From an uncultured SAR86 cluster bacterium (GTDB lineage Bacteria > Pseudomonadota > Gammaproteobacteria > Magnimaribacterales > AG-339-G14): a stretch of DNA of 64,000 nt. Position numbers and translations under genes: made by a program. The notes beneath the pieces are model-generated. The model saw only the letters and a list, made by a program, of their open reading frames with translations, was not told the DNA's origin and searched no databases. Below are positions 1 to 64,000 of the stretch, piece after piece. Location: positions 1-64,000 of the forward strand of contig CABYXE010000001.1 in NCBI GenBank assembly GCA_902522825.1. Direction: 5' to 3'. Position 1 is the first letter of the stretch. Each line of letters starts with the position of its first letter.

Positions 1-149
1 AAATATCTCAATGGGTCACCGAAACCAGTCTGTTCTATTTTAATTACCTCTGCGCCTTGATCAGCTAACATCATTGCTGATAGAGAAGCTGTAATTATTG
101 TCGATATTTCGATCACCTTAATTCCATCAAGTGGTTTATTATTTTTCAT
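1..149 (-). CDS. CaiB/BaiF family (class III) CoA-transferase, N-terminal fragment cut by window edge
   Basis: The reverse strand from 149 reads MKNNKPLDGIKVIEISTIIT and continues through LADQGAEVIKIEQ and GFGDPLRY to the window edge, open throughout. The 'L-x-G-[IV]-K-V-[IL]-E' start, followed by 'L-A-D-x-G-A-x-V-I-K-[IV]-E' and 'G-D-P-x-R', is the hallmark N-terminus of class III CoA-transferases (formyl-CoA, carnitine, 2-methylacyl-CoA types). These enzymes move CoA between carboxylic acids through an aspartyl-CoA anhydride; the catalytic Asp lies beyond the window, so the substrate cannot be judged. It is divergent from the metallo-hydrolase that begins at 221, with 71 bp between. The family call is firm; the specific function is unknown. 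Confidence 0.85.
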   Translation of the reverse strand, partial: MKNNKPLDGIKVIEISTIITASLSAMMLADQGAEVIKIEQTGFGDPLRY

Positions 150-210
150 GTGTTCCCCTTCGTTCTTTATTCTTATTAAATATCATTTAGAATCTAAAAC
201 ATATTACAAA

Positions 211-216
211 AGGAGA
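211..216 (+). promoter_or_regulatory. Ribosome binding site of the alkylsulfatase-like gene
   Basis: AGGAGA lies five nt before the ATG at 221, an optimal spacing. Strong Shine-Dalgarno sites are uncommon in this window, so this one supports the chosen start and suggests good translation. Confidence 0.7.
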
Positions 217-220
217 GAAT

Positions 221-1513
221 ATGAAAGATTTACTGGAGTTAGCAGAATTAGCATGGCATGGAGAATTAGATTTGCAATTCGAGCATCATCCGGTTCATAT
301 GTTTTATAACGGCTCAACTGAGTTAAAAGAAAATCTATTAGGTATAAAAGGAATTGCAGGACACTACACCATAGATACGGGAGACGGCTTGGTAATGATA
401 GATGCAGGCAGTCAACTCGATATAGATACAAGTTATGAAGAAATTAGAAAGTGGCGACCAGATACACCTGTGAAAGCCGCTATTTTTACGCATCATCATG
501 TGGATCATATTTTTGCTGTAAAGCACTTCGATAAAGAAAATACGAAGAAAGGAATAGCTCCACCAGTTGTTTATGGACACGAATTAATGCCCGATCATTT
601 CGATAGATATATTAAAACTAAAGATTGGAATACTGCGATAAACAGGCGTCAATTTGCAATAGATGTTGAGCATTTTGCATGGCCAGATGAATACAGATAT
701 CCAGATATTACATATAAAAAGAATATCTCCTTTGAATGTGGCGATTTAACTTTTAATTTATATCATGCTCGGGGTGAAACAGACGATCATACTTGGATTC
801 ATATACCTGAAAGAAAAATAATTGCCCCAGGCGACCTTTTCATTTGGGCTGTCCCAAACGGTGGTAACCCTCAAAAAGTTCAAAGATATATTTCAGATTG
901 GGCTGATGCATTGGATGAGATGTTGAAATTAGATTGTGAGATCTTTATACCTGGACATGGCTTTCCTATTTTTGGAAAAGATAGAATAAAAAAAGCTTTA
1001 GAAACAACTTCTAGTTTCTTAAGAACTATTGAAGATCAAACATTGATACTAATGAATCAGGGAAAAAGTCTTAATCAAGTCCTGCATGAAGTAAAAATGC
1101 CAGAGAAACTCATGGAATATCCTTGGTTAACTCCAATTTATGACGATCCGCAATTTCTTATTAGAATGATTTGGCGAAGATATGGTGGTTGGTGGGATGG
1201 CGAGTACGATAGACTTCTGCCCTCGCCAAGAAATGAAGAAGCTGAAACTTGGGTTCAATTGTCAGGAGGAATAGAAAAAATAATTTCTGCAGCGTTAGAG
1301 AATTCTAAGAGTGGTAATCATAAAGTTGCTGCTCATTTAATTGAAACAGCTTTTCACGCTGACAGTGATAATAAAGAAATGCATAAAGCGAGAGTGGAAA
1401 TTTATAAAAAGTTCTCTTTAAATCAATCGTCTTCGATGGGTAGAAATATTTTAAATCATGCCAGTTTGGCAAGTCTAAAAAATAAAAGAGACATGGCTCA
1501 AACCAAAGACTAG
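221..1513 (+). CDS. Alkylsulfatase-like metallo-beta-lactamase-fold hydrolase
   Basis: A 430-residue protein. An N-terminal MBL fold has the metal motif THHHVDH at about residues 90-96, followed by 'GETDDHTW', 'APGDLF' and 'IPGHG', which supply the remaining His/Asp ligands. After the catalytic fold comes a helical region (about 265-400) with '[23 protein letters not shown]' type residues and a segment around '[22 protein letters not shown]' resembling the dimerisation domain of SdsA1/BDS1 alkylsulfatases. There is no signal peptide, so it is probably cytoplasmic, whereas SdsA1 is exported. It lacks the C-terminal SCP2-like lipid-binding domain of full-length alkylsulfatases (about 650 aa). 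Its likely reaction is hydrolysis of an alkyl sulfate or a related ester; the exact substrate is inferred only. The stop codon is shared in a CTAG with the convergent next gene. Confidence 0.8.
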
Positions 1514-1692
1514 ATATTTTTAATTTCTTCTTCGGTTATCTTTCTTGCTTCGTTTTCAAGCATGACAGGAATCCCATCTCTTATTGGATAAGCTAACATG
1601 CTTTTTTTACAAATTAATTCTTCTTCCACAAGTATTAGTGAGTCTTGTGACACAGGGCAAATTAAAATTTCTAATAGTTTTTGATCGATCAT
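1510..1692 (-). CDS. Trm112-like / UPF0434 small protein
   Basis: A 60-residue protein beginning '[19 protein letters not shown]' with '[11 protein letters not shown]' in the middle, the standard pattern of the bacterial Trm112/YcaR family. In eukaryotes and archaea Trm112 is a zinc-binding partner of methyltransferases. Here only one Cys of the usual first pair is present (ICPVS instead of CPxC), so zinc binding looks lost, as in many bacterial members. It lies 25 bp after gltX on the same strand and may be the last gene of rnhA-dnaQ-gltX. Its bacterial role is not established. Confidence 0.85.
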
Positions 1693-1717
1693 TTATTTAT
1701 TTATTTTACAAGCTTTA

Positions 1718-3091
1718 TTAATCTAGGAAAAAATTAATTCTTTTTAATGATTCTTCCTCCCCTAAGAAGAATAATAGTTGGGAAATTGAAGGTGCATTTT
1801 GACGTCCAGATAAAATTAATCTCAAAGGTTTTCCTAATTGAGGAAATTTTAAATTTTTTGAAGATAAAAAACTCTTTAAATCATTCTCAAGATTTTGCTG
1901 ATTATTAAAATCAATATTTTCAATATTTTCAGAGAAAATTTTAACTACCTCAATATTAGATGTAATTAATTCTTTGTGTTGTTCCTCATAACTAGGGACC
2001 TCATAGAAAAATTTAATTTGATCGATTAGGTCTAAAACAGTCTTCGCCCCCTCTCTTACTAAATTAAGGATATCTAGATACTTATCATTGGATTTAATAT
2101 TAAAGGAAACTTCATATTCGGTATCTATCAATTCGTAGAGATTTTTAATATCTAATAAATTTAAATAATAATTATTATAAAAATTGATTAGTTCTTCTGA
2201 AAATTTAGCAGGCGAAGAATTGACTGCTGATAGATTAAATAAACTTACCAACTCCTCTTTAGAAAAAATCTCTTGATCTGAATAACTCCATCCCAATTTA
2301 ACTAAATAGTTAATTATTGCCTCTTTTAAATATCCACCTTTTCTATAATCAGTAATATCTACCGCACCATCTCTTTTAGATAGTCTTTTACCTGAATTAG
2401 ATAAAACCATAGGTAAATGAGCATATTGCGGCAATTCCTCTTCTAAAGCTTTAAGAATATTAATTTGTTTAAGGGTATTAGTAATATGATCGTCTCCTCT
2501 TATCACAGTAGTTATTTTCATTTCTTTGTCATCTAATGCAGCAGAAAAATTATACGTAGGACTTCCATCGCCTCTTAGAATAATAAAATCATCTAATTCT
2601 CTGTTTTCAACCGTTATAGGGCCAAGTATTTGGTCTTCAAATATAGTTTTACCTGATTGAGGCATTTTAAATCTAATAACATTTCCTTCTTTATGAGAGA
2701 TATTTTTTTCTCTATTTAGCCCGTCGTATTTCGGTTGTAATTTATTTTTAATCTGTTTTTCTCTCATCTCTGATAATTGTTCTGGAGAACAATCACAAGA
2801 ATAGGCTTTTCCAGACTCCAGAAGATTTAATGCTTCTTTCTGATGTGATTTTATGTTTTTACTCTGATAAATAGGTTTTTCGTCGGGCTCAATTCCCAGC
2901 CAAGATAAACTTGAAATTATAGATTCTTCGAATTCTTTTTTAGATCTTTCTTTGTCAGTATCTTCAAATCTTAATAAAAATTTACCTTTTTTGCTTCTGG
3001 CAAATAGCCAAGAAAATAATGCCGTCCTTGCTCCTCCTATATGTAAATGGCCTGTTGGACTTGGAGCGAATCTTGTTATTTCTTCTTTCAA
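1718..3091 (-). CDS. gltX: Glutamate--tRNA ligase
   Basis: A 457-residue class I synthetase that charges tRNA-Glu with glutamate. The 'RFAPSPTGHLHIGGARTAL' segment is the HIGH-type nucleotide motif (HIGG at residues 17-20), 'LRFEDTD' binds substrate, 'RGDDHITNT' is the amino-acid pocket region and 'KRLSKRDG' is the KMSKS loop. 'YSCDCSPEQL' gives a CxC in the region that holds a structural zinc in E. coli. The C-terminal anticodon-binding half is helical and slightly short (the family is usually 465-480 aa). The start ATG overlaps the dnaQ stop as ATGA, so the two are translationally coupled. Identity is certain. Confidence 0.98.
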   Translation of the reverse strand: MKEEITRFAPSPTGHLHIGGARTALFSWLFARSKKGKFLLRFEDTDKERSKKEFEESIISSLSWLGIEPDEKPIYQSKNIKSHQKEALNLLESGKAYSCDCSPEQLSEMREKQIKNKLQPKYDGLNREKNISHKEGNVIRFKMPQSGKTIFEDQILGPITVENRELDDFIILRGDGSPTYNFSAALDDKEMKITTVIRGDDHITNTLKQINILKALEEELPQYAHLPMVLSNSGKRLSKRDGAVDITDYRKGGYLKEAIINYLVKLGWSYSDQEIFSKEELVSLFNLSAVNSSPAKFSEELINFYNNYYLNLLDIKNLYELIDTEYEVSFNIKSNDKYLDILNLVREGAKTVLDLIDQIKFFYEVPSYEEQHKELITSNIEVVKIFSENIENIDFNNQQNLENDLKSFLSSKNLKFPQLGKPLRLILSGRQNAPSISQLLFFLGEEESLKRINFFLD

Positions 3092-3762
3092 TTTTCTATT
3101 TTAATTTTATCTAAATATTCTTGATGATTTTTTTCTTCTTCAGAACTAACTATAACTTTCTTCAAAGAAACTGAATTATTTTTAAATTCTTCTTTAAGTG
3201 ATAATTCTTTTTTTTCTATAGCTTCGTTAAAGTTTAGTTTTGTTTGACCGCCTGTCATAGCCAAATAAACTTCGCCTAAAATTTTAGAATCTAGCAAAGC
3301 TCCATGATAGCTTCTGTCATAGCCCTTTATATTATATCGATCTGTTAGGACGTCTAAGCTATTCCTTTGGCCTGGATGAAGTTGTCTTGCCATGCCTAAA
3401 GTATCAGTAATATTTATAATGTGATCATTAATATTAATTTTTAATTCTGACAGTTTAAATTCATTATTTAAAAAACCAATATCAAAATCCGCGTTATGTA
3501 TTAGTAATTCTGAATCGTTTATAAAAGCTAAAAAATCTTTATAAACATCTTTAAATATAGGTTTATCCGATAAGAAATCATTTGATCTTCCGTGGACTTT
3601 AAAAGCTCCTGGTTCAACCGCTCTTTCTGGATTCAAAAAAGTATGGAATTCTCTACCCGTAAATTTTCTATCTATAATTTCAACACATCCTATTTCTATA
3701 ACCCTATTTCCAGATTGAATATCTAGGCCTGTAGTTTCTGTATCTAAAATTACTTGCTTCAT
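3088..3762 (-). CDS. dnaQ: DNA polymerase III epsilon subunit, proofreading exonuclease
   Basis: A 224-residue DEDDh 3'-5' exonuclease. The ExoI motif is 'ILDTETTG' (Asp7, Glu9), ExoII is 'LIHNADFDIGFLN', and ExoIII is 'YHGALLDSKIL', with the catalytic His and the last Asp. The segment after about residue 185 is the flexible tail that contacts the polymerase alpha subunit in E. coli. A clear clamp-binding QxxLxF after the exonuclease domain was not identified. It lies two bp after rnhA and overlaps gltX by four bp, so rnhA-dnaQ-gltX reads as one operon; in E. coli rnhA and dnaQ are neighbours but divergent. Confidence 0.97.
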   Translation of the reverse strand: MKQVILDTETTGLDIQSGNRVIEIGCVEIIDRKFTGREFHTFLNPERAVEPGAFKVHGRSNDFLSDKPIFKDVYKDFLAFINDSELLIHNADFDIGFLNNEFKLSELKININDHIINITDTLGMARQLHPGQRNSLDVLTDRYNIKGYDRSYHGALLDSKILGEVYLAMTGGQTKLNFNEAIEKKELSLKEEFKNNSVSLKKVIVSSEEEKNHQEYLDKIKIEN

Positions 3763-3764
3763 AT

Positions 3765-4196
3765 TTATAAATTATCTATACCTTGGTTGGCTAATTCGTC
3801 TGCCATGTCATTTCCACTATCTCCACTATGTCCTTTAACCCAATGCCAATCTACATCGTGAAAGGTATTTAATTTATCTAATTCAATCCATAACTCCATA
3901 TTTTTAACAGGTTTTTTATTTGCTGTTTTCCAGCCATTTTTTTTCCAGTTTAGAATCCAACTGTTTATACCATCCATGACATATTTAGAATCAGTGAATA
4001 AATTAATTTTAGAAGATTCAGAAAAGAACTCTAATCCTTTGATAGATGCAGTAAGTTCCATTTCGTTGTTGGTTGTGTGCATTTTGCCGCCAAATAATTT
4101 TTTTGATTCACCGTCATTCGTAATGTAAACACCCCATCCCCCTTGTCCAGGATTACCTCTGCATGCCCCATCGGTATATATTTTTATGATTTCCAT
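3765..4196 (-). CDS. rnhA: Ribonuclease HI
   Basis: A 143-residue RNase HI that cuts the RNA strand of RNA-DNA hybrids. The catalytic carboxylates are all visible: Asp9 in 'YTDGACRGNPG', Glu47 in 'NNEMELTA', Asp69 in 'FTDSKYV' and Asp133 in 'MADELA', with the loop His in 'KGHSGDSGN'. The basic protrusion 'WILNWKKNGWKTANKKPVKN' is present, as in E. coli. It is the first gene of the minus-strand operon with dnaQ and gltX, 32 bp from the divergent gloB. Length and motifs match E. coli RnhA closely. Confidence 0.98.
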   Translation of the reverse strand: MEIIKIYTDGACRGNPGQGGWGVYITNDGESKKLFGGKMHTTNNEMELTASIKGLEFFSESSKINLFTDSKYVMDGINSWILNWKKNGWKTANKKPVKNMELWIELDKLNTFHDVDWHWVKGHSGDSGNDMADELANQGIDNL

Positions 4197-4228
4197 TTCT
4201 CAAAAAAACTTATCTTAAAGATTTTCAA

Positions 4229-5014
4229 ATGTTAAAATTATTTATGTTGAACGTAAATCCAATTCCAGCATTTACTGATAATTATATATGGGCAATTGTA
4301 TATGGAAACTCCTGTATTGTGGTTGATCCAGGAGACTCTTCTCCGGTATTTGATTTTTTAAGATCCAATAATCTAGAGTTAGCTGCTATTTTAATAACTC
4401 ATCATCATTTTGATCATACAGGCGGTTTATTAAATCTAGCTGAAATATATAAGTGTCCAGTTTATGGACCCAAAGGAGATCACATTAAAGGAATAACTAA
4501 GGAATTGTTAGAAGGAGATGAAATCAAAGTGCTTGATTTGAGATTTAAAGTTTTTGAAACTCCCGGACATACTTTAGATCATATTGCCTTTTATCATTCT
4601 GGTCCCGATGGTTCTTTCCTGTTTTGTGGAGATACTCTTTTTTCAGGAGGATGTGGAAGGCTCTTTGAAGGTACGGCTGAGAATATGTATAAATCTTTAG
4701 AAAAATTTATTTCCCTGCCTGAAGAAACTTTAGTTTTTTGTGCTCATGAATACACTCAGAGTAATTTAAAGTTTGCTTTATCAATTAACCCCAATAATAG
4801 TTATTTGGTTTCATACTCTAATAAGGTTGATGAACTAAGATCAAAATCAAAGATTACCCTACCTTCTACAATTGGACTTGAAAAAAAGATTAATCCTTTT
4901 TTTCTTTTAAAGAATGATGAAATATTAAATAATTGTGAAACATTTCTTGGCGGGAAGATAACAAATCAAATTGAAAGCTTGGCCGCCATAAGATCAATGA
5001 AAGATTCTTTCTAG
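4229..5014 (+). CDS. gloB: Hydroxyacylglutathione hydrolase (glyoxalase II)
   Basis: A 261-residue MBL-fold enzyme that hydrolyses S-lactoylglutathione to lactate and glutathione, the second step of methylglyoxal detoxification. The metal motif THHHFDHTGG is at about residues 57-66, followed by 'ETPGHTLDHI', 'FCGDTLFSGGCGRLFEG' and 'FCAHEYT', giving the di-metal site and the substrate loop typical of GloB. The family usually starts close to 'NPIPAFTDNYIW', so the in-frame ATG at 4244 is a possible alternative; neither start has a clear Shine-Dalgarno. It is one base before mltD, the usual gammaproteobacterial neighbour. Confidence 0.97.
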   Translation: MLKLFMLNVNPIPAFTDNYIWAIVYGNSCIVVDPGDSSPVFDFLRSNNLELAAILITHHHFDHTGGLLNLAEIYKCPVYGPKGDHIKGITKELLEGDEIKVLDLRFKVFETPGHTLDHIAFYHSGPDGSFLFCGDTLFSGGCGRLFEGTAENMYKSLEKFISLPEETLVFCAHEYTQSNLKFALSINPNNSYLVSYSNKVDELRSKSKITLPSTIGLEKKINPFFLLKNDEILNNCETFLGGKITNQIESLAAIRSMKDSF

Positions 5015-5015
5015 A

Positions 5016-6428
5016 ATGAAAAAAATAATATTATTTATTCTTTGCTTAAATTTTACTTTAAGTGCATTTACACAAAATGGAAGAAATGGTCCAAGTTTAT
5101 GGGATGAAATAAGAATTAATAGCAAGCTAGAATACGATAATACTAAGCCTCAAATTATAGAATCATTAAAGAAATACGATTCTCATCAATATTTAATAAA
5201 TCGATTATCAAAAAATGGGCAAAGATATCTTTTTTATACTGTTTCTGAAGCCCTAAATCGAGAACTTCCTGTTGAATTAAGTTTAATTCCTTTTATCGAA
5301 AGTCAATTTGATCCTTATGCTCAATCGTCAACTGGAGCTTCGGGTATTTGGCAGTTTATTCCATCCACAGCCTTGGAAAATGGATTAAAAAAAAATTGGT
5401 GGTACGATGCAAGAAGAGATATTGTTGCTTCTACAGACGCAGCTTATAGATTTTTAGTTAAATTACATAGTGAGCATAATGATTGGCTGATAGCAATTGC
5501 TGCATATAATGCAGGTCCTTCAAGAGTTAGAAAAGAAATAAAAAAAAATAAAGCAAAAGGATTACCAACTGATTTTTGGTCTCTAAATTTACCAAAAGAA
5601 ACTAAGGCATATTTACCTAAAATCTTAGCTCTTACTGAGGTCATAAGAAATCCAGAAAAATTCAATATCGAACTTCCTTACCTTGCAAACAGACCTTATT
5701 TTAGAGTTGTGGAATTACCCTCACAAGTTGACTTAATGCAAATTGCCAATCTTTCTGGCTTAAAGCTTGAAGTTATTTATGAGCTTAATCCTGGCTTTAA
5801 CCAATGGGCAACTGACCCCAGTGGACCATTTAGAATCTTATTACCAGTTGGTATTGCAGATAGATTTCAAATAGTCTTGAAAGATATTGATCCATCAGAT
5901 TTGGTGCAGTGGGATAAATATTTAGTAAAGAAAGGAGACACGTTAACTTCAATTTCTGAATCATACATGATCGATTTCGAACTACTAAAAGAAATAAATG
6001 GATTAAATGATAATTTGATTTATGAAAACGAGGAATTATTTGTTCCTAGAGGCCCTAGTTGGATTAAGGATTATTTAAATAGGCCTGATATTTATTATGT
6101 AAAATCTGGAGATAGTCTTTGGTCTATATCTAAGAAATTTAATGTAACTATAAGAGATTTAACCATTTGGAACGGTCTCAATCCTTCTAATTTTCTTATT
6201 ACTGGGACAAAAATTTTAATCTATCCAAAATATTTAAAACCAAAAAAAATAGTAAAAGCTAATTTTAATGACATCTCATATCCAGTCAAAACTGGAGATA
6301 CTATTAGCAAAATAGCTTTAAAATTTGGAATAGATAAGGATTGGATTTTAAAATGGAATGAAATCGAAAATGCTGGATTAATTTATCCAGGAGATGTTCT
6401 CAATTTAAACCTTTCTGAGTTAAATTAA
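5016..6428 (+). CDS. mltD: Membrane-bound lytic murein transglycosylase D
   Basis: A 470-residue exported peptidoglycan-cleaving enzyme. A signal peptide covers about residues 1-20 and has no lipobox, so it may be periplasmic rather than an outer-membrane lipoprotein as in E. coli. The SLT domain runs from about 80 to 200, with catalytic Glu95 in 'IPFIESQF' followed by 'STGASGIWQF' and 'AYNAGPSRV'. Three LysM repeats follow at about 308-350, 362-405 and 423-467, each starting with V-K-x-G-D. It cleaves the MurNAc-GlcNAc bond to give 1,6-anhydro ends. Its last 29 bp overlap the convergent glucokinase gene. Confidence 0.95.
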   Translation: MKKIILFILCLNFTLSAFTQNGRNGPSLWDEIRINSKLEYDNTKPQIIESLKKYDSHQYLINRLSKNGQRYLFYTVSEALNRELPVELSLIPFIESQFDPYAQSSTGASGIWQFIPSTALENGLKKNWWYDARRDIVASTDAAYRFLVKLHSEHNDWLIAIAAYNAGPSRVRKEIKKNKAKGLPTDFWSLNLPKETKAYLPKILALTEVIRNPEKFNIELPYLANRPYFRVVELPSQVDLMQIANLSGLKLEVIYELNPGFNQWATDPSGPFRILLPVGIADRFQIVLKDIDPSDLVQWDKYLVKKGDTLTSISESYMIDFELLKEINGLNDNLIYENEELFVPRGPSWIKDYLNRPDIYYVKSGDSLWSISKKFNVTIRDLTIWNGLNPSNFLITGTKILIYPKYLKPKKIVKANFNDISYPVKTGDTISKIALKFGIDKDWILKWNEIENAGLIYPGDVLNLNLSELN

Positions 6429-7317
6429 AGAATTCTTTGCAACCGTATACAGATAAGTGCTCTTGTTTAATTAAACTTATTTCAAAGGACTCAAGAACTT
6501 TCTTATGAGATTTTTCTACATGCTCAACAAAATTTTTGTTAAATTTTTTCTTATTGATTATTTTTTCAAGATTTCTCATTAAGCTTCCCGATATAAATAT
6601 TCCATTTCCTGGCATATAAACTAGAGAGATTTCAGCTAAAAATTTAGCAAATATCTCAAAGAATAAATCTAATGTTTTTAGAGCTTTGAGATCTTTTCTT
6701 GATGCTTTATTTATTAATTCAGCCGGTAAAAGATCTTTTTTATACAAAGATCTATGTAGACGAGATAATCCAGGTCCGGAAATAAAGTCTTCAATTTTAT
6801 TAAATAGTGATGGATCAATATTTCTATATTCTTGAAGTATTTGAAAAGTAAAAAATTTTGAATTACCTATTTCCGATGGAACAACTAATTTGTCATTTAT
6901 TGTTAAACACAATCCTAGGCCAGTTCCAGGGCATACTAAGACTTTGTTTTTATTTATTTGATTTCCTTTTTTTAGAATCAAATTATTTTTTGAAGATATG
7001 TTTTTCAAAGAATACCCTGCCGCTTCTAGATCATTTAATAAAAAACAATTTTTTAACTTAAATTTTTCTTTTATTTTTTGAGAATCAATTTTAAAATTTT
7101 GATTAGTCATCTCAATGGTGTTTTTATATTTAGGCCCTGCAGCTGAAATAACCAAATCCTTAATAGGCTTATCAGATTCATTAAAAATATCACTTAAGAT
7201 GTTTAAAAAACTTTTTTTTGAAGGAATAATACCTTTTTTTATTCTTAATTTTTTACCCTTTGAATAAAAAGAATAACGAATATTAGTTCCGCCTATGTCA
7301 ACTATGCATACGCTCAT
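6400..7317 (-). CDS. glk: Glucokinase (Glk family)
   Basis: A 305-residue ASKHA-fold sugar kinase. The phosphate-1 loop is 'IVDIGGTNIRYSFY', the sugar-binding catalytic Asp is in 'LLNDLEAAGYS', the phosphate-2 loop is 'CPGTGLGLCL', 'PSEIGNSKF' corresponds to the E. coli 'SEGGH' substrate segment, and 'FISGSLMRN' is the adenosine motif. The His of SEGGH is replaced by Asn, which may affect sugar preference. The expected reaction is glucose plus ATP to glucose-6-phosphate. It is tail to tail with mltD and four bp after the TonB receptor on the same strand, suggesting joint expression with uptake of a sugar-related compound; that link is inference. Confidence 0.88.
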   Translation of the reverse strand: MSVCIVDIGGTNIRYSFYSKGKKLRIKKGIIPSKKSFLNILSDIFNESDKPIKDLVISAAGPKYKNTIEMTNQNFKIDSQKIKEKFKLKNCFLLNDLEAAGYSLKNISSKNNLILKKGNQINKNKVLVCPGTGLGLCLTINDKLVVPSEIGNSKFFTFQILQEYRNIDPSLFNKIEDFISGPGLSRLHRSLYKKDLLPAELINKASRKDLKALKTLDLFFEIFAKFLAEISLVYMPGNGIFISGSLMRNLEKIINKKKFNKNFVEHVEKSHKKVLESFEISLIKQEHLSVYGCKEFFNLTQKGLN

Positions 7318-7321
7318 CCTA

Positions 7322-10105
7322 TTAGTTCAATTTTTTAGAAATTTTTAAATATATAAATCTTCCTAAAGAATCATAAAATGCTGGGAAAGTATTTGCATTT
7401 CCAGGTACATATCCTATGTATCCATTTACTGGAGGATCTTTATCAAAAAAATTATTGATTCCTGCAAATATATTTAGATCATTATCAAGATTTATTGAAA
7501 AATTAAGGTCTAGGTAAGTATAACTTTCAAAAGGTATATTCAGGTTAGTGCCTTGTTTCTGTGAATCTTCTAAACTGTCTATGTATCTGAGAGCCATTCC
7601 CATTTCCACTGGATTATTAAAAAAATCTTTCATCAGAGAGATATTTAATACATTTTGAATTTTTGGTGATGGTTGATAACAAAGTCCTGCTTCATCGCCG
7701 AGCCTATAAAAACCTTTGCAGTTTATTGGGTCGCTATCTGCATCTTGCTTAAAATCTTTTTTGATCAAGAAATTTGTAATATTTTTAATTAACAATTGTC
7801 CTATCGGTGTATCAATTTCATGAGAAAGCCTAAAATCTAATCCACTCGTATCAAAGTTTGAAAGATTAAATAAAGGCGTTGAAACATTACTTCCACTAGT
7901 AGATAACGTCCCATCATTAGATCTATTAATTAATTTACACCAATAACTATTTGATGATTGACTTGCTACACAATTTTTTATGACTGTAGAAAAACTTAAT
8001 TGAGATATTTGATCTTCCATATTAATTTGATAAAAGTCTATTTCGATTCTGCTTCTATCTAAATTAGCTATTAAGCTTATAGAGTTGGAAATGGCTTTTT
8101 CAGGACTTAAATTAAAATTACCTGAACTCTTTGAATATAATTGAGCAGAACTATCATCGACGTTTTGATATAGATTATTAGGAAGTCCAGTTAAAAGACA
8201 TTGAGAAGCGTTAAGTTCAGGAGTTGCTCCGGCGCAAGGGTCCGTTGCATAGACAAGCTCGGTTTCTTCAGGTTCAAATAATTCTTGAATATCAGCCACT
8301 CTTATTGATTTTTGATGAGAAGCCTTGATAGAAAATATATTATTTATGGGATAGTAAAAACCTAAGTCGTAAGTAAAAGCATCTTTACCAAATGAATAAT
8401 CAGAAAATCTAACACTAGAATCTATTTTTAAATTATTTTTAAAAGCTAAACCTAATTGAAGAAAGGCTTCGTTTACACTTACTTTTCCATACATGTTTTG
8501 ATGTTGGACTTGTTGTCCAGCGCCATCCTCATTTAAGAAACTGCTATCTGGCAGTTTAATTAATTTGTTCTCTCTTCTTTCACCACCTATTAAAATGAAA
8601 TAATTATCAATCAATTTATTTTCTAACTTAAATTCTCTATCTATAACTCCAGAAAATATTTTTTCTGATATTTCACCATATATAGATAAATTTAAATGAA
8701 TATAATCCAGCGCCTCTTGAGTAATGCCATTGGTAACATTATTAGCAACATTATTACTTGTAGTGAAAAGATTAATTGCTACGCAATCTAGATCATTTGA
8801 GATACAGCTTCCATTAGAATCGATATTTAAAGCATTTTTTACTTTGCTCAACGAAATATCATTTAAATACTTATATCTTAAAGAAGTATGAGAGTTCTGA
8901 TGATAAATTTTATATTGCCAATCTGATTTAGTTTTTCCGTTGTACTGAATGATTCCTCTATTGGAGGAGGTTTGAAAAAATTGTGATCTATTTAAGGAAT
9001 TTTCAACAAATCTTTTACTGACAACAGCATTAATATTATCTGTAGTATTCACACAACCTATATTTGAAAATTGAGCAGAAGTTATATATGGATTGGCGCA
9101 TGGAATATTTATCTTTTGTCTAAATAGTAAAGGAGCTCCAATTTGCGCATTACTTTCTTGTGCAAGATTATAAAAGCTAAAAGTTAATTTAGATTTATTA
9201 GCAAGGTTAACATCATATATAAATCCTGAATTCATCCTCTTATCAGGTCTTTGTAAGAAATTTGCCGCTCCGAAGTTAAATCCTGCGCTTGAAGATGAAA
9301 ATCCATTTTCGGAAACGTAGCCGCCGTTAGAACCATTTTGAATTCTTGACATGTATGTTGCAGAGCTTAATCTACATCCAGAATTTCCTCTAAAAGCACA
9401 TGCTCCAATATCTCTTTTATCCCACCTTACAGATTCAATATTTTTATAATCGATATAGCCAATAAAATGTGAATTGTTATTTAATTTACTTCCTATGACT
9501 ACTGAGTATTTTGAATTTATTCCATCCAAAACTGAACTATCTGCATTATTGTTTAAGTTTCTTAAGTAAGAATTATTTGAATGTTGATAAGCGCCTTGAT
9601 GCATGGATATTTTCGTGCCAATAAAATTCTTATCTAAAACAAAATTAACTACTCCTCCAATAGCGTCGGAACCATAAATTGTTGATTTTCCACCAGTCAG
9701 GATATCTATTCGCTTAATTAAAACATCTGGAACATGATTTAAATCTTGAGCAGCATTTCCATCTAAAGGAGAACCCGAAGGAAGCCTTTTACCATCAACC
9801 AAAATCAATGACCTATCGCCGCCCAACCCTCTTATACTGATAGATGAGGTGCCGGAAGAAAAATTAGAGTGTAAAGCTGAATTACCAGGATTGATTAATG
9901 GAAGAGAATTTAAATAATCTTCAACTCTAAAAGTTCCTCTTTTATTAATTTCTTCTAAAGAAGAAGAAAATATTGGATTAGACGTTTGCACTTCTTCAAT
10001 CAAAGAACCAGTAACAATAATTTCTTCATTCATATCTTGGGCATAAATAAAAACATGCATTAAAGAAAATGAAAAACTTAAAAAAATATATCTTAATAGA
10101 GGCAT
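7322..10105 (-). CDS. TonB-dependent outer membrane receptor
   Basis: A 927-residue receptor. The signal peptide ends near 'IYAQD', and '[10 protein letters not shown]' is a TonB-box-like start of the mature protein. The plug domain (about 45-155) contains '[13 protein letters not shown]', '[21 protein letters not shown]' and '[19 protein letters not shown]'. The rest is a 22-strand-type barrel. The plug is of the '[18 protein letters not shown]' class common in oligotrophic marine bacteria. The chain has exactly twelve cysteines arranged as six close pairs (spacing 6-14), probably disulfides in outer loops. The last residue is Asn, not the common Phe. No ligand can be assigned; the neighbouring glk hints at a sugar. 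Confidence 0.93.
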
Positions 10106-10147
10106 AACAAAGGAAATAAAGAAAATTTTATCATGCTAAAATTAATT

Positions 10148-10939
10148 ATGGGTTTCTTAGAAGGAAAAAAAATATTAATTGTTGGTGTGGCTAATAAGTA
10201 TTCAATTGCAGCCGGCATTGCTGAATCGATGCATAAGCAAGGTGCTGAATTAATTTTATCTTATCAATCTGAAAGACTAAAAGATAAAGTAATGAAATTA
10301 GGGAATGACTGGGGCTGCAATACGTATATCGAATGTGATGTTGCAAGTGATGAATCAATCTCCAAGATGATGGATATCATAAAAAAAGAGTGGGGATTTT
10401 TAGATGGTATTGTTCATGCAGTAGGTTTTGCCCCTGCAAATGAATTAGATGGAAATTTTATAGACGCCTCCACAAGAGAAGGTTTTATAACAGCCCATGA
10501 TATTAGTGTTTATAGTTTTACAGCTTTAGCTAAAGCAGGAAAATCTTTAATGAATGGAAGAAATGCTTCTTTACTAACATTGTCTTATTTGGGGGCAGAA
10601 AGAACTTTGCCAAATTATAATGTCATGGGGGTTGCTAAAGCTGCTCTTGAATCAACTACTAGATACCTTGCAAATAGCATGGGAGAGAATGGAATTAGAG
10701 TAAACGCCATATCTGCAGGGCCTGTAAAGACACTTGCTGCATCTGGAGTAAAAAGTTTCAAAAAAATGCTTACTTACAATGCTTCACGTGCTCCGTTGAA
10801 GAGAAATATTTCTACTTTGGAGGTTGGTAATGCAGCTGCTTTTTTGTGTTCAGACTTAGCAAGCGGTATAACAGGCGAAATCTTATATGTTGATGCAGGG
10901 TTTAATATAACTGCAATGGGTGATTTATCAGAAATTTAA
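10148..10939 (+). CDS. fabI: Enoyl-[acyl-carrier-protein] reductase (NADH)
   Basis: A 263-residue SDR-fold enzyme (from this start) that reduces trans-2-enoyl-ACP in the last step of fatty-acid elongation. '[13 protein letters not shown]' is the FabI version of the dinucleotide loop; 'SYLGAER' and '[12 protein letters not shown]' hold the Tyr-Tyr-Lys catalytic residues in the FabI spacing Y-x6-Y-x6-K. '[16 protein letters not shown]' is also diagnostic. The start at 10148 (MGFLEGKK) aligns with E. coli FabI (MGFLSGKR); an in-frame ATG at 10133 would add five residues, and neither has a Shine-Dalgarno. The stop is shared in a TTAA with the convergent ppiD. Confidence 0.97.
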
Positions 10940-12720
10940 TTAATCTTTGAATTATCTCTTAACTCATTAATAAATGATTGTCGGATAATATCTTGATATA
11001 CCGAAGTCAAATATTCCCTTCCTTGGTCTAAATCTTCAGATGAAACAACTCCTTTATTCTCATTTATTTTATCTAACTTAACTATGTATGCGTCACCATT
11101 GTTTAAAGTTATTGAAAAAATTTCATTTTCAGAGGTGTCAAATGAAAATAGTTTTTGCGTTACTTGAGATGGCAACAAAAGATTATTTCTTTTAATTTCT
11201 GAGTACTTAGTAAATTTTTGACTATCATTTGCTAATTCTTTTTTCTTATTTTCAATCAAAGAGTAAGTCTTGTCAGAAGCCTTGATATTTCTTAGTTCGT
11301 TTGTTATTTCAATCTTAACTTCATCAAAAGTTTTATAACTTTGATCTATTATTTTATTTATTCCTATAACTAAATATCCATTATCTGACTCTAAGGGACC
11401 ATACAAATTTCCCTCTTGTAAGTCATCCAAGTCTAAATCTTTGTACTTTGTAAGAAAATTTCTCTCTTCTTCTTTAGAGATATTCTGAGCAATTAAATTG
11501 AATTCGCTAGATAAAGATTCAATATCCGTGATGAATATATTTTCATCAATATAATTTAAAACATCATCAAGTTTTTCTGAAGATTTAGTAAAGGTTATTC
11601 TTTCAATAATATCTTCATTTGATAGCTCAGAATTAGTTTCTTCGATAAGCTTAATAATATGAAATGATGTTGTTAAATCTATGATGGAAGAAATTTGATT
11701 TAATTTTAAGCTCTTAATTTCATTTTCAAATTCATCAGGAAAAATAGTGCCATCTGTAAAACCTAAATCACCTGAATTATTTTTGGTACTTAAGTCAGAG
11801 GAAAATTCCAAAACTGCATCATTAAAATTTAAAGATTGATCATTTAATTCATCACGAATTTTTTTAGCAAGCATAAATTTTTCTTCTCTATTATCTTCAT
11901 TGAAAGCAATCTCAATGTGACTTATTCTTTTTTGAGTTTTGAGATTCTCTAAGATAGCCTTTTTTTCATCTTCTATTTCTTCTTCTGTTATCTCTACTGA
12001 TTCATTAAATGAATCTTGATCTAGACTTAATAATTTATAACTTATTTTTAAAGGGGAAATATATAAAAATTTATTATCATTGTAATATCTCTCAACTTCT
12101 TCTTTACCAACATCTTCTTTTGATGCTTCGTCTGCTAAGATAATTTTTAAAAATGAAATATCTCTAGTTTGATTATTGGCAACAATAAAATTTCTAATAT
12201 ATTCATTACTAAAATTAATGTCTTTATCAAGAATTATTTGAAGATCAGAAGCTAGATATCTGGATTTAATATATTCTTTAAATGATTCTGGAGTCATGCC
12301 TATCCTTGAAAGAAAACCTCTAAAAAGATCTAAATCAAATGAATTGTCATTATAAAAAGACTGATCATTTCTAATTAAAGTATTTAATTTTTTATCATCA
12401 ATATTTAAACCAACTTTTTTAGCAGACTGGGCAAGGAGCTCTTTATAAATAATATTTTCTTTAGTTATATTCTCAATTATTTCGGTTGAAAATTCCTGAC
12501 CACTTTCAGAAACTTCTGACTCAATCCTTCCGTATTCAATAGCAAACTCACCTTGACTAATTGATTTATCATTAATAGATAAAACACTATTGTTAGAAAG
12601 AACACTTCCTTCCCCTAAAAAACCCCCAAATGTTGCAACAAGGCCAAAAATTATTATTCCAACAATAATTGATGAACCAGATGAAGTTAAACCGTTTCTT
12701 ATACTTGATAAAGCTGACAT
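10936..12720 (-). CDS. ppiD: Peptidyl-prolyl isomerase D, periplasmic folding chaperone
   Basis: A 594-residue protein with one N-terminal membrane anchor (about 14-35, '[21 protein letters not shown]' region) and a large periplasmic part. A SurA-N-like segment is followed by a parvulin domain (about 255-360) containing '[21 protein letters not shown]', '[17 protein letters not shown]' and 'SFHIIKL', then a C-terminal SurA-N-like half. Family members help outer-membrane proteins leave the Sec translocon; many PpiD parvulin domains are inactive, so isomerase activity is not assured. It follows hupB on the same strand but an intrinsic terminator separates them. Confidence 0.95.
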
Positions 12721-12735
12721 ATTTTTTTTTAAAAA

Positions 12736-12760
12736 AAACGCGCCATATAAGGCGCGTTTT
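12736..12760 (-). terminator. Rho-independent terminator after hupB
   Basis: ACGCGCC at 12738-12744 pairs with GGCGCGT at 12751-12757 around a six-base loop, extended by A-T pairs. On the minus strand the hairpin is followed by a run of eight or more U (A-run at 12731-12738 on the plus strand). It is one of only two convincing intrinsic terminators in the window and should insulate the abundant hupB transcript from ppiD. Confidence 0.88.
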
Positions 12761-12775
12761 CTTCTTTAAACAGAT

Positions 12776-13045
12776 TTATAAACTTTCTTTAAGAGCTTTT
12801 CCTGGTTTAAACCCAACACCTTTAGAAGCTGCAATTTGTATAGAAGCCCCTGTCTGAGGATTTCTTCCCATTCTTGCTGCTCTTTCACGAACTAGAAAAG
12901 TACCAAAACCAACTAAGGCAACTTGGTCACCACCACTTAAAGCTCCAGATATTCCATCTAGAACTGCATCTAAAGCTCTTCCTGCTTCTGCTTTAGACAT
13001 GTCAGTAGAATCTGCTACTGAATCAATTAAATCTGCTTTATTCAC
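12776..13045 (-). CDS. hupB: DNA-binding protein HU (beta-type)
   Basis: An 89-residue nucleoid protein. Residues 1-45 form the helical dimerisation part ('[20 protein letters not shown]'), and '[22 protein letters not shown]' is the HU signature with the beta arm and the proline-tipped Arg-Asn-Pro turn that bends DNA. '[14 protein letters not shown]' ends the protein. Its place after lon and before ppiD is the classical hupB position in gammaproteobacteria. It has a predicted own promoter and a strong terminator, consistent with high, separate expression. Confidence 0.97.
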
Positions 13046-13075
13046 AATCTCTCTCCAAAAAAATAATTAAAAAAA

Positions 13076-13090
13076 TTACATATAATGTAA
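13076..13090. promoter_or_regulatory. Inverted repeat in the hupB leader
   Basis: TTACAT-ATA-ATGTAA is a perfect 6+6 inverted repeat with a three-base spacer, 31 bp before the hupB start and just downstream of the predicted -10. It could be an operator or a chance A/T-rich palindrome; no named regulator is claimed. Confidence 0.3.
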
Positions 13091-13103
13091 AAACTTACTT
13101 ACC

Positions 13104-13131
13104 TTTATATATTAACTTTAGGGGAATGCAA
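13104..13131 (-). promoter_or_regulatory. Candidate sigma70 promoter of hupB
   Basis: On the minus strand, TTGCAT (13126-13131) and TATAAA (13104-13109) are separated by 16 nt and lie in the 115-bp lon-hupB gap, about 60 bp before the hupB ATG. Each box matches the consensus at four or five of six bases. Confidence 0.45.
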
Positions 13132-13160
13132 AGAAAAATTTATCTCTTTAAACACTATTA

Positions 13161-15545
13161 TTAATGCGTTTCAAGCTTATTTTTAGTATTTTTAGTTTTC
13201 TTAATTGTCTTAGATACTTTTGCTTTATCGTCAGCCCATGGTTTAGGTTCTTCAGTTAAGACAATTTTAAAAACCTCATCAATCCACCTTACAGGTTTAA
13301 TATCAAGATTGTCTTTAATTTTATCTGGTATTTCTCTCAAATCACCTACGTTATCTTCTGGGATAAGAACTGTTTTAATTCCCCCTCTTCTGGCTGCTAA
13401 AAGTTTTTCTTTTAAGCCTCCAATTTTCAAAACTTCGCCTCTTAGGGTTATTTCTCCAGTCATTGCTACATCGGCCCTCACTGGTATATTTGAAAGAACT
13501 GAAGCAACTGCAGTTGTCATTGCTGCTCCTGCACTTGGACCATCTTTAGGTGTAGCTCCTTCTGGAACGTGAATGTGAATATCGTTTATATCTGAAAATT
13601 CAGGATTTATTCCCAATCCTTCAGCTCTTGAACGGATAACAGATACGGCTGCCTGAATTGACTCTTGCATAACGTCGCCAAGTCTTCCGGTTTTAATTAT
13701 TCTTCCTTTGCCTTTAAATGTGGCAGCTTCGATAGTTAATAATTCTCCGCCGACTTGAGTCCAAGCTAAGCCAGTAACTTGACCTATCCTGTCTTTTTCT
13801 TTGGCTTCTCCAAAATCAAACTTTTTTACTCCTAAATAATCTTCGATATTTTTTGAATTAACTTTTTGAAGAGTTTTCTTTTTAAGATCAGCTATTTTTT
13901 TAATAGTTTTTCTGCAGATTTTTGCAATCTCTCTTTCAAAAGCTCTTACTCCGGCTTCTCTTGTAAAATACCTAATTACATCTAGAAGACCAGAATCTTC
14001 GAATTTTATCTCATTTGATTTTAATCCATTATTCTTTAGCTGTTTTGGTACGAGATAATTTTTTGCAATACTTAGCTTTTCATCCTCCGTATAACCTGGA
14101 AGTCTGATTATTTCCATCCTATCTAGAAGAGGACCAGGTATATCTAACGAATTTGCTGTACAAACAAACATTACATCTGATAAGTCATAATCGACCTCTA
14201 AAAAATGATCATTAAATGTATGATTTTGCTCAGGATCTAAAACTTCCAACAATGCAGATGAAGGATCTCCTCTGTAATCAGCTCCCATTTTATCTATTTC
14301 ATCTAAAAGGAATAGAGGGTTTTTAACGCCAGTTTTAGACATTTTCTGTAAAATTTTTCCAGGCATTGATCCAATATAAGTTCTTCTATGTCCTCTAATT
14401 TCAGCTTCATCTCTTACTCCACCTAATGAAACTCTTGTAAATTCTCTGCCAGTTGCTTTTGCAATTGATTCACCAAGAGAAGTCTTACCCACTCCTGGAG
14501 GCCCAACTAAACATAAAACAGGTCCTTTTATTTTTGTAACTCTTTTTTGAACAGCCAAAAATTCTAAAATTCTTTCTTTAACTTCTTCTAATCCATGGTG
14601 ATCTTTTTCAAGAACTTCGCTTGCTTTTTGAATATTTTTTTGCACTTTTGATTTCTTTTTCCATGGAATGCTCACCATCCAGTCAATATATCCTCTAACA
14701 ACTGAAGCTTCAGCAGACATTGGCGGCATCATTTTAAATTTATTTAATTCTGTATTAACTTTTTCGAGAGCTTCTTTCGACATACCTGAATCAGCGATCT
14801 TCTTTTCTAATATCTCTACTTCGTCATCAGAGTCATCTCCTTCACCCATTTCTTTCTTCAGGGCTTTCATTTGTTCGCTTAAATAATATTCTTTTTGACT
14901 TTTCTCCATTTGTTTTTTAACTCTATCTCTTATTTTCTTTTCCATTTGAGTCAAATCCAATTGATTTTCTAATAAATTAACTAGGAGCTTAGCTCGTTCT
15001 TCTAAATCTGGTTCCTCGAGAAGCTTTTGTCTATCATCTATAGACAAAGAGAGATGTCCTACTAAAGTGTCGATAAGCTTATCTAATTTTTCAATAGACC
15101 TAACTTGGCTAATAATTTCTGGTCTTATTTTCGCAGATGTTTTTGATAAATCTTTAAATTGAGATTGTAATGTATTTAAGTAACTTCTTTGTAAATCAGA
15201 ATCCATTTCTGAATTTTCTAAAACATCAATTTCACATTCTGTATATTCTTTTTTATCTTTAGAATTAATAATAGAAGCCCTTTTGATTCCTTCTACTAAA
15301 ACTTTATAAGTTCCGTCAGGTAATTTAATTAATTGAAGAATAGTAGATACAGTACCAATAGAATAAAGATCTTTTAAACTTGGATCCTCGTCATTAGGGT
15401 TTTTTTGAGCCACAAGCATCACCGACTTATCATCGGACATAGCTTTCTGCAAAGCATTGATTGATTTATCTCTCCCAACAAAAAGTGGAGTAACTACTCC
15501 AGGAAAAATAACTACATCTCTTAATGGAACTAATGGCAAAATCAT
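13161..15545 (-). CDS. lon: ATP-dependent protease La (Lon)
   Basis: A 794-residue hexameric AAA+ protease that degrades misfolded and regulatory proteins in the cytoplasm. An N-terminal substrate-binding LON domain ('LPLVPLRDVVIFPGVVTPLFV') is followed by a coiled-coil stretch, Walker A 'GPPGVGKTS', Walker B 'LFLLDEIDKM', and a C-terminal protease domain with the Ser of 'PKDGPSAG' and the downstream Lys of 'LKEKLLAARRGG' forming the Ser-Lys dyad. Length matches E. coli Lon (784). It lies 47 bp after clpX on the same strand in the normal tig-clpP-clpX-lon-hupB order. Confidence 0.98.
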   Translation of the reverse strand: MILPLVPLRDVVIFPGVVTPLFVGRDKSINALQKAMSDDKSVMLVAQKNPNDEDPSLKDLYSIGTVSTILQLIKLPDGTYKVLVEGIKRASIINSKDKKEYTECEIDVLENSEMDSDLQRSYLNTLQSQFKDLSKTSAKIRPEIISQVRSIEKLDKLIDTLVGHLSLSIDDRQKLLEEPDLEERAKLLVNLLENQLDLTQMEKKIRDRVKKQMEKSQKEYYLSEQMKALKKEMGEGDDSDDEVEILEKKIADSGMSKEALEKVNTELNKFKMMPPMSAEASVVRGYIDWMVSIPWKKKSKVQKNIQKASEVLEKDHHGLEEVKERILEFLAVQKRVTKIKGPVLCLVGPPGVGKTSLGESIAKATGREFTRVSLGGVRDEAEIRGHRRTYIGSMPGKILQKMSKTGVKNPLFLLDEIDKMGADYRGDPSSALLEVLDPEQNHTFNDHFLEVDYDLSDVMFVCTANSLDIPGPLLDRMEIIRLPGYTEDEKLSIAKNYLVPKQLKNNGLKSNEIKFEDSGLLDVIRYFTREAGVRAFEREIAKICRKTIKKIADLKKKTLQKVNSKNIEDYLGVKKFDFGEAKEKDRIGQVTGLAWTQVGGELLTIEAATFKGKGRIIKTGRLGDVMQESIQAAVSVIRSRAEGLGINPEFSDINDIHIHVPEGATPKDGPSAGAAMTTAVASVLSNIPVRADVAMTGEITLRGEVLKIGGLKEKLLAARRGGIKTVLIPEDNVGDLREIPDKIKDNLDIKPVRWIDEVFKIVLTEEPKPWADDKAKVSKTIKKTKNTKNKLETH

Positions 15546-15592
15546 AATTAACCTCTAAATATAATTGAGGACAAAATAAGAAATTTCAAGTC

Positions 15593-16858
15593 TTAACTAG
15601 ATTCTTTTTTATTAATGTCTGTTCTATAAACCATTAAAGGTTTAGATTCTTCTTTGATTGAAGATGCCTCAATAACAATTTTTTCTAAATCTGTTTCAGA
15701 GGGAACATCATACATAGAGTCAAGAAGAACGTTTTCTAGAATGGATCTAAGCCCTCTTGCTCCAGTTTTCATTTCGATTGCTTTTTTTGCTATTTCTTTG
15801 AGAGCCTCATCTCTAAAATCTAACTCTACAGCTTCCATTTCAAACAGTTTTTTAAATTGTTTGACTAAAGAATTTTTAGGCGCAGTAAGAATAGTTACTA
15901 AAGCATCTTCATCTAACTCATCAAGACAGGCAGTTACAGGTAAACGGCCTATAAACTCAGGAATCAAACCATATTTGATTAAATCTTCAGGTTTAACTTT
16001 TTTGACTGTTTCAGCATTATTTTTTGACTCTAGTTTTTTTACAACTGAGGCTTCAAAACCCATACCTTTCTCTTCTGAGCGGTTTCTAATAATTTCTTCT
16101 AATCCGGAAAAAGCACCGCCACAAATAAAAAGAATATTTGAAGTGTCTACTTGAAGAAACTCTTGTTGAGGATGTTTTCTTCCGCCTTGAGGAGGAACAG
16201 ATGCTGTTGTACCTTCAATAAGTTTTAATAAAGCTTGTTGAACTCCCTCTCCCGATACATCTCTAGTAATAGATGGATTGTCAGATTTTCTAGCGATCTT
16301 ATCTATTTCGTCAACATAAACTATTCCTAACTGAGCTTTCTCAACATCGTATTCACAATTTTGAAGAAGTTTTTGAATAATATTTTCTACATCTTCTCCC
16401 ACGTATCCAGCTTCGGTAAGTGTCGTAGCATCAGCAATTGTAAATGGGACGTCTAAAAGTCTTGCTAAAGTTTGAGCTAATAAGGTCTTACCACTTCCTG
16501 TTGGTCCAAGAAGTAAAATATTACTTTTCCCTAATTCAATATCATCTTTAGTTCCAGTATTTTTTAATTTCTTATAGTGGTTGTAGACAGCTACAGAAAG
16601 TATTTTCTTCGCTTGTTCCTGACCTATTACGTATTCATCTAGGATAGATTTTATTTCTGAAGGGATAGGTAATTTTTTCTCTGATTCTTCGTTGTCCTTT
16701 TCTGACAAATCTTCCTTAATAATGTCGTTACACAAGGAAACACATTCATCACAAATATATACTGATGGACCTGCGATAAGTTTTTTAACTTCAGATTGAT
16801 TTTTTCCACAGAAAGAACAAAATAATTGTTTATCTTTAGTTTCTAATTCGTCGCTCAT
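15593..16858 (-). CDS. clpX: ClpXP ATPase/unfoldase subunit ClpX
   Basis: A 421-residue AAA+ unfoldase. An N-terminal four-Cys zinc domain ('FCSFCGK...[10 protein letters not shown]', about 13-40) recognises adaptors and substrates; Walker A is '[12 protein letters not shown]', Walker B '[11 protein letters not shown]', the pore loop is 'GYVGEDVE', and '[11 protein letters not shown]' lies near the IGF-type loop that docks ClpP. The start ATG shares one base with the clpP stop (TAATG), so the two subunits are translationally coupled. Identity is certain. Confidence 0.98.
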
Positions 16859-17460
16859 TATTTTTCTCTTTTAGAAATAACTTTATCTATTAAACCGTAT
16901 TCGCAGGCTTCTTCTCCAGACATAAAATTATCTCTTTCAGTATCTTTCTCAATAGTTTCAATTTTTTGTCCAGAATGTTTAGACAAAACTTCGTTTAATT
17001 TAGTTCTAATTTTCAAAACCTCTTTCGCGTGAATTTCTATATCACTCGCTTGCCCTTGAAAACCTCCTAAAGGTTGATGGATCATTATTCTAGAATTTGG
17101 TAAGGCAAATCTTTTACCTTGAGTTCCACCAGTTAATAAGACTGCGCCCATGCTGGATGCTTGGCCTATACACAAGGTACTTATGTCTGGTTTTATATAT
17201 GACATAGTGTCATAGATAGACATTCCAGCCGTTACAGAACCTCCAGGTGAATTAATATATAAATTGATATCTTTATCAGGATTGTCGGCTTCAAGAAATA
17301 AAAGTTGAGCAACAATTAAGTTAGCCATGTGGTCTTCTACCTGACCTGTTATAAAAATTACTCTTTCTTTTAAAAGCCTTGAATAAATATCAAACGCCCT
17401 CTCGCCTCTTGGTGTCTGTTCAACCACCATTGGAACTAACTGATTTCTTATCATTGTCAT
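16858..17460 (-). CDS. clpP: ATP-dependent Clp protease proteolytic subunit
   Basis: A 200-residue serine peptidase that forms the tetradecameric chamber of ClpXP. The catalytic Ser is in '[13 protein letters not shown]', the His in '[10 protein letters not shown]', and the Asp in the downstream '[11 protein letters not shown]' region. '[19 protein letters not shown]' is the oxyanion segment. A short propeptide precedes 'LVPMVVEQT', where mature ClpP normally begins, so self-processing is expected. It lies nine bp after tig. Confidence 0.98.
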
Positions 17461-17469
17461 ATATCTAAT

Positions 17470-18765
17470 TTAACCCATTGTCATAACTTCTTCAAAACTT
17501 AGATTTTCTTCTTCAGATTTAGATTGGCTAATCAGCAAATCGGTAACTTGTTCCTCAAGCGCTAAAGATTCTATATTTTTCAATTGTTCTTCATTTCCGT
17601 ATATCCAATTTTTATATTGTTCAGGATCTTTAAACCCAGAAGATCTTTCTTCTATAAGTTCTTTTACTAATTCTGGATTAGACTTAAGATCATTATCTTC
17701 TATTATTTTATTTAAAATAACTCCTAATCTAACTCTCTTGGTAGCATTTTCAGAAAAATTTTCTAAAGGCAGTTCCTCATCTTTAATTTTAGAGATATCC
17801 ATTCCCATTTGTTGAGCAGCTGATTTTCTTAAATTTTCAGATTCCGCCATAACCATAGCTGAAGGGATTTCAATGGGATTTAATTTTTCTAAAGAGTCAA
17901 ATAACCTTTCCTTTTCTTTCCTTTTTAAAGAAACTTCTAGATCTTTTTCAAGCTTAACTTTTAAATCTTTTTTAAATTCTTCCGTAGTTTCTACATCTAT
18001 TCCAATTTTTGAAAAGAAGTCTTTATTTAATTCTGGCAATGAAGTTTCTAAAACTTCATTTACTTTGATCTTAAACTTAACAGGCTTTCCTTTTAAATCT
18101 TCAGCATGATAATCATCAGGAAAATTTATATTTAAATCTTTTTCATCTCCAACTTTCAAGCCTATTAAACCCTCTTCAAAACCTGGAATCATATTGTTAG
18201 AACCAATTTCTATAAGATAGTCTTTAGCTGCACCACCTTCAAACAGTTCTTCGTTTAAATAGCCTTCAAAATCAATCTTTGCATATTTCCCGTCGCTGAC
18301 GGATTCATCAATCTTTTCTAGATTTCCAAATCTTTTTTGCATTTGCAATATAGAATTATCTAAATCTGCATCTAGAAGAGAGGCTATAGGCTTTTTATAC
18401 TTAATAGAAGAGAATTTCTTAAGTGTGAATTCAGGATAGGATTCGTAAATCGCTTCGAATTTAATATCTTTTTTTATATTCATTGTTAAAGGATTCAATT
18501 GAGGCTGACCCACAACTGAGATTTTATCTTCTGAAATTTTTTTATAAAAAGTATTGGTCATACCTTCATAAATAATTTGTGAAGTAATTTGGTCGCTATA
18601 ATATTGTTCAATAACGTCCTTTGGAGCTTTACCTTTGCGGTAACCTTTTAAATTCGAACTTCTTTGTTGTTCTTCAATTTTTTTATCATATTGTTCTTGC
18701 AATGATGAACTATCTAATTTGAGAGTTAGTTTGTTTTCAGTTTTCTTTTTATTTATTCCAAACAT
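17470..18765 (-). CDS. tig: Trigger factor, ribosome-associated chaperone
   Basis: A 431-residue chaperone and peptidyl-prolyl isomerase acting at the ribosome exit tunnel. The tail segment 'LKGYRKGKAPKDVIEQYY' matches the ribosome-docking signature (GFRxGKxP), with Tyr for Phe. The FKBP-like domain ('GKYAKIDFEGYL', about 150-235) is followed by the helical C-terminal arms. The open frame extends upstream to 18825, but that stretch is the antisense-free body of tRNA-His read as protein; the ATG at 18765 has a good Shine-Dalgarno (GAGGA, seven nt upstream). The chain begins MFGINKKK, whereas the family often starts 'MQVSVE'; the N-terminus is somewhat divergent. Confidence 0.95.
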   Translation of the reverse strand: MFGINKKKTENKLTLKLDSSSLQEQYDKKIEEQQRSSNLKGYRKGKAPKDVIEQYYSDQITSQIIYEGMTNTFYKKISEDKISVVGQPQLNPLTMNIKKDIKFEAIYESYPEFTLKKFSSIKYKKPIASLLDADLDNSILQMQKRFGNLEKIDESVSDGKYAKIDFEGYLNEELFEGGAAKDYLIEIGSNNMIPGFEEGLIGLKVGDEKDLNINFPDDYHAEDLKGKPVKFKIKVNEVLETSLPELNKDFFSKIGIDVETTEEFKKDLKVKLEKDLEVSLKRKEKERLFDSLEKLNPIEIPSAMVMAESENLRKSAAQQMGMDISKIKDEELPLENFSENATKRVRLGVILNKIIEDNDLKSNPELVKELIEERSSGFKDPEQYKNWIYGNEEQLKNIESLALEEQVTDLLISQSKSEEENLSFEEVMTMG

Positions 18766-18780
18766 AATTATTTCCTCTAA

Positions 18781-18857
18781 TGGGGTGGACGATGGGGCTT
18801 GAACCCACGACAACCGGTACCACAAACCAGTGCTCTACCAACTGAGCTACGCCCACC
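18781..18857 (-). tRNA. tRNA-His(GTG)
   Basis: The minus strand gives a full cloverleaf: acceptor GTGGGCG/CGTCCAC type pairing, D arm AGCTC...GAGC, anticodon stem CTGGT/ACCGG with loop TTGTGGT (anticodon GTG) and T loop TTCAAGC. The 5' G-1 that identifies tRNA-His is encoded and pairs with C73, and the 3' CCA is encoded. It ends only 15 nt before the tig start codon. Confidence 0.97.
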
Positions 18858-18862
18858 ATTAA

Positions 18863-18939
18863 TGGCCTCCTGGGCAGGATTCGAACCTGCGACCCTCTGC
18901 TTAGAAGGCAGATGCTCTATCCAGCTGAGCTACCAGGAG
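18863..18939 (-). tRNA. tRNA-Arg(TCT)
   Basis: The minus strand folds into a 77-nt cloverleaf: acceptor CTCCTGG pairs perfectly with CCAGGAG, anticodon stem TCTGC/GCAGA with loop CTTCTAA (anticodon TCT), T arm GCAGG-TTCGAAT-CCTGC, discriminator G and encoded CCA. It lies five bp from tRNA-His, so the two are cotranscribed. Confidence 0.97.
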
Positions 18940-18994
18940 CTTTAAGTGAGTATTCTATATAAAAGGAAATGAATAGTCTTCTTATAAACAAAAG

Positions 18995-19063
18995 AGGTCT
19001 CTCGGCCAGGAATCAAACCTGTAACTTTATAAAAAGAAATGCTCTTCCCTGAGCAACCGAGAG
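18995..19063 (-). pseudogene. Decayed tRNA gene (possible former tRNA-Lys)
   Basis: Between tRNA-Pro and tRNA-Arg the minus strand keeps a seven-bp acceptor (CTCTCGG with CCGAGAG, extendable by one pair) and a D arm (GCTC-AGGGAA-GAGC). The T arm (ACAGG-TTTGATT-CCTGG) has one mismatch and has lost the invariant C56. The anticodon/variable region is about five nt too short: the best fold, ATTTC-TTTTTAT-AAAGT, has one mismatch, leaves one variable base, and would show TTT. The 3' end reads ACCT, not CCA. This is best explained as a tRNA relic in the cluster; a highly diverged but working tRNA cannot be excluded. Confidence 0.65.
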
Positions 19064-19131
19064 ATTGATAATCCCCCCCTGTGACTACTCAGATAAATAA
19101 TTTTAACATTAACTATTAAAATTTAAAGATA

Positions 19132-19208
19132 TGGTCGGAGTGGAGGGATTCGAACCCCCGACATCCTGCTCCCAAAGCAGGCGCGCTACCAGGCTGCGCT
19201 ACACTCCG
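19132..19208 (-). tRNA. tRNA-Pro(TGG)
   Basis: A 77-nt cloverleaf on the minus strand: acceptor CGGAGTG/CACTCCG, D arm GCGC...GCGC, anticodon stem CCTGC/GCAGG with loop TTTGGGA (anticodon TGG), T arm GGGGG-TTCGAAT-CCCTC, discriminator A and encoded CCA. It is the first gene of the tRNA cluster that leads into tig. Confidence 0.97.
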
Positions 19209-19252
19209 ATACTATATTCTGATAATGAAGCGGTGGTATCATATCAAAATAA

Positions 19253-20095
19253 ATGACAATAATACTAAACGGAAAAGATTTAGCTCTTAAAGCTGAAGAA
19301 GATTTTAAAAAAAGGGTTACTACGATCAAGGAAATGTCAGGTATAACTCCTGTCTTGGCTACTATCTTAGTTGGAGATGATCCTGCATCAGAGACTTACG
19401 TAAAAATGAAAGGAAATGCTTGCGAACGAATAGGTATGAAATCTTTGAAGATAGAACTGCCCCAAAACACTTCAACTGATGAATTATTAAAAACTGTAAA
19501 TGATTTAAATAACAATGATGAAGTTTCAGGAATTCTGCTTCAACATCCGACACCATCTGGAATAAATGAACGTGCTTGTTTTGATTCTATAAACATAGAA
19601 AAAGATGTTGATGGGGTAACAAGTTCAGGATTTGGGAAAATGGCAATGATGGAGAAAGCTTTTGGCTCTTGTACGCCTTATGGAATTATGAGATTACTGA
19701 ATCATTATGAAATTCCTTTAAGTGGTAAACATGCAGTTGTAATTGGAAGAAGTCCAATTCTAGGAAAGCCGATGGCTATGATGCTTTTAAATGCGAATGC
19801 GACTGTAACTATATGTCATTCTAAAACTGAAGATTTGCCTTCAGTTGTTGCTCAAGCTGATATTGTTGTTGGAGCTGTTGGCATACCTAAGTTTATTAAA
19901 TCAGAATGGATAAAAGATAATTCGATTGTAGTAGATGCAGGTTATCACCCTGAAAAATGTGGTGATATTGATTTAGAGTCTTTAAAGGATAGATGTTTTG
20001 CTTACACTCCAGTGCCTGGAGGAGTTGGACCGATGACAATAAATACCTTACTACTTCAAACTATTGAAAGTTGTGAGAATAAAATTTCTAATTAA
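19253..20095 (+). CDS. folD: Methylenetetrahydrofolate dehydrogenase/cyclohydrolase
   Basis: A 280-residue bifunctional enzyme converting 5,10-methylene-THF to 10-formyl-THF via methenyl-THF, with NADP+. '[23 protein letters not shown]' holds the catalytic Tyr and Lys, '[12 protein letters not shown]' is the QxPLP-type loop (here QHPTP), 'PCTPYG'-type segment is '[11 protein letters not shown]', and '[17 protein letters not shown]' is the nucleotide-binding motif with Pro in place of the usual Asn/Val. '[13 protein letters not shown]' ends the protein. It supplies one-carbon units to purine synthesis (purN in this window). Its stop is shared in a TTAA with the convergent ligase gene. Confidence 0.97.
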
Positions 20096-21633
20096 TCTTT
20101 CCAGTATTCATCTTTTAATAATCTTTTATATAATTTTCCTGTCGGGTGCCTAGGTAATTCTTCTTTGAAATCTATTGATTTTGGACATTTAATATGTGAG
20201 ATATTTTCTCTACAAAAACTTATTAATTCTTGTTCAAACTTTGATCCAATATCGGACATATCAATGGGCTGAACTACAGCTTTTACTTCTTCACCCATTT
20301 CTTCATTAGGTATTCCAAAAACTGCAACATCAGCAACCTTAGGATGCATTATTAATAAATCTTCAGTTTCTTTTGGATAAATATTTACACCGCCTGAAAT
20401 TATCATAAAAGCCTTTCTATCAGTTAAATAAAGATAATCTTCTTCGTCTAGATAACCAACATCCCCCAAAGTTGTATACCCTTGTTTAGAAGTTGCATTT
20501 TTAGTCTTTTCAGGATCATTATGATAAGAAAATGTCTGTGCCGTTGGTCCTTCAAAATAAACTGTTCCCTCTTCCCCTTTATCGACTTCGTTTTGGTTGT
20601 CATCCAATATGTGAATAGGTCCTAAAAGAGATTTCCCAACAGTACCTTTATGTGAAAGCCACTCCTCAGAATTACAAGCAACAAATCCATTAAATTCAGT
20701 ACCTGCATAATATTCGTTGATTATAGGTCCCCACCAATCAATCATTTGTTCTTTTACTTTTACAGGGCATGGAGCAGCTGCATGAATGGCTACCTTGTGG
20801 GATTCTAAATTATAAGAAGTTAATAAAGATTTATCACTTTTTAAAAATTTTACGAACATTGTGGGTACCCACTGCGAATGAGTAACTTTATATTTTTCTA
20901 TGGAACTAAGAGCCAACTCAGGATCAAATTTTTCCATGATTATGCATGTAGCACCCAAAGATAAAAAACCTGTATTAAAGCCCATAGGAGCTGCATGATA
21001 TAAAGGTGCCGGTGATAAATATATAGAATTATCGTCAGCCCCATACATACCTTCTACTACTCTGGTAAGACCTAAATCTTCGTCATCAGTAGAGTAAGGA
21101 AGAGGTTCAAATTTTACTTCTCGACTTACGCCTTTAGGCTTGCCTGTTGTTCCAGAAGAATAAAGCATTGCTACACCTTGATATTCGTCTTCAATTGGAG
21201 TTTTAGGCATATTCTTCAATGACTCTTCAAAAGAACTAAAACTTTGAGAAGTTCCGTTGATCATTAATTTTTTTACGTCCGGAATTTCGGAAGCTAAAGA
21301 CTCAGCTGATTCTTCTAAAAATTTTGAAGTAATAAATAACTTAGCCTCACAATCTTTAAGAATGTATTCAACTTCATTAGGCTGCAACCTCCAGCTTATG
21401 GCAGTATATTTTAGTCCGCTCCTATATGCGGCTGCCGATATAGAAAAAAATAATTTATCGTTTTCCATCATAAAAGCAATGCTGTCTCCTGCTTTTATAC
21501 CTAAAGATCTAAATAAGTGAGCTCCTTGGTTAGAAATTTCATCTAGTTCTGCATGAGTTACAATGTCTCCACTTGAAGCCATAATAATTGCTGGTTTATC
21601 TTTATATTTAGGTCCGTTTATACCTGGATGCAT
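20092..21633 (-). CDS. AMP-binding acyl-CoA synthetase
   Basis: A 513-residue ANL-superfamily adenylate-forming enzyme. The P-loop-like A3 motif is '[14 protein letters not shown]', A5 is '[12 protein letters not shown]', '[36 protein letters not shown]' covers the hinge and A8, and the catalytic Lys is in '[11 protein letters not shown]'. It should activate a carboxylic acid to acyl-AMP and then acyl-CoA. The A3-A5 linker ('[18 protein letters not shown]') resembles the FadD13/FadD3-like group rather than long-chain FadD, but the substrate is unknown. It is divergent from the FabY-like synthase, 47 bp away, suggesting a shared regulatory region. Confidence 0.92.
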
Positions 21634-21680
21634 ATCTACTCCTTTTCTATGATGTAGAATATTACAATTAATAAAAAAAA

Positions 21681-23336
21681 ATGTCAGATTTTAAAAAACT
21701 TCCAGTAATTTGTTCAATCGGCGGAATCAACTCTGCTGGGAGAACTTCAAACGAAATGTCATACAAAAGAATGGTTTTTAATAATCTTGATAGTGAATTA
21801 AAAAAAGAAGTTATTACTGATCTAGACTCAATTTCTGATGTAGAAAGATCCAAAGAAGAAATCTTAAGGGGAACTTTAGTAAGGCAATTAAATAAAAAAC
21901 TTTATGATCCGGATGGATTAATTACAGAAATAATGGGTGTAAATGCTGCTGCCCAATTGCCCGATAATTTTGATATTTCAAAACTTTATAATTCAAGACA
22001 ACATCCAAAAGGAATTCAAATGACAATTTTTGGAGTCTCTGACCTATTAGGTAATTTTGGGATTGATTGGGAAAATGAACTGAAACCTCTAATAGATCCT
22101 AATAGACTTGCAGTTTTTTCTGGTCCGGCAATAGGACAACTTGATTACGATGGTATGGGAGGACTCATGCAATCTAGACTAAAAGAAAGTAGATCAACAT
22201 CTAAAAATTTATCTATGTCTTTGATTGAAATGTCGGCTGATTTCATAAACGCATATATTCTAGGATCTATAGGTAAAACTGGAATGGTAGCTGGGGCATG
22301 TGCTACTTATCTTTACAATATGAGTGCAGCTTTAAATTTACTTAAAAATAACGATATAGATATTGCCATTGTGGGCTCTTCAGAAGCTCCTATTGTTCCT
22401 GAAGTAACAGATGGTTTTTTAGCAACAACTGGGATAGCTGATGACAAAAAAATCTTAGCTATGCAGGAACGCAATGGTGAAGGAAACAATATAGATTTAA
22501 CAAAAGCTTGTCGTCCTTTTGGAGATAATTGCGGCTTAATCTTAGGAGAATCTGCTCAGTTTTCAGTAGTTACAACGTTAGATTTTGCTATTGAAATAGG
22601 TGCAGATATTTTATGTGCGGTACCAGAAATATTTATAAATGCAGATGGCATAAAAAAATCTATTAGTTCGCCAGGTATTGGAAACTATATAACTATGGCT
22701 CAGGCCTTTTCAAAATCTAAAAAAGATATTACAGAATTAAAAAATTCTCTGATAATTGCCCATGGAACAGGTACATTCCAAAATAGAAGTACTGAATCTG
22801 ATGTTATCAGCAAAGCTGCTACTTCCTTGAAAGTTAAAGATTTATTAGTGACTGGCCTTAAAGGATATATTGGTCACAGTATGGGTCCTGCTGGGGGTGA
22901 TGGATTATTAGCAGCTATAGGCATATGGCAAAATGGAATTATTCCTGGACTGGAAACTACGCCAAAACTCGCAGATGATGTTTCTACTGAAGGCCTTGAT
23001 TTTTGTTTATCTAATAGAGAAATAGACCCTCAAGATTTAGATGCAGCTTATATAAATGCAAAAGGATTTGGAGGAAATAATGGAACTGCCCCAATTTATA
23101 GTCCTTACATTGTAAAAAAAATTATAAATAAAATATATCCAAAAAAAGATCTTAAAAAATATCATCAAAAGTTAGAAAAAACTCAAGACAATAAAATCAA
23201 ATATAATCAAAAAGCTCTTAATGGTAATTATGATTTGATATATAGATTTAACGAAAAAGTTTTAAATCCAGAAGAGGATTTATCAATAAGCGAGAGCTCT
23301 ATAAAATTAACAGGTTATAAAGATATCAAACTTTGA
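21681..23336 (+). CDS. Beta-ketoacyl synthase, FabY-like
   Basis: A 551-residue thiolase-fold condensing enzyme. The start, 'LPVICSIGGINSAGRTSNEMSYKRMVFNNLD', resembles the FabY N-terminal extension ('GGxNxAGRSS...YRRMV') recalled from Pseudomonas FabY, which starts fatty-acid synthesis by joining acetyl-CoA and malonyl-ACP. Catalytic residues are Cys207 in 'AGACATYLYN' (instead of the common 'TACSSS'), His in 'IAHGTGTFQNRSTESD' and His in 'YIGHSMGPAG', i.e. a KAS I/II-type Cys-His-His triad. No fabH is in the window. The FabY assignment is by N-terminal resemblance; KAS family membership is firm. A basic tail follows residue 480. It abuts the next, convergent gene with no gap. Confidence 0.8.
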   Translation: MSDFKKLPVICSIGGINSAGRTSNEMSYKRMVFNNLDSELKKEVITDLDSISDVERSKEEILRGTLVRQLNKKLYDPDGLITEIMGVNAAAQLPDNFDISKLYNSRQHPKGIQMTIFGVSDLLGNFGIDWENELKPLIDPNRLAVFSGPAIGQLDYDGMGGLMQSRLKESRSTSKNLSMSLIEMSADFINAYILGSIGKTGMVAGACATYLYNMSAALNLLKNNDIDIAIVGSSEAPIVPEVTDGFLATTGIADDKKILAMQERNGEGNNIDLTKACRPFGDNCGLILGESAQFSVVTTLDFAIEIGADILCAVPEIFINADGIKKSISSPGIGNYITMAQAFSKSKKDITELKNSLIIAHGTGTFQNRSTESDVISKAATSLKVKDLLVTGLKGYIGHSMGPAGGDGLLAAIGIWQNGIIPGLETTPKLADDVSTEGLDFCLSNREIDPQDLDAAYINAKGFGGNNGTAPIYSPYIVKKIINKIYPKKDLKKYHQKLEKTQDNKIKYNQKALNGNYDLIYRFNEKVLNPEEDLSISESSIKLTGYKDIKL

Positions 23337-24239
23337 TTATCTATCTAATGGCTTGTCTTTTGGAAACCAGCCTCTTATTAAAGAAACAAAAGGTAATAAA
23401 TAAATATATTTTTTTGGAAACAATCTTTGAATTCGATCGTACCATTTGGCATCAGCACCAACTAAGATTCTTTTATTCTTCTTTTTGATGTTATTCAAAA
23501 TATACTTTGCAGCTGTGTTTGCATTTACTGGTGCATTACTTTTAAAAAGCTGACCTACCTCTTCAATTGATTTGGCCTTTGGACCAAAAATATTAGGTCT
23601 TTTCTCCATTTCTTCAGCATTAAATTCCATCTTCCCTTTTTCAGCAGCTATATTAGCTATATTAGTTCCAATGTGGCCTGGATGAACTGAGTAAACTTCA
23701 ACGGGGGACTTTTCCATTTGCATCTCCAAAGCAAGGCTTTCTGTAAATGCTCTTACTCCGTACTTGCCAACATGATAAATAGATTGTGTTGGAACACTTA
23801 AAAGTCCAAAAATTGAAGAAGTATTTACAATTGCGGCTTCTGGTCTTTCTTTTAAATATGGCAAAAAAGCTCTAGTTCCATTTATAACTCCATGCAGTAA
23901 GATTCCTAAACCCCAATCCCAATCTTCATCAGTAGAGTCTTCAATAGTAGAAGCTAAAGCCACTCCAGCATTATTAAACACCATATCTACTGATCCATGC
24001 TCTTCAATTACTTGGTCAGGAAGAGCGTAAATTGCATCTTTATCACTTACATCAACAATGTGTTTTGATACACCAACATTATAGGATTTTAATAATTCTG
24101 CTGTCTCATTAAGAGTTGTTTCATTCCATTCTACCAAAGCTATATTTGCTCCTTCTTGAGCAAGCTCAATAGCAAGTTCTCTTCCCATTCCTGAGCCAGA
24201 GCCGGTAATAACAGCAACTTTATCTCGAAAATTTTTCAT
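23337..24239 (-). CDS. Short-chain dehydrogenase/reductase
   Basis: A 300-residue classical SDR. The NAD(P) loop is 'TGSGSGMGRELA', 'NNAGV' stabilises the sheet, and the catalytic set is Asn, Ser of 'VNTSSIFG' and 'YHVGKYG' (YxxxK). The C-terminal extension with 'NIKKKNKRILVGADAKWYDRIQRLFP' and hydrophobic 'YIYLLPFVSLIRGWFP' could associate with the membrane. Glu39 after the second strand ('ALVEWNE') suggests NAD rather than NADP. Substrate unknown; similar proteins are usually annotated only as SDR. It is 34 bp after the Maf gene on the same strand. Confidence 0.92.
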   Translation of the reverse strand: MKNFRDKVAVITGSGSGMGRELAIELAQEGANIALVEWNETTLNETAELLKSYNVGVSKHIVDVSDKDAIYALPDQVIEEHGSVDMVFNNAGVALASTIEDSTDEDWDWGLGILLHGVINGTRAFLPYLKERPEAAIVNTSSIFGLLSVPTQSIYHVGKYGVRAFTESLALEMQMEKSPVEVYSVHPGHIGTNIANIAAEKGKMEFNAEEMEKRPNIFGPKAKSIEEVGQLFKSNAPVNANTAAKYILNNIKKKNKRILVGADAKWYDRIQRLFPKKYIYLLPFVSLIRGWFPKDKPLDR

Positions 24240-24273
24240 AATCTATTAACAGTACTTACTTTTATAAAAAATC

Positions 24274-24870
24274 TCAAATAAAATCATTTTGTTTTAAAAA
24301 AGAAAATAGTGAATCAATATCTAATCCTTGGATAGTATAAATTGAACCTTTTATATCAGAAAACAAATTTTTTCCATTTAATTCGTACTTATAGCCGCCG
24401 CAACATTCAAAAGGCTGATCTAATTTAATATAGTTATCGATGTTATCGTCTGTTAAAACTTTCATTGTCAATTTAGCCACATCGTAAGAAGTCCAAATGA
24501 TCTCTTCATTATAAGAAACTGCCATACCGCAGTTTTGATAATGAGTATTTCCTGAAAGCATTTTTAAGGTTTTTTTACAATTATTTATGTTTCCGGGCTT
24601 GCTTAGAACTTTTTCTTCGAACTCGCATACTTGATCTACTCCCAGCACGTAAGTATTTTTAAATTTTTTTGAAACATTAAGTGATTTTTCCGAAGCCAAT
24701 TTTATAGCTAGGTCATAAAAATTATCGAAATAATAATTTTTTTTTATTTTTTCTTCATCAACATTTGAAGAAACATAAGTAAAATGTAAGTTTGAGTTAT
24801 GTAAAATTTTTTTTCTTATCTCTGACTTTGTAGCTACTATTAATGGTTTCAGTAAAGGTATTTTACTCAA
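24274..24870 (-). CDS. Maf-like nucleoside triphosphate pyrophosphatase
   Basis: A 198-residue Maf/Ham1-fold protein that hydrolyses (modified) nucleoside triphosphates to monophosphates. 'LIVATKSEIRKKIL' is the first motif (AS.S..R), 'SSNVDEEKI' the second, and 'VLGVDQVCEFEEKVLSKPG' the acidic metal site, normally GADQ. 'SDIKGSIYTIQGLDIDSLFSFL' replaces the common 'G..Y.IQG...G..GLPL' ending. Sequence drift suggests a YceF/YhdE subfamily member whose substrate cannot be told. It is two bp after folE. Confidence 0.88.
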   Translation of the reverse strand: MSKIPLLKPLIVATKSEIRKKILHNSNLHFTYVSSNVDEEKIKKNYYFDNFYDLAIKLASEKSLNVSKKFKNTYVLGVDQVCEFEEKVLSKPGNINNCKKTLKMLSGNTHYQNCGMAVSYNEEIIWTSYDVAKLTMKVLTDDNIDNYIKLDQPFECCGGYKYELNGKNLFSDIKGSIYTIQGLDIDSLFSFLKQNDFI

Positions 24871-24872
24871 AA

Positions 24873-25445
24873 CTAATTTTCTGAATTGATCAAGTTAAGA
24901 AATTCTGTTCTTGTAGCAATATCTCTGAAATCTCCCAACATTCTACTTGTTACAGTGCTGGTTCCTGTTTTATGTATTCCTCTTGTAGTCATGCATTGAT
25001 GCGCAGCATCTATAATTACGCCAACGCCTTTTGGTTGTAATACATCATTTATAGAGTCAGCAATTTGAGCAGTCATCGTTTCTTGAGTTTGAAATCTTTT
25101 ACCATAAATATCTACTACTCTTGCCAATTTACTTATACCCAATACTCTCTCATTTGGTATATATCCTACATGAGCAACTCCTAAAATCGGAGCCATATGG
25201 TGTTCGCAGTGAGATTCAACTTTTATTCCTTTAACAATAACCATTTCATCATATCCTTCAACTTGTTCAAAAGTTTTTGAAAGAACTTTTTCAGCATCGG
25301 CATCATACCCAGAGAACCACTCTTTATAAGCTTTTACCACTCTTTTTGGAGTATCTAACAAACCTTCTCTTTCCGGATCGTCACCAGCATAGGCAAGAAG
25401 GATCTTAACAGCTTTTAATGCTTCTTCTTCCGTGGGTTTAGTCAT
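24873..25445 (-). CDS. folE: GTP cyclohydrolase I
   Basis: A 190-residue homodecameric zinc enzyme making 7,8-dihydroneopterin triphosphate from GTP, the first step of folate (and queuosine) synthesis. Zinc ligands are in '[10 protein letters not shown]' (Cys, His) and '[14 protein letters not shown]' (Cys). '[28 protein letters not shown]' is the family signature. Together with folD in this window it serves folate metabolism, though the two are not in one operon. Confidence 0.97.
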
Positions 25446-25519
25446 AACAGAATTTCAGTATTTTAAAGTTAAAATCAATAAAGGAGTTTAAATTATAGAG
25501 ATATTTTTGTTTTTTTCAA

Positions 25520-25846
25520 TTAATCCGTGCTCTCAGGAAAGGCATTGAAAGGCCAAGGTCTTTCATCAGAACTATAAGTTATAAAGTTTATTATTTGATA
25601 AACATAGATACTTAATTTTTTTGAGAAGAAAATTAGGTTCTCATTAGGTTTTTTTGAACCCAAACTAAATAAAAGTTGCAGCAAAGTCACGAACCCTAAA
25701 AAAGGAACAATAAAGTTTAAAAATACGAGATAAATGATTTTTAGAAAGAAATTTACCCAAATTGATGGTTCTTTAATGTTCTCTGTAATCGCTACTGTAT
25801 CTATTGATAGATTTTCTTCTTGTTCTTTTGGTTTATCTTTAGTCAT
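25520..25846 (-). CDS. DUF4389 small membrane protein
   Basis: A 108-residue protein with a charged N-terminal tail, one hydrophobic segment (about 30-65, with a strong 'IIYLVFLNFIVPFLGFVTLLQLLFSL' core) and a soluble end finishing 'DERPWPFNAFPES', the RPFPFxxWP-like ending of the DUF4389 family. Function unknown. It lies three bp after gpsA and 74 bp before folE, so patatin-gpsA-DUF4389 may be one transcript. Confidence 0.8.
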   Translation of the reverse strand: MTKDKPKEQEENLSIDTVAITENIKEPSIWVNFFLKIIYLVFLNFIVPFLGFVTLLQLLFSLGSKKPNENLIFFSKKLSIYVYQIINFITYSSDERPWPFNAFPESTD

Positions 25847-25849
25847 TTT

Positions 25850-26857
25850 TTAAAATTTAATATCTATATTATTACTCTCAAGAAAAATATTAGCAAAACA
25901 ATCTTTAGGATGCATTTTAGAGAATATTATTTTATACAAAACATCTACTATTGGCATTGATAAGTTCAATTCATTTTTTTTCTTAAAAACTGTTTCTAAA
26001 GTATTAACGCCCTCAACAACTTGTCCTACTTTTTTCAATGCTTCTTTTGGAGAAATGTTTTGTCCTAAATACCAACCAAACGAGTAGTTTCTACTCTTCG
26101 CAGAACTAGAAGTAGCAAATAAATCGCCTACGCCAGCTAATCCTAATAAAGTAGAAGGATTTGCATTGAGTCTAAGAAATAATTCTGTCATTTCAGAAAG
26201 ACTTCTAGTTAAAAGCATTGCTTTAGTATTGGATTTACTTCCTAATCCATCAGAAAGCCCTGCAGAAATAGCATAAATATTTTTTAAAGCGCCAGCGAGC
26301 TCGACACCTTTTTTATCTGAACTTAAAAATATCTTAAAAGTATCATTATTAAAAAATTTAGATATTTTATTAGCTTCATCAGAATTTTCACCTGCCAAAA
26401 CTGATGCTGAAGAAAAATTTTCAAATACTTCATTGGCTAAATTTGGTCCAGATAAGACAAATATTTTTTTTGAATCAATATTTGCCTCTTTAGATAAGAT
26501 TTCTGACATTGTATCAAATGTTTTTAAGTCAATTCCTTTAGATGCTAAAACATATCTATTAGATGTGTCGTGCAAATTTTTTACTGCAATAGAAATATCT
26601 CTTATTCCCTTTGAAGGTATAGCCAATATTATAATTTTATTTTTTCCAAAACATTCCTTGATATCAAGAGTAGGAGCAATAGTTTCTTTAAGTTTAATTT
26701 TAGGCAAATACTTTGAATTAGTATTTTGATTTAATATTTCTTCATAAATAGATTTATTCTTTGTCCATATTTTTATTTTCTTTCCATTTTTAGCTAATAA
26801 TTCTGATAGCACTGTTCCCCAAGATCCTGCACCTAATACTGAAATTTCATTTATCAT
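25850..26857 (-). CDS. gpsA: NAD(P)H-dependent glycerol-3-phosphate dehydrogenase
   Basis: A 335-residue enzyme reducing dihydroxyacetone phosphate to sn-glycerol-3-phosphate for phospholipid synthesis. The Rossmann loop is 'VLGAGSWGTVLSELLA', 'SGPNLANEV' and 'KGVELAGALKNIYAISAGLSDGLG' hold the catalytic Lys region, and 'GLAGVGDLFATSSSAKSRNYSFG' is the substrate-binding signature. Its start overlaps the patatin gene stop by one base (TAATG), which couples phospholipid precursor supply to a lipid hydrolase. Confidence 0.97.
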   Translation of the reverse strand: MINEISVLGAGSWGTVLSELLAKNGKKIKIWTKNKSIYEEILNQNTNSKYLPKIKLKETIAPTLDIKECFGKNKIIILAIPSKGIRDISIAVKNLHDTSNRYVLASKGIDLKTFDTMSEILSKEANIDSKKIFVLSGPNLANEVFENFSSASVLAGENSDEANKISKFFNNDTFKIFLSSDKKGVELAGALKNIYAISAGLSDGLGSKSNTKAMLLTRSLSEMTELFLRLNANPSTLLGLAGVGDLFATSSSAKSRNYSFGWYLGQNISPKEALKKVGQVVEGVNTLETVFKKKNELNLSMPIVDVLYKIIFSKMHPKDCFANIFLESNNIDIKF

Positions 26858-27729
26858 TATTTTGTTATCAAAAAATTTAATGTTTCAGAACCAAACTGGT
26901 CCCACCATTGATCTCCCATTTTTAAACACTCCTCTAAATTATGATTAGAAGAATTGTCAATATTCACATCTACGTCATTTAATCTAGAATTTATTCTTAA
27001 ATAATTTTCCTTGCAAAGAGATTGAGCTATTAAGTGTTCACTATTAGATTCCATTAAAACTTGTATGATTCCACCTCTCAACCAAGAAATAATTCCCCAA
27101 TTTTTAGCCTTTAATCCAGAGAAAGGTTTATCGTCGAAGCCTGTCCCAATGCTTAAGATTTTAATATTCTCCTCAGGCCATAATTTTTTTGCTTCTGAAT
27201 AAGCTATTAAAGCTGGATTGTTAGACGATATGGCACCGTCTAAATACCAGTCATCTTTTATTCTTACTGCTGGAAAAAAAGTAGGAGCCGCGGAGGTAGC
27301 GGATGCAACCTTCCAAGCCATTAGATGTCTATCTTCAAAGGTTTTAAAAAGCTTTGTGGATCTTTTTTTCAAGTCATAAGCAACTACTATTGCTGGAACT
27401 TCTGCCTCATCCAAAGCAAGAGTCCCAAAATACTCTTTTAAAATGTTATTTTTTCTTCTGCTTCCATATTTAGGGCCAATTATTCTCGGCATAGCTGTGC
27501 TGAAAATTTTCTTTAAATTCCTTGAGGAATATATATTTACCAAGCGGGAACCATTTAATTTCAATACAGAAAGAGCAATAGCTAAAATTCCGCCAGTAGA
27601 CGAACCACAAACAAGATCAAATTTATCCAAAATTGGTTTGTGCATTTCAAATTCTAGCTTTCTTAAAAAATTAGCTGTGGCTAATCCTCGAACTCCCCCA
27701 CCATCTAAAGAAAGAACGTATTTAGTCAT
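26857..27729 (-). CDS. Patatin-like phospholipase
   Basis: A 290-residue cytoplasmic patatin-fold acyl hydrolase. The oxyanion loop is 'SLDGGGVRGLATANFL', the nucleophile Ser is in 'CGSSTGGILAI' (GxSxG), and the catalytic Asp is in 'YLDGAISSNNP' (DGA). There is no signal peptide or membrane segment. Patatins cleave acyl chains from phospholipids or neutral lipids. Related single-domain patatins also act as CBASS effectors, but no cyclase or sensor gene is adjacent; the overlap with gpsA argues for housekeeping lipid turnover. Confidence 0.93.
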   Translation of the reverse strand: MTKYVLSLDGGGVRGLATANFLRKLEFEMHKPILDKFDLVCGSSTGGILAIALSVLKLNGSRLVNIYSSRNLKKIFSTAMPRIIGPKYGSRRKNNILKEYFGTLALDEAEVPAIVVAYDLKKRSTKLFKTFEDRHLMAWKVASATSAAPTFFPAVRIKDDWYLDGAISSNNPALIAYSEAKKLWPEENIKILSIGTGFDDKPFSGLKAKNWGIISWLRGGIIQVLMESNSEHLIAQSLCKENYLRINSRLNDVDVNIDNSSNHNLEECLKMGDQWWDQFGSETLNFLITK

Positions 27730-27792
27730 AAAGTTTTATGTTTATTAATTTATTTTAGCTGATATTATTATTTTTTTCTTTAAAGCAAATAA

Positions 27793-29232
27793 ATGCAATC
27801 TATAGATACAAGAATAATAGGTTTTTGGTTGGGAATTATTTCCTTTTTAATAATACTGTATCTGCCTAATCCTGAAGGCTTGTCATCTGAAGGAAGAATA
27901 ACAGCTGCTGTTTTTGTTCTGATGGGTTTGTGGTGGGCTTTTGAAGCTATTCCTCTTCAAATCACGGCCTTAATGCCTTTAATTTTATTTCCCTTACTAA
28001 ATGTCGAAGAGATTGGTGTTATCAGTAGAGAATATATGAACAAGGTTCAATTTCTTTTTGCTGGTGGGTTTATTATAGCTTTGGCTATTCAAAAATGGGG
28101 CCTTCATAAAAGAGTTGCTCTCAATATACTTAAATTTAGTGGATTAAATTCTAGAGGTATCGTCGCTTCATTTATGGTTGCAAGTGCCGTATTGAGTATG
28201 TGGGTTATGAACACATCAACTGCTATTATGCTTTTACCAGTTGGAATTTCTGTAATTAAAGTAATTAGTGATACTGTAAATAATGTAACTGAAAATCAGA
28301 AATTTAACTTCCAACTTTGTTTGTTATTAGGCATCGCTTATGCGGCGTCAGTAGGAGGTATAGCCACTCCAATTGGAACCTCGCCTAACGGTGTATTAAT
28401 TCAATTTGCTAGTAACAATTATGATTATGATATCGGTTTTGCAAACTGGCTTTCAATCGGATTACCAATAACGTTGGGACTAGGACCTTTAATCTGGGTT
28501 TTTCTTACATACTTTATTTTCCCAGTAAATTTTTCAGCAAATCAAGAATCAAAAAATAAATTGGACTCCATGCTTAGAGAACTTGGTCCAATGTCAAATG
28601 AAGAAAAAAAAGTAATTGTGGTGTTTTTAATTACAGCTTTTTTTTGGATTTTTAGACAGTTAATAGATGATTTACCCAGGTTATCTTTATTAGACGATTC
28701 TGTTATTGCAATAACAGGAGCAGTATCTCTTTTTTTTATAAATGAAAATAAAAGTAGAAATAAATTGCTTGTTTGGGATGATGTTCAAAAAGGCTTTCCT
28801 TGGGGTTTAATTTTTTTATTTGGTGGAGGAATGGCTTTAGCATTTGTCGTCAATGACTCAGGATTAGCTCTTTGGCTGGCATCGTTGATTCCTTCTGAAA
28901 CTTATTTCTGGATTATTTTGCTTACAGTTATAGCCATGGTTATTTTATTAACTGAATTAACAAGTAACTTAACCACTACAATAACTTTTCTGCCTGTCGT
29001 AGCTAGTGTAGGCTTAAATATGGGAATTGACCCGCTTCTGCTTATATTGCCGCTGACAATTTCTGCTAGTTGCGCTTTTATGTTGCCTGTAGCTACACCC
29101 CCAAATTCTATCGTTTATGCATCTAATTTAATTCCAATTCAAAAGATGGTGAAGGCAGGTATTTTTATAAATCTATCAAGTATTTTGTATGTTTTTATAA
29201 TATCTTATTTTCTTATTCCAAATCTTATTTAG
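27793..29232 (+). CDS. SLC13/DASS family sodium-coupled anion transporter
   Basis: A 479-residue inner-membrane carrier with about 11-12 hydrophobic segments. The two substrate/Na+-binding SNT-type motifs are 'WVMNTSTAIMLLP' and 'ELTSNLTTTITFLP', and 'SASCAFMLPVATPPNSIVYAS' is the family signature in the second half; 'ASVGGIATPIGTSPNGVL' is the matching loop of the first half. DASS carriers import di- or tricarboxylates or sulfate; the substrate cannot be told from sequence alone. It is a single gene followed by the candidate RNA, not by its own visible terminator. Confidence 0.94.
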   Translation: MQSIDTRIIGFWLGIISFLIILYLPNPEGLSSEGRITAAVFVLMGLWWAFEAIPLQITALMPLILFPLLNVEEIGVISREYMNKVQFLFAGGFIIALAIQKWGLHKRVALNILKFSGLNSRGIVASFMVASAVLSMWVMNTSTAIMLLPVGISVIKVISDTVNNVTENQKFNFQLCLLLGIAYAASVGGIATPIGTSPNGVLIQFASNNYDYDIGFANWLSIGLPITLGLGPLIWVFLTYFIFPVNFSANQESKNKLDSMLRELGPMSNEEKKVIVVFLITAFFWIFRQLIDDLPRLSLLDDSVIAITGAVSLFFINENKSRNKLLVWDDVQKGFPWGLIFLFGGGMALAFVVNDSGLALWLASLIPSETYFWIILLTVIAMVILLTELTSNLTTTITFLPVVASVGLNMGIDPLLLILPLTISASCAFMLPVATPPNSIVYASNLIPIQKMVKAGIFINLSSILYVFIISYFLIPNLI

Positions 29233-29236
29233 AAGA

Positions 29237-29265
29237 TTGTCACTTTTACAAAGTAAGAGTAATAT
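29237..29265 (+). promoter_or_regulatory. Candidate sigma70 promoter of the 29.3-kb RNA
   Basis: TTGTCA (29237-29242) and TAATAT (29260-29265) are separated by exactly 17 nt, just after the SLC13 stop codon. Box matches are five and four of six. Transcription would start near 29272. Confidence 0.5.
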
Positions 29266-29271
29266 TAATCT

Positions 29272-29501
29272 GTTGTCGCTATTTTAGAATTTAATATCAG
29301 GGTCTCTAAAAGTAGCATTTTTTTAATTTTCCCTGTGCAGGAGGTGATCAAAATTAGTATTAACAATTTATCAGGAATTTCAGGGGTTACCATCTGACAA
29401 GGGTTTACCCTTATTCCGACTAATAACCGTTTCGACCGTTATTAGAAAAATATAGCTGAGATGCTTATTTTTGAAAGGCCCCGCTTAGGCGGGGTTTTTT
29501 T
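29272..29501 (+). ncRNA. Candidate structured noncoding RNA, unknown class
   Basis: The 267-bp space between SLC13 and the convergent SDR is the only gap among twelve tail-to-tail junctions in the window. It has a promoter-like pair ending at 29265, an intrinsic terminator at 29479-29501 and stable elements between. GCTATTTTAGA (29278-29288) pairs with TCTAAAA-G-TAGC (29305-29316); its loop contains CAGGG (29298-29302), able to pair with CCCTG (29331-29335) as an H-type pseudoknot. AGGAGGTGATC (29339-29349) is the exact complement of the conserved 16S rRNA 3' tail. Further hairpins: TCAG/CTGA around 29380-29397, AAGGG-TTTA-CCCTT at 29399-29412, and CTAATAAC...GTTATTAG at 29420-29445 closed by TTCG. 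It does not resemble 6S, tmRNA, SRP or RNase P RNA. The class and function are unknown. Confidence 0.6.
29479..29501 (+). terminator. Rho-independent terminator of the candidate RNA
   Basis: CCCCGC (29479-29484) pairs with GCGGGG (29489-29494) around a TTAG loop, followed by seven T. It is the strongest intrinsic terminator in the window. The upstream side has only three A, so it works on the plus strand only. Confidence 0.92.
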
Positions 29502-30303
29502 ATTCAGTTATCAAAGCATGTCCGGACGCACAGACAGCTCCGCCGTCACATGTAATAGTTTCTCCAACTGTGTAACATCCTGCTCTAGAAGAAAGATAAA
29601 GAGCTAAACCGCCAATATCTTCCGCGGTTCCAATTCTTCTCACAGGATTTGTTTTTTCAATATAGCTGTAATCATGCCCTACAGCTGATCCAAGCATATT
29701 ACTTGGAAATGCTCCTGGAGCAATTGCATTTACTAAAATATTTTCTTTTACAAGCCTTGAAGCTAAAACTCTTGTTAAGTGATGAACAGCAGCTTTAGAA
29801 GAACTATAAACATAGCTTTCATAAACTGGGGTTCCAATTCCATCAATAGACCCGATATTAATCACTCTCGATGGATTGTCATGTGATCCGGAAGCTCTTA
29901 AAAGAGGTAAGCATTTTTGAGTCATATAAAAAAGGCCTTTGACATTAATATCCATAACCTTGTCCCACCCTTTTTCTGAAAATTCATCTATTGGTTCACC
30001 CCAAGAAGCTCCTGCATTATTTACAAGGATATCTAATTTGGATTCGTATGCAGTCAACTCTTCAACTAATTTTTCTATCCCTTCTAAAGTAGAACCATCA
30101 CCTGGAATAGAAATACATTCAGCTGAATATTTCTGCGACAACTCAATAGCTTTTGCGTCACATGCATCTGCTTTTCTTGCTGAAATATAAACTTTCGCTC
30201 CATTAGCTAAGTAAGCAGAAGCTATCATTTCTCCGATTCCTCTTGATCCCCCTGTTACAAATGCAACTTTACCTTTCACTGAAAAAATACTATTTAAATC
30301 CAT
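29500..30303 (-). CDS. SDR family oxidoreductase (RhlG/FabG-like)
   Basis: A 267-residue classical SDR: 'VTGGSRGIGEMIA' nucleotide loop, 'ARKADACDAKA' with basic residues after strand two (NADPH preference expected), 'NNAGASWG', and catalytic Ser/Tyr/Lys in 'GSIDGIG...YVYSSSKAAVHHL'. 'NAIAPGAFPSNML' and the ending 'TITCDGGAV' are typical of the RhlG/3-oxoacyl reductase-like subgroup. The probable role is reduction of a 3-oxoacyl thioester or similar ketone; no specific pathway is shown. It is 18 bp after panD. Confidence 0.92.
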   Translation of the reverse strand: MDLNSIFSVKGKVAFVTGGSRGIGEMIASAYLANGAKVYISARKADACDAKAIELSQKYSAECISIPGDGSTLEGIEKLVEELTAYESKLDILVNNAGASWGEPIDEFSEKGWDKVMDINVKGLFYMTQKCLPLLRASGSHDNPSRVINIGSIDGIGTPVYESYVYSSSKAAVHHLTRVLASRLVKENILVNAIAPGAFPSNMLGSAVGHDYSYIEKTNPVRRIGTAEDIGGLALYLSSRAGCYTVGETITCDGGAVCASGHALITE

Positions 30304-30321
30304 TATCTCCCCTGTACTAAA

Positions 30322-30648
30322 TTAAATTGTTAAAACTTTAGGTTGGTAGTTATCACTATCCTCATCTTTAATTTGACCATAAGCCGCGATTATTACCAAA
30401 TCGCCAATGGTAGCTTTTAAAGCTGCTGCACCATTCATGGAAATAATTTTAGACCCTCTCTCCGCTTCGAAAGCATAAGTGATTAGTCTCTCACCATTAT
30501 TAAGGTTATAAATATGTATTTGTTCATTTACTCTAATGCCAGTTTGTTCAAGATAATCTAAATCTATCGCACATGAACCTTCATAATCAATTTCTGTATG
30601 GGTTACAGGAACTCTATGAATTTTTGCTTTTAAAACTGTTATCAACAT
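30322..30648 (-). CDS. panD: Aspartate 1-decarboxylase
   Basis: A 108-residue pyruvoyl enzyme forming beta-alanine for pantothenate and CoA. With the start at 30648, 'YEGSCAIDLDYLE' places Gly24-Ser25 exactly where the proenzyme cleaves itself to make the N-terminal pyruvoyl group; 'NGERLITYAFEAERGS' and 'NGAAA' are the active-site segments. The frame is open upstream through tRNA-Asp, but that part is not protein-like. No Shine-Dalgarno precedes the ATG. It lies 23 nt after the tRNA-Asp 3' end. Confidence 0.96.
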   Translation of the reverse strand: MLITVLKAKIHRVPVTHTEIDYEGSCAIDLDYLEQTGIRVNEQIHIYNLNNGERLITYAFEAERGSKIISMNGAAALKATIGDLVIIAAYGQIKDEDSDNYQPKVLTI

Positions 30649-30671
30649 AATAAAATTTACAATATTAATAA

Positions 30672-30750
30672 TGGCGGACCGGACGGGGCTCGAACCCGCG
30701 ACCTCCGCCGTGACAGGGCGGCGTTCTAACCAGAACTGAACTACCGGTCC
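30672..30750 (-). tRNA. tRNA-Asp(GTC)
   Basis: A minus-strand cloverleaf: acceptor GGACCGG/CCGGTCC, D arm GTTC...GAAC with an 11-nt loop, anticodon stem CCGCC/GGCGG with loop CTGTCAC (anticodon GTC), T arm GCGGG-TTCGAGC-CCCGT, discriminator G and encoded CCA. Confidence 0.97.
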
Positions 30751-30762
30751 ACAAAAAACCAA

Positions 30763-30773
30763 ATTATACATAG
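30763..30773 (-). promoter_or_regulatory. Candidate -10 region of tRNA-Asp
   Basis: The minus strand reads CTATGTATAAT with a perfect TATAAT 12 nt before the tRNA 5' end. The same 11-mer precedes tRNA-Val(TAC). No convincing -35 was found. Confidence 0.45.
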
Positions 30774-30820
30774 ATAGTGAAAGAAAAAATTAAAATATTT
30801 CTATATTAAATATGAATATT

Positions 30821-32416
30821 TTAGCTCAAAGGCTTGTTATGACTTACTCTAAAAGAAACTGGCTTTAACTTTTTATATGATTTAGTTTTTACTGAAGAAA
30901 CAAAGTGAAAATTAACATCAACATACTCAGAAAAAACTTCTAACTCTACATATCCTTTATTTTTTCCATTAGTCCATATTAAATCATTATTCGAGCTTAT
31001 GAATGATTTATCAATTGAATCAACTAAATCTCCAAAGATATCGACAAAATTAGGTGATGAAATTGAAGGAGCTCCAATTTCTATACCTACAAAATTTCTA
31101 TTATCATTATAGAGATTAGAAACCCATGAATTGTGCGAATCGCCAGCTAGAACTAGATTAGATTGAGATGATTTTATAGTTTTGTAAAATTTCTGTCTTT
31201 CCAAAGGATACCCATCCCATTGATCGGTGTTATAAGGAATTTTAGTTCCAGCTAAAGATAAATATTTATGAAGGTATTCTGGAAATGTATTTTTATTTAC
31301 TTTTTTAAAAATCTCAGGGAGATATTTAGGTCCAATTAATATTTGTTGTCCAAAAATTGACCATTTAAATTCATTATTATTTTTTTCTTTAATCCATTTA
31401 AACTGATTCTTGCCTAATAATTTTCTTGGTTTTTGTAAATCTTTAAAAAACCTTTGTTCATCAAAGTCTAATTTTTTAAAATATTTTTCTATATCAAGTT
31501 GTTTCTCTCTTTCAGCAGATCGAGTATCTAACATCATTAAGTTAATAAGATTACCTACTGTAAAATTTCTCCATATTCTATTTTTTATTCCTTTTTCACG
31601 AATAGGCATCCATTCAAAGTAGGCTTGAATTGCATTTTTTTTTCTTTTTTTATAAGAACCTTCATTTGGAGAATGGTTTTCTCCCCCTTCTTTCCAACTA
31701 TCATTTGTTATTTCGTGGTCATCCCAGACAGCTATCATTGGTTTTTTTGAATGAAGTAATTGAAGATCCTTATCTTTTTTGTAAGTCGAATGTCGTTTTC
31801 TATAGTCGTTTAAGGATAATACTTCATGGGAAGGACTGACAATTCTTTCCATTTTTATCGCATCATCTGAAGCATATCCGCTAGATCCGTATTCGTACAA
31901 GTAATCCCCAAGGTGCAAAACAAGATCAATTTTCCTGTTGTTTGCCATCTCCTTATAGGCGCTAAAATAGCCAGCAGGATAATTGGAACAACTACAAAAG
32001 GCTATGTTAAAACTTTCTGGATTTTTTATTGGTAATGTGGAGGTAATTCCAATATCAGATATATTTTTACCTACAAGAAATCGGTAGTATATTTTTTTGC
32101 CATTATATTTTTTTGGAATTTTAGCGTCTATTTTTACAGTAAAATCTTTTGTTGAATTAGTTCTATGTTTTCCATAAATAATTAATTCTTTAAAATCTTT
32201 ATCTTTTGACACTTCCCATCTAACAATTAAGGATTTAACTTCTACTTCTGATAATTTTGTCCACAATATTACATTTGAATGAGTAGGATCACCGCTGGCA
32301 ATTCCATGACGGAAGGAGGCAAATTTTTCTTCTTTTGGAAATGGGTAAACTTTTAAAGGAAGCGCTAATGAAAAAAAGGCTAATCCCTTTAAAAAATTTC
32401 TTCTACTTTTGTCCAT
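30821..32416 (-). CDS. phoD: PhoD-type alkaline phosphatase/phosphodiesterase, Tat-exported
   Basis: A 531-residue protein. The start 'MDKSRRNFLKGLAFFSLALPL' is a twin-arginine signal. The N-terminal PhoD domain begins 'FRHGIASGDPTHSNVILWTKL'; the metallophosphatase domain has 'AFCSCSNYPAGYF', 'LVLHLGDYLYEYGSSGY', 'AVWDDHEITND' and 'LVLAGDSHNSW', giving the Asp, Asn and His ligands and the Cys-metal ligand of the Fe/Ca centre. It releases phosphate from mono- or diesters in the periplasm. No PhoB box was identified. It is the first protein gene after tRNA-Val(TAC). Confidence 0.93.
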   Translation of the reverse strand: MDKSRRNFLKGLAFFSLALPLKVYPFPKEEKFASFRHGIASGDPTHSNVILWTKLSEVEVKSLIVRWEVSKDKDFKELIIYGKHRTNSTKDFTVKIDAKIPKKYNGKKIYYRFLVGKNISDIGITSTLPIKNPESFNIAFCSCSNYPAGYFSAYKEMANNRKIDLVLHLGDYLYEYGSSGYASDDAIKMERIVSPSHEVLSLNDYRKRHSTYKKDKDLQLLHSKKPMIAVWDDHEITNDSWKEGGENHSPNEGSYKKRKKNAIQAYFEWMPIREKGIKNRIWRNFTVGNLINLMMLDTRSAEREKQLDIEKYFKKLDFDEQRFFKDLQKPRKLLGKNQFKWIKEKNNNEFKWSIFGQQILIGPKYLPEIFKKVNKNTFPEYLHKYLSLAGTKIPYNTDQWDGYPLERQKFYKTIKSSQSNLVLAGDSHNSWVSNLYNDNRNFVGIEIGAPSISSPNFVDIFGDLVDSIDKSFISSNNDLIWTNGKNKGYVELEVFSEYVDVNFHFVSSVKTKSYKKLKPVSFRVSHNKPLS

Positions 32417-32488
32417 TAAGCCAATTTAACACTTAAAGATATAGTTTGATGAAAAGTTTTTTATTAGGTTTTTTTAATAGTGTTATCT

Positions 32489-32564
32489 TGGTGGGCGATA
32501 CAGGACTTGAACCTGTAACTTCCACCGTGTAAAGGTGGCACTCTACCAATTGAGTTAATCGCCC
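32489..32564 (-). tRNA. tRNA-Val(TAC)
   Basis: A 76-nt minus-strand cloverleaf: acceptor GGGCGAT/ATCGCCC, D arm ACTC...GAGT, anticodon stem CCACC/GGTGG with loop TTTACAC (anticodon TAC), T arm ACAGG-TTCAAGT-CCTGT, discriminator A and encoded CCA. It ends 72 nt before the phoD start. Confidence 0.97.
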
Positions 32565-32578
32565 TATCAAAAATAAGC

Positions 32579-32589
32579 ATTATACATAG
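32579..32589 (-). promoter_or_regulatory. Candidate -10 region of tRNA-Val(TAC)
   Basis: The minus strand reads CTATGTATAAT, identical to the sequence before tRNA-Asp, with TATAAT 14 nt before the tRNA 5' end. Confidence 0.45.
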
Positions 32590-32606
32590 ACAATATAAAA
32601 TCAAAA

Positions 32607-32635
32607 TGGACATATCTATAAAAATCAGGCATATT
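32607..32635 (+). promoter_or_regulatory. Candidate sigma70 promoter of the acyl-CoA carboxylase operon
   Basis: TGGACA (32607-32612) and CATATT (32630-32635) are 17 nt apart and precede the carboxyltransferase ATG by 22 bp. AGGAGA at 32649-32654 is a good Shine-Dalgarno, giving a very short leader. Confidence 0.35.
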
Positions 32636-32657
32636 TTTCTTCCGCAATAGGAGAAGA

Positions 32658-34289
32658 ATGCACAAATTAGAATCTCAGACGTACAAGTCTAAGTTACAAA
32701 TATCTTCAGAAGATTTTAAAAAAAATAAAGAATCCATGCTCGGCATGTTGAAAGAAATAGATGTACTTTTGGATGAAGCTGAGGCTGGCGGTGGAACAGA
32801 TCATCATAAAAGGTTAGCTGCTAGAGGCAAGTTACCTGTAAGGGAAAGAATATTTCATTTTTTAGATCCAGATAGTCCTTTTTTAGAAATAAGTGGCCTT
32901 GCTGGTTATAAATCTGACTACCCAGTAGGAGGAGGAGCTGTTGCTGGAGTTGGTGTTTGTGCAGGAATTGAATGCATAATATTTGCCAACGATCCCACTG
33001 TTCTTGCCGGAGCAATGCATTATTATTCAGTTAAAAAGTGGATGAGATCGATGGCTATAGCAAGAGATTGCAGAATACCATTTATTCAATTTGTAGAATC
33101 TGCCGGGGGCGACTTAAGACCCAGAGGAGCAATGTCTGCAGGAGCAATGGGACATTTTGCCGAATCTGGAAGACAATTTTATGAAATAACTGAACTTTCA
33201 AAATTAAATATCCCAACTGTAACAGTTACCTTTGGAACTGCGACTGCGGGTGGAGCGTATCAACCAGGAATGTCTGACTATAATATTTTCGTAAAAGATC
33301 AAGCAGATGTTGCATTAGCTGGCCCTCCTTTGGTTCAAATGGCAACAGGTGAAATTTCAAGTAGAGAAGATATTGGCGGTGCAAAGATGCATGCTGAAAA
33401 ATCTGGGTTAGCAGAGTATCTTGCAGATGATGATTTAGACGGTATAAGAATTGCGAGAGAAGTAATGTCGCATTTAAACTGGCACAAAGAAGGAAGTTCT
33501 CCAAGATTCGATATCAAACCACCCCTATATGACCAAGAAGATTTATTGGGAATAGTTGAGCCAAGCCTAAAAACCCCTTTTGATATTAGAGAAATTATTG
33601 GCAGGATCGCAGACGGATCGCAATTTGAAGAATTCAAGCCTTTATTTGGACCAACTCTTATTTGTGGGTTTATATCTATTCATGGATACCAGGTTGGAGT
33701 TCTTGGGAATAATGGGATGTTATTTCCAGATGCTTCTCAAAAAGCAGCTCACTTCATTCAATTATGCAATAAAAGAAATATTCCTCTAGTTTTCTTACAA
33801 AATATAACTGGTTTTATGGTGGGCAAAGATTACGAGCAGGATGGTTCGATAAAAAAAGGCGCTCAAATGTTAAATGCAGTATCCAATTCAAATGTTCCGC
33901 ATCTGACTGTTATAGTTGGAAATTCTTACGGTGCAGGAACCTATGCAATGTCTGGGAGAGAGTTTGGGAATTCTTTTACTTTCTTATGGCCAACAGCAAA
34001 AATTGCAGTAATGGGCGGTGAAGTAATAGCAGGTGTAATGTCTATAGTTAGAAGAGGTCAAGCCGCAAGAAAAGGACTTAAATTCGATGAAAAGGCAGAT
34101 GCAGAGATAGTAAAAAATCAACAAATTGGTCACGACAAAGCTTCGGTAGCTTTGAAAGCTACTAGCGTTTTAAGTGACGATGGGATAATTGATCCTAGAG
34201 ATACCAGAAATATTTTGGGAATGTGTCTTTCTATAGTAAACAACAAAGAGGTCATAGGGTCGGAAGGCTTTGGGGTATTCAGATTATGA
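32658..34289 (+). CDS. Acyl-CoA carboxylase, carboxyltransferase (beta) subunit
   Basis: A 543-residue subunit of a biotin-dependent carboxylase of the methylcrotonyl-/geranyl-CoA type. The two halves carry the oxyanion glycines 'FVESAGGDLRPRGAM...GTATAGGAYQPGMSDY' and 'LQNITGFMVGKDYEQDG...NSYGAGTYAMSGREFG'. 'WPTAKIAVMGGEVIAGVMSIVRR' resembles the geranyl-CoA carboxylase version more than the methylcrotonyl one, from memory of the families. It transfers CO2 from carboxybiotin to the gamma carbon of an enoyl-CoA. Its stop overlaps the alpha-subunit start (ATGA). AtuA- and AtuE-like genes lie opposite, supporting terpenoid or branched-chain acid degradation. Confidence 0.92.
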   Translation: MHKLESQTYKSKLQISSEDFKKNKESMLGMLKEIDVLLDEAEAGGGTDHHKRLAARGKLPVRERIFHFLDPDSPFLEISGLAGYKSDYPVGGGAVAGVGVCAGIECIIFANDPTVLAGAMHYYSVKKWMRSMAIARDCRIPFIQFVESAGGDLRPRGAMSAGAMGHFAESGRQFYEITELSKLNIPTVTVTFGTATAGGAYQPGMSDYNIFVKDQADVALAGPPLVQMATGEISSREDIGGAKMHAEKSGLAEYLADDDLDGIRIAREVMSHLNWHKEGSSPRFDIKPPLYDQEDLLGIVEPSLKTPFDIREIIGRIADGSQFEEFKPLFGPTLICGFISIHGYQVGVLGNNGMLFPDASQKAAHFIQLCNKRNIPLVFLQNITGFMVGKDYEQDGSIKKGAQMLNAVSNSNVPHLTVIVGNSYGAGTYAMSGREFGNSFTFLWPTAKIAVMGGEVIAGVMSIVRRGQAARKGLKFDEKADAEIVKNQQIGHDKASVALKATSVLSDDGIIDPRDTRNILGMCLSIVNNKEVIGSEGFGVFRL

Positions 34290-36205
34290 CTATCAAAAAA
34301 CTTCTCATTTCAAATAGAGGAGAAATTGCTAGTAGAATTATTTCTAGTGCCCATGATATGGGTATTTGCTGCGTTGCTATCTATACTGAAAATGACAAAG
34401 ATACTCCTTATGTGAGAGAAGCAGATCAAGCTTATAAACTTTCTGATTCTTATTTAAATTCTAAAGAAATATTAGATATCGCTTTGAAAGCAAAGGTCGA
34501 TGCAATCCATCCTGGGTATGGTTTTTTGTCAGAGAACGCAGCTTTTGCTAATCAAGTCAAAAAATTAAATATTAAATGGGTAGGCCCATCTGCAAATGCT
34601 ATTAAAAAGATGGGTGATAAATTAACTGCAAAAGAAATAGCGACAAAAGCAAACGTCCCTACTCTACCAATGACTTCAGATCCAAAGAGAGCTAATTCAA
34701 TTGGATTTCCTATATTAGTAAAAGCCGCTGCAGGTGGTGGTGGAAAAGGAATGCGTATTGTTAATAAAGCTAAAGATTTGAAAGAAGCAATTAAATCCGC
34801 CGAGAGAGAAGCAGAAGGTGGTTTTGGAGATAAAAGAGTGTTTTTAGAAAGATACATTCCTAGATCAAGACATATTGAGATACAAATATTAGGTGACTCA
34901 TATGGGCATATTGTTCATCTTGGAGAAAGAGAGTGCTCAATTCAAAGAAGACACCAAAAGGTTGTAGAGGAATCTCCATCGCCGATGGTTGATGAAGAAA
35001 TGCGTGAAAAAATGGGTCAAGCAGCTATTAAATTAGCTTCTAAACTTAAATATGAATCTGCAGGCACAGTAGAATTTTTAGTCGATGAAAAGACTAAAGA
35101 ATTTTGGTTTTTAGAAGTCAACACTCGACTGCAAGTGGAGCATCCGGTAACTGAAGAAGTAACAGGTATAGATTTAGTTAAAGAACAATTGAGAATAGCC
35201 TCTGGCGAAGAACTAGGTTACGATCAAATAGATATAGATTTCTTTGGATCATCTATTGAAGTCAGACTTTATGCTGAGGATCCTGGAAATGATTTCTTAC
35301 CTGTAACGGGTAAAATGATAGCTTTTGAGCCTACCGATGATCCTTTGGTACGATGGGATGTTGGAATAGAGAGCGGCTCAAACATTACATCTAACTTTGA
35401 TCCAATGTTAGCTAAAATTATCTCTTTTGGAGAAAATAGGATTGAAGCAGCTAATAAATTAGCTTTAGCTTTAGAGAATAGCCACTTTGGAGGCATGAAA
35501 ACTAATAGAGATTATTTAGTTTCTATTTTGAGATCTAAAGAATACTTGGATGGTGATACAACTACTGATTTTATTGAAAGAGTAAATTTAAAATCTGATA
35601 TAGATCTAACTCATGAAGAGATTACTAACTATGCAAAAGTTGGAGCGATGTGGATTCAAGGAAAGAATAGAAATGAAGCTATGGTTTTAAAAAATATTCA
35701 ATCTGGATGGAACAATGGAAGACTTCCCCATCAAGAAGTAAGACTATTGCATAATGAAGATGAGTTAAAAGTTAAATACAGATCTCTTAAAAATGGAGAC
35801 TTTATTTCTGAGATTGATGAAAATATTAGAATTTTCGATTGGTCTATGGATTTTATAGATGTAGAAATATCTAATACGAGATATAGATCTAAAATTTCCA
35901 TAGAAGATGATTTGCTCTTAGTTCATACCTACAAAGGGAATTTATTATTTAAGATTCTACCAAAATTCAATATTGCTCAAGAAGAAGTCGTTAAAGGAGG
36001 CTTGGTTGCACCTATGCCTGGAAAAGTGGTGGAAATAAAAGTTAAAAAAGGGTCGAGTATTAAAAAAGGCGATACTTTGGTTATTCTCGAAGCAATGAAG
36101 ATGGAACATAAGGTGCTGGCACCTGATAATGGCAAAATTAAGGAAGTTTTAATTAAAGAGAATGAACAAGTTGAAAATGGAGCGACTTTAGTTGTTCTAG
36201 ATTAA
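34286..36205 (+). CDS. Acyl-CoA carboxylase, biotin carboxylase/carrier (alpha) subunit
   Basis: A 639-residue subunit joining a biotin carboxylase (about 1-450; 'KKLLISNRGEIASRII', ATP-grasp 'VKAAAGGGGKGMRIV', 'EFLEVNTRLQVEHPVTE'), a linker/BT domain, and a C-terminal biotinyl domain with 'ILEAMKMEHKVLAP', whose Lys carries biotin. It carboxylates its own biotin with ATP and bicarbonate. The frame continues upstream to 34223, but the ATG at 34286, overlapping the beta-subunit stop as ATGA, gives the standard 'MTIKKLLISNRGEIA' start. The stop is shared in a TTAA with the convergent dehydrogenase gene. Confidence 0.95.
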   Translation: MTIKKLLISNRGEIASRIISSAHDMGICCVAIYTENDKDTPYVREADQAYKLSDSYLNSKEILDIALKAKVDAIHPGYGFLSENAAFANQVKKLNIKWVGPSANAIKKMGDKLTAKEIATKANVPTLPMTSDPKRANSIGFPILVKAAAGGGGKGMRIVNKAKDLKEAIKSAEREAEGGFGDKRVFLERYIPRSRHIEIQILGDSYGHIVHLGERECSIQRRHQKVVEESPSPMVDEEMREKMGQAAIKLASKLKYESAGTVEFLVDEKTKEFWFLEVNTRLQVEHPVTEEVTGIDLVKEQLRIASGEELGYDQIDIDFFGSSIEVRLYAEDPGNDFLPVTGKMIAFEPTDDPLVRWDVGIESGSNITSNFDPMLAKIISFGENRIEAANKLALALENSHFGGMKTNRDYLVSILRSKEYLDGDTTTDFIERVNLKSDIDLTHEEITNYAKVGAMWIQGKNRNEAMVLKNIQSGWNNGRLPHQEVRLLHNEDELKVKYRSLKNGDFISEIDENIRIFDWSMDFIDVEISNTRYRSKISIEDDLLLVHTYKGNLLFKILPKFNIAQEEVVKGGLVAPMPGKVVEIKVKKGSSIKKGDTLVILEAMKMEHKVLAPDNGKIKEVLIKENEQVENGATLVVLD

Positions 36206-37347
36206 CTTTCCCACGATCTTGAAACTGTAAGAGGATGATCTGTCAATAAAGGAAAGAAATCGTCCGGATTTATAGCCCCTCCTTCTGGAGCAAAGACCCC
36301 TTTTTGATTTATCTTATTTTCCAACAATAGCTTCAATCCGAATGCTAGAGGAAACCCGGTGATTGCGCCCATTCCCCAAGTATTTGTAAGTTCTTCTTCT
36401 GATAAAGTGACAGCCACAGTAGCATTTTTTTGATTTTTGGTTCCTTTTGCTAAACCATAAATTGCAGGTAATCCTTTAATCTGTTTTTCGATAGAAGGTG
36501 TGTCAATTTTTCTTTCCAGCCATTCCAATATTGAAGCTCCTCGTTTAAAACTTATTAATTTCGTATCTACTAACCATCTTAAAATTTTTATAATATAAAT
36601 ATCACTCTGGCTGCTGCCATGACAAGCATTTAACGATTCCTTTAAATTATTAAAATGGTGAGGAAAAGTAACAGCCTCAGGATGCCCAAAAACATATACG
36701 TTATGACTCCCGCGTCCAGGATAATGAATATCAATTTTTTCTAATGGCTTGGTCATTTTATATTCATCATCTTTATATACTTTTATTTCTCCAGATATTT
36801 GTTGCAAGGCATGTTCCATTGCTGCATTGGTCCCCGCTTGAGACGATTCATCTTCGGGTTTTGCACTACTCATATCCCAACCAGTAATAATTGAATCAAC
36901 TGAGTCAAGCTCATTAATAGCTTTTAGACCTAATAAATTACTAATTCCTGGGCTTGCTCCTAAACCAATAATAGCAGTAACGTTATTTTTAAAAGCTTCC
37001 TCATTTAAGTTAAGCATTTCTATTGTTGGCTCCCAATCATCACAAATATCAAAATAATGACATTTGCACTTTATAGCGGATTTCAAAATAGGCACACCAA
37101 ATTTGAAGAATGGACCAGTTGTATTTAAGACAACATCATGGTCTCTCATTACATTTTCAAGATTTACAGAATCAGATACATCTAATCCAATTCCAGTGAA
37201 TCTATCATCGAAACGATTAGCATAGTCAATTGCATTAGCTTCGTTTAAGTCAGCTATTGTGACCTTCGATATATTGGGATAGGAAGAAATTGCAAACGTA
37301 GAAAATCTACCCATTCCACCGCTTCCGCCCAATGCTAGAACTTTCAT
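36202..37347 (-). CDS. Saccharopine dehydrogenase-like NAD(P)-binding protein
   Basis: A 381-residue protein with an N-terminal Rossmann domain ('VLALGGSGGMGRFSTFAI', then 'TIADLNEANA', 'VLNTTGPFFKFG') of the saccharopine dehydrogenase NADP-binding family, followed by 'IIGLGASPGISNLL' and a divergent C-terminal catalytic domain. Lysine metabolism is unlikely here; relatives occur beside acyl-CoA catabolic genes without known function. It is the last gene of the minus-strand series EamA-atuA-enoyl hydratase and lies seven bp after the hydratase gene. Confidence 0.82.
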   Translation of the reverse strand: MKVLALGGSGGMGRFSTFAISSYPNISKVTIADLNEANAIDYANRFDDRFTGIGLDVSDSVNLENVMRDHDVVLNTTGPFFKFGVPILKSAIKCKCHYFDICDDWEPTIEMLNLNEEAFKNNVTAIIGLGASPGISNLLGLKAINELDSVDSIITGWDMSSAKPEDESSQAGTNAAMEHALQQISGEIKVYKDDEYKMTKPLEKIDIHYPGRGSHNVYVFGHPEAVTFPHHFNNLKESLNACHGSSQSDIYIIKILRWLVDTKLISFKRGASILEWLERKIDTPSIEKQIKGLPAIYGLAKGTKNQKNATVAVTLSEEELTNTWGMGAITGFPLAFGLKLLLENKINQKGVFAPEGGAINPDDFFPLLTDHPLTVSRSWES

Positions 37348-37354
37348 ATTTTAT

Positions 37355-38149
37355 TTATTTATCCCAATTAGGTTTTCTTTTTTCTAAAAATGCAGCGATA
37401 CCTTCTTTAGCATCAGGTCCTTCAAAGGTTTTGGCTATTTGTTTTTGAAGAAAAGGCAGCGCATCGTCAAAAGCCATTGTATCTTGTTTTTCATAGGCTT
37501 CTAAACCAAATTGCATTGTTCCTGGTGCTAGAGCTGATAATTCTTGCGCAAGATTATTCACGTGCTCATCTAATTCTTCTGCTGCTACAAAATTATTAAT
37601 TAAACCCCATTCTTTGGCTTTAGCAGCATCTATAGGTTGTCCTCTCATTACAAAATCAAGTCCGGCTCTTTTGGGCATCACTCTAAATAATCCAGCCATA
37701 ACCATATGAGGCCAAAGCCCTCTTAAAATTTCAGGTGCAGAGAATTTTGCTTCTTTTACCGCTATTGCATGAGTTGAGTTAGTAACCATTAGCAGTGCTC
37801 CTGCCAAAACTGAGCCTTGAATTTTACAAATTACGGGTTTATATAAATGTCTTAACATTAAACTAATATCATCAGATCCTTCTAATTTTGGAACATTTGA
37901 TACAGATTTTTCTCGTCTTAAATCTGCTCCCGCACAAAATATATCTCCTTCCGCGGCAATAATTACAACCCTTACTGATCTTTCTTGTTTTGCATAGGCC
38001 AATGCATAACAAATTTCATCCACCATTACATTATTCAAGGCATTTTTCTTTTCTGGACGGTTAAGAGTTATTGTTAAAATATTATCTTTTTCGTCTATTT
38101 TTGTTGCTTGAAAATTTAAACCTTTTAAAGATAGTTTTAATTGAGTCAT
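37355..38149 (-). CDS. Enoyl-CoA hydratase/isomerase family protein (possible AtuE)
   Basis: A 264-residue crotonase. The oxyanion-hole segments are 'IFCAGADLRREK' and 'KIQGSVLAGALLMV', and 'KFSAPEILRGLWP' is the catalytic-helix region; the first classical catalytic Glu position is occupied by Leu/Met residues, so the mechanism may differ from plain hydratase. Beside an acyl-CoA carboxylase and an AtuA homologue it would hydrate the product of the carboxylase (isohexenylglutaconyl-CoA in the citronellol pathway, or methylglutaconyl-CoA). It is two bp after the AtuA gene, so they are cotranscribed. Confidence 0.88.
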   Translation of the reverse strand: MTQLKLSLKGLNFQATKIDEKDNILTITLNRPEKKNALNNVMVDEICYALAYAKQERSVRVVIIAAEGDIFCAGADLRREKSVSNVPKLEGSDDISLMLRHLYKPVICKIQGSVLAGALLMVTNSTHAIAVKEAKFSAPEILRGLWPHMVMAGLFRVMPKRAGLDFVMRGQPIDAAKAKEWGLINNFVAAEELDEHVNNLAQELSALAPGTMQFGLEAYEKQDTMAFDDALPFLQKQIAKTFEGPDAKEGIAAFLEKRKPNWDK

Positions 38150-38151
38150 AT

Positions 38152-39918
38152 TTATTTAAGTAATTGTTCTGGAAAATCAATTTTTTTTGCTCTTAAGTAC
38201 TCGCCTAAAGATTTAGCCTGACCATCCATTCTGGTTGATGAAGAAACACCGTCCTGTAATATTCCATGAACATAGAAATTTAAAGAAAGGATATTGGGTA
38301 GTTCGTATCTATCTATCTCAAATTTCTCTAAATCCGGTAAAAGTTCCTTTAACTTATCAACGGTAAGAAATTCAAATAAAAATGAATATGCTTCTTCAGT
38401 TTTAGACCAGACTCCTAAATTGGCACAACCACCTTTATCTCCGGATCTAGTCCCAAAAATTTTTCCAAAATAATCTTCTTTAAATTTATTAGTTACAAGT
38501 TTTGGATTCTCATAAGGAATTTTTTGATAGTATTTTTCATCGAAATCTAATTGGCTTGTTGGAATAATATCGATCACCTCGCCATCCATATGGATATGCT
38601 CTTTAATATACTTGCTATCTACTAAGGCTGGCCAATATTCAATGTATGCTCCATTTGGAACAACTCCACTTCTTCCGGTCCAACCTGGAAAATTTGCTAA
38701 AGCTAATTCAATTATCTTTGCATTAAAAAGTCTCCCGACAAGGTCTGCATTTGATGACATTACGTCAATTCTTAAAAAGGCCTGAGCTTCTTCATTGGAC
38801 TCTGGATTTTCTTTATCGGTTCTATGTAACTGAATATCAACTTTATCAAATTGTTCTTGCCCGCCTAAAGATTTAAAAATTTGATCTACAATTAATTTTG
38901 ATTTTTCTTCGATATCTAAGCCGGTGAGCAAAAGTTCAATACCATTTCTATATCCACCTAGTAAATTAATGCAAGCTTTATGAGTTTTTGTTGGGCTACT
39001 ACCCCTATTATTTTTAACCAAAACTCTATTTTTAGATTCTTGTGTAATTTCTAAAGTATCAAAATGACTAATTACATCTGGATTTAAATATGCAGGAGAA
39101 CTTATTTCATATAATAATTGTGCTGTAACTGTACCAACAGAAACAAGACCCCCTGTGTTTTCATGTTTTGTAACTACAAAGCTTCCGTCTTCATATATCT
39201 CTGCAATTGGGTAACCAATATTATCAAAGGTTGGAACTTCTTGAAAAAAGGAATAGTTTCCTCCTGTTGCTTGAGCTCCACATTCAATTATATGACCTGC
39301 AGCAAGTGCTCCTGCAAGTTCATCGTATTGATCTCTAGACCAATTATATTTCCAAGCAGCCGGACCAATTACAACTGCAGCATCTGTCACCCTTGGACAG
39401 ATAACTACGTCTGCTCCTTTATCAAGGGCCTCTTTTATACCCCAAGCTCCTAGATATGCATTTGCTGTAATAGGTTTCTTATTATAACTTCGTAAATCTA
39501 ATGATTTGTCTATGTTTGTTAGTTTTTCTCCCCCTGCATATAACTCTTCGATTCTTGGCATCAAATCATCGCCCTCAATGTAGGCAACTTTTAAATCCAG
39601 ATTTAATTCTTTAATAATTTCTTCAACCGAAGCCGCCATAGAAGAAGGATTAAGACCTCCAGCATTAGTAACAATTTTTATATCTTTTTCTTGGGCTAAT
39701 TGCGCTATGTCTTTGAATTGTTTCAAAAAGGTACCTACATAGCCATGCTCTTCACCTCTTTTTAATTTTTGATTGTAAAGAATTGTCATTGTTAGTTCGG
39801 CAAGATAATCTCCGGTAAGAACATCTATTGGTCCTCCTTCTATCATGTCCCTGGCTATAGACAATTTATCGCCATAAAAACCACTACAATTTGCTATTCT
39901 TATTGAACTCTCAGTCAT
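38152..39918 (-). CDS. AtuA-like protein, DUF1446 (acyclic terpene utilisation family)
   Basis: A 588-residue protein starting 'IRIANCSGFYGDKLSIARDMIEGGPIDVLTGDYLAELTM', the DUF1446/AtuA signature, with 'IVTNAGGLNPS', 'YLGAWGIKEALDKGADVVICPRVTDAAVVIGPAAW' and 'GAQATGGNYSFF'. A C-terminal domain of about 100 residues ('FGTRSGDKGGCANLGVW') is fused, as in Pseudomonas AtuA. AtuA is needed for growth on citronellol and geraniol but has no settled enzymatic role. The gene overlaps the EamA transporter by eight bp and precedes the hydratase. Confidence 0.88.
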   Translation of the reverse strand: MTESSIRIANCSGFYGDKLSIARDMIEGGPIDVLTGDYLAELTMTILYNQKLKRGEEHGYVGTFLKQFKDIAQLAQEKDIKIVTNAGGLNPSSMAASVEEIIKELNLDLKVAYIEGDDLMPRIEELYAGGEKLTNIDKSLDLRSYNKKPITANAYLGAWGIKEALDKGADVVICPRVTDAAVVIGPAAWKYNWSRDQYDELAGALAAGHIIECGAQATGGNYSFFQEVPTFDNIGYPIAEIYEDGSFVVTKHENTGGLVSVGTVTAQLLYEISSPAYLNPDVISHFDTLEITQESKNRVLVKNNRGSSPTKTHKACINLLGGYRNGIELLLTGLDIEEKSKLIVDQIFKSLGGQEQFDKVDIQLHRTDKENPESNEEAQAFLRIDVMSSNADLVGRLFNAKIIELALANFPGWTGRSGVVPNGAYIEYWPALVDSKYIKEHIHMDGEVIDIIPTSQLDFDEKYYQKIPYENPKLVTNKFKEDYFGKIFGTRSGDKGGCANLGVWSKTEEAYSFLFEFLTVDKLKELLPDLEKFEIDRYELPNILSLNFYVHGILQDGVSSSTRMDGQAKSLGEYLRAKKIDFPEQLLK

Positions 39919-40801
39919 TAATCTCTCTCAATCTTTCACTTAGACCCGCAAGGTAAATACCCAATAAAAGAATAATAACACCTATAAGTTGTCCAATTAA
40001 TAGTGTCTCTGAAAAAAAATAAGCTCCTAAAATTGTTGCGGTAATCGGCTGGAATAGTAACAGCAACGAAGAGAGTTGAGGTCTTATTTTTGAAAGGCCA
40101 TAAATGACTAAACCTTGTCCTAAAATCTGAACAAAAATAGCTTGACCTAAAAAATTAAACCAACCAAAGATTGAATATGGAATTGCATTATCAAGCTCAA
40201 ACAAACTTGCTACTCCAAAGGGAATACAGGCAAATAATGATGAATAAAATATTAAATTAAATGTGTTAAATTTATCTGAAAGTTTGTTTATAGATAGCAA
40301 ATAACCTGCATAAAAAAATGCAGCTAACAAAGCCAGTAAATCACCAAAAGAAAGATATGATCCTAAAAAATTTGGGTTATTACTTACTAATACGTAAACA
40401 CCTAACAGACTTATTAATAGAGAGATTAAAAAAAGGTTATTCAACTTATCCTTAAATAACAAATATCCTAATATACAAACATATAGAGGCGCGGTATTAA
40501 CAAACAATGTTGCATGAGCAATTGAAGTAAAAATTATTGAAGAATGCCACAAAGCAATATCTGTACCAAAACATAAACCAGGAATACTTATAATCGCTAA
40601 TTCTTTAAATGATAAATATTTTATTTTCTTTGTAAAAAATCCATAAGCAAAGATTAAAATTGTGGCAATTAAAAACCTATAAAAACCAGTAAATGAAGGG
40701 CCTACTTCGCTAAATCTAACAAAGATCGGTGCTAAACCGATTAAGCATCCTCCTATGCAAGTTAAAATAATAGGAACTATATCTAGTCTCTTGGTACTCA
40801 T
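39911..40801 (-). CDS. EamA/DMT family transporter
   Basis: A 296-residue integral membrane protein with ten hydrophobic segments in two EamA repeats ('GLAPIFVRFSEVGPSFTGFYRFLIA' opens the first; 'RPQLSSLLLLFQPITATILGAYFFSETLLIGQ' is the signature of the second). These carriers usually export small metabolites or amino acids. It is the first gene of the minus-strand AtuA series and overlaps atuA by eight bp, so it may move a substrate or product of this pathway. The substrate is unknown. Confidence 0.9.
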   Translation of the reverse strand: MSTKRLDIVPIILTCIGGCLIGLAPIFVRFSEVGPSFTGFYRFLIATILIFAYGFFTKKIKYLSFKELAIISIPGLCFGTDIALWHSSIIFTSIAHATLFVNTAPLYVCILGYLLFKDKLNNLFLISLLISLLGVYVLVSNNPNFLGSYLSFGDLLALLAAFFYAGYLLSINKLSDKFNTFNLIFYSSLFACIPFGVASLFELDNAIPYSIFGWFNFLGQAIFVQILGQGLVIYGLSKIRPQLSSLLLLFQPITATILGAYFFSETLLIGQLIGVIILLLGIYLAGLSERLREIND

Positions 40802-40831
40802 ATTTTTTTATAGATTCGCTATACTGCATTA

Positions 40832-42187
40832 ATGTCAGAATTTGTTCAAAAGAAAAATTCAAATATTATTTCTGTAACGGAATTAAATACTTCTGCAAAA
40901 AAACTTTTAGAAAGAGATTTTTCGTCAATATGGGTAACAGGAGAAGTTTCAAATTTTAGATCTTATGATTCCGGTCATTGGTATTTTAAAGTTAAAGATG
41001 AAAATTCTGAAATTCAATGCGTTATGTTTAAGTACAGAAATAATACAATTAATAAACGACCAGTAGATGGAGATAATTTAATTCTCAAAGGTAGCATTTC
41101 TATGTATGTTGCTAGGGGAACATATCAATTTCAAGTAGATCAAATCGAATATGCGGGTGAAGGAGTTTTACTAAAGAATTTTGAAGAATTAAAGAATAAA
41201 TTATCCAAAGAAGGTCTTTTCAATTCTGCACATAAAAAAGAAATACCTAGAATTGTAAAAAATGTTGCAGTAATTACATCTCCTAATGGAGCGGTAATAG
41301 AAGACATCAAAAATGTTTTATCTAGGAGATCTCCTTTAATTAATGTTTACTTAATTCCCAGCCTAGTTCAAGGAGAAGGCTCAGAAATAAATTTATTAAG
41401 ATCGCTGGAAAAGATATTGCAGTTAGACAAAAAAACTAAGATTGATGTTGCAATCATTGCTAGAGGAGGAGGCTCCTTAGAGGACCTGTGGTCATTTAAT
41501 TCAGAAAAATTAGCTAGAAAAATATTTGAATTCAAAATTCCTGTTTTAAGTGCTATTGGCCATGAGACAGACTTTACAATTTGTGATTTTGTTAGTGACT
41601 TAAGAGCGCCTACTCCCTCTTCTGGTGCTGAAATAATAAGTGAGTTTTATGTGGGCATTTTCGAAGAACTCAACTCAAAAAAACAACTTTTAAAGAAGGA
41701 ATTTTTATTAAAACTTTCGAATTTAACTAATTCTCTTAAATTAACTTCAAAAAGTTTAGTAAATCCTAAAACAAAACTTAAGGAAGATTTTATGAAGACG
41801 GATGAAATGAATAATAAATTAAAATATTTATTAAATTCTTTCATTTCTGAAAAACAGTTCTTAATAGATAAAGAAAAACTTTCTCTAAAAAGACTCAATC
41901 CTTCAGATTATGTGAAGACTTTAAAAAATAATAATTTATCTTTAGAGAAAAATTTAAAGACTTTTATTAAGAATATTTTAAATATTAAAAATGAAAATTT
42001 TAAGGGATCAATAAAGGAACTAGAGGCATTGAGTCCATTGCAAATATTGGCCCGTGGTTATTCAATAACAAAAATAAAATCATCTCAAAAAATAATCAGA
42101 GATTCTAAAGACATAAATATAGGAGATATTATCTCTTCGGTTGTAGCTAATTCAAAAATTGAATCCAAGATAACTAAAATTGATTAG
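40832..42187 (+). CDS. xseA: Exodeoxyribonuclease VII large subunit
   Basis: A 451-residue nuclease subunit acting on single-stranded DNA. An N-terminal OB fold ('LLERDFSSIWVTGEVSNFRSYDSGHWYFKVKDE') is followed by the catalytic region 'VAVITSPNGAVIEDIKNVLSRR', 'IARGGGSLEDLWSFN' and 'AIGHETDFTICDFVSDLRAPTPSSGAE', then a long helical coiled-coil part and 'ARGYSITKI'. The small subunit gene xseB is not adjacent. It overlaps the next gene by eight bp. Confidence 0.97.
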   Translation: MSEFVQKKNSNIISVTELNTSAKKLLERDFSSIWVTGEVSNFRSYDSGHWYFKVKDENSEIQCVMFKYRNNTINKRPVDGDNLILKGSISMYVARGTYQFQVDQIEYAGEGVLLKNFEELKNKLSKEGLFNSAHKKEIPRIVKNVAVITSPNGAVIEDIKNVLSRRSPLINVYLIPSLVQGEGSEINLLRSLEKILQLDKKTKIDVAIIARGGGSLEDLWSFNSEKLARKIFEFKIPVLSAIGHETDFTICDFVSDLRAPTPSSGAEIISEFYVGIFEELNSKKQLLKKEFLLKLSNLTNSLKLTSKSLVNPKTKLKEDFMKTDEMNNKLKYLLNSFISEKQFLIDKEKLSLKRLNPSDYVKTLKNNNLSLEKNLKTFIKNILNIKNENFKGSIKELEALSPLQILARGYSITKIKSSQKIIRDSKDINIGDIISSVVANSKIESKITKID

Positions 42188-42974
42188 ACTTTTAATAGTA
42201 ATTACTTTTTGTTTCTATGGATGCGCAAATACAGTTTCATATTATCCCCAATGTAATTTTCCAGACTCTGTTTTAAAACAAGGCGGTCTATTAAAAAAAA
42301 ATTTTGATCCAAAGGAAAACAAAAAAAGTATATTTGTGAAAAATATTTCATGTTACGAAGGTAAAATAAAAAAATTAGTTTCTCCTATTCCTTTTTTTTT
42401 AAAAAGAGAAATATATGAAAAAGAAGGAATTAATATTCAAAAAGGAAATTTTAGAGAATCAAGGATAAAAATTATTGATAATAAATTTAATAAAATTTCT
42501 AAAGAAAACCTTAGTAAAATTAAAGAAGAATCAGAAATTTTAAAATCTAAATTATTATCTAATTTTGAAACTTCAATAATAAATTTTCCTTTGCATCATC
42601 CTTCTGCTGGAGTTATTTCAAGCGAATTTGGTGTTAAAAGATTTATTAATAATATTCCTAGAAATCCTCATTTAGGTTTGGATATTGCTGCCCCTATAGG
42701 CACCCCTATATATGCGGCAGAGTCCGGCTTGATTGTTTTGGCTAGGAATTTTTTTTATAGGGGTAAAAATATACTAATTGATCATGGATTCAGTTTAAAA
42801 ACATCATACTCTCACCTTAATAGAATGGTTGTCCAAGAAGGCGATATGGTAAAGCGAGGAGAAATAATTGGATATATGGGAGAGTCAGGAAGAGTTACAG
42901 GTTCGCATCTACATTTCGAGGTAATTTTTATAGGAGAAAAACTTAATCCTGTTTTTTTTCTAGCTAAAGATTAA
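42180..42974 (+). CDS. M23 (LytM) family metallopeptidase, probable lipoprotein
   Basis: A 264-residue protein with a TTG start; the sequence right after it is a lipoprotein signal ('LLIVITFCFYGC'), which argues for this start. The peptidase domain has 'HLGLDIAAPIGTPIYA' (metal His and Asp), 'SYSHL' and 'GSHLHFEV' (HxH), so zinc and catalytic residues are present. M23 enzymes cleave peptidoglycan cross-bridges or act as amidase activators. The xseA overlap of eight bp suggests coupled translation. Confidence 0.9.
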   Translation: MIRLLIVITFCFYGCANTVSYYPQCNFPDSVLKQGGLLKKNFDPKENKKSIFVKNISCYEGKIKKLVSPIPFFLKREIYEKEGINIQKGNFRESRIKIIDNKFNKISKENLSKIKEESEILKSKLLSNFETSIINFPLHHPSAGVISSEFGVKRFINNIPRNPHLGLDIAAPIGTPIYAAESGLIVLARNFFYRGKNILIDHGFSLKTSYSHLNRMVVQEGDMVKRGEIIGYMGESGRVTGSHLHFEVIFIGEKLNPVFFLAKD

Positions 42975-43407
42975 GAATTTTTTCTATACCTTCTAAGGTT
43001 TGAGGACCGTTAAGTACAGAGCTTAATTTACCCTCTTTATCTATAATAAAAGTTACAGGTAGAGCATCTGGTACCGAAAAATTATAAATTGTTTGAGGAT
43101 CTGTGATTATTGAGGGTACCTCAGCTTTTATTTTAATTAGCTGCTCTTCTAATTCCTTTCCTTCTAATCTGTCAAAATTGTATAAAAAAACTTTTAAATT
43201 ATTTTTGTGTTTTTCATTAAGCGCATTTAATTCTGGTATTTCTTTAATGCAAGGAGGACACCAATCTGCCCAATAGTTAATTACTATCCACTGACCTTTT
43301 AAGTCTTCTAAGAATATTTTTTTATTTTTATTTGTTACTAAATCCGGATCTGAACAGCTCATTAACAAAAATATAAAAATATAAAGAGATATTTTTTTTA
43401 ATTTCAT
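42964..43407 (-). CDS. TlpA-like thioredoxin-fold lipoprotein
   Basis: A 147-residue protein when started at the ATG at 43407: 'KKISLYIFIFLLMSC' is a typical lipoprotein signal, so the 42-residue upstream open stretch is rejected. The thioredoxin domain has the active site 'WADWCPPCIKEIP' and the cis-Pro segment 'DALPVTFIID'. It probably acts as a membrane-tethered thiol reductase in the periplasm, perhaps fed by the DsbD-type protein at 57.5 kb. It overlaps the convergent M23 gene by 11 bp. Confidence 0.9.
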   Translation of the reverse strand: MKLKKISLYIFIFLLMSCSDPDLVTNKNKKIFLEDLKGQWIVINYWADWCPPCIKEIPELNALNEKHKNNLKVFLYNFDRLEGKELEEQLIKIKAEVPSIITDPQTIYNFSVPDALPVTFIIDKEGKLSSVLNGPQTLEGIEKILNL

Positions 43408-43444
43408 AATTTTCTTAATATACAAGTTAAGATAATATCTTGTC

Positions 43445-45199
43445 ATGTTTTCAACAATTTTAAATAATCTAGATTTTTTTAGAAAAATAATTATAAATTT
43501 ATTTTTTCTTATTTTCGTTCTAACTATCATCATTGGTCTATTTATATTTCCTTTGTTAAATAACGGAAAGGTAGATGCAAAGGGACGAATTCTTACACTG
43601 AGTGTAAATGAAATATCTGATAAAAATTCTTCCTACTTCAGTCCTCAGAATAATCTAAATATATTTGAAATAGTTGAGGCTCTTGAACTAGCTTCTAAAG
43701 ATGAATCTGTAGAAGTTGTCTTTATTGATCTTTCTTATTTAAGTATCTCTTCAGTTTCAGCATATGAGATAGGGAAATCAATAAATCTTTTAAAAGAAAA
43801 AGAAAAGAAAGTTATTGCTTACGGAGATTTTTTAACTCAATCTCAATATTTATTAGCTTCCTATGCAAATGAAATAATAGTAAATCCATTTGGTATGGTT
43901 TATTTGGAAGGATTTAAAAAATATCAAATTTATTTAAAAGATTTCTTAGAAGAGAATAAAATTAATGTTAATACTTATGTTGCTGGAGACTTTAAATCTG
44001 CTACAGAAATTTTCTCTAATTCAAAAATGTCAGATGAAGATAAGAATCAATCTAATATCTTTTTAAATGACCTTTGGGCCAACTGGCTTTCAGAAATTAA
44101 TTTAAATAGAAAATCTTTAAAAATAGATATTAATTTATTTATAAACAATTTCAATCAAATAGATTCTTCATTATCTGCAGCAGAAAAGGCTAAAAAGTAT
44201 GGTTTGGTAGATAAAATCTTAAACCGAGTTGAATTACGCAATTATTTTTTAACTCTAGGTAATATAAATCAGAACGTAGAAGATGGAGATCCAAGCACTC
44301 TCTCTTTAGATACCTATTATAAAGCTAGAAAACAGACTAGCTCGTCAAAAGATAAAATTGTCTTATTAAATGCTTATGGTGAAATTATAGATGGTACATT
44401 TCAAGAAAATCAAATTGCGAGTGATTTCTTTGCCAAAAAAATTAGAAAAATTGCTAATGATCCAGATGTTAAAGGCCTATTACTAAGAATAAATTCTCCT
44501 GGAGGAAGTGGTTTTGCCTCAGAAGTAATTAGACAAGAAATATTGAATTTAAAAAAATCCGGAATACCCATCATAGTATCTATCTCAGATGTGGCCGCTT
44601 CTGGTGGATATTGGATTTCAGCAAATGCTGATGAAATTTGGGCATCACCATTATCTGTTACTGGTTCTATAGGAGTCTTTGCTGTTCTTCCGTCCTTTGA
44701 AGATGCATTAACGGATTATGGAATAAATTTTGATGGCATAAGTACAACAAACTTCAATCCTTCAATAATTTCTAATCCAGATGAAAATGTAAAACTATTT
44801 ATACAGAACTATGTAGATAGCGCTTACCTTGATTTTATAGAACTTGTATCTAATGGAAGAAATCTAAATAAAAAATTAGTTAAAGAAATTTCTAATGGCA
44901 AAATATGGACAGGTAAGCAGGCCTTAGAAAATGGTTTGATTGATAATTTGGGTACTCAGTTTGAAGCAATCGAAAGACTAAAAAATATTGTAGGTGACAA
45001 GAATATTAAAGTTGAATATTTAAATTTTGAGCAAAGCTTCTTTGATTTTCTAGAAACGAATCTTCTTAGTTTGAAGTCTTTTTATAGACTATTTTTTAAT
45101 GATGTAAAAATAACAAACTTTGTTTTTGATGAATTCTTTTTACTAGACAAAAAAATTATAGATCTCAGACTAGATTGTTTAAATTGCTTTGTTAAATGA
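43445..45199 (+). CDS. sppA: Signal peptide peptidase SppA, 67-kDa type
   Basis: A 584-residue S49 protease with one N-terminal membrane anchor (about 14-38). It is the long, duplicated form: the first half supplies the general-base Lys ('YVAGDFKSATEIF') and the second half the nucleophile Ser ('SDVAASGGYWISANADEIWASPLSVTGSIGVF'), preceded by 'LLRINSPGGSGFAS'. It digests signal peptides left in the inner membrane after secretion. The end overlaps hda by eight bp. Confidence 0.95.
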   Translation: MFSTILNNLDFFRKIIINLFFLIFVLTIIIGLFIFPLLNNGKVDAKGRILTLSVNEISDKNSSYFSPQNNLNIFEIVEALELASKDESVEVVFIDLSYLSISSVSAYEIGKSINLLKEKEKKVIAYGDFLTQSQYLLASYANEIIVNPFGMVYLEGFKKYQIYLKDFLEENKINVNTYVAGDFKSATEIFSNSKMSDEDKNQSNIFLNDLWANWLSEINLNRKSLKIDINLFINNFNQIDSSLSAAEKAKKYGLVDKILNRVELRNYFLTLGNINQNVEDGDPSTLSLDTYYKARKQTSSSKDKIVLLNAYGEIIDGTFQENQIASDFFAKKIRKIANDPDVKGLLLRINSPGGSGFASEVIRQEILNLKKSGIPIIVSISDVAASGGYWISANADEIWASPLSVTGSIGVFAVLPSFEDALTDYGINFDGISTTNFNPSIISNPDENVKLFIQNYVDSAYLDFIELVSNGRNLNKKLVKEISNGKIWTGKQALENGLIDNLGTQFEAIERLKNIVGDKNIKVEYLNFEQSFFDFLETNLLSLKSFYRLFFNDVKITNFVFDEFFLLDKKIIDLRLDCLNCFVK

Positions 45200-45857
45200 G
45201 TTCTTTTATCAGAGGAATAGATATGTTTTTTTTCCTTTCCATTGTTAACTGATCTAACTTATTAACGAGATTTTGTAATGATTCAAGATTTCTTGAACTG
45301 TGATTCATAATAAAATCTAGACATAATTTATTAATTGAGAGGCCTCTTTTTTTTAATTCTATTTCAATAATATTTGTTTTATCAAAATCAGTTAATGTTG
45401 GGATGATTATCTCAAAATTCGAATCAATTCTAGATTTTAAATCAGGTAAAGAAATTTTCTTCTGAATGAGAGAATTTTCTCTAAGAATTAACTTAGCTCC
45501 ATTAGATTTAGATAAATTGTAGAGATTAAATAAATCTATTTCGGAATATTTGTTGTCATAACAATCATTGAATGACTCGATAAAAATAAAATCAAAGGAC
45601 TCTAAATTATTTAAGACAGAGCTTTTTTTATTAATTAGAGAAACATAAATAGATTTAATTGTTTTTTCTACTTCGTTATAAAAAGCTTGAAATATATAAG
45701 AATTTATTAATTCGTCGCCTCTAAATAATACGCAATGATTGTCAGACAAAATAAAGTCATCTACCCTCTTTTTAATATCTTCATAAAAACTTAAAATTTT
45801 AATATCGTCAAATTCAATTTTATAATTTAAATTTAAATTAAGAATTTTTTGTGTCAT
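45192..45857 (-). CDS. hda: Hda-like DnaA-family protein with degenerate P-loop
   Basis: A 221-residue protein alignable to Hda: 'SLPDLKSRIDSNFEIIIPTLTDFDKTNIIEIELKKRGLSI' corresponds to sensor I/box VII and 'NHSSRNLESLQNLVNKLDQLTMERKKNISIPLIKELI' to the sensor II end. The Walker A loop is gone: the region reads 'LFRGDELINSYIFQA' with no GKS/GRS. The N-terminal clamp-binding QLSLPL is only faintly echoed ('ILNLNL'). E. coli Hda, bound to ADP and the sliding clamp, triggers DnaA-ATP hydrolysis. Position after the phosphatidyltransferase and DUF2066 gene and near purM supports orthology. Confidence 0.82.
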   Translation of the reverse strand: MTQKILNLNLNYKIEFDDIKILSFYEDIKKRVDDFILSDNHCVLFRGDELINSYIFQAFYNEVEKTIKSIYVSLINKKSSVLNNLESFDFIFIESFNDCYDNKYSEIDLFNLYNLSKSNGAKLILRENSLIQKKISLPDLKSRIDSNFEIIIPTLTDFDKTNIIEIELKKRGLSINKLCLDFIMNHSSRNLESLQNLVNKLDQLTMERKKNISIPLIKELI

Positions 45858-45861
45858 CAGC

Positions 45862-46407
45862 TTAAAAAATTTGTTTAAAAACTTCTTTTCCTGGATATAT
45901 TAAATAATGATAAATACTTAAAAAAACAGTAATGATCAAAAATAATTCTAAAATAAAAATTACTTCAGAAAAAATATAAAATCCAGAAGCATTAATGATT
46001 ATTAGTCCTAAGTATGTCATTAGAAAAAGAGCATTTACTTTTCCAGAAAAATGCGGCTTTACCTCATAATCTTTTACCAAAAGAGAGGCCAATATAAAGC
46101 CAACGATCACGAAAACATCCCTACCTAAAATAATAAAAGCCATCAATAAATCTATTTCTCCAATTAAAGAAAGTGAAATTAATGCTCCCAGAATAAGAGT
46201 TTTATCAGAAATAGGGTCGGCAATTTTTCCAAATTCGCTTACAAAATTAAATTTTCTTGCTATTAATCCATCAAAGAAATCTGTTATAGCTGCAAGAATA
46301 TATAATAGAATTGCCCACAAAAAATTATTGTCCAGGATAAATAATACAATTGGATAAACTAAAAAAAATCTAAAAATAGTTAATATGTTTGGGATTATTT
46401 TAAGCAT
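45862..46407 (-). CDS. CDP-alcohol phosphatidyltransferase (PgsA-like)
   Basis: A 181-residue membrane enzyme with five to six hydrophobic segments and the intact CDP-alcohol motif 'D-G-x2-A-R-x8-G-x3-D-x3-D', read in 'DFFDGLIARKFNFVSEFGKIADPISDK'. The start 'MLKIIPNILTIFRFFLVYPIV' matches PgsA-type proteins, so phosphatidylglycerophosphate synthesis is likely, but other acceptor alcohols are possible. It overlaps the DUF2066 gene by eight bp and is four bp before hda; gpsA at 26 kb supplies the glycerol-3-phosphate. Confidence 0.92.
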   Translation of the reverse strand: MLKIIPNILTIFRFFLVYPIVLFILDNNFLWAILLYILAAITDFFDGLIARKFNFVSEFGKIADPISDKTLILGALISLSLIGEIDLLMAFIILGRDVFVIVGFILASLLVKDYEVKPHFSGKVNALFLMTYLGLIIINASGFYIFSEVIFILELFLIITVFLSIYHYLIYPGKEVFKQIF

Positions 46408-47404
46408 CTTTTAATGGGTTAAATTCTATGGATATTTTTTTATAATTTATAAAATTTATCTTAAAATTCTTTTTAGTCCTGAATATTTTTTCAATATCGC
46501 TAACTTTTCCCAATAAGTTGCTAGAAAAAATAACGTCATCATTAGTCAATGAACTCAAAGAGAGATTGTCAAAAAAGATAATATTTTCTAATTCTTGAAA
46601 AACAAGATTATATTCCTCTATTGATGAAATATTAGAAACATTGATAGATATAGGTTTGAAAGAATTTTTATTTAAATAAACTTTTTTGATCTTTTGGGCA
46701 GAATCTACAGTTGAATTAAAAATATTAATTATCGAGTATGTTTTAGAAAAATCTATTTTATTATTTTTTGAAGCTTTAGTTTTGAAACATTTTTCTTCCA
46801 ATAATGTAATCTCGCAATAGAAAGATTCATTACTCAAATATCTATCATTAATAAAAGAGTTATCTAATCTCTCTTTTTTTTGTTCAATATCAAGAAAATT
46901 TAAATCATTTGAATCAAATATCGGATAAATCAAATTAATATCTCTTTCTAAGGCCATGTTTGATATTTCTTTTTTAAGCTTTTTACATTTCTTTGCCAAT
47001 AAATCGTATTCACTTTTAGACCTTAAATCAGTCTTACATAAAATCCACGCGCTTATAGAAATATTATCTTCTATTGAAATCGATAAATTGTTGTTTAAAA
47101 ATTCATTTCTCAGTAGTTTTGCATTAACAGTAATTTTTATTTTATTTTGATTTATAAACTCATAAGACTTTATGTATGTTTCAGGTAATAAATTTTGAAT
47201 AAGTTTTTTATTCTGATCAAATTCGTTTTTACTACCCAAAATTCTAATAGATGAAATATTAAGGGCTTTTCTTAAAGCATTATTTGTAGTCGTATTTTCT
47301 TCTTCAATAATTAATAAATGTTCATTAGGAAAAGAACCTTGGATCGAGATAGAAAAAGAACTTAAAAAGAATAGTATTAAAAAAAATTTTATTAAAGGTT
47401 TCAT
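46400..47404 (-). CDS. DUF2066 domain protein
   Basis: A 334-residue protein with an N-terminal signal peptide ('LIKFFLILFFLSSFSISIQG') and a mature part rich in Asn/Lys/Ile. Sequence alone gives only weak resemblance; the DUF2066 label rests on its position, divergent from purM and upstream of hda, where gammaproteobacteria carry this family, and on the pattern 'ALRKALNISSIRILG...LLPETYIKSYEF'. A periplasmic or outer-membrane-associated role is likely. Four Cys occur as 'CKTDL...CKKL' and 'CEITLLEEKC'. Function unknown. Confidence 0.7.
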   Translation of the reverse strand: MKPLIKFFLILFFLSSFSISIQGSFPNEHLLIIEEENTTTNNALRKALNISSIRILGSKNEFDQNKKLIQNLLPETYIKSYEFINQNKIKITVNAKLLRNEFLNNNLSISIEDNISISAWILCKTDLRSKSEYDLLAKKCKKLKKEISNMALERDINLIYPIFDSNDLNFLDIEQKKERLDNSFINDRYLSNESFYCEITLLEEKCFKTKASKNNKIDFSKTYSIINIFNSTVDSAQKIKKVYLNKNSFKPISINVSNISSIEEYNLVFQELENIIFFDNLSLSSLTNDDVIFSSNLLGKVSDIEKIFRTKKNFKINFINYKKISIEFNPLKDA

Positions 47405-47465
47405 ATAGATATTGAATTATAATGTTATTCAGATAATTTGTTTTAATTTCGTCTATAGGATCATC

Positions 47466-48509
47466 TTGTCAAAAAAAAATAAAATTTCTTATAAAACTTC
47501 TGGCGTTGATATTGAAAAAGGAGATGCATTAGTAGAATTTATAAAACCTTTAGCAAAAAAAACTTCAAGACCAGAGGTTAAAGAAAGTATAGGAGGTTTT
47601 TCAGCAATTTCATCTATACCTTCAAAATACAAAGACCCTCTAATTGTAAGTGCAACTGATGGCGTTGGAACTAAAATAGAAATTGCTGAGTTAATGAACA
47701 ATCATTCAACAATAGGTCAAGACCTAGTAGCTATGTGTGTAAATGACCTCATCACCTGTGGAGCCGAACCTATTTTCTTTCTAGATTATTTAGTTACCGA
47801 AAGAATCAATATTCTAAAAACAAAAGAAATTATAAAAGGCATTGCAAAAGGTTGTGAAATCGCTAATTGTTCTTTAATAGGAGGAGAAACTGCTGAACAT
47901 CCCAATGCATTTCCAAGAGAAAAATATGATCTTGCAGGATTTTGTGTAGGAATTGTTGAGAAAAAAAATGCTCTAAAAACAAATATTCCTAAAAGCGGAG
48001 ATTTGCTCATAGCCTTAAAATCATCTGGTTTACATTCAAATGGTTTTTCATTAATAAGAGAACTTATTAAAAGAAAAAAAATAAATTTAAAGTCAAAAAT
48101 GGGCAAGAAAAGTTTAGGGCAAATTTTATTAACGCCTACAAAAATTTACGTCAAAGAAATCCTAGAATTACAAAAAAAAGTAAATATAAAAAACATTGCA
48201 CATATTACAGGTGGAGGTCTTATTGGGAATTTGAAAAGAATTATTCCAAGTAATTTAAAAATAAATCTATTTGGAAATTCTTTATTTAATTTTCATAAAA
48301 ATTTATTTCTTCTTTTAAAAAAAGCAGCAAATCTATCTGACGAAGAAATGCTTGATACTTTTAATTGTGGAAATGGAATGGTAATTGTAATTAGTAAAAA
48401 TGACTTAGAGAAATTAAAAAAATCCTTAGCTAAGTTAAAATTAAATTTTAAAATAATTGGATCTTATTCATCGTGTAAAAAAGGCGATGCAAAAGTAACA
48501 ATTAGTTAA
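47466..48509 (+). CDS. purM: Phosphoribosylformylglycinamidine cyclo-ligase (AIR synthetase)
   Basis: A 347-residue enzyme closing the imidazole ring in purine synthesis. The TTG at 47466 has AGGA five nt upstream and gives 'SKKNKISYKTSGVDIEKGDALV', matching the E. coli N-terminus and length (345); an upstream in-frame ATG at 47412 would add 18 unlike residues. 'SATDGVGTK', 'DLVAMCVNDLITCGAEPIFFLDY', 'SLIGGETAEHP', 'SSGLHSNGFSLIR' and 'HITGGGLIGNLKR' are diagnostic. An A9 run lies immediately after the start codon. Confidence 0.97.
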   Translation: MSKKNKISYKTSGVDIEKGDALVEFIKPLAKKTSRPEVKESIGGFSAISSIPSKYKDPLIVSATDGVGTKIEIAELMNNHSTIGQDLVAMCVNDLITCGAEPIFFLDYLVTERINILKTKEIIKGIAKGCEIANCSLIGGETAEHPNAFPREKYDLAGFCVGIVEKKNALKTNIPKSGDLLIALKSSGLHSNGFSLIRELIKRKKINLKSKMGKKSLGQILLTPTKIYVKEILELQKKVNIKNIAHITGGGLIGNLKRIIPSNLKINLFGNSLFNFHKNLFLLLKKAANLSDEEMLDTFNCGNGMVIVISKNDLEKLKKSLAKLKLNFKIIGSYSSCKKGDAKVTIS

Positions 48510-48517
48510 AATTTAAA

Positions 48518-49162
48518 ATGAAAAAATTTCAGATAATTGTTTTTATTTCTGGAAATGGAAGTAATTTGCAGTCATTAATAGATAAAACTAAAGAATCTAA
48601 ATGTCCTTATGAAATAAATTGTGTTGTCTCTAATAATCCAGAAGCTTATGGATTAGAGAGAGCATCAATAAATAATATCTCCTCAGTTGTTCTAGATCAT
48701 AATTCATTTAAATCAAGATCAGAGTTTGATTCAGCATTGGAAAAAGAAATTGAAAAGATGAGTTTTGATTTAATTGTTCTTGCTGGCTTTATGAGAATCA
48801 TAAATAAAAATTTTATAAAGAAATATGAAAAAAAAATAATTAATTTGCATCCTTCTATTCTTCCAAAATATCCAGGATTGGATACTCATTCTAAAGTTAT
48901 AGAAAATAAAGATAAATTTCATGGAGCTACAGTTCATTTCGTGGACGAAGGCTTAGATACTGGAAAAATAATTGGCTTTTCTAAATTTAAAACTAAAGAA
49001 ATAAATAGCTACGATTCCTTATTAGCTAAGACTCATGAAATAGAACATAAACTTTTACCTAAAATTTGTAGTCTAATTGCATTAGGAAAAGTTATATTTA
49101 AAAATGAGGAAGTATTTATTAATGGGAAGTTCTATAAAAAAGGTAAGGAATTTATTTTTTAG
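48518..49162 (+). CDS. purN: Phosphoribosylglycinamide formyltransferase
   Basis: A 214-residue GAR transformylase using 10-formyl-THF (made by folD). 'VFISGNGSNLQSLID' is the ribose-phosphate loop, 'LAGFMRIINKNFI' holds the folate region, 'INLHPSILPKYPGLDTHSKVIE' carries the catalytic Asn/His set (N in 'IINLHPS', His), and 'HGATVHFVDEGLDTGKII' supplies the Asp. It lies eight bp after purM, so purMN is an operon. Its end overlaps the next gene by 41 bp. Confidence 0.97.
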   Translation: MKKFQIIVFISGNGSNLQSLIDKTKESKCPYEINCVVSNNPEAYGLERASINNISSVVLDHNSFKSRSEFDSALEKEIEKMSFDLIVLAGFMRIINKNFIKKYEKKIINLHPSILPKYPGLDTHSKVIENKDKFHGATVHFVDEGLDTGKIIGFSKFKTKEINSYDSLLAKTHEIEHKLLPKICSLIALGKVIFKNEEVFINGKFYKKGKEFIF

Positions 49163-49832
49163 TTTATTTCTTTTTGTCTCTTATGGTGCTTTTTCGTTTG
49201 AGTTAGAAGAATATACCTATGATTATTCATCTGGAAAGAATACTGCTCAGGAAACTTTAAAAAAAATTGACAATGAAACGTGGAAGATGTCATCTAAAAT
49301 TGAACATTCTATTTTTCAAGTTACTCAAGAAGCTACATTCAAGATAGTCGACAATATGGTGATTCTTTTAGATGCTTATAGAAAAACTAGAGCATTTGGT
49401 GGTTTTAGAAGAGAGAAGCAATTTTTTGAAGTCAATTACGAAAAAAATGAAATATATTTTGAATATAATAGAAAGAAAGGGTACATTTCTTTCGACTGTG
49501 AAACTATGATTGATTGTAGATTTTTTGACAATTTAACTCTTCAAATTCAATCAAAATTAGCGCTTCTCAAAAGTGAGACGCCCTTAAGTATTGATTTTAA
49601 TTATCTAGATAAGGGATTGATAAAAAATAAAACCTTTAAAATGGAATCTATGACAGATTTAGATAAAGAAGATGAAGTTAATAAAATTAGATTTAGTGAA
49701 GTTCGTGATGATGACAAAGGATTTATGCTGTGGTTTGATCCAATAAAAAATTTTCAAACTTATAAAATCTATCAGGATTTTGGCTCTCAAGATCTTACAT
49801 GGTATTTAGTTTCTAAGCCTTTGGGAGAGTAA
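49122..49832 (+). CDS. DUF3108 family periplasmic protein
   Basis: A 236-residue protein with a signal peptide ('[20 protein letters not shown]') and a beta-rich mature part typical of DUF3108 ('[34 protein letters not shown]', then '[29 protein letters not shown]'). Members follow purMN in Pseudomonas and relatives, as here. Function unknown. The ATG at 49122 is preferred because it places the signal near the start; an in-frame ATG at 49104 adds six residues. It overlaps purN by 41 bp and the convergent dcd by 20 bp. Confidence 0.85.
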
Positions 49833-50385
49833 CCCCTTCTTGTCCTTGATATTTCCCATCTCTATCTTTGTAACTAGTCTCACATTCTTCATCTGATTGA
49901 AAGAATAACATTTGAGCAACGCCCTCTTCTGCGTAAATCTTTGCTGGCAAACTTGTGGTGTTTGAAAATTCTAATGTTACGTGTCCCTCCCATTCTGGCT
50001 CCAAAGGAGTTACATTTACTATAATTCCGCAGCGTGCATAAGTAGATTTTCCTAGACATATAGTCAAAACATCTCGTGGAATTTTAAAAAATTCAATTGT
50101 ACTTGCTAGTGCAAAGGAATTTGGAGGAATAATACATTCATCTCCTTCAAAATCTATAAAGCTATCTGAATCAAAATTTTTTGGATCCACAGTAGCAGAA
50201 TTAATGTTTGTAAATATTTTAAAATTTCTTGAACACCTGACATCATAACCATAACTAGAAAGTCCAAATGATATTAATTTTTTATTATTTTCATTATTTG
50301 ATTTTATTTGAGATGGCACAAAGGGAGTGATCATTCCATTTTCCTGACACATCTTAGTTATCCATTTATCTGATTTTATTGACAT
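49813..50385 (-). CDS. dcd: dCTP deaminase
   Basis: A 190-residue trimeric enzyme converting dCTP to dUTP for thymidylate synthesis. '[10 protein letters not shown]' is the N-terminal family segment, '[32 protein letters not shown]' contains the Ser, Arg and catalytic Glu, and '[12 protein letters not shown]' is the nucleotide-binding tail. The N-terminus '[27 protein letters not shown]' is of the Pseudomonas/Acinetobacter type rather than that of E. coli. It is four bp after recR. Confidence 0.96.
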
Positions 50386-50389
50386 CTTT

Positions 50390-50998
50390 TTATTTATTTT
50401 TTTCTAATTCTCTTCGCCACGAAAAAGCTTGTTTGAGGGTATTATTATCTACATAATTTAAATCTCCACCTGCTGGAACTCCCTGAGCAAGTTTTGAAAT
50501 CTTAATATCTGATTCTTCTAATTTATCCAATAAGTAGTAACTTGTTGCTTCTCCTTCTAAAGTTGAATTTAGGGCAATTATAACTTCCTTTACATTTCTT
50601 TGATTACAAATTTCTATTAATTTAGAGATATTTAAATCTTCTGGGCCTATATTTTCTATTGGAGAAAGAAGACCATTTAAAACAAAGTATTTTCCTGAAA
50701 ATTCTCTAGTATCCTCAATGGAAAATAAATCCGAGGTTGATTCTACAATGCACAAAAGATCATTGTCTCTAGAATCGCTTGAGCAAATATTACAAATTTC
50801 TAAATCATTTATTACCCTGCAAGATTCACAGGGTCTTATAGTATCTAGAGCTAATTTTATGGAGGAGGAGATTAATTCTGCTCCCTCTTTATTTGTACTA
50901 AGAAGACTTAGAGCCATTCTTTTAGCAGTTTTGGGCCCAACTCCGGGCAAAACTTTTAACGCATTAATTAAGGACTCAATATTTTCACTAATTTTCAT
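50390..50998 (-). CDS. recR: Recombination protein RecR
   Basis: A 202-residue RecFOR-pathway protein that helps load RecA at gaps. An N-terminal helix-hairpin-helix ('[20 protein letters not shown]'), a four-Cys zinc finger ('[18 protein letters not shown]') and a Toprim domain ('[26 protein letters not shown]') are all present. The start overlaps the dnaX stop as ATGA, the conserved dnaX-recR coupling; the intervening ybaB gene found in many bacteria is absent. Confidence 0.97.
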
Positions 50999-52467
50999 TT
51001 CTTACTTATGTTTTTTATATCTGTATTTAATTCTGAAGTAATTTTTTTGAATCCTTCGTCCTTTGATATTAGATCTACCGCTTCGTTTGATTCTTTTATT
51101 TTTAGTTCATCTTTTATAAATAATGGAGTTCTATCTACCTCTACATTTGAATCATAAGAAATCTCTAAAATCTGATTGAAATAATTATTAAAACAAGAAG
51201 ATATTTCTTTTTTATATTCTTCATTGATTCTAGTTATTTTATCTTCAGGGAGCGAAATAATAATTTTATTATCAATTTTTTTTACAGAAGAAGAGAATAG
51301 TATCTGCTTCAAAAGAACAGAAAAATCTATTTCATTTAAAATTAAATTCCAGTCAAATGAGGAATCTTTATAAGAATTATTTGAACTAGTTACTTTAAAA
51401 TTTTTTTTTTCTTCAGGTGAAAATGCAATCATTTTTATTAAAGTCATCGATAATAAACCTTTAGGATCTGATGAACTTTCAAAGTAAATTTTATTAGAAA
51501 GCCCTATTTGAAATATTAACTGCAAGTACTCGGGAGTCATTTCAGTATATTTTAATAAATTTGAATCTTGTGATTTACTGAATTGAAGCAAAGATACTTC
51601 TTGAATTACATTCATTAATGATTCAAGAAGATTTAGACACGAATCATTTTCATCATAGTCTTCAAAAAAACTTACAAGAGCTGTTGTGTCTTTATCTTTT
51701 AGGATGTCTAGTAATTTGAAAACTTTCTCTTCGTTAGGGATTCCTAAAACGTTTTGAACATCTTCTTTTTTTAAATCTTCATTGCAATAAGACACAACTT
51801 TTTCTGAAATTGTTAGCGCATCCCTCATGCTTCCTGAAGCTGCTTTAGAAATTATTTTTAATGATGCTTCATCGAATTTAATATTTTCATGAATAAATAT
51901 TTTAGAAAGTTGATCGATAATTTCTTCCTCAGAAACTAATCTAAGATTTAACTGCAAGCATCTCGATAATATTGTAGCGGGTACTTTCTCAATTTCTGTT
52001 GTCGCAAACATAAATATTACATGAGGAGGTGGTTCTTCTAATGTTTTTAGAAGTGCATTAAAACTTTCTTTAGTTAACATGTGAACTTCATCTATTAGAT
52101 AAACTTTGTACTTCGATGAAGCAGGTAAATATGGAACCGTTTCTAGCAAATTCATTGTTTCTTCTCTAGATCTTCTTGAAGCAGCGTCAATTTCTTGAAA
52201 ATCTATCAATGAATTTTCATTTAATGCCAGACATTGATTACATTTATCACAAGGCTCACCTTTTTTAACATCTTCACAATTCAGAACCTTTGTTAAAATT
52301 CTTGCGATTGAGGTCTTACCTACTCCTCTGGTACCGTTAAAAATATAAGCCTGATTTATTTTTTCGTTCAATATCGAGTTTTGAAGTGCTTGCACAACAT
52401 GATTCTGACCAACAACTTCACTAAAAAGCTTTGGTCTCCATTTTCTAGCTAAAACTAAATAACTCAA
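50995..52467 (-). CDS. dnaX: DNA polymerase III tau (and possibly gamma) subunit
   Basis: A 490-residue clamp-loader ATPase. Walker A is 'NGTRGVGKTSIAR', the zinc module is 'CEDVKKGEPCDKCNQC', Walker B/DExx is 'VYLIDEVHML' and the SRC arginine finger is 'ILSRCLQLN'. Domain III ends near 'MTLIKMIAFSPEEKKN' (about 340-356), followed by a shorter tau region than in E. coli (490 versus 643). At codons 353-356 the mRNA reads G-A10-T: a -1 slip yields Lys-Phe and a stop at once, giving a 357-residue gamma-sized product. It overlaps recX and recR by four bp each. Confidence 0.96.
   Translation of the reverse strand: MSYLVLARKWRPKLFSEVVGQNHVVQALQNSILNEKINQAYIFNGTRGVGKTSIARILTKVLNCEDVKKGEPCDKCNQCLALNENSLIDFQEIDAASRRSREETMNLLETVPYLPASSKYKVYLIDEVHMLTKESFNALLKTLEEPPPHVIFMFATTEIEKVPATILSRCLQLNLRLVSEEEIIDQLSKIFIHENIKFDEASLKIISKAASGSMRDALTISEKVVSYCNEDLKKEDVQNVLGIPNEEKVFKLLDILKDKDTTALVSFFEDYDENDSCLNLLESLMNVIQEVSLLQFSKSQDSNLLKYTEMTPEYLQLIFQIGLSNKIYFESSSDPKGLLSMTLIKMIAFSPEEKKNFKVTSSNNSYKDSSFDWNLILNEIDFSVLLKQILFSSSVKKIDNKIIISLPEDKITRINEEYKKEISSCFNNYFNQILEISYDSNVEVDRTPLFIKDELKIKESNEAVDLISKDEGFKKITSELNTDIKNISKK
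51401..51410 (-). promoter_or_regulatory. A10 run in dnaX, candidate frameshift or transcription-slippage site
   Basis: Ten consecutive A on the coding strand cover Lys354-Lys355-Asn356. One extra A, or a -1 ribosomal slip, changes the reading to Lys-Lys-Lys-Phe-stop. The site sits at the end of clamp-loader domain III, where E. coli and Thermus make gamma from the same gene. Confidence 0.5.
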
Positions 52468-52943
52468 TTTATAACTTTTCTTATCATTTCTTTTTCAAAG
52501 CCTCGTTGAACAAAAAATTTTATCCTTTTAGATAATTCTTGCATATTTTTAGACTTATCAGCTCCATATTTTTTAGTATTTTCTTTCTTTAATTTTTCGG
52601 TCCAATTTAAATCTGCTTGATCAAATGCATTAATAATTATTGGATCACTTACTTTTCTTAAAGATAAATCATATTTGATTCTTGTTGGACCAAACCCTGA
52701 ATTATATCTAGAACGAATATAAGATTCTGAAAATCTTAGATCGCTTTGAAGCTTTTCCTCTGATAGTTTATTCAACTCGTCTTTTAATTTTTCAACTGAC
52801 TCAACTCTTCTCTTTAACTTCAATATCAACTCATATTTAGAGTGTTCTCTTCTAGAAAGAAGATCTAGTAATTTTTTTCTAATATCCTGGTTTTTTATTA
52901 GATTTTTCAAAATTTTTAATTTCTTTATAAATAAGCTTATCAA
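52464..52943 (-). CDS. recX: Regulatory protein RecX
   Basis: A 159-residue, helical and basic protein of the RecX family, which inhibits RecA filament growth. 'LLSRREHSKYELILKLKRR' and 'FSESYIRSRYNSGFGPTRIKYDLSLR' are the characteristic three-helix repeats. No ATG exists; the TTG at 52943 is used, with another TTG at residue 12, so the start is uncertain. Either overlaps the end of the serine hydrolase gene (65 or 32 bp). Its coupling to dnaX rather than to recA is unusual. Confidence 0.85.
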   Translation of the reverse strand: MISLFIKKLKILKNLIKNQDIRKKLLDLLSRREHSKYELILKLKRRVESVEKLKDELNKLSEEKLQSDLRFSESYIRSRYNSGFGPTRIKYDLSLRKVSDPIIINAFDQADLNWTEKLKKENTKKYGADKSKNMQELSKRIKFFVQRGFEKEMIRKVIN

Positions 52944-54213
52944 TTTTATTAGTTAAATCTCTAGGTGTTCCAATTAATTGAGTCATATGAACTACAGTTA
53001 AATTATTTTCAGGATCAACCCAAAATTTTGTTTTGGCTGCTCCTCCCCAGAAAAAAGAATTATCCCCTCTCCTTAAACGAATTTTTTTGCTATCAAGAGC
53101 AATTCCCAGAGTTATGCCCATACCAAAACCTGAAAAACGAGAATTATTTTCGTTTAATTGATTACTTATAAGAACTTTAAATGATTCGCTAGATAGAATT
53201 TTTTTACCATTAAATACACCTTTATTTAATAGCATATCGGCAAAATTTAGATAATCATCACCTGTAGAGACTAAACCAGACCCTCCATCTTCAACTGTGA
53301 CATCTTTATAATAGAGGCTATTTTCTGAAGAATCGACTAAGTGCATTTTTAGTTTTTTTCCTTTCAGATAGTCTGGTAAATCGATACTAAATGCCTTGAA
53401 TGCATTGTGATGAGCATACAAGTTCGTCATTCTTTGTCGTTTTTCCTTAGGAACTTTAAAAAAAGTATCTTTCATATTAAGCGGATCAAAGAGGTTGGAT
53501 TTTAAAAAATCTCCAAATGTCATATTTGACGCTTTTTCTATTACACAACCCAAAATATCCATTCCTATTGAGTAAGTCCATTTTTCTCCTGGTTGATGAG
53601 CCAAAGGCACAGATGCAACTTTTTTACTAAAGGAGCATATATTTTCATAAAGTTTTTCAGGTTTTATATCGTCGTCTAATGTATCAAGAGCATAGTAAGG
53701 AAAAATTTTTTCTTTTAAGTAAATATCTTGAAGTTTTCCCTTAATACTAAATGTATAAGCAAGTCCAGAAGTATGCGTTGCCAAATCTAACAAGGTAATA
53801 TCCCTCTTTAAACTTTCTGTTTTATTACCCCTTAAAAGGACCTTTGTATCTTTAAATTCCGGTATGTATTTTGATACAGGATCAGAAAGTTTTAGCAATC
53901 CTTGGTCAACTGCAATCATTAAAGCTACTCCCGTTACAGGTTTGGTCATAGAATGAATCCTAAAAAGAGAGTCTCGTTGCAATGGAGTCTTATTTTTAAC
54001 ATCGTTAAAACCTGAGACATCCTGATAGATAACCTTCCCGTCCTTTTTTATAAGTGTAAGAAAACCTGGATATCTTCCTTTTGATATTTCCTTATTTAGA
54101 AATTTAGATAGAGATGAAAAGTTATAACTTTCATTTTCGCCACTTAAAGAAAATGAAAATAAAATAAAGGATATATAAATTAATAATTTAAGATGTAATT
54201 TCATCGTTATCAT
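52879..54213 (-). CDS. Serine hydrolase, beta-lactamase class C/EstB-like
   Basis: A 444-residue protein with a signal peptide (about 1-24, ending near 'FSLSGENES'). The nucleophile motif SxxK is 'IHSMTKPVTG', the YxN/S-type motif is 'WTYSIGMDILG' and the third motif region is 'GFGMGITLGIA...FFWGGAAKTKFWVDP'. The arrangement matches class C-like esterases and D-peptidase homologues more than resistance enzymes; the ending with HxG replaced by 'WGGAA' fits an esterase. The ATG at 54204 would also start the signal peptide. It ends inside the recX start. Confidence 0.88.
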   Translation of the reverse strand: MITMKLHLKLLIYISFILFSFSLSGENESYNFSSLSKFLNKEISKGRYPGFLTLIKKDGKVIYQDVSGFNDVKNKTPLQRDSLFRIHSMTKPVTGVALMIAVDQGLLKLSDPVSKYIPEFKDTKVLLRGNKTESLKRDITLLDLATHTSGLAYTFSIKGKLQDIYLKEKIFPYYALDTLDDDIKPEKLYENICSFSKKVASVPLAHQPGEKWTYSIGMDILGCVIEKASNMTFGDFLKSNLFDPLNMKDTFFKVPKEKRQRMTNLYAHHNAFKAFSIDLPDYLKGKKLKMHLVDSSENSLYYKDVTVEDGGSGLVSTGDDYLNFADMLLNKGVFNGKKILSSESFKVLISNQLNENNSRFSGFGMGITLGIALDSKKIRLRRGDNSFFWGGAAKTKFWVDPENNLTVVHMTQLIGTPRDLTNKIDKLIYKEIKNFEKSNKKPGY

Positions 54214-54258
54214 TATAGATGTATTAAATAAAAATCGTTTAATAATGTTATTTAAAAG

Positions 54259-54990
54259 TTAATTAGAAATGTAAGTTGGATAAACATCAAAATATAATCC
54301 GTTAATAAAAGAATCAGAAATTTCTGTATTACAGCTTGCTAAAAAACCAATTTGTGAGGCCATAGGCTCCGAATTAGATTCATTTAAAGAATTTTCTTCC
54401 ATTACGAAATCAAAATTATCAGTTTCAGACTCTGATACTAAAATTTTTATTTGGGATAATGATTCAAAGTCTTCTTCAAGAAAAATTTTCAAATCAAAAA
54501 GATTTATATTTGGTAAAAATTTACAAAAACTAATATTTTTATAAAATTTTTCCCTTTCAAAAGAATATGAATTATTTTCATAAACACTATGAAACAATTG
54601 TTTCTGTTCAGAGGAACAATCAACTTTTTTTGAAAAGTCATTTGCCCAGTCAATAAATCTTTTATTCTTATTAAAATAATTTTCATATTTTGCAAAAATT
54701 AGTTTGGATGAAAAATCATTTAGCCAAATAAAATCATAAGTTTTAGTTTCAAACGAAGGGTCTAAATAAAAAGTTTGTAAAGAGCCATTATCAAGATAAG
54801 AGTCATTTAATTTAGATAATTGATTTAAATTATCTGATATTTTCGAAACATTGGAATCATTTATATAAGAACAAAAATTAATTTCTAAATATTTTTTATC
54901 AGGATACTTATCATCGATTTCAAGATCTTCCGAACAAGAAAATAATAATACTAAAAAAAGTCCAAGCAGAATTTTTCTTAATAAAATCAT
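54259..54990 (-). CDS. Unknown lipoprotein coupled to nadC
   Basis: A 243-residue protein not assigned to a family. 'LLRKILLGLFLVLLFSCSED' is a clear lipoprotein signal with Cys at residue 19, so the mature protein is membrane-anchored, probably outer membrane. The mature part is acidic and rich in Asn/Ser/Phe, with 'FCSYI', 'VDCSSEQ', 'SFCKFL' and 'LASCNTE' cysteines and two weakly similar halves (each starts F-C-x-[FY]-[IL]). 'TKTYDFIWLNDF' stands out. Its ATG overlaps the stop of the corrected nadC frame (ATGA), which ties the two genes. No function is proposed. Confidence 0.85.
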   Translation of the reverse strand: MILLRKILLGLFLVLLFSCSEDLEIDDKYPDKKYLEINFCSYINDSNVSKISDNLNQLSKLNDSYLDNGSLQTFYLDPSFETKTYDFIWLNDFSSKLIFAKYENYFNKNKRFIDWANDFSKKVDCSSEQKQLFHSVYENNSYSFEREKFYKNISFCKFLPNINLFDLKIFLEEDFESLSQIKILVSESETDNFDFVMEENSLNESNSEPMASQIGFLASCNTEISDSFINGLYFDVYPTYISN

Positions 54991-55818
54991 ATTAAATTTA
55001 AGGAAAAATCTATAGATTTTATATTTTTAGTAAGATCGCCCATTGATATATAGTCAATTTTTAGTTTTGAAAGCTTCTTTAAATCTTTTTCAGACTTTAA
55101 ACCTGATATTTCTATCTTTGCTCTTTTATTGACAATATCTATTCCTTTTTTTAATTTGATTCAGAGAAAAATTATCAAACATTAAAATATCAGGATTCAA
55201 ATTTAGTGCTGGTTCAATTTCACTGATTTTTTTTACTTCTATTTCAAAAAAGTACGTTTTAGATTTTTTGTGCTTATATTTAATTGAGTCTATTCCTTTT
55301 AATGCTTTCAAATGATTATCTTTAAGCATTAACCCGTCTGAAAGATTGAACCTATGATTTTTAATTCCAGCTATTCGCGTAGCATATTTTTGTTCATAAC
55401 GTAGATTAGGCAAAGTTTTTCTAGTATCTAAAAGATTAATTTTTTTATTATTCAATATTTTTAAATAATTATTTGTTTTTGTAGAAATCCCAGACATAAA
55501 TTGAAGAAAATTTATTGCTGTTCTTTCGGCAGCTAAAATAGACTTTGGATTACCTGAAACTACACACAAATCCTGATTTGATGGAATGTAATCTCCATCT
55601 TTAAAGTTCCATTTGATCTTTATGGATTTATCTAAGAGTTTAAACGAATGATTAAACCATTGAATACCTGAAATAATTAAATTTTCATTATTTGTTAGTT
55701 TAGCCTCAACTTTCTTTGAGGCACTTTTATTTAAAACTCTAATAGACAAATCATTAAACACATCGTCTTCATTTAAAGCATTTTTAACGCTTGTATTTAA
55801 AATCTTTTTATCAATCAT
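54987..55818 (-). CDS. nadC: Nicotinate-nucleotide pyrophosphorylase, with a one-base frameshift
   Basis: Quinolinate phosphoribosyltransferase, making nicotinate mononucleotide. The zero frame (55818 to 55126) gives 230 residues with 'AERTAINFLQFMSGISTKTNNY', 'LLDTRKTLPNLRYEQKYA' and 'NHRFNLSDGLMLKDNH', ending unnaturally in 'KKRNRYCQ'. If one A of the A7 run at 55146-55152 is skipped, reading continues with 'KKGIDIVNKRAKIEISGLKS' and 'KIDYISMGDLTKNIKSIDFS' to a TGA at 54989-54987, the normal NadC barrel end (compare E. coli 'VDFISVGALTKHVQALDLS') and a normal length of 276. The gene is therefore complete apart from one base. It may be a sequence error, slippage, or a very recent mutation. 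It lies five bp after nadA. Confidence 0.9.
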
Positions 55819-55823
55819 AATGA

Positions 55824-56867
55824 TTAACTTTTAAAATTAATCATTCTAGATAAAGATTTATTCGCTTGAAGAGAGACTTGAGGATCTACATATATTTCAT
55901 TATCTAAATTCTTAAGAACCTCTTCTAAGTTTTTAAGAGAATTTAATCCCATCCAAGGACACTGAGAGCAACTTTTGCACGTAGCTCCATTACCTGCGGT
56001 TGGAGCTTCATAAAATTCTTTATTAGGATTATTTTTTAATAATTGATAAAAGATTCCCTTGTCGGTTGCAACAATAAATTTTTTTGATTTAGAGTTTTTA
56101 GCTGAATTTAGAATTTGACTGGTTGAGCCAACCATATCGGCAAGACCTACTACTTCTTTGGGCGATTCTGGATGAACTAATACTTCAGCATCAGGATGCA
56201 GCTTTTTCATTTTTTGCAAACCATCAAATTTAAATTCGTCATGAACAATGCAAGACCCATCCCATAAAATCATATCGGCATCTGTTTGTGTTTGAAGGTA
56301 GCTACCTAAATGTTTATCAGGTCCCCAAATAATTTTTTTATCTAAACTGTCTAAATATTCTATAACTTCGACTGCAATACTAGATGTTACTACCCAGTCC
56401 GCTAGAGCTTTAACTTTTGCAGAGGTATTAGCATAAACAACTATTTCTCTATCAGGATATTGAGAACAAAAATTCTTAAAGTCTTCAGCTGGACAACCAA
56501 TATCCAAGGAACAAGTAGCTTCAAGAGTCGGCATGATAACTTTTTTCTCTGGACTCAAAATTTTTGCTGTTTCTCCCATGAATTTTACTCCTGCTACAAC
56601 GAGCAGATTAGATTTTGATAATTTACCAAACTTAGCCATCTCTAAAGAATCAGAAACACAGCCATTCACTTCTTCTGCTAAAGCTTGAATTTGATGATCG
56701 ACATAATAATGAGCTATCAAAGTAGCATTATTCTTTTTTAAAAGTTCTTTTATGGAATCTTTTAAAGCCTGATTTTCTTTTTCAGAAACTAGATTGTTCT
56801 TATGTATTCGTTCTTGATGCTGCTTAAATAAGTCAGTAGAAACGGTATTTGTTAATGTATCATTCAT
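55824..56867 (-). CDS. nadA: Quinolinate synthase A
   Basis: A 347-residue [4Fe-4S] enzyme condensing iminoaspartate with dihydroxyacetone phosphate to quinolinate, the substrate of the adjacent NadC. Conserved parts are '[19 protein letters not shown]', '[24 protein letters not shown]', '[12 protein letters not shown]', '[22 protein letters not shown]' and the final '[22 protein letters not shown]'. Cluster cysteines are spread as in E. coli NadA. nadB is not in the window. Confidence 0.97.
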
Positions 56868-56917
56868 TTGTATAGAGGATTCTACAAGAATTCTTTAGTT
56901 TAATATAAATAAGCATA

Positions 56918-57475
56918 ATGAATAATAATTTAAAAGATAAATTTCTATATTTTTGTAATGCTGAAAATGATGAAGATTACTTTTCTAAAACTTTAATTTA
57001 TCTGTGCGAAAATAATTCAGAGGGATCTTTCGGCATAATTATAAATAGAACAGTTGAAATTAGATTAAAAGATTTTTTTTCTTCAGCCAGCGAAGATATA
57101 GAAGCAAAGTTAAATAAAGAGAAAATAGTTATAGGAGGACCAGTAGAGCCTATGACCGTTTATATTATTCATACTAAAGATGATAGATTTGAAGAATTAA
57201 TATCGATAAATGATAGTCTCTCTATTTCAACTGATTTTAATTTGATCAAAAGTATTTTAGACGATAATGGTCCTAAAGAATTCTTAGTTTCATTTGGCTA
57301 TACGGGTTGGAGCAAAGGTCAGTTAGAAAAAGAAATTCTAAAGGGTTCATGGTTAATAACTCCAGCTGATAAAGATATTATATTTAATACTCCAGCTGTC
57401 GAAAAAATCAATAAAACTTCAAAATTAGCGGGTTTCGATATAACAACGGTAAGCTCTAATTATGGCAATTCCTAG
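56918..57475 (+). CDS. yqgE: YqgE/AlgH family protein (UPF0301)
   Basis: A 185-residue soluble protein. The family pattern is clear: 'EGSFGIIINRTVEIRLKDFF', 'VIGGPVEPMTVYIIHT', 'FLVSFGYTGWSKGQLEKEILKGSWLITPADKDIIF'. Molecular function is unknown; in Pseudomonas and Enterobacteria it is followed by ruvX (yqgF), which is absent here. The C-terminal codons overlap the next gene by 14 bp. Confidence 0.92.
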   Translation: MNNNLKDKFLYFCNAENDEDYFSKTLIYLCENNSEGSFGIIINRTVEIRLKDFFSSASEDIEAKLNKEKIVIGGPVEPMTVYIIHTKDDRFEELISINDSLSISTDFNLIKSILDDNGPKEFLVSFGYTGWSKGQLEKEILKGSWLITPADKDIIFNTPAVEKINKTSKLAGFDITTVSSNYGNS

Positions 57476-59468
57476 AAATTTATTTGTTTTAATATTTTTT
57501 TTATTTTCTGCATGTATCAATTCAGAAAGTATTGGTTATGCCTCTAATTCCAGTGTTGAGATTATTTCTGGTGATGAGAAACTAGAACCTAATAAAGAAT
57601 ATTTGATCGGTATTAAATATCGATTAGATTCTGGATGGCATACGTACTGGAAAAATCCAGGTGATTCTGGTGAGAAAGCTTCTTTTGACTGGACTTTACC
57701 TGAAGGTTATCAGATAAAAGGTCCATACTGGCCTCAACCGGAAAGAATTCCTTATCCGCCTTTAATGACTTTTGGTTATAACGACCAAGTAACAGTTTTT
57801 TTTAATCTAGTTACGTCTGAAACTTTAAAGGAAAATAATGAAGTATCCCTTTTTACAAAGTGGCTAGCCTGTGCTGATGTTTGTCTTCCACAGGAAGCGA
57901 ACATAACTATCAACCTTTCTAATAATAAGTCTTCTTTTTATTCTTCGGTAGAGATAGAAGATTTGTTTGACAGGACTATTCCTAACGTCTTTGATAAAAA
58001 TATTAGTGCTACATATTTGAAAGATAAATTAATTCTTTCATTTGATCTTCCTGAAATTCATAAAACTGACAGCATAGTTTTCTTTCCTAACGAGTATGGA
58101 TTAATAGATTATTCAAAAGATCAGATTATCGAAAGAAATGATAATAGCGCATCTATTTCTTTAACTAAAATTGATTTAGATAAAGACTTTATTAATGTTT
58201 CAGGCTTACTAAAATTTATAGGCGAATCATCTAGTTCTTCTTATAAAATTAAAACCTCATTACCTCAAAAGAGCTCCTATTTAAGTTTATCTCCACTTAT
58301 AGCAATTATTTTTGCATTTTTTGGAGGTTTGATCTTAAATTTAATGCCTTGCGTTTTTCCTGTTATTTCATTAAAAATTTTAAATTTCCTTGAGATATCA
58401 GATAGTCCTAAAGAAGTAAAAAAACATGGTTTAGTATTTTCTGCTGGGACATTAATAACCTTTCTAGTTATTGGTATGGTAATTCTTTTAATTAGAAGCA
58501 ACGGAGAACAAATTGGTTGGGGCTTTCAATTGCAATCGCCTATTTTTGTATCTGCTTTAATATATTTATTTATTTTTATGAGTGGATTATTCTATTCATC
58601 TTTTGCCTTTGGTTCTGCTTTTACTCGTTTGGGTAACTTAATATCGAGTTCGAATGGTTACAGTGGCTCTTTTGGTACTGGATTTTTAGCTGTACTAGTT
58701 GCAACACCTTGCACAGCTCCATTTATGGGCTCTGCGATAGGTTTTGCTTTAATTCAACCCAGCATTTATTCATTTTTAATCTTTTTATCCCTTGGTCTTG
58801 GATTTTGTTTTCCTTATTTACTGCTTAGTTTCAATCCAGGACTATTAAAATTTTTACCGGGACCAGGGCAGTGGATGGAAAGTTTCAAAAAATTTATGGC
58901 AATTCCTATGGCCCTTACAGCGCTTTGGCTAATTTGGGTTTTGAGTAACCAAATAACGGAAGCTGAATTATTGAGAGTAATTATTGGTATATCTATTATT
59001 TTAGTTTTAATTTTATTAAACAATTCGAAAAATATTATTTCTGTAAATAACAAATATAACTATCCTTTGATAATTATTTCTCTTATGAGCCTTATCTACT
59101 TAACGCCCAAAAATAATGACTACTTAATGGATGACCAGCTTTTTTCAACAAATGAATTATACGAAAAAATAAATGAAGGGCCTGTTTTTTTAAATTTTAC
59201 TGCTGATTGGTGTATCACTTGTAAAGTTAATGAGAAAGTTGCTTTAGATAATAAAGTCTTCAAAGATTTTATAAATTCAAAAAATATTTCTTACATTAAA
59301 GCTGACTGGACTAATAGAAACGATGAGATTTCTTCTCTTTTAGAGTCTTTTGGAAGAAGTGGTATACCCCTTTATGTTTTTTATCCCTCAAAAGATAGGC
59401 AGCCGATTATATTGCCTGAAGTTCTTACCGAAAAAATAGTTATCAAATATCTGAGTGAAGAGTATTAA
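57462..59468 (+). CDS. DsbD/ScsB-type thiol:disulfide interchange protein
   Basis: A 668-residue inner-membrane electron carrier. A signal or lipoprotein-like leader ('LFVLIFFLFSACINS') precedes a periplasmic N-terminal domain (about 30-265) with 'WLACADVCLPQEA', then eight hydrophobic segments with the redox Cys of 'NLMPCVFPVISLKIL' and 'VATPCTAPFMGSAIG', then a C-terminal thioredoxin domain with 'TADWCITCKVNEK'. It moves electrons from cytoplasmic thioredoxin to periplasmic thiol proteins. The large N-terminal domain ('YRLDSGWHTYWKNPGDSG') is of the ScsB kind. Likely partners include the TlpA-like lipoprotein at 43 kb. Confidence 0.94.
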   Translation: MAIPRNLFVLIFFLFSACINSESIGYASNSSVEIISGDEKLEPNKEYLIGIKYRLDSGWHTYWKNPGDSGEKASFDWTLPEGYQIKGPYWPQPERIPYPPLMTFGYNDQVTVFFNLVTSETLKENNEVSLFTKWLACADVCLPQEANITINLSNNKSSFYSSVEIEDLFDRTIPNVFDKNISATYLKDKLILSFDLPEIHKTDSIVFFPNEYGLIDYSKDQIIERNDNSASISLTKIDLDKDFINVSGLLKFIGESSSSSYKIKTSLPQKSSYLSLSPLIAIIFAFFGGLILNLMPCVFPVISLKILNFLEISDSPKEVKKHGLVFSAGTLITFLVIGMVILLIRSNGEQIGWGFQLQSPIFVSALIYLFIFMSGLFYSSFAFGSAFTRLGNLISSSNGYSGSFGTGFLAVLVATPCTAPFMGSAIGFALIQPSIYSFLIFLSLGLGFCFPYLLLSFNPGLLKFLPGPGQWMESFKKFMAIPMALTALWLIWVLSNQITEAELLRVIIGISIILVLILLNNSKNIISVNNKYNYPLIIISLMSLIYLTPKNNDYLMDDQLFSTNELYEKINEGPVFLNFTADWCITCKVNEKVALDNKVFKDFINSKNISYIKADWTNRNDEISSLLESFGRSGIPLYVFYPSKDRQPIILPEVLTEKIVIKYLSEEY

Positions 59469-59980
59469 GCAACAATATATTCTTGCCATTCAGGTGAGAT
59501 AATTTTTCCAGTCACCATTTCTTGACCTCTAATTAATTCTCTATAGGACGGCTTTTCAGCTTTTGGGAGAACTTTGGGTATATTATCTGCCTTTTTTAAA
59601 TTACAACTCTTGCAGGAAGTGGTTACATTTTCCCAAGAAGTAATTCCGCCCTTACTTTTAGGTATCAAGTGATCTATTGTTAATTCTTTTTTTTCAAAAA
59701 CATCTTTGCAATACTGACAAGTAAACATATCTCTTAAAAATACATTTGATCTTGAAAATTTTACTTTTTTAGAAAACTTATGAAATTTTCTTAGCATGAC
59801 AATGCTTGGAACTTTAAAGGAAGTTGAAGGCGATCTTACTATCCAGTCTGGATACTCCTTAATGATTATTACATTTCTTGTAATAACTAATTTTACCGCT
59901 GTTTTCCAATCAACAGATGATAAAGGAAAGTAACTTAAAGGCTTTCCGTCTCCATTTAGAATCAAACAATCCTGTGACAT
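59465..59980 (-). CDS. HNH endonuclease family protein
   Basis: A 171-residue protein (ATG at 59980; a TTG at 59995 is less likely). The HNH core is 'DMFTCQYCKDVFEKKELTIDHLIPKSKGGITSWENVTTSCKSCNLKKAD': a C2-type zinc pair on each side and the His of 'IDHLIP'. The N-terminal half ('CLILNGDGKPLSYFPLSSVDWKTAVKLVI') is that of the widespread chromosomal HNH proteins with no known target, unlinked to mobile elements. Nuclease activity is likely; role unknown. Confidence 0.9.
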   Translation of the reverse strand: MSQDCLILNGDGKPLSYFPLSSVDWKTAVKLVITRNVIIIKEYPDWIVRSPSTSFKVPSIVMLRKFHKFSKKVKFSRSNVFLRDMFTCQYCKDVFEKKELTIDHLIPKSKGGITSWENVTTSCKSCNLKKADNIPKVLPKAEKPSYRELIRGQEMVTGKIISPEWQEYIVA

Positions 59981-60077
59981 ATCTAAATAATACAAGAAAA
60001 ATTGTTTTTTTTTAAATAGTTAAATCTATTTAATATTTCTATCTTTATTTTAATAGATAGTGATAGAATTCACGCCA

Positions 60078-61088
60078 ATGGAGTTTCTAGGTAGTAATAT
60101 CCTCTCCATAGATCAGTTTGATAGGAAGGATATAGATTTAATTTTTAAAACTGCTGATCAGCTTTTCCCTTTTGCATCTCGACAAAAAATTACCAGAGTC
60201 TTACAAGGTGCTATTTTAAGTAACATGTTTTTTGAACCTAGCACTAGAACTAGAATAAGCTTTGGTAGTGCATTTAACATGCTTGGAGGTGAAGTAAGAG
60301 AAACTACTGAGGTAGAAGCTACTTCTTTGGCTAAAGGAGAATCTTTATATGATACTTCTAGAGTGCTAAGTGGTTATAGCGATGTGATTGTAATGCGTCA
60401 CCCTTTAGCTGGTTCTGTTGCAGAGTTTGCTAAAGCATCAAGAGTTCCCGTGATTAATGGAGGAGATGGCGATAACGAACATCCTAGTCAGGCTCTACTT
60501 GATCTTTTTACAATTAAAAAGGAATTAGAGTCTCATAAAAAAAACATAGAATCGTCTCGTATCGCTCTAATTGGAGATTTAAAATTCGGCCGGGCAGTTC
60601 ATTCCTTGTGTAAGGTTCTTATGCTTTATGAAAATATTTCTATAAAACTGGTTTCTCCAAATGAATTAAAACTGCCTAATTTTTTAGTCGGTGAACTTAA
60701 AAAAAGAAATATTTCTATCCTTGAAACTCAAGATATTAAGGAAGGAATAGCTGATGTCGATATTCTTTATATGACTCGCATTCAAGAGGAAAGATTTAAT
60801 AACTCTTCTGAAGCTAGCAAGTACAAAGGTCTCATGTCTCTTAATCAAGAGATTTATACAAAAAACTGTGAACCCAACACCGTCATCATGCATCCTTTGC
60901 CTAGGGATTCAAGAAAAGATGCAAACGAACTAGATGAAGATTTAAATCAAAATCCTAATTTGGCAATATATCGACAAACAGATAATGGTCTCCTTATTAG
61001 AATGGCTCTGTTTTCTCTTATCCTGGGTGTTGCCGATAAAATTGAAGATACAGCCTCCTCTGTCGACTGGTTTTCTAACAAATCCTAA
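60078..61088 (+). CDS. pyrB: Aspartate carbamoyltransferase, catalytic subunit
   Basis: A 336-residue enzyme (from this start) forming carbamoyl-aspartate in pyrimidine synthesis. 'FFEPSTRTRISFGSAFNMLGGEV' is the carbamoyl-phosphate loop, 'VMRHPLAGS' and 'VINGGDGDNEHPSQALLDLFTI' the aspartate region, and 'VIMHPLPRDSRKDANELDEDL' the C-terminal signature. The ATG at 60078 gives the usual 'MxFxGxxILSxxQF' opening; a GTG at 60060 would add six residues. No pyrI, pyrC or pyrR is adjacent. The stop overlaps the umuC stop in CTAA. Confidence 0.96.
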   Translation: MEFLGSNILSIDQFDRKDIDLIFKTADQLFPFASRQKITRVLQGAILSNMFFEPSTRTRISFGSAFNMLGGEVRETTEVEATSLAKGESLYDTSRVLSGYSDVIVMRHPLAGSVAEFAKASRVPVINGGDGDNEHPSQALLDLFTIKKELESHKKNIESSRIALIGDLKFGRAVHSLCKVLMLYENISIKLVSPNELKLPNFLVGELKKRNISILETQDIKEGIADVDILYMTRIQEERFNNSSEASKYKGLMSLNQEIYTKNCEPNTVIMHPLPRDSRKDANELDEDLNQNPNLAIYRQTDNGLLIRMALFSLILGVADKIEDTASSVDWFSNKS

Positions 61089-62347
61089 CTAACCCTAGGC
61101 AAATCATTCCAGCTTGTCGTGTATCTGGGAGACTGCATTTCTCTTTTCATTGACCACTCTTTTTTTATTCCCTGAGCTAAAAAAGTTATCGGTCCTAAAC
61201 TAGTACGATTTATTTTATCAACCATTTGCATTAATTTTTTATCAATATTCTTTCGTTCTTGGCTATTGAATAAATCTAACTGAGAAACTCCTTCGTCGTA
61301 AAAATCACTCAGCATTATTCCTGCTTTGTTGTATTGAAAATCATTTCTATATACTTGATCTATACCTTGCTTTGCTGCTTTTATTAAATCTCTTGAATCG
61401 TTTGTTGGCAGAATAAAAGGCACCGAAACAATCTCCCTGTGCTGTATGTCCTGTTTTCGAAATGGATTTGTTCTAATAAAGACAGATAGTACTTTGCAGG
61501 TTTGATTCTCTTTTCTCAATTTTATAGCTGCTCGAGCAGCATAATCACTTACGGCCTCGTGTAGCATTTTTAAATTTGTTACGCGACTATTAAAGGTCCT
61601 GCTTACAACAATTTGTTTTTTCGTGGGAGCTTCCTCTTCTAAATCAATACAGACTTCTCCTCGTAATTCTCTAACTGTTTTAGCTAAAACTATATTAAAT
61701 TTACTTCTGATGAAGTTCAGATCTAATTGAGATAACTCATATGCATTCTTAATGCCTATGCCACTTAGATGTTGGTGCAGTTTTCTACCAACTCCCCATA
61801 CTTCTTGTACTGGCATTAACTTCATCAACTTAATTTGTCTTTCTTTTGAAGATAAATCTACGACTCCATGAGTTTGAGGATATTTCTTAGCTCCGTAACT
61901 TGCAACTTTGGCTAAAGTTTTTGTAGGACCAATTCCTACCCTAACTGGCATACCTGTCCATTTTTTTATAGTATCTAAACAATCCTTCCCAAAAGTATTA
62001 AGGCTTAGACAATTACTAACGCCAGATAAATCTAAGAATGCCTCATCAATACTGTAAATTTCTACACGCGGAGATAACTGCTCAAGAATATCCATAATCC
62101 TAGATGAAATATCTGCATAGAGTTCATAGTTTGAAGAAAAAGCAATTCCCCCTTTTTGTTTATATTCTTTTTCTATTTTGAACCAAGGATCGCACATTTT
62201 AATACCTAAACCTTTGGCTTCTTTTGATAGAGCAACTACGCAACCGTCATTATTAGATAATACAACTACAGGTTTATTTTTTAGATCGGGTCTGAATACA
62301 CGCTCACAAGAAGCATAGAAACTATTGCAATCAACTAAAGCAAACAC
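61085..62347 (-). CDS. umuC: DNA polymerase V catalytic subunit UmuC
   Basis: A 420-residue Y-family polymerase for translesion synthesis. The palm metal residues are in 'FALVDCNSFYASCERVF' (Asp6) and 'EIYSIDEAFLDLSG' (Asp-Glu), 'VVLSNNDGCVVALSKEAK' is the fingers segment, and 'PVQEVWGVGRKLHQHLSGIGI' the thumb. The C-terminal 'QSPRYTTSWNDLPRV' is the UmuC tail. A clamp-binding motif of the QxxLF kind is present as 'SQLDLF'. It forms an operon with umuD, six bp upstream, under LexA control. Confidence 0.97.
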   Translation of the reverse strand: MFALVDCNSFYASCERVFRPDLKNKPVVVLSNNDGCVVALSKEAKGLGIKMCDPWFKIEKEYKQKGGIAFSSNYELYADISSRIMDILEQLSPRVEIYSIDEAFLDLSGVSNCLSLNTFGKDCLDTIKKWTGMPVRVGIGPTKTLAKVASYGAKKYPQTHGVVDLSSKERQIKLMKLMPVQEVWGVGRKLHQHLSGIGIKNAYELSQLDLNFIRSKFNIVLAKTVRELRGEVCIDLEEEAPTKKQIVVSRTFNSRVTNLKMLHEAVSDYAARAAIKLRKENQTCKVLSVFIRTNPFRKQDIQHREIVSVPFILPTNDSRDLIKAAKQGIDQVYRNDFQYNKAGIMLSDFYDEGVSQLDLFNSQERKNIDKKLMQMVDKINRTSLGPITFLAQGIKKEWSMKREMQSPRYTTSWNDLPRVS

Positions 62348-62353
62348 GCTTAA

Positions 62354-62782
62354 TTAAAATTGATTTATTGCAGCTAATACGACTCCCATAATTTCAAGAT
62401 CTTCATCTTCTTCTATTTTTATAGGTGGGTATTTAATATTTTCAGAAAGTAAGAAAGGTTCCGGAAATAATTGTAATTTTTTACATGCATAAGAGCCATT
62501 GACTGAGGCAATTACTATTTTACCATGTTGAGGCTCCACGCTTCTATCTACTACCAATATAGCGCCATCATTTATACCTGCATTAATCATTGAATCACCG
62601 CTAGCTCTAACTAAATAAGTAGCCGCTGCATTGCTAACCAAATATTCATTTAAATCTATTGGACGTTCTACATAATCATCTGCTGGACTTGGCCAACCAA
62701 CTTTTACTTTTTCAGTGAAGATTGGAAGTTTAATTGAGCTTTTATTTACATCGGCAAGGTGGCCTAAATTTTTAACATTCAT
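62354..62782 (-). CDS. umuD: UmuD, self-cleaving translesion accessory protein
   Basis: A 142-residue S24 protein that, after RecA-stimulated self-cleavage, binds UmuC to form Pol V. Active-site Ser64 ('ASGDSM') and Lys101 ('ACKKLQL') keep the E. coli spacing of 37. The cleavage site corresponding to Cys24-Gly25 of E. coli is Val28-Gly29 ('EKVKVGWPSPADDY'), an unusual P1 residue. A perfect LexA box lies 12 bp before the start codon. Confidence 0.96.
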   Translation of the reverse strand: MNVKNLGHLADVNKSSIKLPIFTEKVKVGWPSPADDYVERPIDLNEYLVSNAAATYLVRASGDSMINAGINDGAILVVDRSVEPQHGKIVIASVNGSYACKKLQLFPEPFLLSENIKYPPIKIEEDEDLEIMGVVLAAINQF

Positions 62783-62794
62783 CTAAATTATTTT

Positions 62795-62814
62795 TACTGT
62801 ATATATATACAGTA
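62795..62814. promoter_or_regulatory. LexA (SOS) box of umuDC
   Basis: TACTGTATATATATACAGTA is the full 20-bp consensus LexA operator, with CTGT and ACAG half-sites eight bases apart. It lies 12 bp before the umuD start codon, so bound LexA would block initiation. This shows that a canonical gammaproteobacterial SOS system acts here. Confidence 0.96.
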
Positions 62815-62849
62815 TATTTAAAATGTCTTAGATTGCAACTAAAAGATAA

Positions 62850-63047
62850 CTAAAACCCTTCATCTTCCTGCGTCGCTAAAATTGAAATGTCCTCACCAAA
62901 AATTTCAGTTTTAATAAGGATAGGATGACAGCAAACTGAACAATCTTCGGTATAAGTTTGTGACTCGCTAGGATCTACTAAAACTGGAATTAATTCCCAG
63001 CAAAATGGACAGGTAATATCTTTTTCGACAAGCTCATGAAAGCTCAT
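62850..63047 (-). CDS. CPXCG-motif cysteine-rich small protein
   Basis: A 65-residue probable zinc-ribbon protein. '[20 protein letters not shown]' and '[17 protein letters not shown]' are the two Cys pairs of the CPXCG family, although the Gly of CPxCG is Trp here. The ATG at 63047 ('[10 protein letters not shown]') gives the usual family length and avoids overlapping coq7; an upstream start at 63113 would lie inside coq7. Function unknown. Confidence 0.88.
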
Positions 63048-63052
63048 TGGGC

Positions 63053-63568
63053 CTATATAACTTTTGCAACTTTCACGGCAAAAGCTGATCCACCTCCAAC
63101 TATTTTGATCCAAATTTTTAAAAAGAACCCAGGAGTAAGTTGTTTTTTATGCCCAGATTCAAGTTTGTGTTCAATCTCATCGTCTTGGCAGGACTGTAAA
63201 AGATCAATTAGAGACGTGTCAGGATTAGGTTGAGCTCTTAAATACTTCAATTGATCTTCGTAATGTTCCTCGACAAAAGCTTCTACTGCTTCTATGGTTG
63301 CAAAGACAATTTTTGAACTAACTAAAGCAGGTAAAAATCCCAATAAAAATCCAGCTATTTTCCACAAGCCAACTAACTTGCTACGTTTATCTGCTGACAA
63401 TACTTCCTCTATCTTTCGAAGATGCTCTTTTTCAGTGGCTAAATGACGAGTTGAGAACTCTACTAATTCTGGATCTTTAGCAATAGTAAGAATGCCTTTA
63501 TAAATATAAACAGCGCCAACCTCTCCAGCATGGTCAGATCTTAAAAAAGATTCAAGTAACTTATTCAT
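63053..63568 (-). CDS. coq7: 2-polyprenyl-3-methyl-6-methoxy-1,4-benzoquinol hydroxylase (Coq7)
   Basis: A 171-residue di-iron hydroxylase of ubiquinone synthesis, doing the job of UbiF in E. coli. Metal ligands are visible as '[16 protein letters not shown]' (Glu), '[15 protein letters not shown]' (ExxH), '[17 protein letters not shown]' (Glu) and '[10 protein letters not shown]' (ExxH). The internal hydrophobic segment '[20 protein letters not shown]' is the membrane-touching part. It is slightly shorter at the N-terminus than the usual 210-residue proteins. Six bp separate it from the CPXCG gene. Confidence 0.95.
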
Positions 63569-63613
63569 AATTAAATAATAGAGTAGAAGAAAGTTATAAG
63601 GAAATTAAAATTT

Positions 63614-63880
63614 TTAAATATTTGCTTTAACTATTCTAAATTCCCTCCAGTTGTTTACTAATCCTCGATAATTAATGTAAACCCATATTGGAGTTGCCGC
63701 TAATAACCACCATAGTTCCGTAGCAATTAAAAGATAAGAGCCAGGGATAAACCCTAATGACCCTATTACAAAACCATAAAAACGAATTTTTGCATTCAAA
63801 CTCGTAAGTAAATAGATACAAGCAAAGGCAAATATTTGATCAAATATTTGTGCTGTATTAAATATGTTTATCTCAAACAT
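63614..63880 (-). CDS. Small membrane protein, unknown
   Basis: An 88-residue protein with three probable membrane segments (about 10-28, 33-55 and 57-72) and a basic end, 'NYRGLVNNWREFRI'. It has the best ribosome site in the window (AGGAGGT six nt before the ATG), so it is almost certainly expressed. The general look, with 'ELWWLLAATPIWVYINYRGL', recalls the last part of PnuC-like proteins, but this is too weak to name. It starts 22 nt after the 3' end of tRNA-Val(GAC). Confidence 0.75.
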   Translation of the reverse strand: MFEINIFNTAQIFDQIFAFACIYLLTSLNAKIRFYGFVIGSLGFIPGSYLLIATELWWLLAATPIWVYINYRGLVNNWREFRIVKANI

Positions 63881-63902
63881 AAGAGACCTCCTAAATGAAA
63901 AG

Positions 63903-63979
63903 TGGTAGACGTGAGTGGATTCGAACCACCGACCCTCTCGATGTCACCGAGATACTCTAACCAACTGAGCTACACGTCT
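63903..63979 (-). tRNA. tRNA-Val(GAC)
   Basis: A 77-nt minus-strand cloverleaf: acceptor AGACGTG/CACGTCT, D arm GCTC...GAGT, anticodon stem TCTCG/CGAGA with loop GTGACAT (anticodon GAC; position 32 is an unusual G), T arm GGTGG-TTCGAAT-CCACT, discriminator A and encoded CCA. Confidence 0.95.
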
Positions 63980-64000
63980 AGATTGGATGTATATTCTAAT

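Follow-up and report, generated by a model that had tools for sequence, protein, structure and literature searches.

What is encoded in the interval between the sodium:sulfate-symporter-type transporter gene that ends at 29232 (+ strand) and the short-chain dehydrogenase gene (− strand) whose 3′ end abuts a terminator (29479–29501)? The window, by which we mean the whole 64 kb stretch of DNA analysed, belongs to the SAR86 genome G000 (1.1 Mb in 30 contigs). An initial annotation had read this interval as a candidate autonomous structured RNA with a pseudoknot, a match to the tail of 16S rRNA and its own terminator, and re-reading of the sequence located all of its elements at the positions collected in Table 1. 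When 29272–29501 was folded the energy gave z = −2.9, and 1 of 200 shuffles folded equally well. The elements stand above chance because they are conserved in relatives and covary over 63 of them. Comparison supports the presence in the window of a stand-alone RNA of ~230 nt that would run from the promoter-like site to the terminator, and we consider it highly probable that this RNA is a stand-alone mini-mRNA with the anatomy described below.

Table 1. Features of the putative mini-mRNA (window coordinates).
Feature	Position	Strand	Basis
Sigma-70-like promoter, TTGTCA-N17-TAATAT	29237..29265	+	9/12 consensus letters
P1 hairpin	29278..29316	+	sequence, pairing search, covariation
Pseudoknot 5′ strand CAGGG, in P1 loop	29298..29302	+	sequence, pairing search, covariation
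Pseudoknot 3′ strand CCCTG	29331..29335	+	sequence, pairing search, covariation
Extended Shine-Dalgarno site AGGAGGTGATC, 16S 3′ tail complement	29339..29349	+	sequence, window scan, alignment
Mini-ORF ISINNLSGISGVTI, 14 codons beginning with ATT and closed by TGA, presumably with N-terminal fMet	29353..29397	+	
P3 5′ strand GGAAT, inside ORF	29374..29378	+	fold, alignment register
P5 hairpin AAGGG-TTTA-CCCTT, just past stop codon	29399..29412	+	sequence reading, candidate
P3 3′ strand ATTCC	29413..29417	+	fold, alignment register
Hairpin CTAATAAC...GTTATTAG	29420..29445	+	sequence, fold, alignment
AT-rich hairpin AAAAATA...TATTTTT	29446..29473	+	sequence, fold
Intrinsic terminator CCCCGC-TTAG-GCGGGG then T7	29479..29501	+	sequence, fold, alignment

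The upstream half of the RNA consists of P1 and the pseudoknot. In the window's own sequence the two together gave z = 2.1 and were matched by 1 of 40 shuffles, and single folding of the upstream regions of 33 representatives yielded z ≥ 2.0 over shuffles in 21; L157 scored below its shuffles, and the best knot of L032 and L037 was a different one. Across lineages the two pseudoknot strands vary in step (CAGGG/CCCTG, CGGGG/CCCCG, GAGGG/CCCTC, AAGGG/CCCTT, CAGAGA/TCTCTG). Covariation was measured in alignment A5, for which 63 distinct relatives were fitted to covariance model R2, SAR86 rows more than 97% alike having been collapsed before this alignment and A1 were built. For P1 and the pseudoknot, 83.0% of cells were paired (shuffle mean 58.8; slid controls ≤55.9), 261 cells were changed on both sides (shuffle mean 95.6; slid controls ≤87) and the covariation score was 0.606 (shuffle mean 0.201; slid controls ≤0.150), and none of the 500 shuffles reached any of these three values. 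Counted by pairs, 16 of 17 showed changes on both sides, but 27 of the 500 shuffles reached the same count. All 12 pairs of P1 contained cells changed on both sides among the 63 relatives, in an alignment that is fitted to P1, and so did 4 of the 5 pseudoknot pairs, though the pseudoknot is absent from the fitted model. A5 leans towards P1 and contains the window row out of register; in the plain MAFFT alignment A1, where the register of P1 shifts between lineages, RNAalifold returned 0 pairs. The stem and pseudoknot that had been proposed from a single sequence thus covary over 63 distinct relatives.

Downstream of the pseudoknot lies the 11-nt complement of the 16S 3′ tail, the tail being the generally conserved sequence rather than that of this genome. 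The match reported initially proved exact, and AGGAGGTGATC is the sole match in the 64 kb window at ≤1 mismatch. Its mere presence is unsurprising, because 46 of 100 shuffles held at least one match at ≤1 mismatch. In the alignment, the Shine-Dalgarno core is the best-conserved part of the RNA, and the 13-nt version AAGGAGGTGATCC was present in 23 of 195 loci, repeat entries of the same places being counted. The site is likely to serve as a docking site for 30S subunits.

The initial annotation had noticed that a 14-codon frame could start at the ATT at 29353 and had set it aside. The frame exists as described and is open in all 63 aligned relatives, with 14 codons in 61 of them, 13 in L162 and 15 in L160. 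The start codon is ATT in 55 rows, ATG in six and ATC in two, and the stop codon is TGA in 52, TAG in six and TAA in five. Of these rows, 48 were retrieved with a pattern made up of the Shine-Dalgarno site, ATTARTA and AGGA among its elements, L149 with a similar pattern, and 14 with covariance models trained mostly on pattern-found rows; the stop codon lay outside the pattern. Because the patterns contain ATT, its occurrence in the 49 pattern-found rows is not independent evidence. Among the 14 rows found by covariance models the start is ATT in six, ATG in six and ATC in two, and ATT is present in all 42 alignment rows of the loci found by blastn, where no start codon was demanded. The cores returned by the pattern search run for 14 codons from ATT to TGA or TAG in 57 of 57 distinct cases. 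In the six ATG rows (L153, L154, L170–L173) the ATG occupies the place of the ATT, 7 nt past GGAGG; spacing from GGAGG to the start is 5–9 nt overall and 7–9 nt in 61 of 63 rows.

The remaining two frames contain stops in 47 and 62 of the 63 rows. Codon-level similarity over column shuffles among 31 representatives gave z = 7.0 for the true frame versus 1.6 and 3.1 for the others, a test inflated by shared ancestry, as the 3.1 of another frame indicates. The peptide itself is not rigidly conserved, since the ORF middle is locally shifted in L075 and L126 with its length unchanged and the third codon position is no freer than the others (mean entropy by position 1.08, 1.20 and 1.15 in 45 of 63 rows). 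The middle of the peptide drifts within SAR86. Peptides from outside SAR86 are alike (e.g. MSNECINGASGGTC, MSNRCIIGAPGGTC, ISTERTIGASGEGC, ISTILTQGASGEAC) and most carry a terminal Cys; the majority of SAR86 peptides contain no Cys at all. A GTG inside the Shine-Dalgarno site had also been pointed out as a potential start, rightly for the window, where it is in frame and would give 17 codons; as a general start it was rejected, since 24 of the 63 rows, the window's among them, have it in frame versus 63 of 63 with an open ATT/ATC/ATG frame. The conservation of the ATT frame in every relative makes a mini-mRNA the most likely reading of this RNA, rather than a non-coding one. What defines a small-protein mRNA, a conserved small ORF with a ribosome-binding site on a discrete RNA, is found here by comparison of genomes. 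The infC-type combination of an AUU, AUC or AUA start with a strong Shine-Dalgarno site is likewise found, ATT or ATC being present in 57 of 63 rows, 49 of the 63 having been retrieved by patterns that contain ATT.

Two further resemblances were considered and rejected. The sequence CTATTAGTA resembles the reverse complement of a TACTAATAG loop near the 3′ end of 23S rRNA, and this reading was ruled out because relatives with ATG have, for example, CATGTCTAAT instead. The AGGGGGT...TGAC of some SAR86 rows resembles the prfB frameshift site; a programmed frameshift of that type was ruled out by the variable identity of the last sense codon and by the occurrence of TAG and TAA as alternative stops.

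The promoter-like sequence of the initial annotation was found as proposed, and its −10 region is alike in most rows of the alignment of blastn loci. A simple scan listed five promoter-like sites in 601 bases versus 2.2 in shuffles, and 61 of 63 relatives have a TANNNT upstream, which says little where DNA is AT-rich and was scored without a control. On the 3′ side, the P3 stem that closes this domain is GGAAT/ATTCC in the window and GGAAC/GTTCC or GGAGCCT/GGGCTCC elsewhere; its register is preserved in many relatives, it beats its own shuffles in 5 of 63 single sequences only, and in the window row another pairing of this region outscored it. The stretch of the candidate P5 hairpin is paired otherwise in the minimum-free-energy fold. 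The hairpin at 29420–29445 is missing from two relatives of the Caldithrix phylum, where the terminator comes after P3. The terminator of the window consists of a stem at 29479–29494, seen in the fold, and T7 at 29495–29501, and went unlisted by the simple promoter and terminator scan. A terminator-like stem followed by a T run was found 3′ of the RNA in 60 of 63 relatives in a scan of our own without a shuffle control. Together with the covariation and the conservation across SAR86, these sites bear out the initial proposal of an autonomous structured RNA with a real pseudoknot and a terminator of its own.

The distribution of the RNA was examined by blastn of 29233–29501 against G000 and 60 other genomes of its order, 61 in total. 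The expected conservation in close relatives was found, with 90–94% identity over nearly the full length in four genomes of the genus and 86% in a fifth; elsewhere in the family identity was 73–77% across the matched part. At E ≤ 3.4e-22 the RNA was matched in six of the eight genomes that represent the genus, its own included, and in 25 of 29 other family members, and the six genomes of the family missed by blastn (G004, G007, G020, G023, G025, G028) have a completeness of 70–88%. A second SAR86 family was matched in 6 of 8 genomes (E < 1e-9), and a fourth by short core matches only (5 of 8 at E < 1e-3). In the third family blastn matched 0 of 8 genomes at E 1e-3; the RNA was found there by pattern (L046, in G041) and by model R1 (G038).

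A core pattern run over 257 billion bases of collected sequence had 82 matching stretches, 80 of them under SAR86 or gammaproteobacterial titles, one in a Caldithrix record and one in a Chitinivibrionales record. These outsiders have in common the promoter-like sequence, the hairpin, the pseudoknot, the extended Shine-Dalgarno site, the ATT frame and the terminator. In the Caldithrix phylum the pattern search matched 3 of 40 genomes, of which one was judged a chance match (G065, L148) and L149 represents a second carrier. Among 369 gammaproteobacterial genomes model R1 had five matches, of which those in G153 and G400 lie outside SAR86, and it matched 7 of 167 genomes from the phylum of the Chitinivibrionales record, which we take to be Fibrobacterota. 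One of these seven, G485, holds two diverged copies of the RNA, L159 and L163, with the peptides ISSNKLIGTPGTGC and ISSSILKETSGEIC. Model R2 matched 3 of 24 genomes in the order of G400 and 3 of 13 in that of G153, both centres included; on 398 Pseudomonadota genomes it matched six, of which only G000 was accepted. The spread seen with covariance models is probably a lower bound, because in the samples of 369, 167 and 398 genomes the filters were strict and few candidates were scored in each genome, and because the SAR86 genome G039 went unmatched by R1. Beyond SAR86 the RNA was thus found in two gammaproteobacterial families and in Caldithrix and Chitinivibrionales relatives, hence in at least two other phyla, and its distribution there is patchy. 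One locus titled SAR86 NORP90 (L070) lies in a 3.6 Mb genome and carries an outsider-type RNA, GGAGCCTCC; the label may be wrong.

Several candidate loci were dropped: L043–L045, which were second-place blastn matches (L043 and L045 read as coding sequence); L155, a second match in G008 whose sole frame past GGAGG has 21 codons before either a stop or the limit of the sequence read; and L165–L169, from five of the six genomes matched by R2 in the sample of 398, because they contain no GGAGG-type site followed by a frame of 13–15 codons. A phage or plasmid origin was rejected, three patterns giving 0 matches to viral contigs. With the ATG-type locus L154 as the blastn query, phages gave no match, and plasmids gave three short weak ones confined to the 3′ end of the locus.

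How such an mRNA might be used is suggested by its start codon. Initiation factor 3 (IF3) discriminates against AUU, and infC autoregulates by means of its AUU start; the infC AUU start and IF3 were reportedly the subject of work by Butler et al. in 1987 and by Brombach & Pon in 1987, both cited by PMC9845219. For S. aureus, it has been predicted that the AUU or AUA starts of cvfC1, ccpN and infC go with extended Shine-Dalgarno sites (PMC13009471). The full explanation towards which we lean, if only somewhat, is that the SAR86 RNA would be a mini-mRNA that docks 30S subunits and has an AUU/AUC start discriminated against by IF3. According to this model, 30S subunits would dock at the extended Shine-Dalgarno site next to the pseudoknot, and, since IF3 rejects AUU and AUC, translation would increase once the activity of the factor falls behind the supply of 30S subunits, as happens with infC. 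Either the translation event (ribosome parking, termination-linked stalling) or the short peptide would then report or buffer the IF3/30S state. Gating of the mini-ORF by IF3/30S, taken as a claim of its own, is plausible, and we lean slightly against it; a defined role in sensing or in ribosome parking is more doubtful. Similarly tentative, and on the improbable side, is the suggestion that these RNAs may form an undescribed class of mini-mRNAs across phyla that gauges initiation fidelity or free 30S, its output being the translation of 14 codons and not a downstream gene.

The start codons of infC were compared by our own reading of 21 of 22 infC loci. In genomes of the Fibrobacterota and the Caldithrix phylum infC starts with ATT or ATC in 7 of 7 loci read, and in five gammaproteobacteria with the ATG-type mini-ORF it starts with ATC, G1040 having in addition an ATG two codons upstream. 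The start was ambiguous in G063. Within SAR86 it is ATG in G000, G008 and G012, ATA in G013, G037 and G040, and ambiguous in G041 and G042; the three ATA readings are at L179, L182 and L191, and the three ATG readings at L181, L184 and L189. Since infC reads ATG or ATA there, a shared infC start provides no link to IF3 in SAR86. In the six ATG rows the start of the mini-ORF would escape discrimination by the factor.

The same conservation could be read as that of a non-coding decoy whose Shine-Dalgarno site titrates or parks 30S subunits, the ATT...stop frame being a by-product of constraints on the RNA. It would suit such a decoy that the Shine-Dalgarno core is the most conserved of all parts, that a GATC/GGTC change preserves G-U pairing to the 16S tail, and that the SAR86 peptide is loose with third codon positions no freer; however, the open frame in 63 of 63 relatives makes use of all three stops, both length variants (2 of 2) differ by one in-frame codon, ATG replaces ATT at the 7 nt spacing in six rows, and a structural U-R-R element should include UGG, which was counted 0 times in 63. 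We regard the decoy as unlikely. A functional free peptide (a signal, a modified peptide or a small regulator) encoded by a plain small mRNA, which we judge slightly less improbable, overlaps with the explanation through IF3 up to the last step. The covarying pseudoknot and the weak start codon favour regulated translation over this alternative, and no recurrent modification or export gene adjoins the RNA, save an EamA-like gene in two SAR86 families, the neighbours having been judged without a profile search; the likeness of many non-SAR86 peptides (such as MSNECINGASGGTC, MSNRCIIGAPGGTC and ISTERTIGASGEGC), most ending in Cys, argues for it, but Cys is lacking altogether in the majority of SAR86 peptides. 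These alternatives are not mutually exclusive, so the probabilities we attach to them need not sum to one.

The neighbouring genes bear on the suggestion of the initial annotation that the RNA could be a leader or riboswitch whose partner gene was lost, a version of which would be a leader-peptide attenuator acting on the gene after it, this partner having disappeared from some lineages. Neighbours differ between lineages and among phyla, and simple ORF calls, which contain some spurious short ORFs, place the following gene on the other strand at 38 of 63 loci, the window included. The conserved downstream gene expected of a cis-leader or riboswitch was seen only in SAR86 families f3 and f4, where a gene that we take from its sequence type to be DMT/EamA-like lies co-oriented downstream of the terminator (L097, L084, L126, L075, L038, L042); one 30-residue fragment of it matched no Pfam family. 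Given the terminator-like site in 60 of 63 relatives and the varied neighbours, the leader lacks support as a general account, and the attenuator is very unlikely despite the gene in these two families. Even less probable, to the point of being largely contradicted, is a diverged copy of a housekeeping RNA such as 6S or tmRNA, or of a known Rfam class, which the size and stand-alone anatomy would have allowed. The initial annotation had claimed no class membership, and no Rfam family matched above its gathering score in window positions 28700–30000 or in eight related loci, for three of which the gathering cut-off was applied and for five a limit of E ≤ 0.5; the identification of the RNA with a known class through the low scores in the window, which lay mostly over the terminator end, was rejected. 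In L158 and L154 the region is overlapped by opposite-strand matches that score 24.8 and 21 bits and so fall far short of gathering. Neither RF00013 (6S) nor RF00023 (tmRNA) matched at the RNA locus. Matches to 6S were located elsewhere in all seven genomes tested, four above the cut-off, and tmRNA was located elsewhere above the cut-off in six of the seven, the exception being the incomplete G000.

Other observations were made in the course of these scans. In L161 a Phe-leader-like match at 1941–2079 (42.8 bits; gathering 55) lies ~300 nt downstream, outside the RNA. Contig C10 of G000 carries two 6S-like matches of 43.2 bits each, below the cut-off and placed mirror-wise on 30 kb, L051 at 5876–6047 (+) and L054 at 24185–24356 (−); with one of the two loci reversed they agree at 2896 of 3172 positions, as might result from an inverted duplication or from an artefact of assembly or amplification. 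In the window, a − strand aspartate decarboxylase gene is immediately preceded by tRNA-Asp (30672–30750), and the mechanical ORF (30322–30771) crosses the tRNA. Within the open full-text literature, to which subscription papers and preprints do not belong, such an RNA was described in no title or abstract opening among the matches listed. An earlier prediction of peptide-coding small RNAs was confined to ATG starts (PMC5521070).

Judged by these comparisons, the RNA is a new family that belongs among the small mRNAs and whose start codon is unusual. If this is true, SAR86, an abundant uncultured lineage of the ocean, possesses a new RNA family, and a stand-alone gene of ~14 codons has kept AUU or AUC across three phyla, providing a compact and testable system for the regulatory use of start-codon discrimination. 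A mini-ORF of this kind would escape annotation that seeks ATG, GTG or TTG starts or longer ORFs.

AUU start codons are very rare and infC is the textbook case. The RNA shares with infC an AUU/AUC start past a Shine-Dalgarno site and, presumably, discrimination by IF3; whereas infC encodes IF3 itself, the RNA would be a mini-gene in its own right, 14 codons long, preceded by a pseudoknot and equipped with its own terminator. A pseudoknot adjoining the ribosome-binding site is known from the rpsO leader, where it serves S15 entrapment, and the SAR86 RNA resembles it in this placement; however, the rpsO leader governs a full ribosomal-protein gene, and none follows the SAR86 RNA. The preQ1 and SAM-II riboswitches likewise place a small H-type pseudoknot near the Shine-Dalgarno site, as does this RNA, in which, by contrast, the alignment contains no evident ligand-type core, no consistent gene follows downstream and the Shine-Dalgarno site lies outside the knot. 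SgrS/SgrT is a dual-function small RNA, a short transcript with a small ORF. VcdRP is reported to carry a small ORF of 29 aa (PMC8672173). Both resemble the SAR86 RNA in having a small ORF on a short transcript; the latter differs in its shorter ORF, which mostly begins with AUU, and in the covarying pseudoknot beside its Shine-Dalgarno site. The S. aureus genes cvfC1 (AUU) and ccpN (AUA) resemble it in combining a non-canonical start with a predicted extended Shine-Dalgarno site, and differ in being Firmicutes protein genes, cvfC1 encoding 61 aa (PMC13009471).
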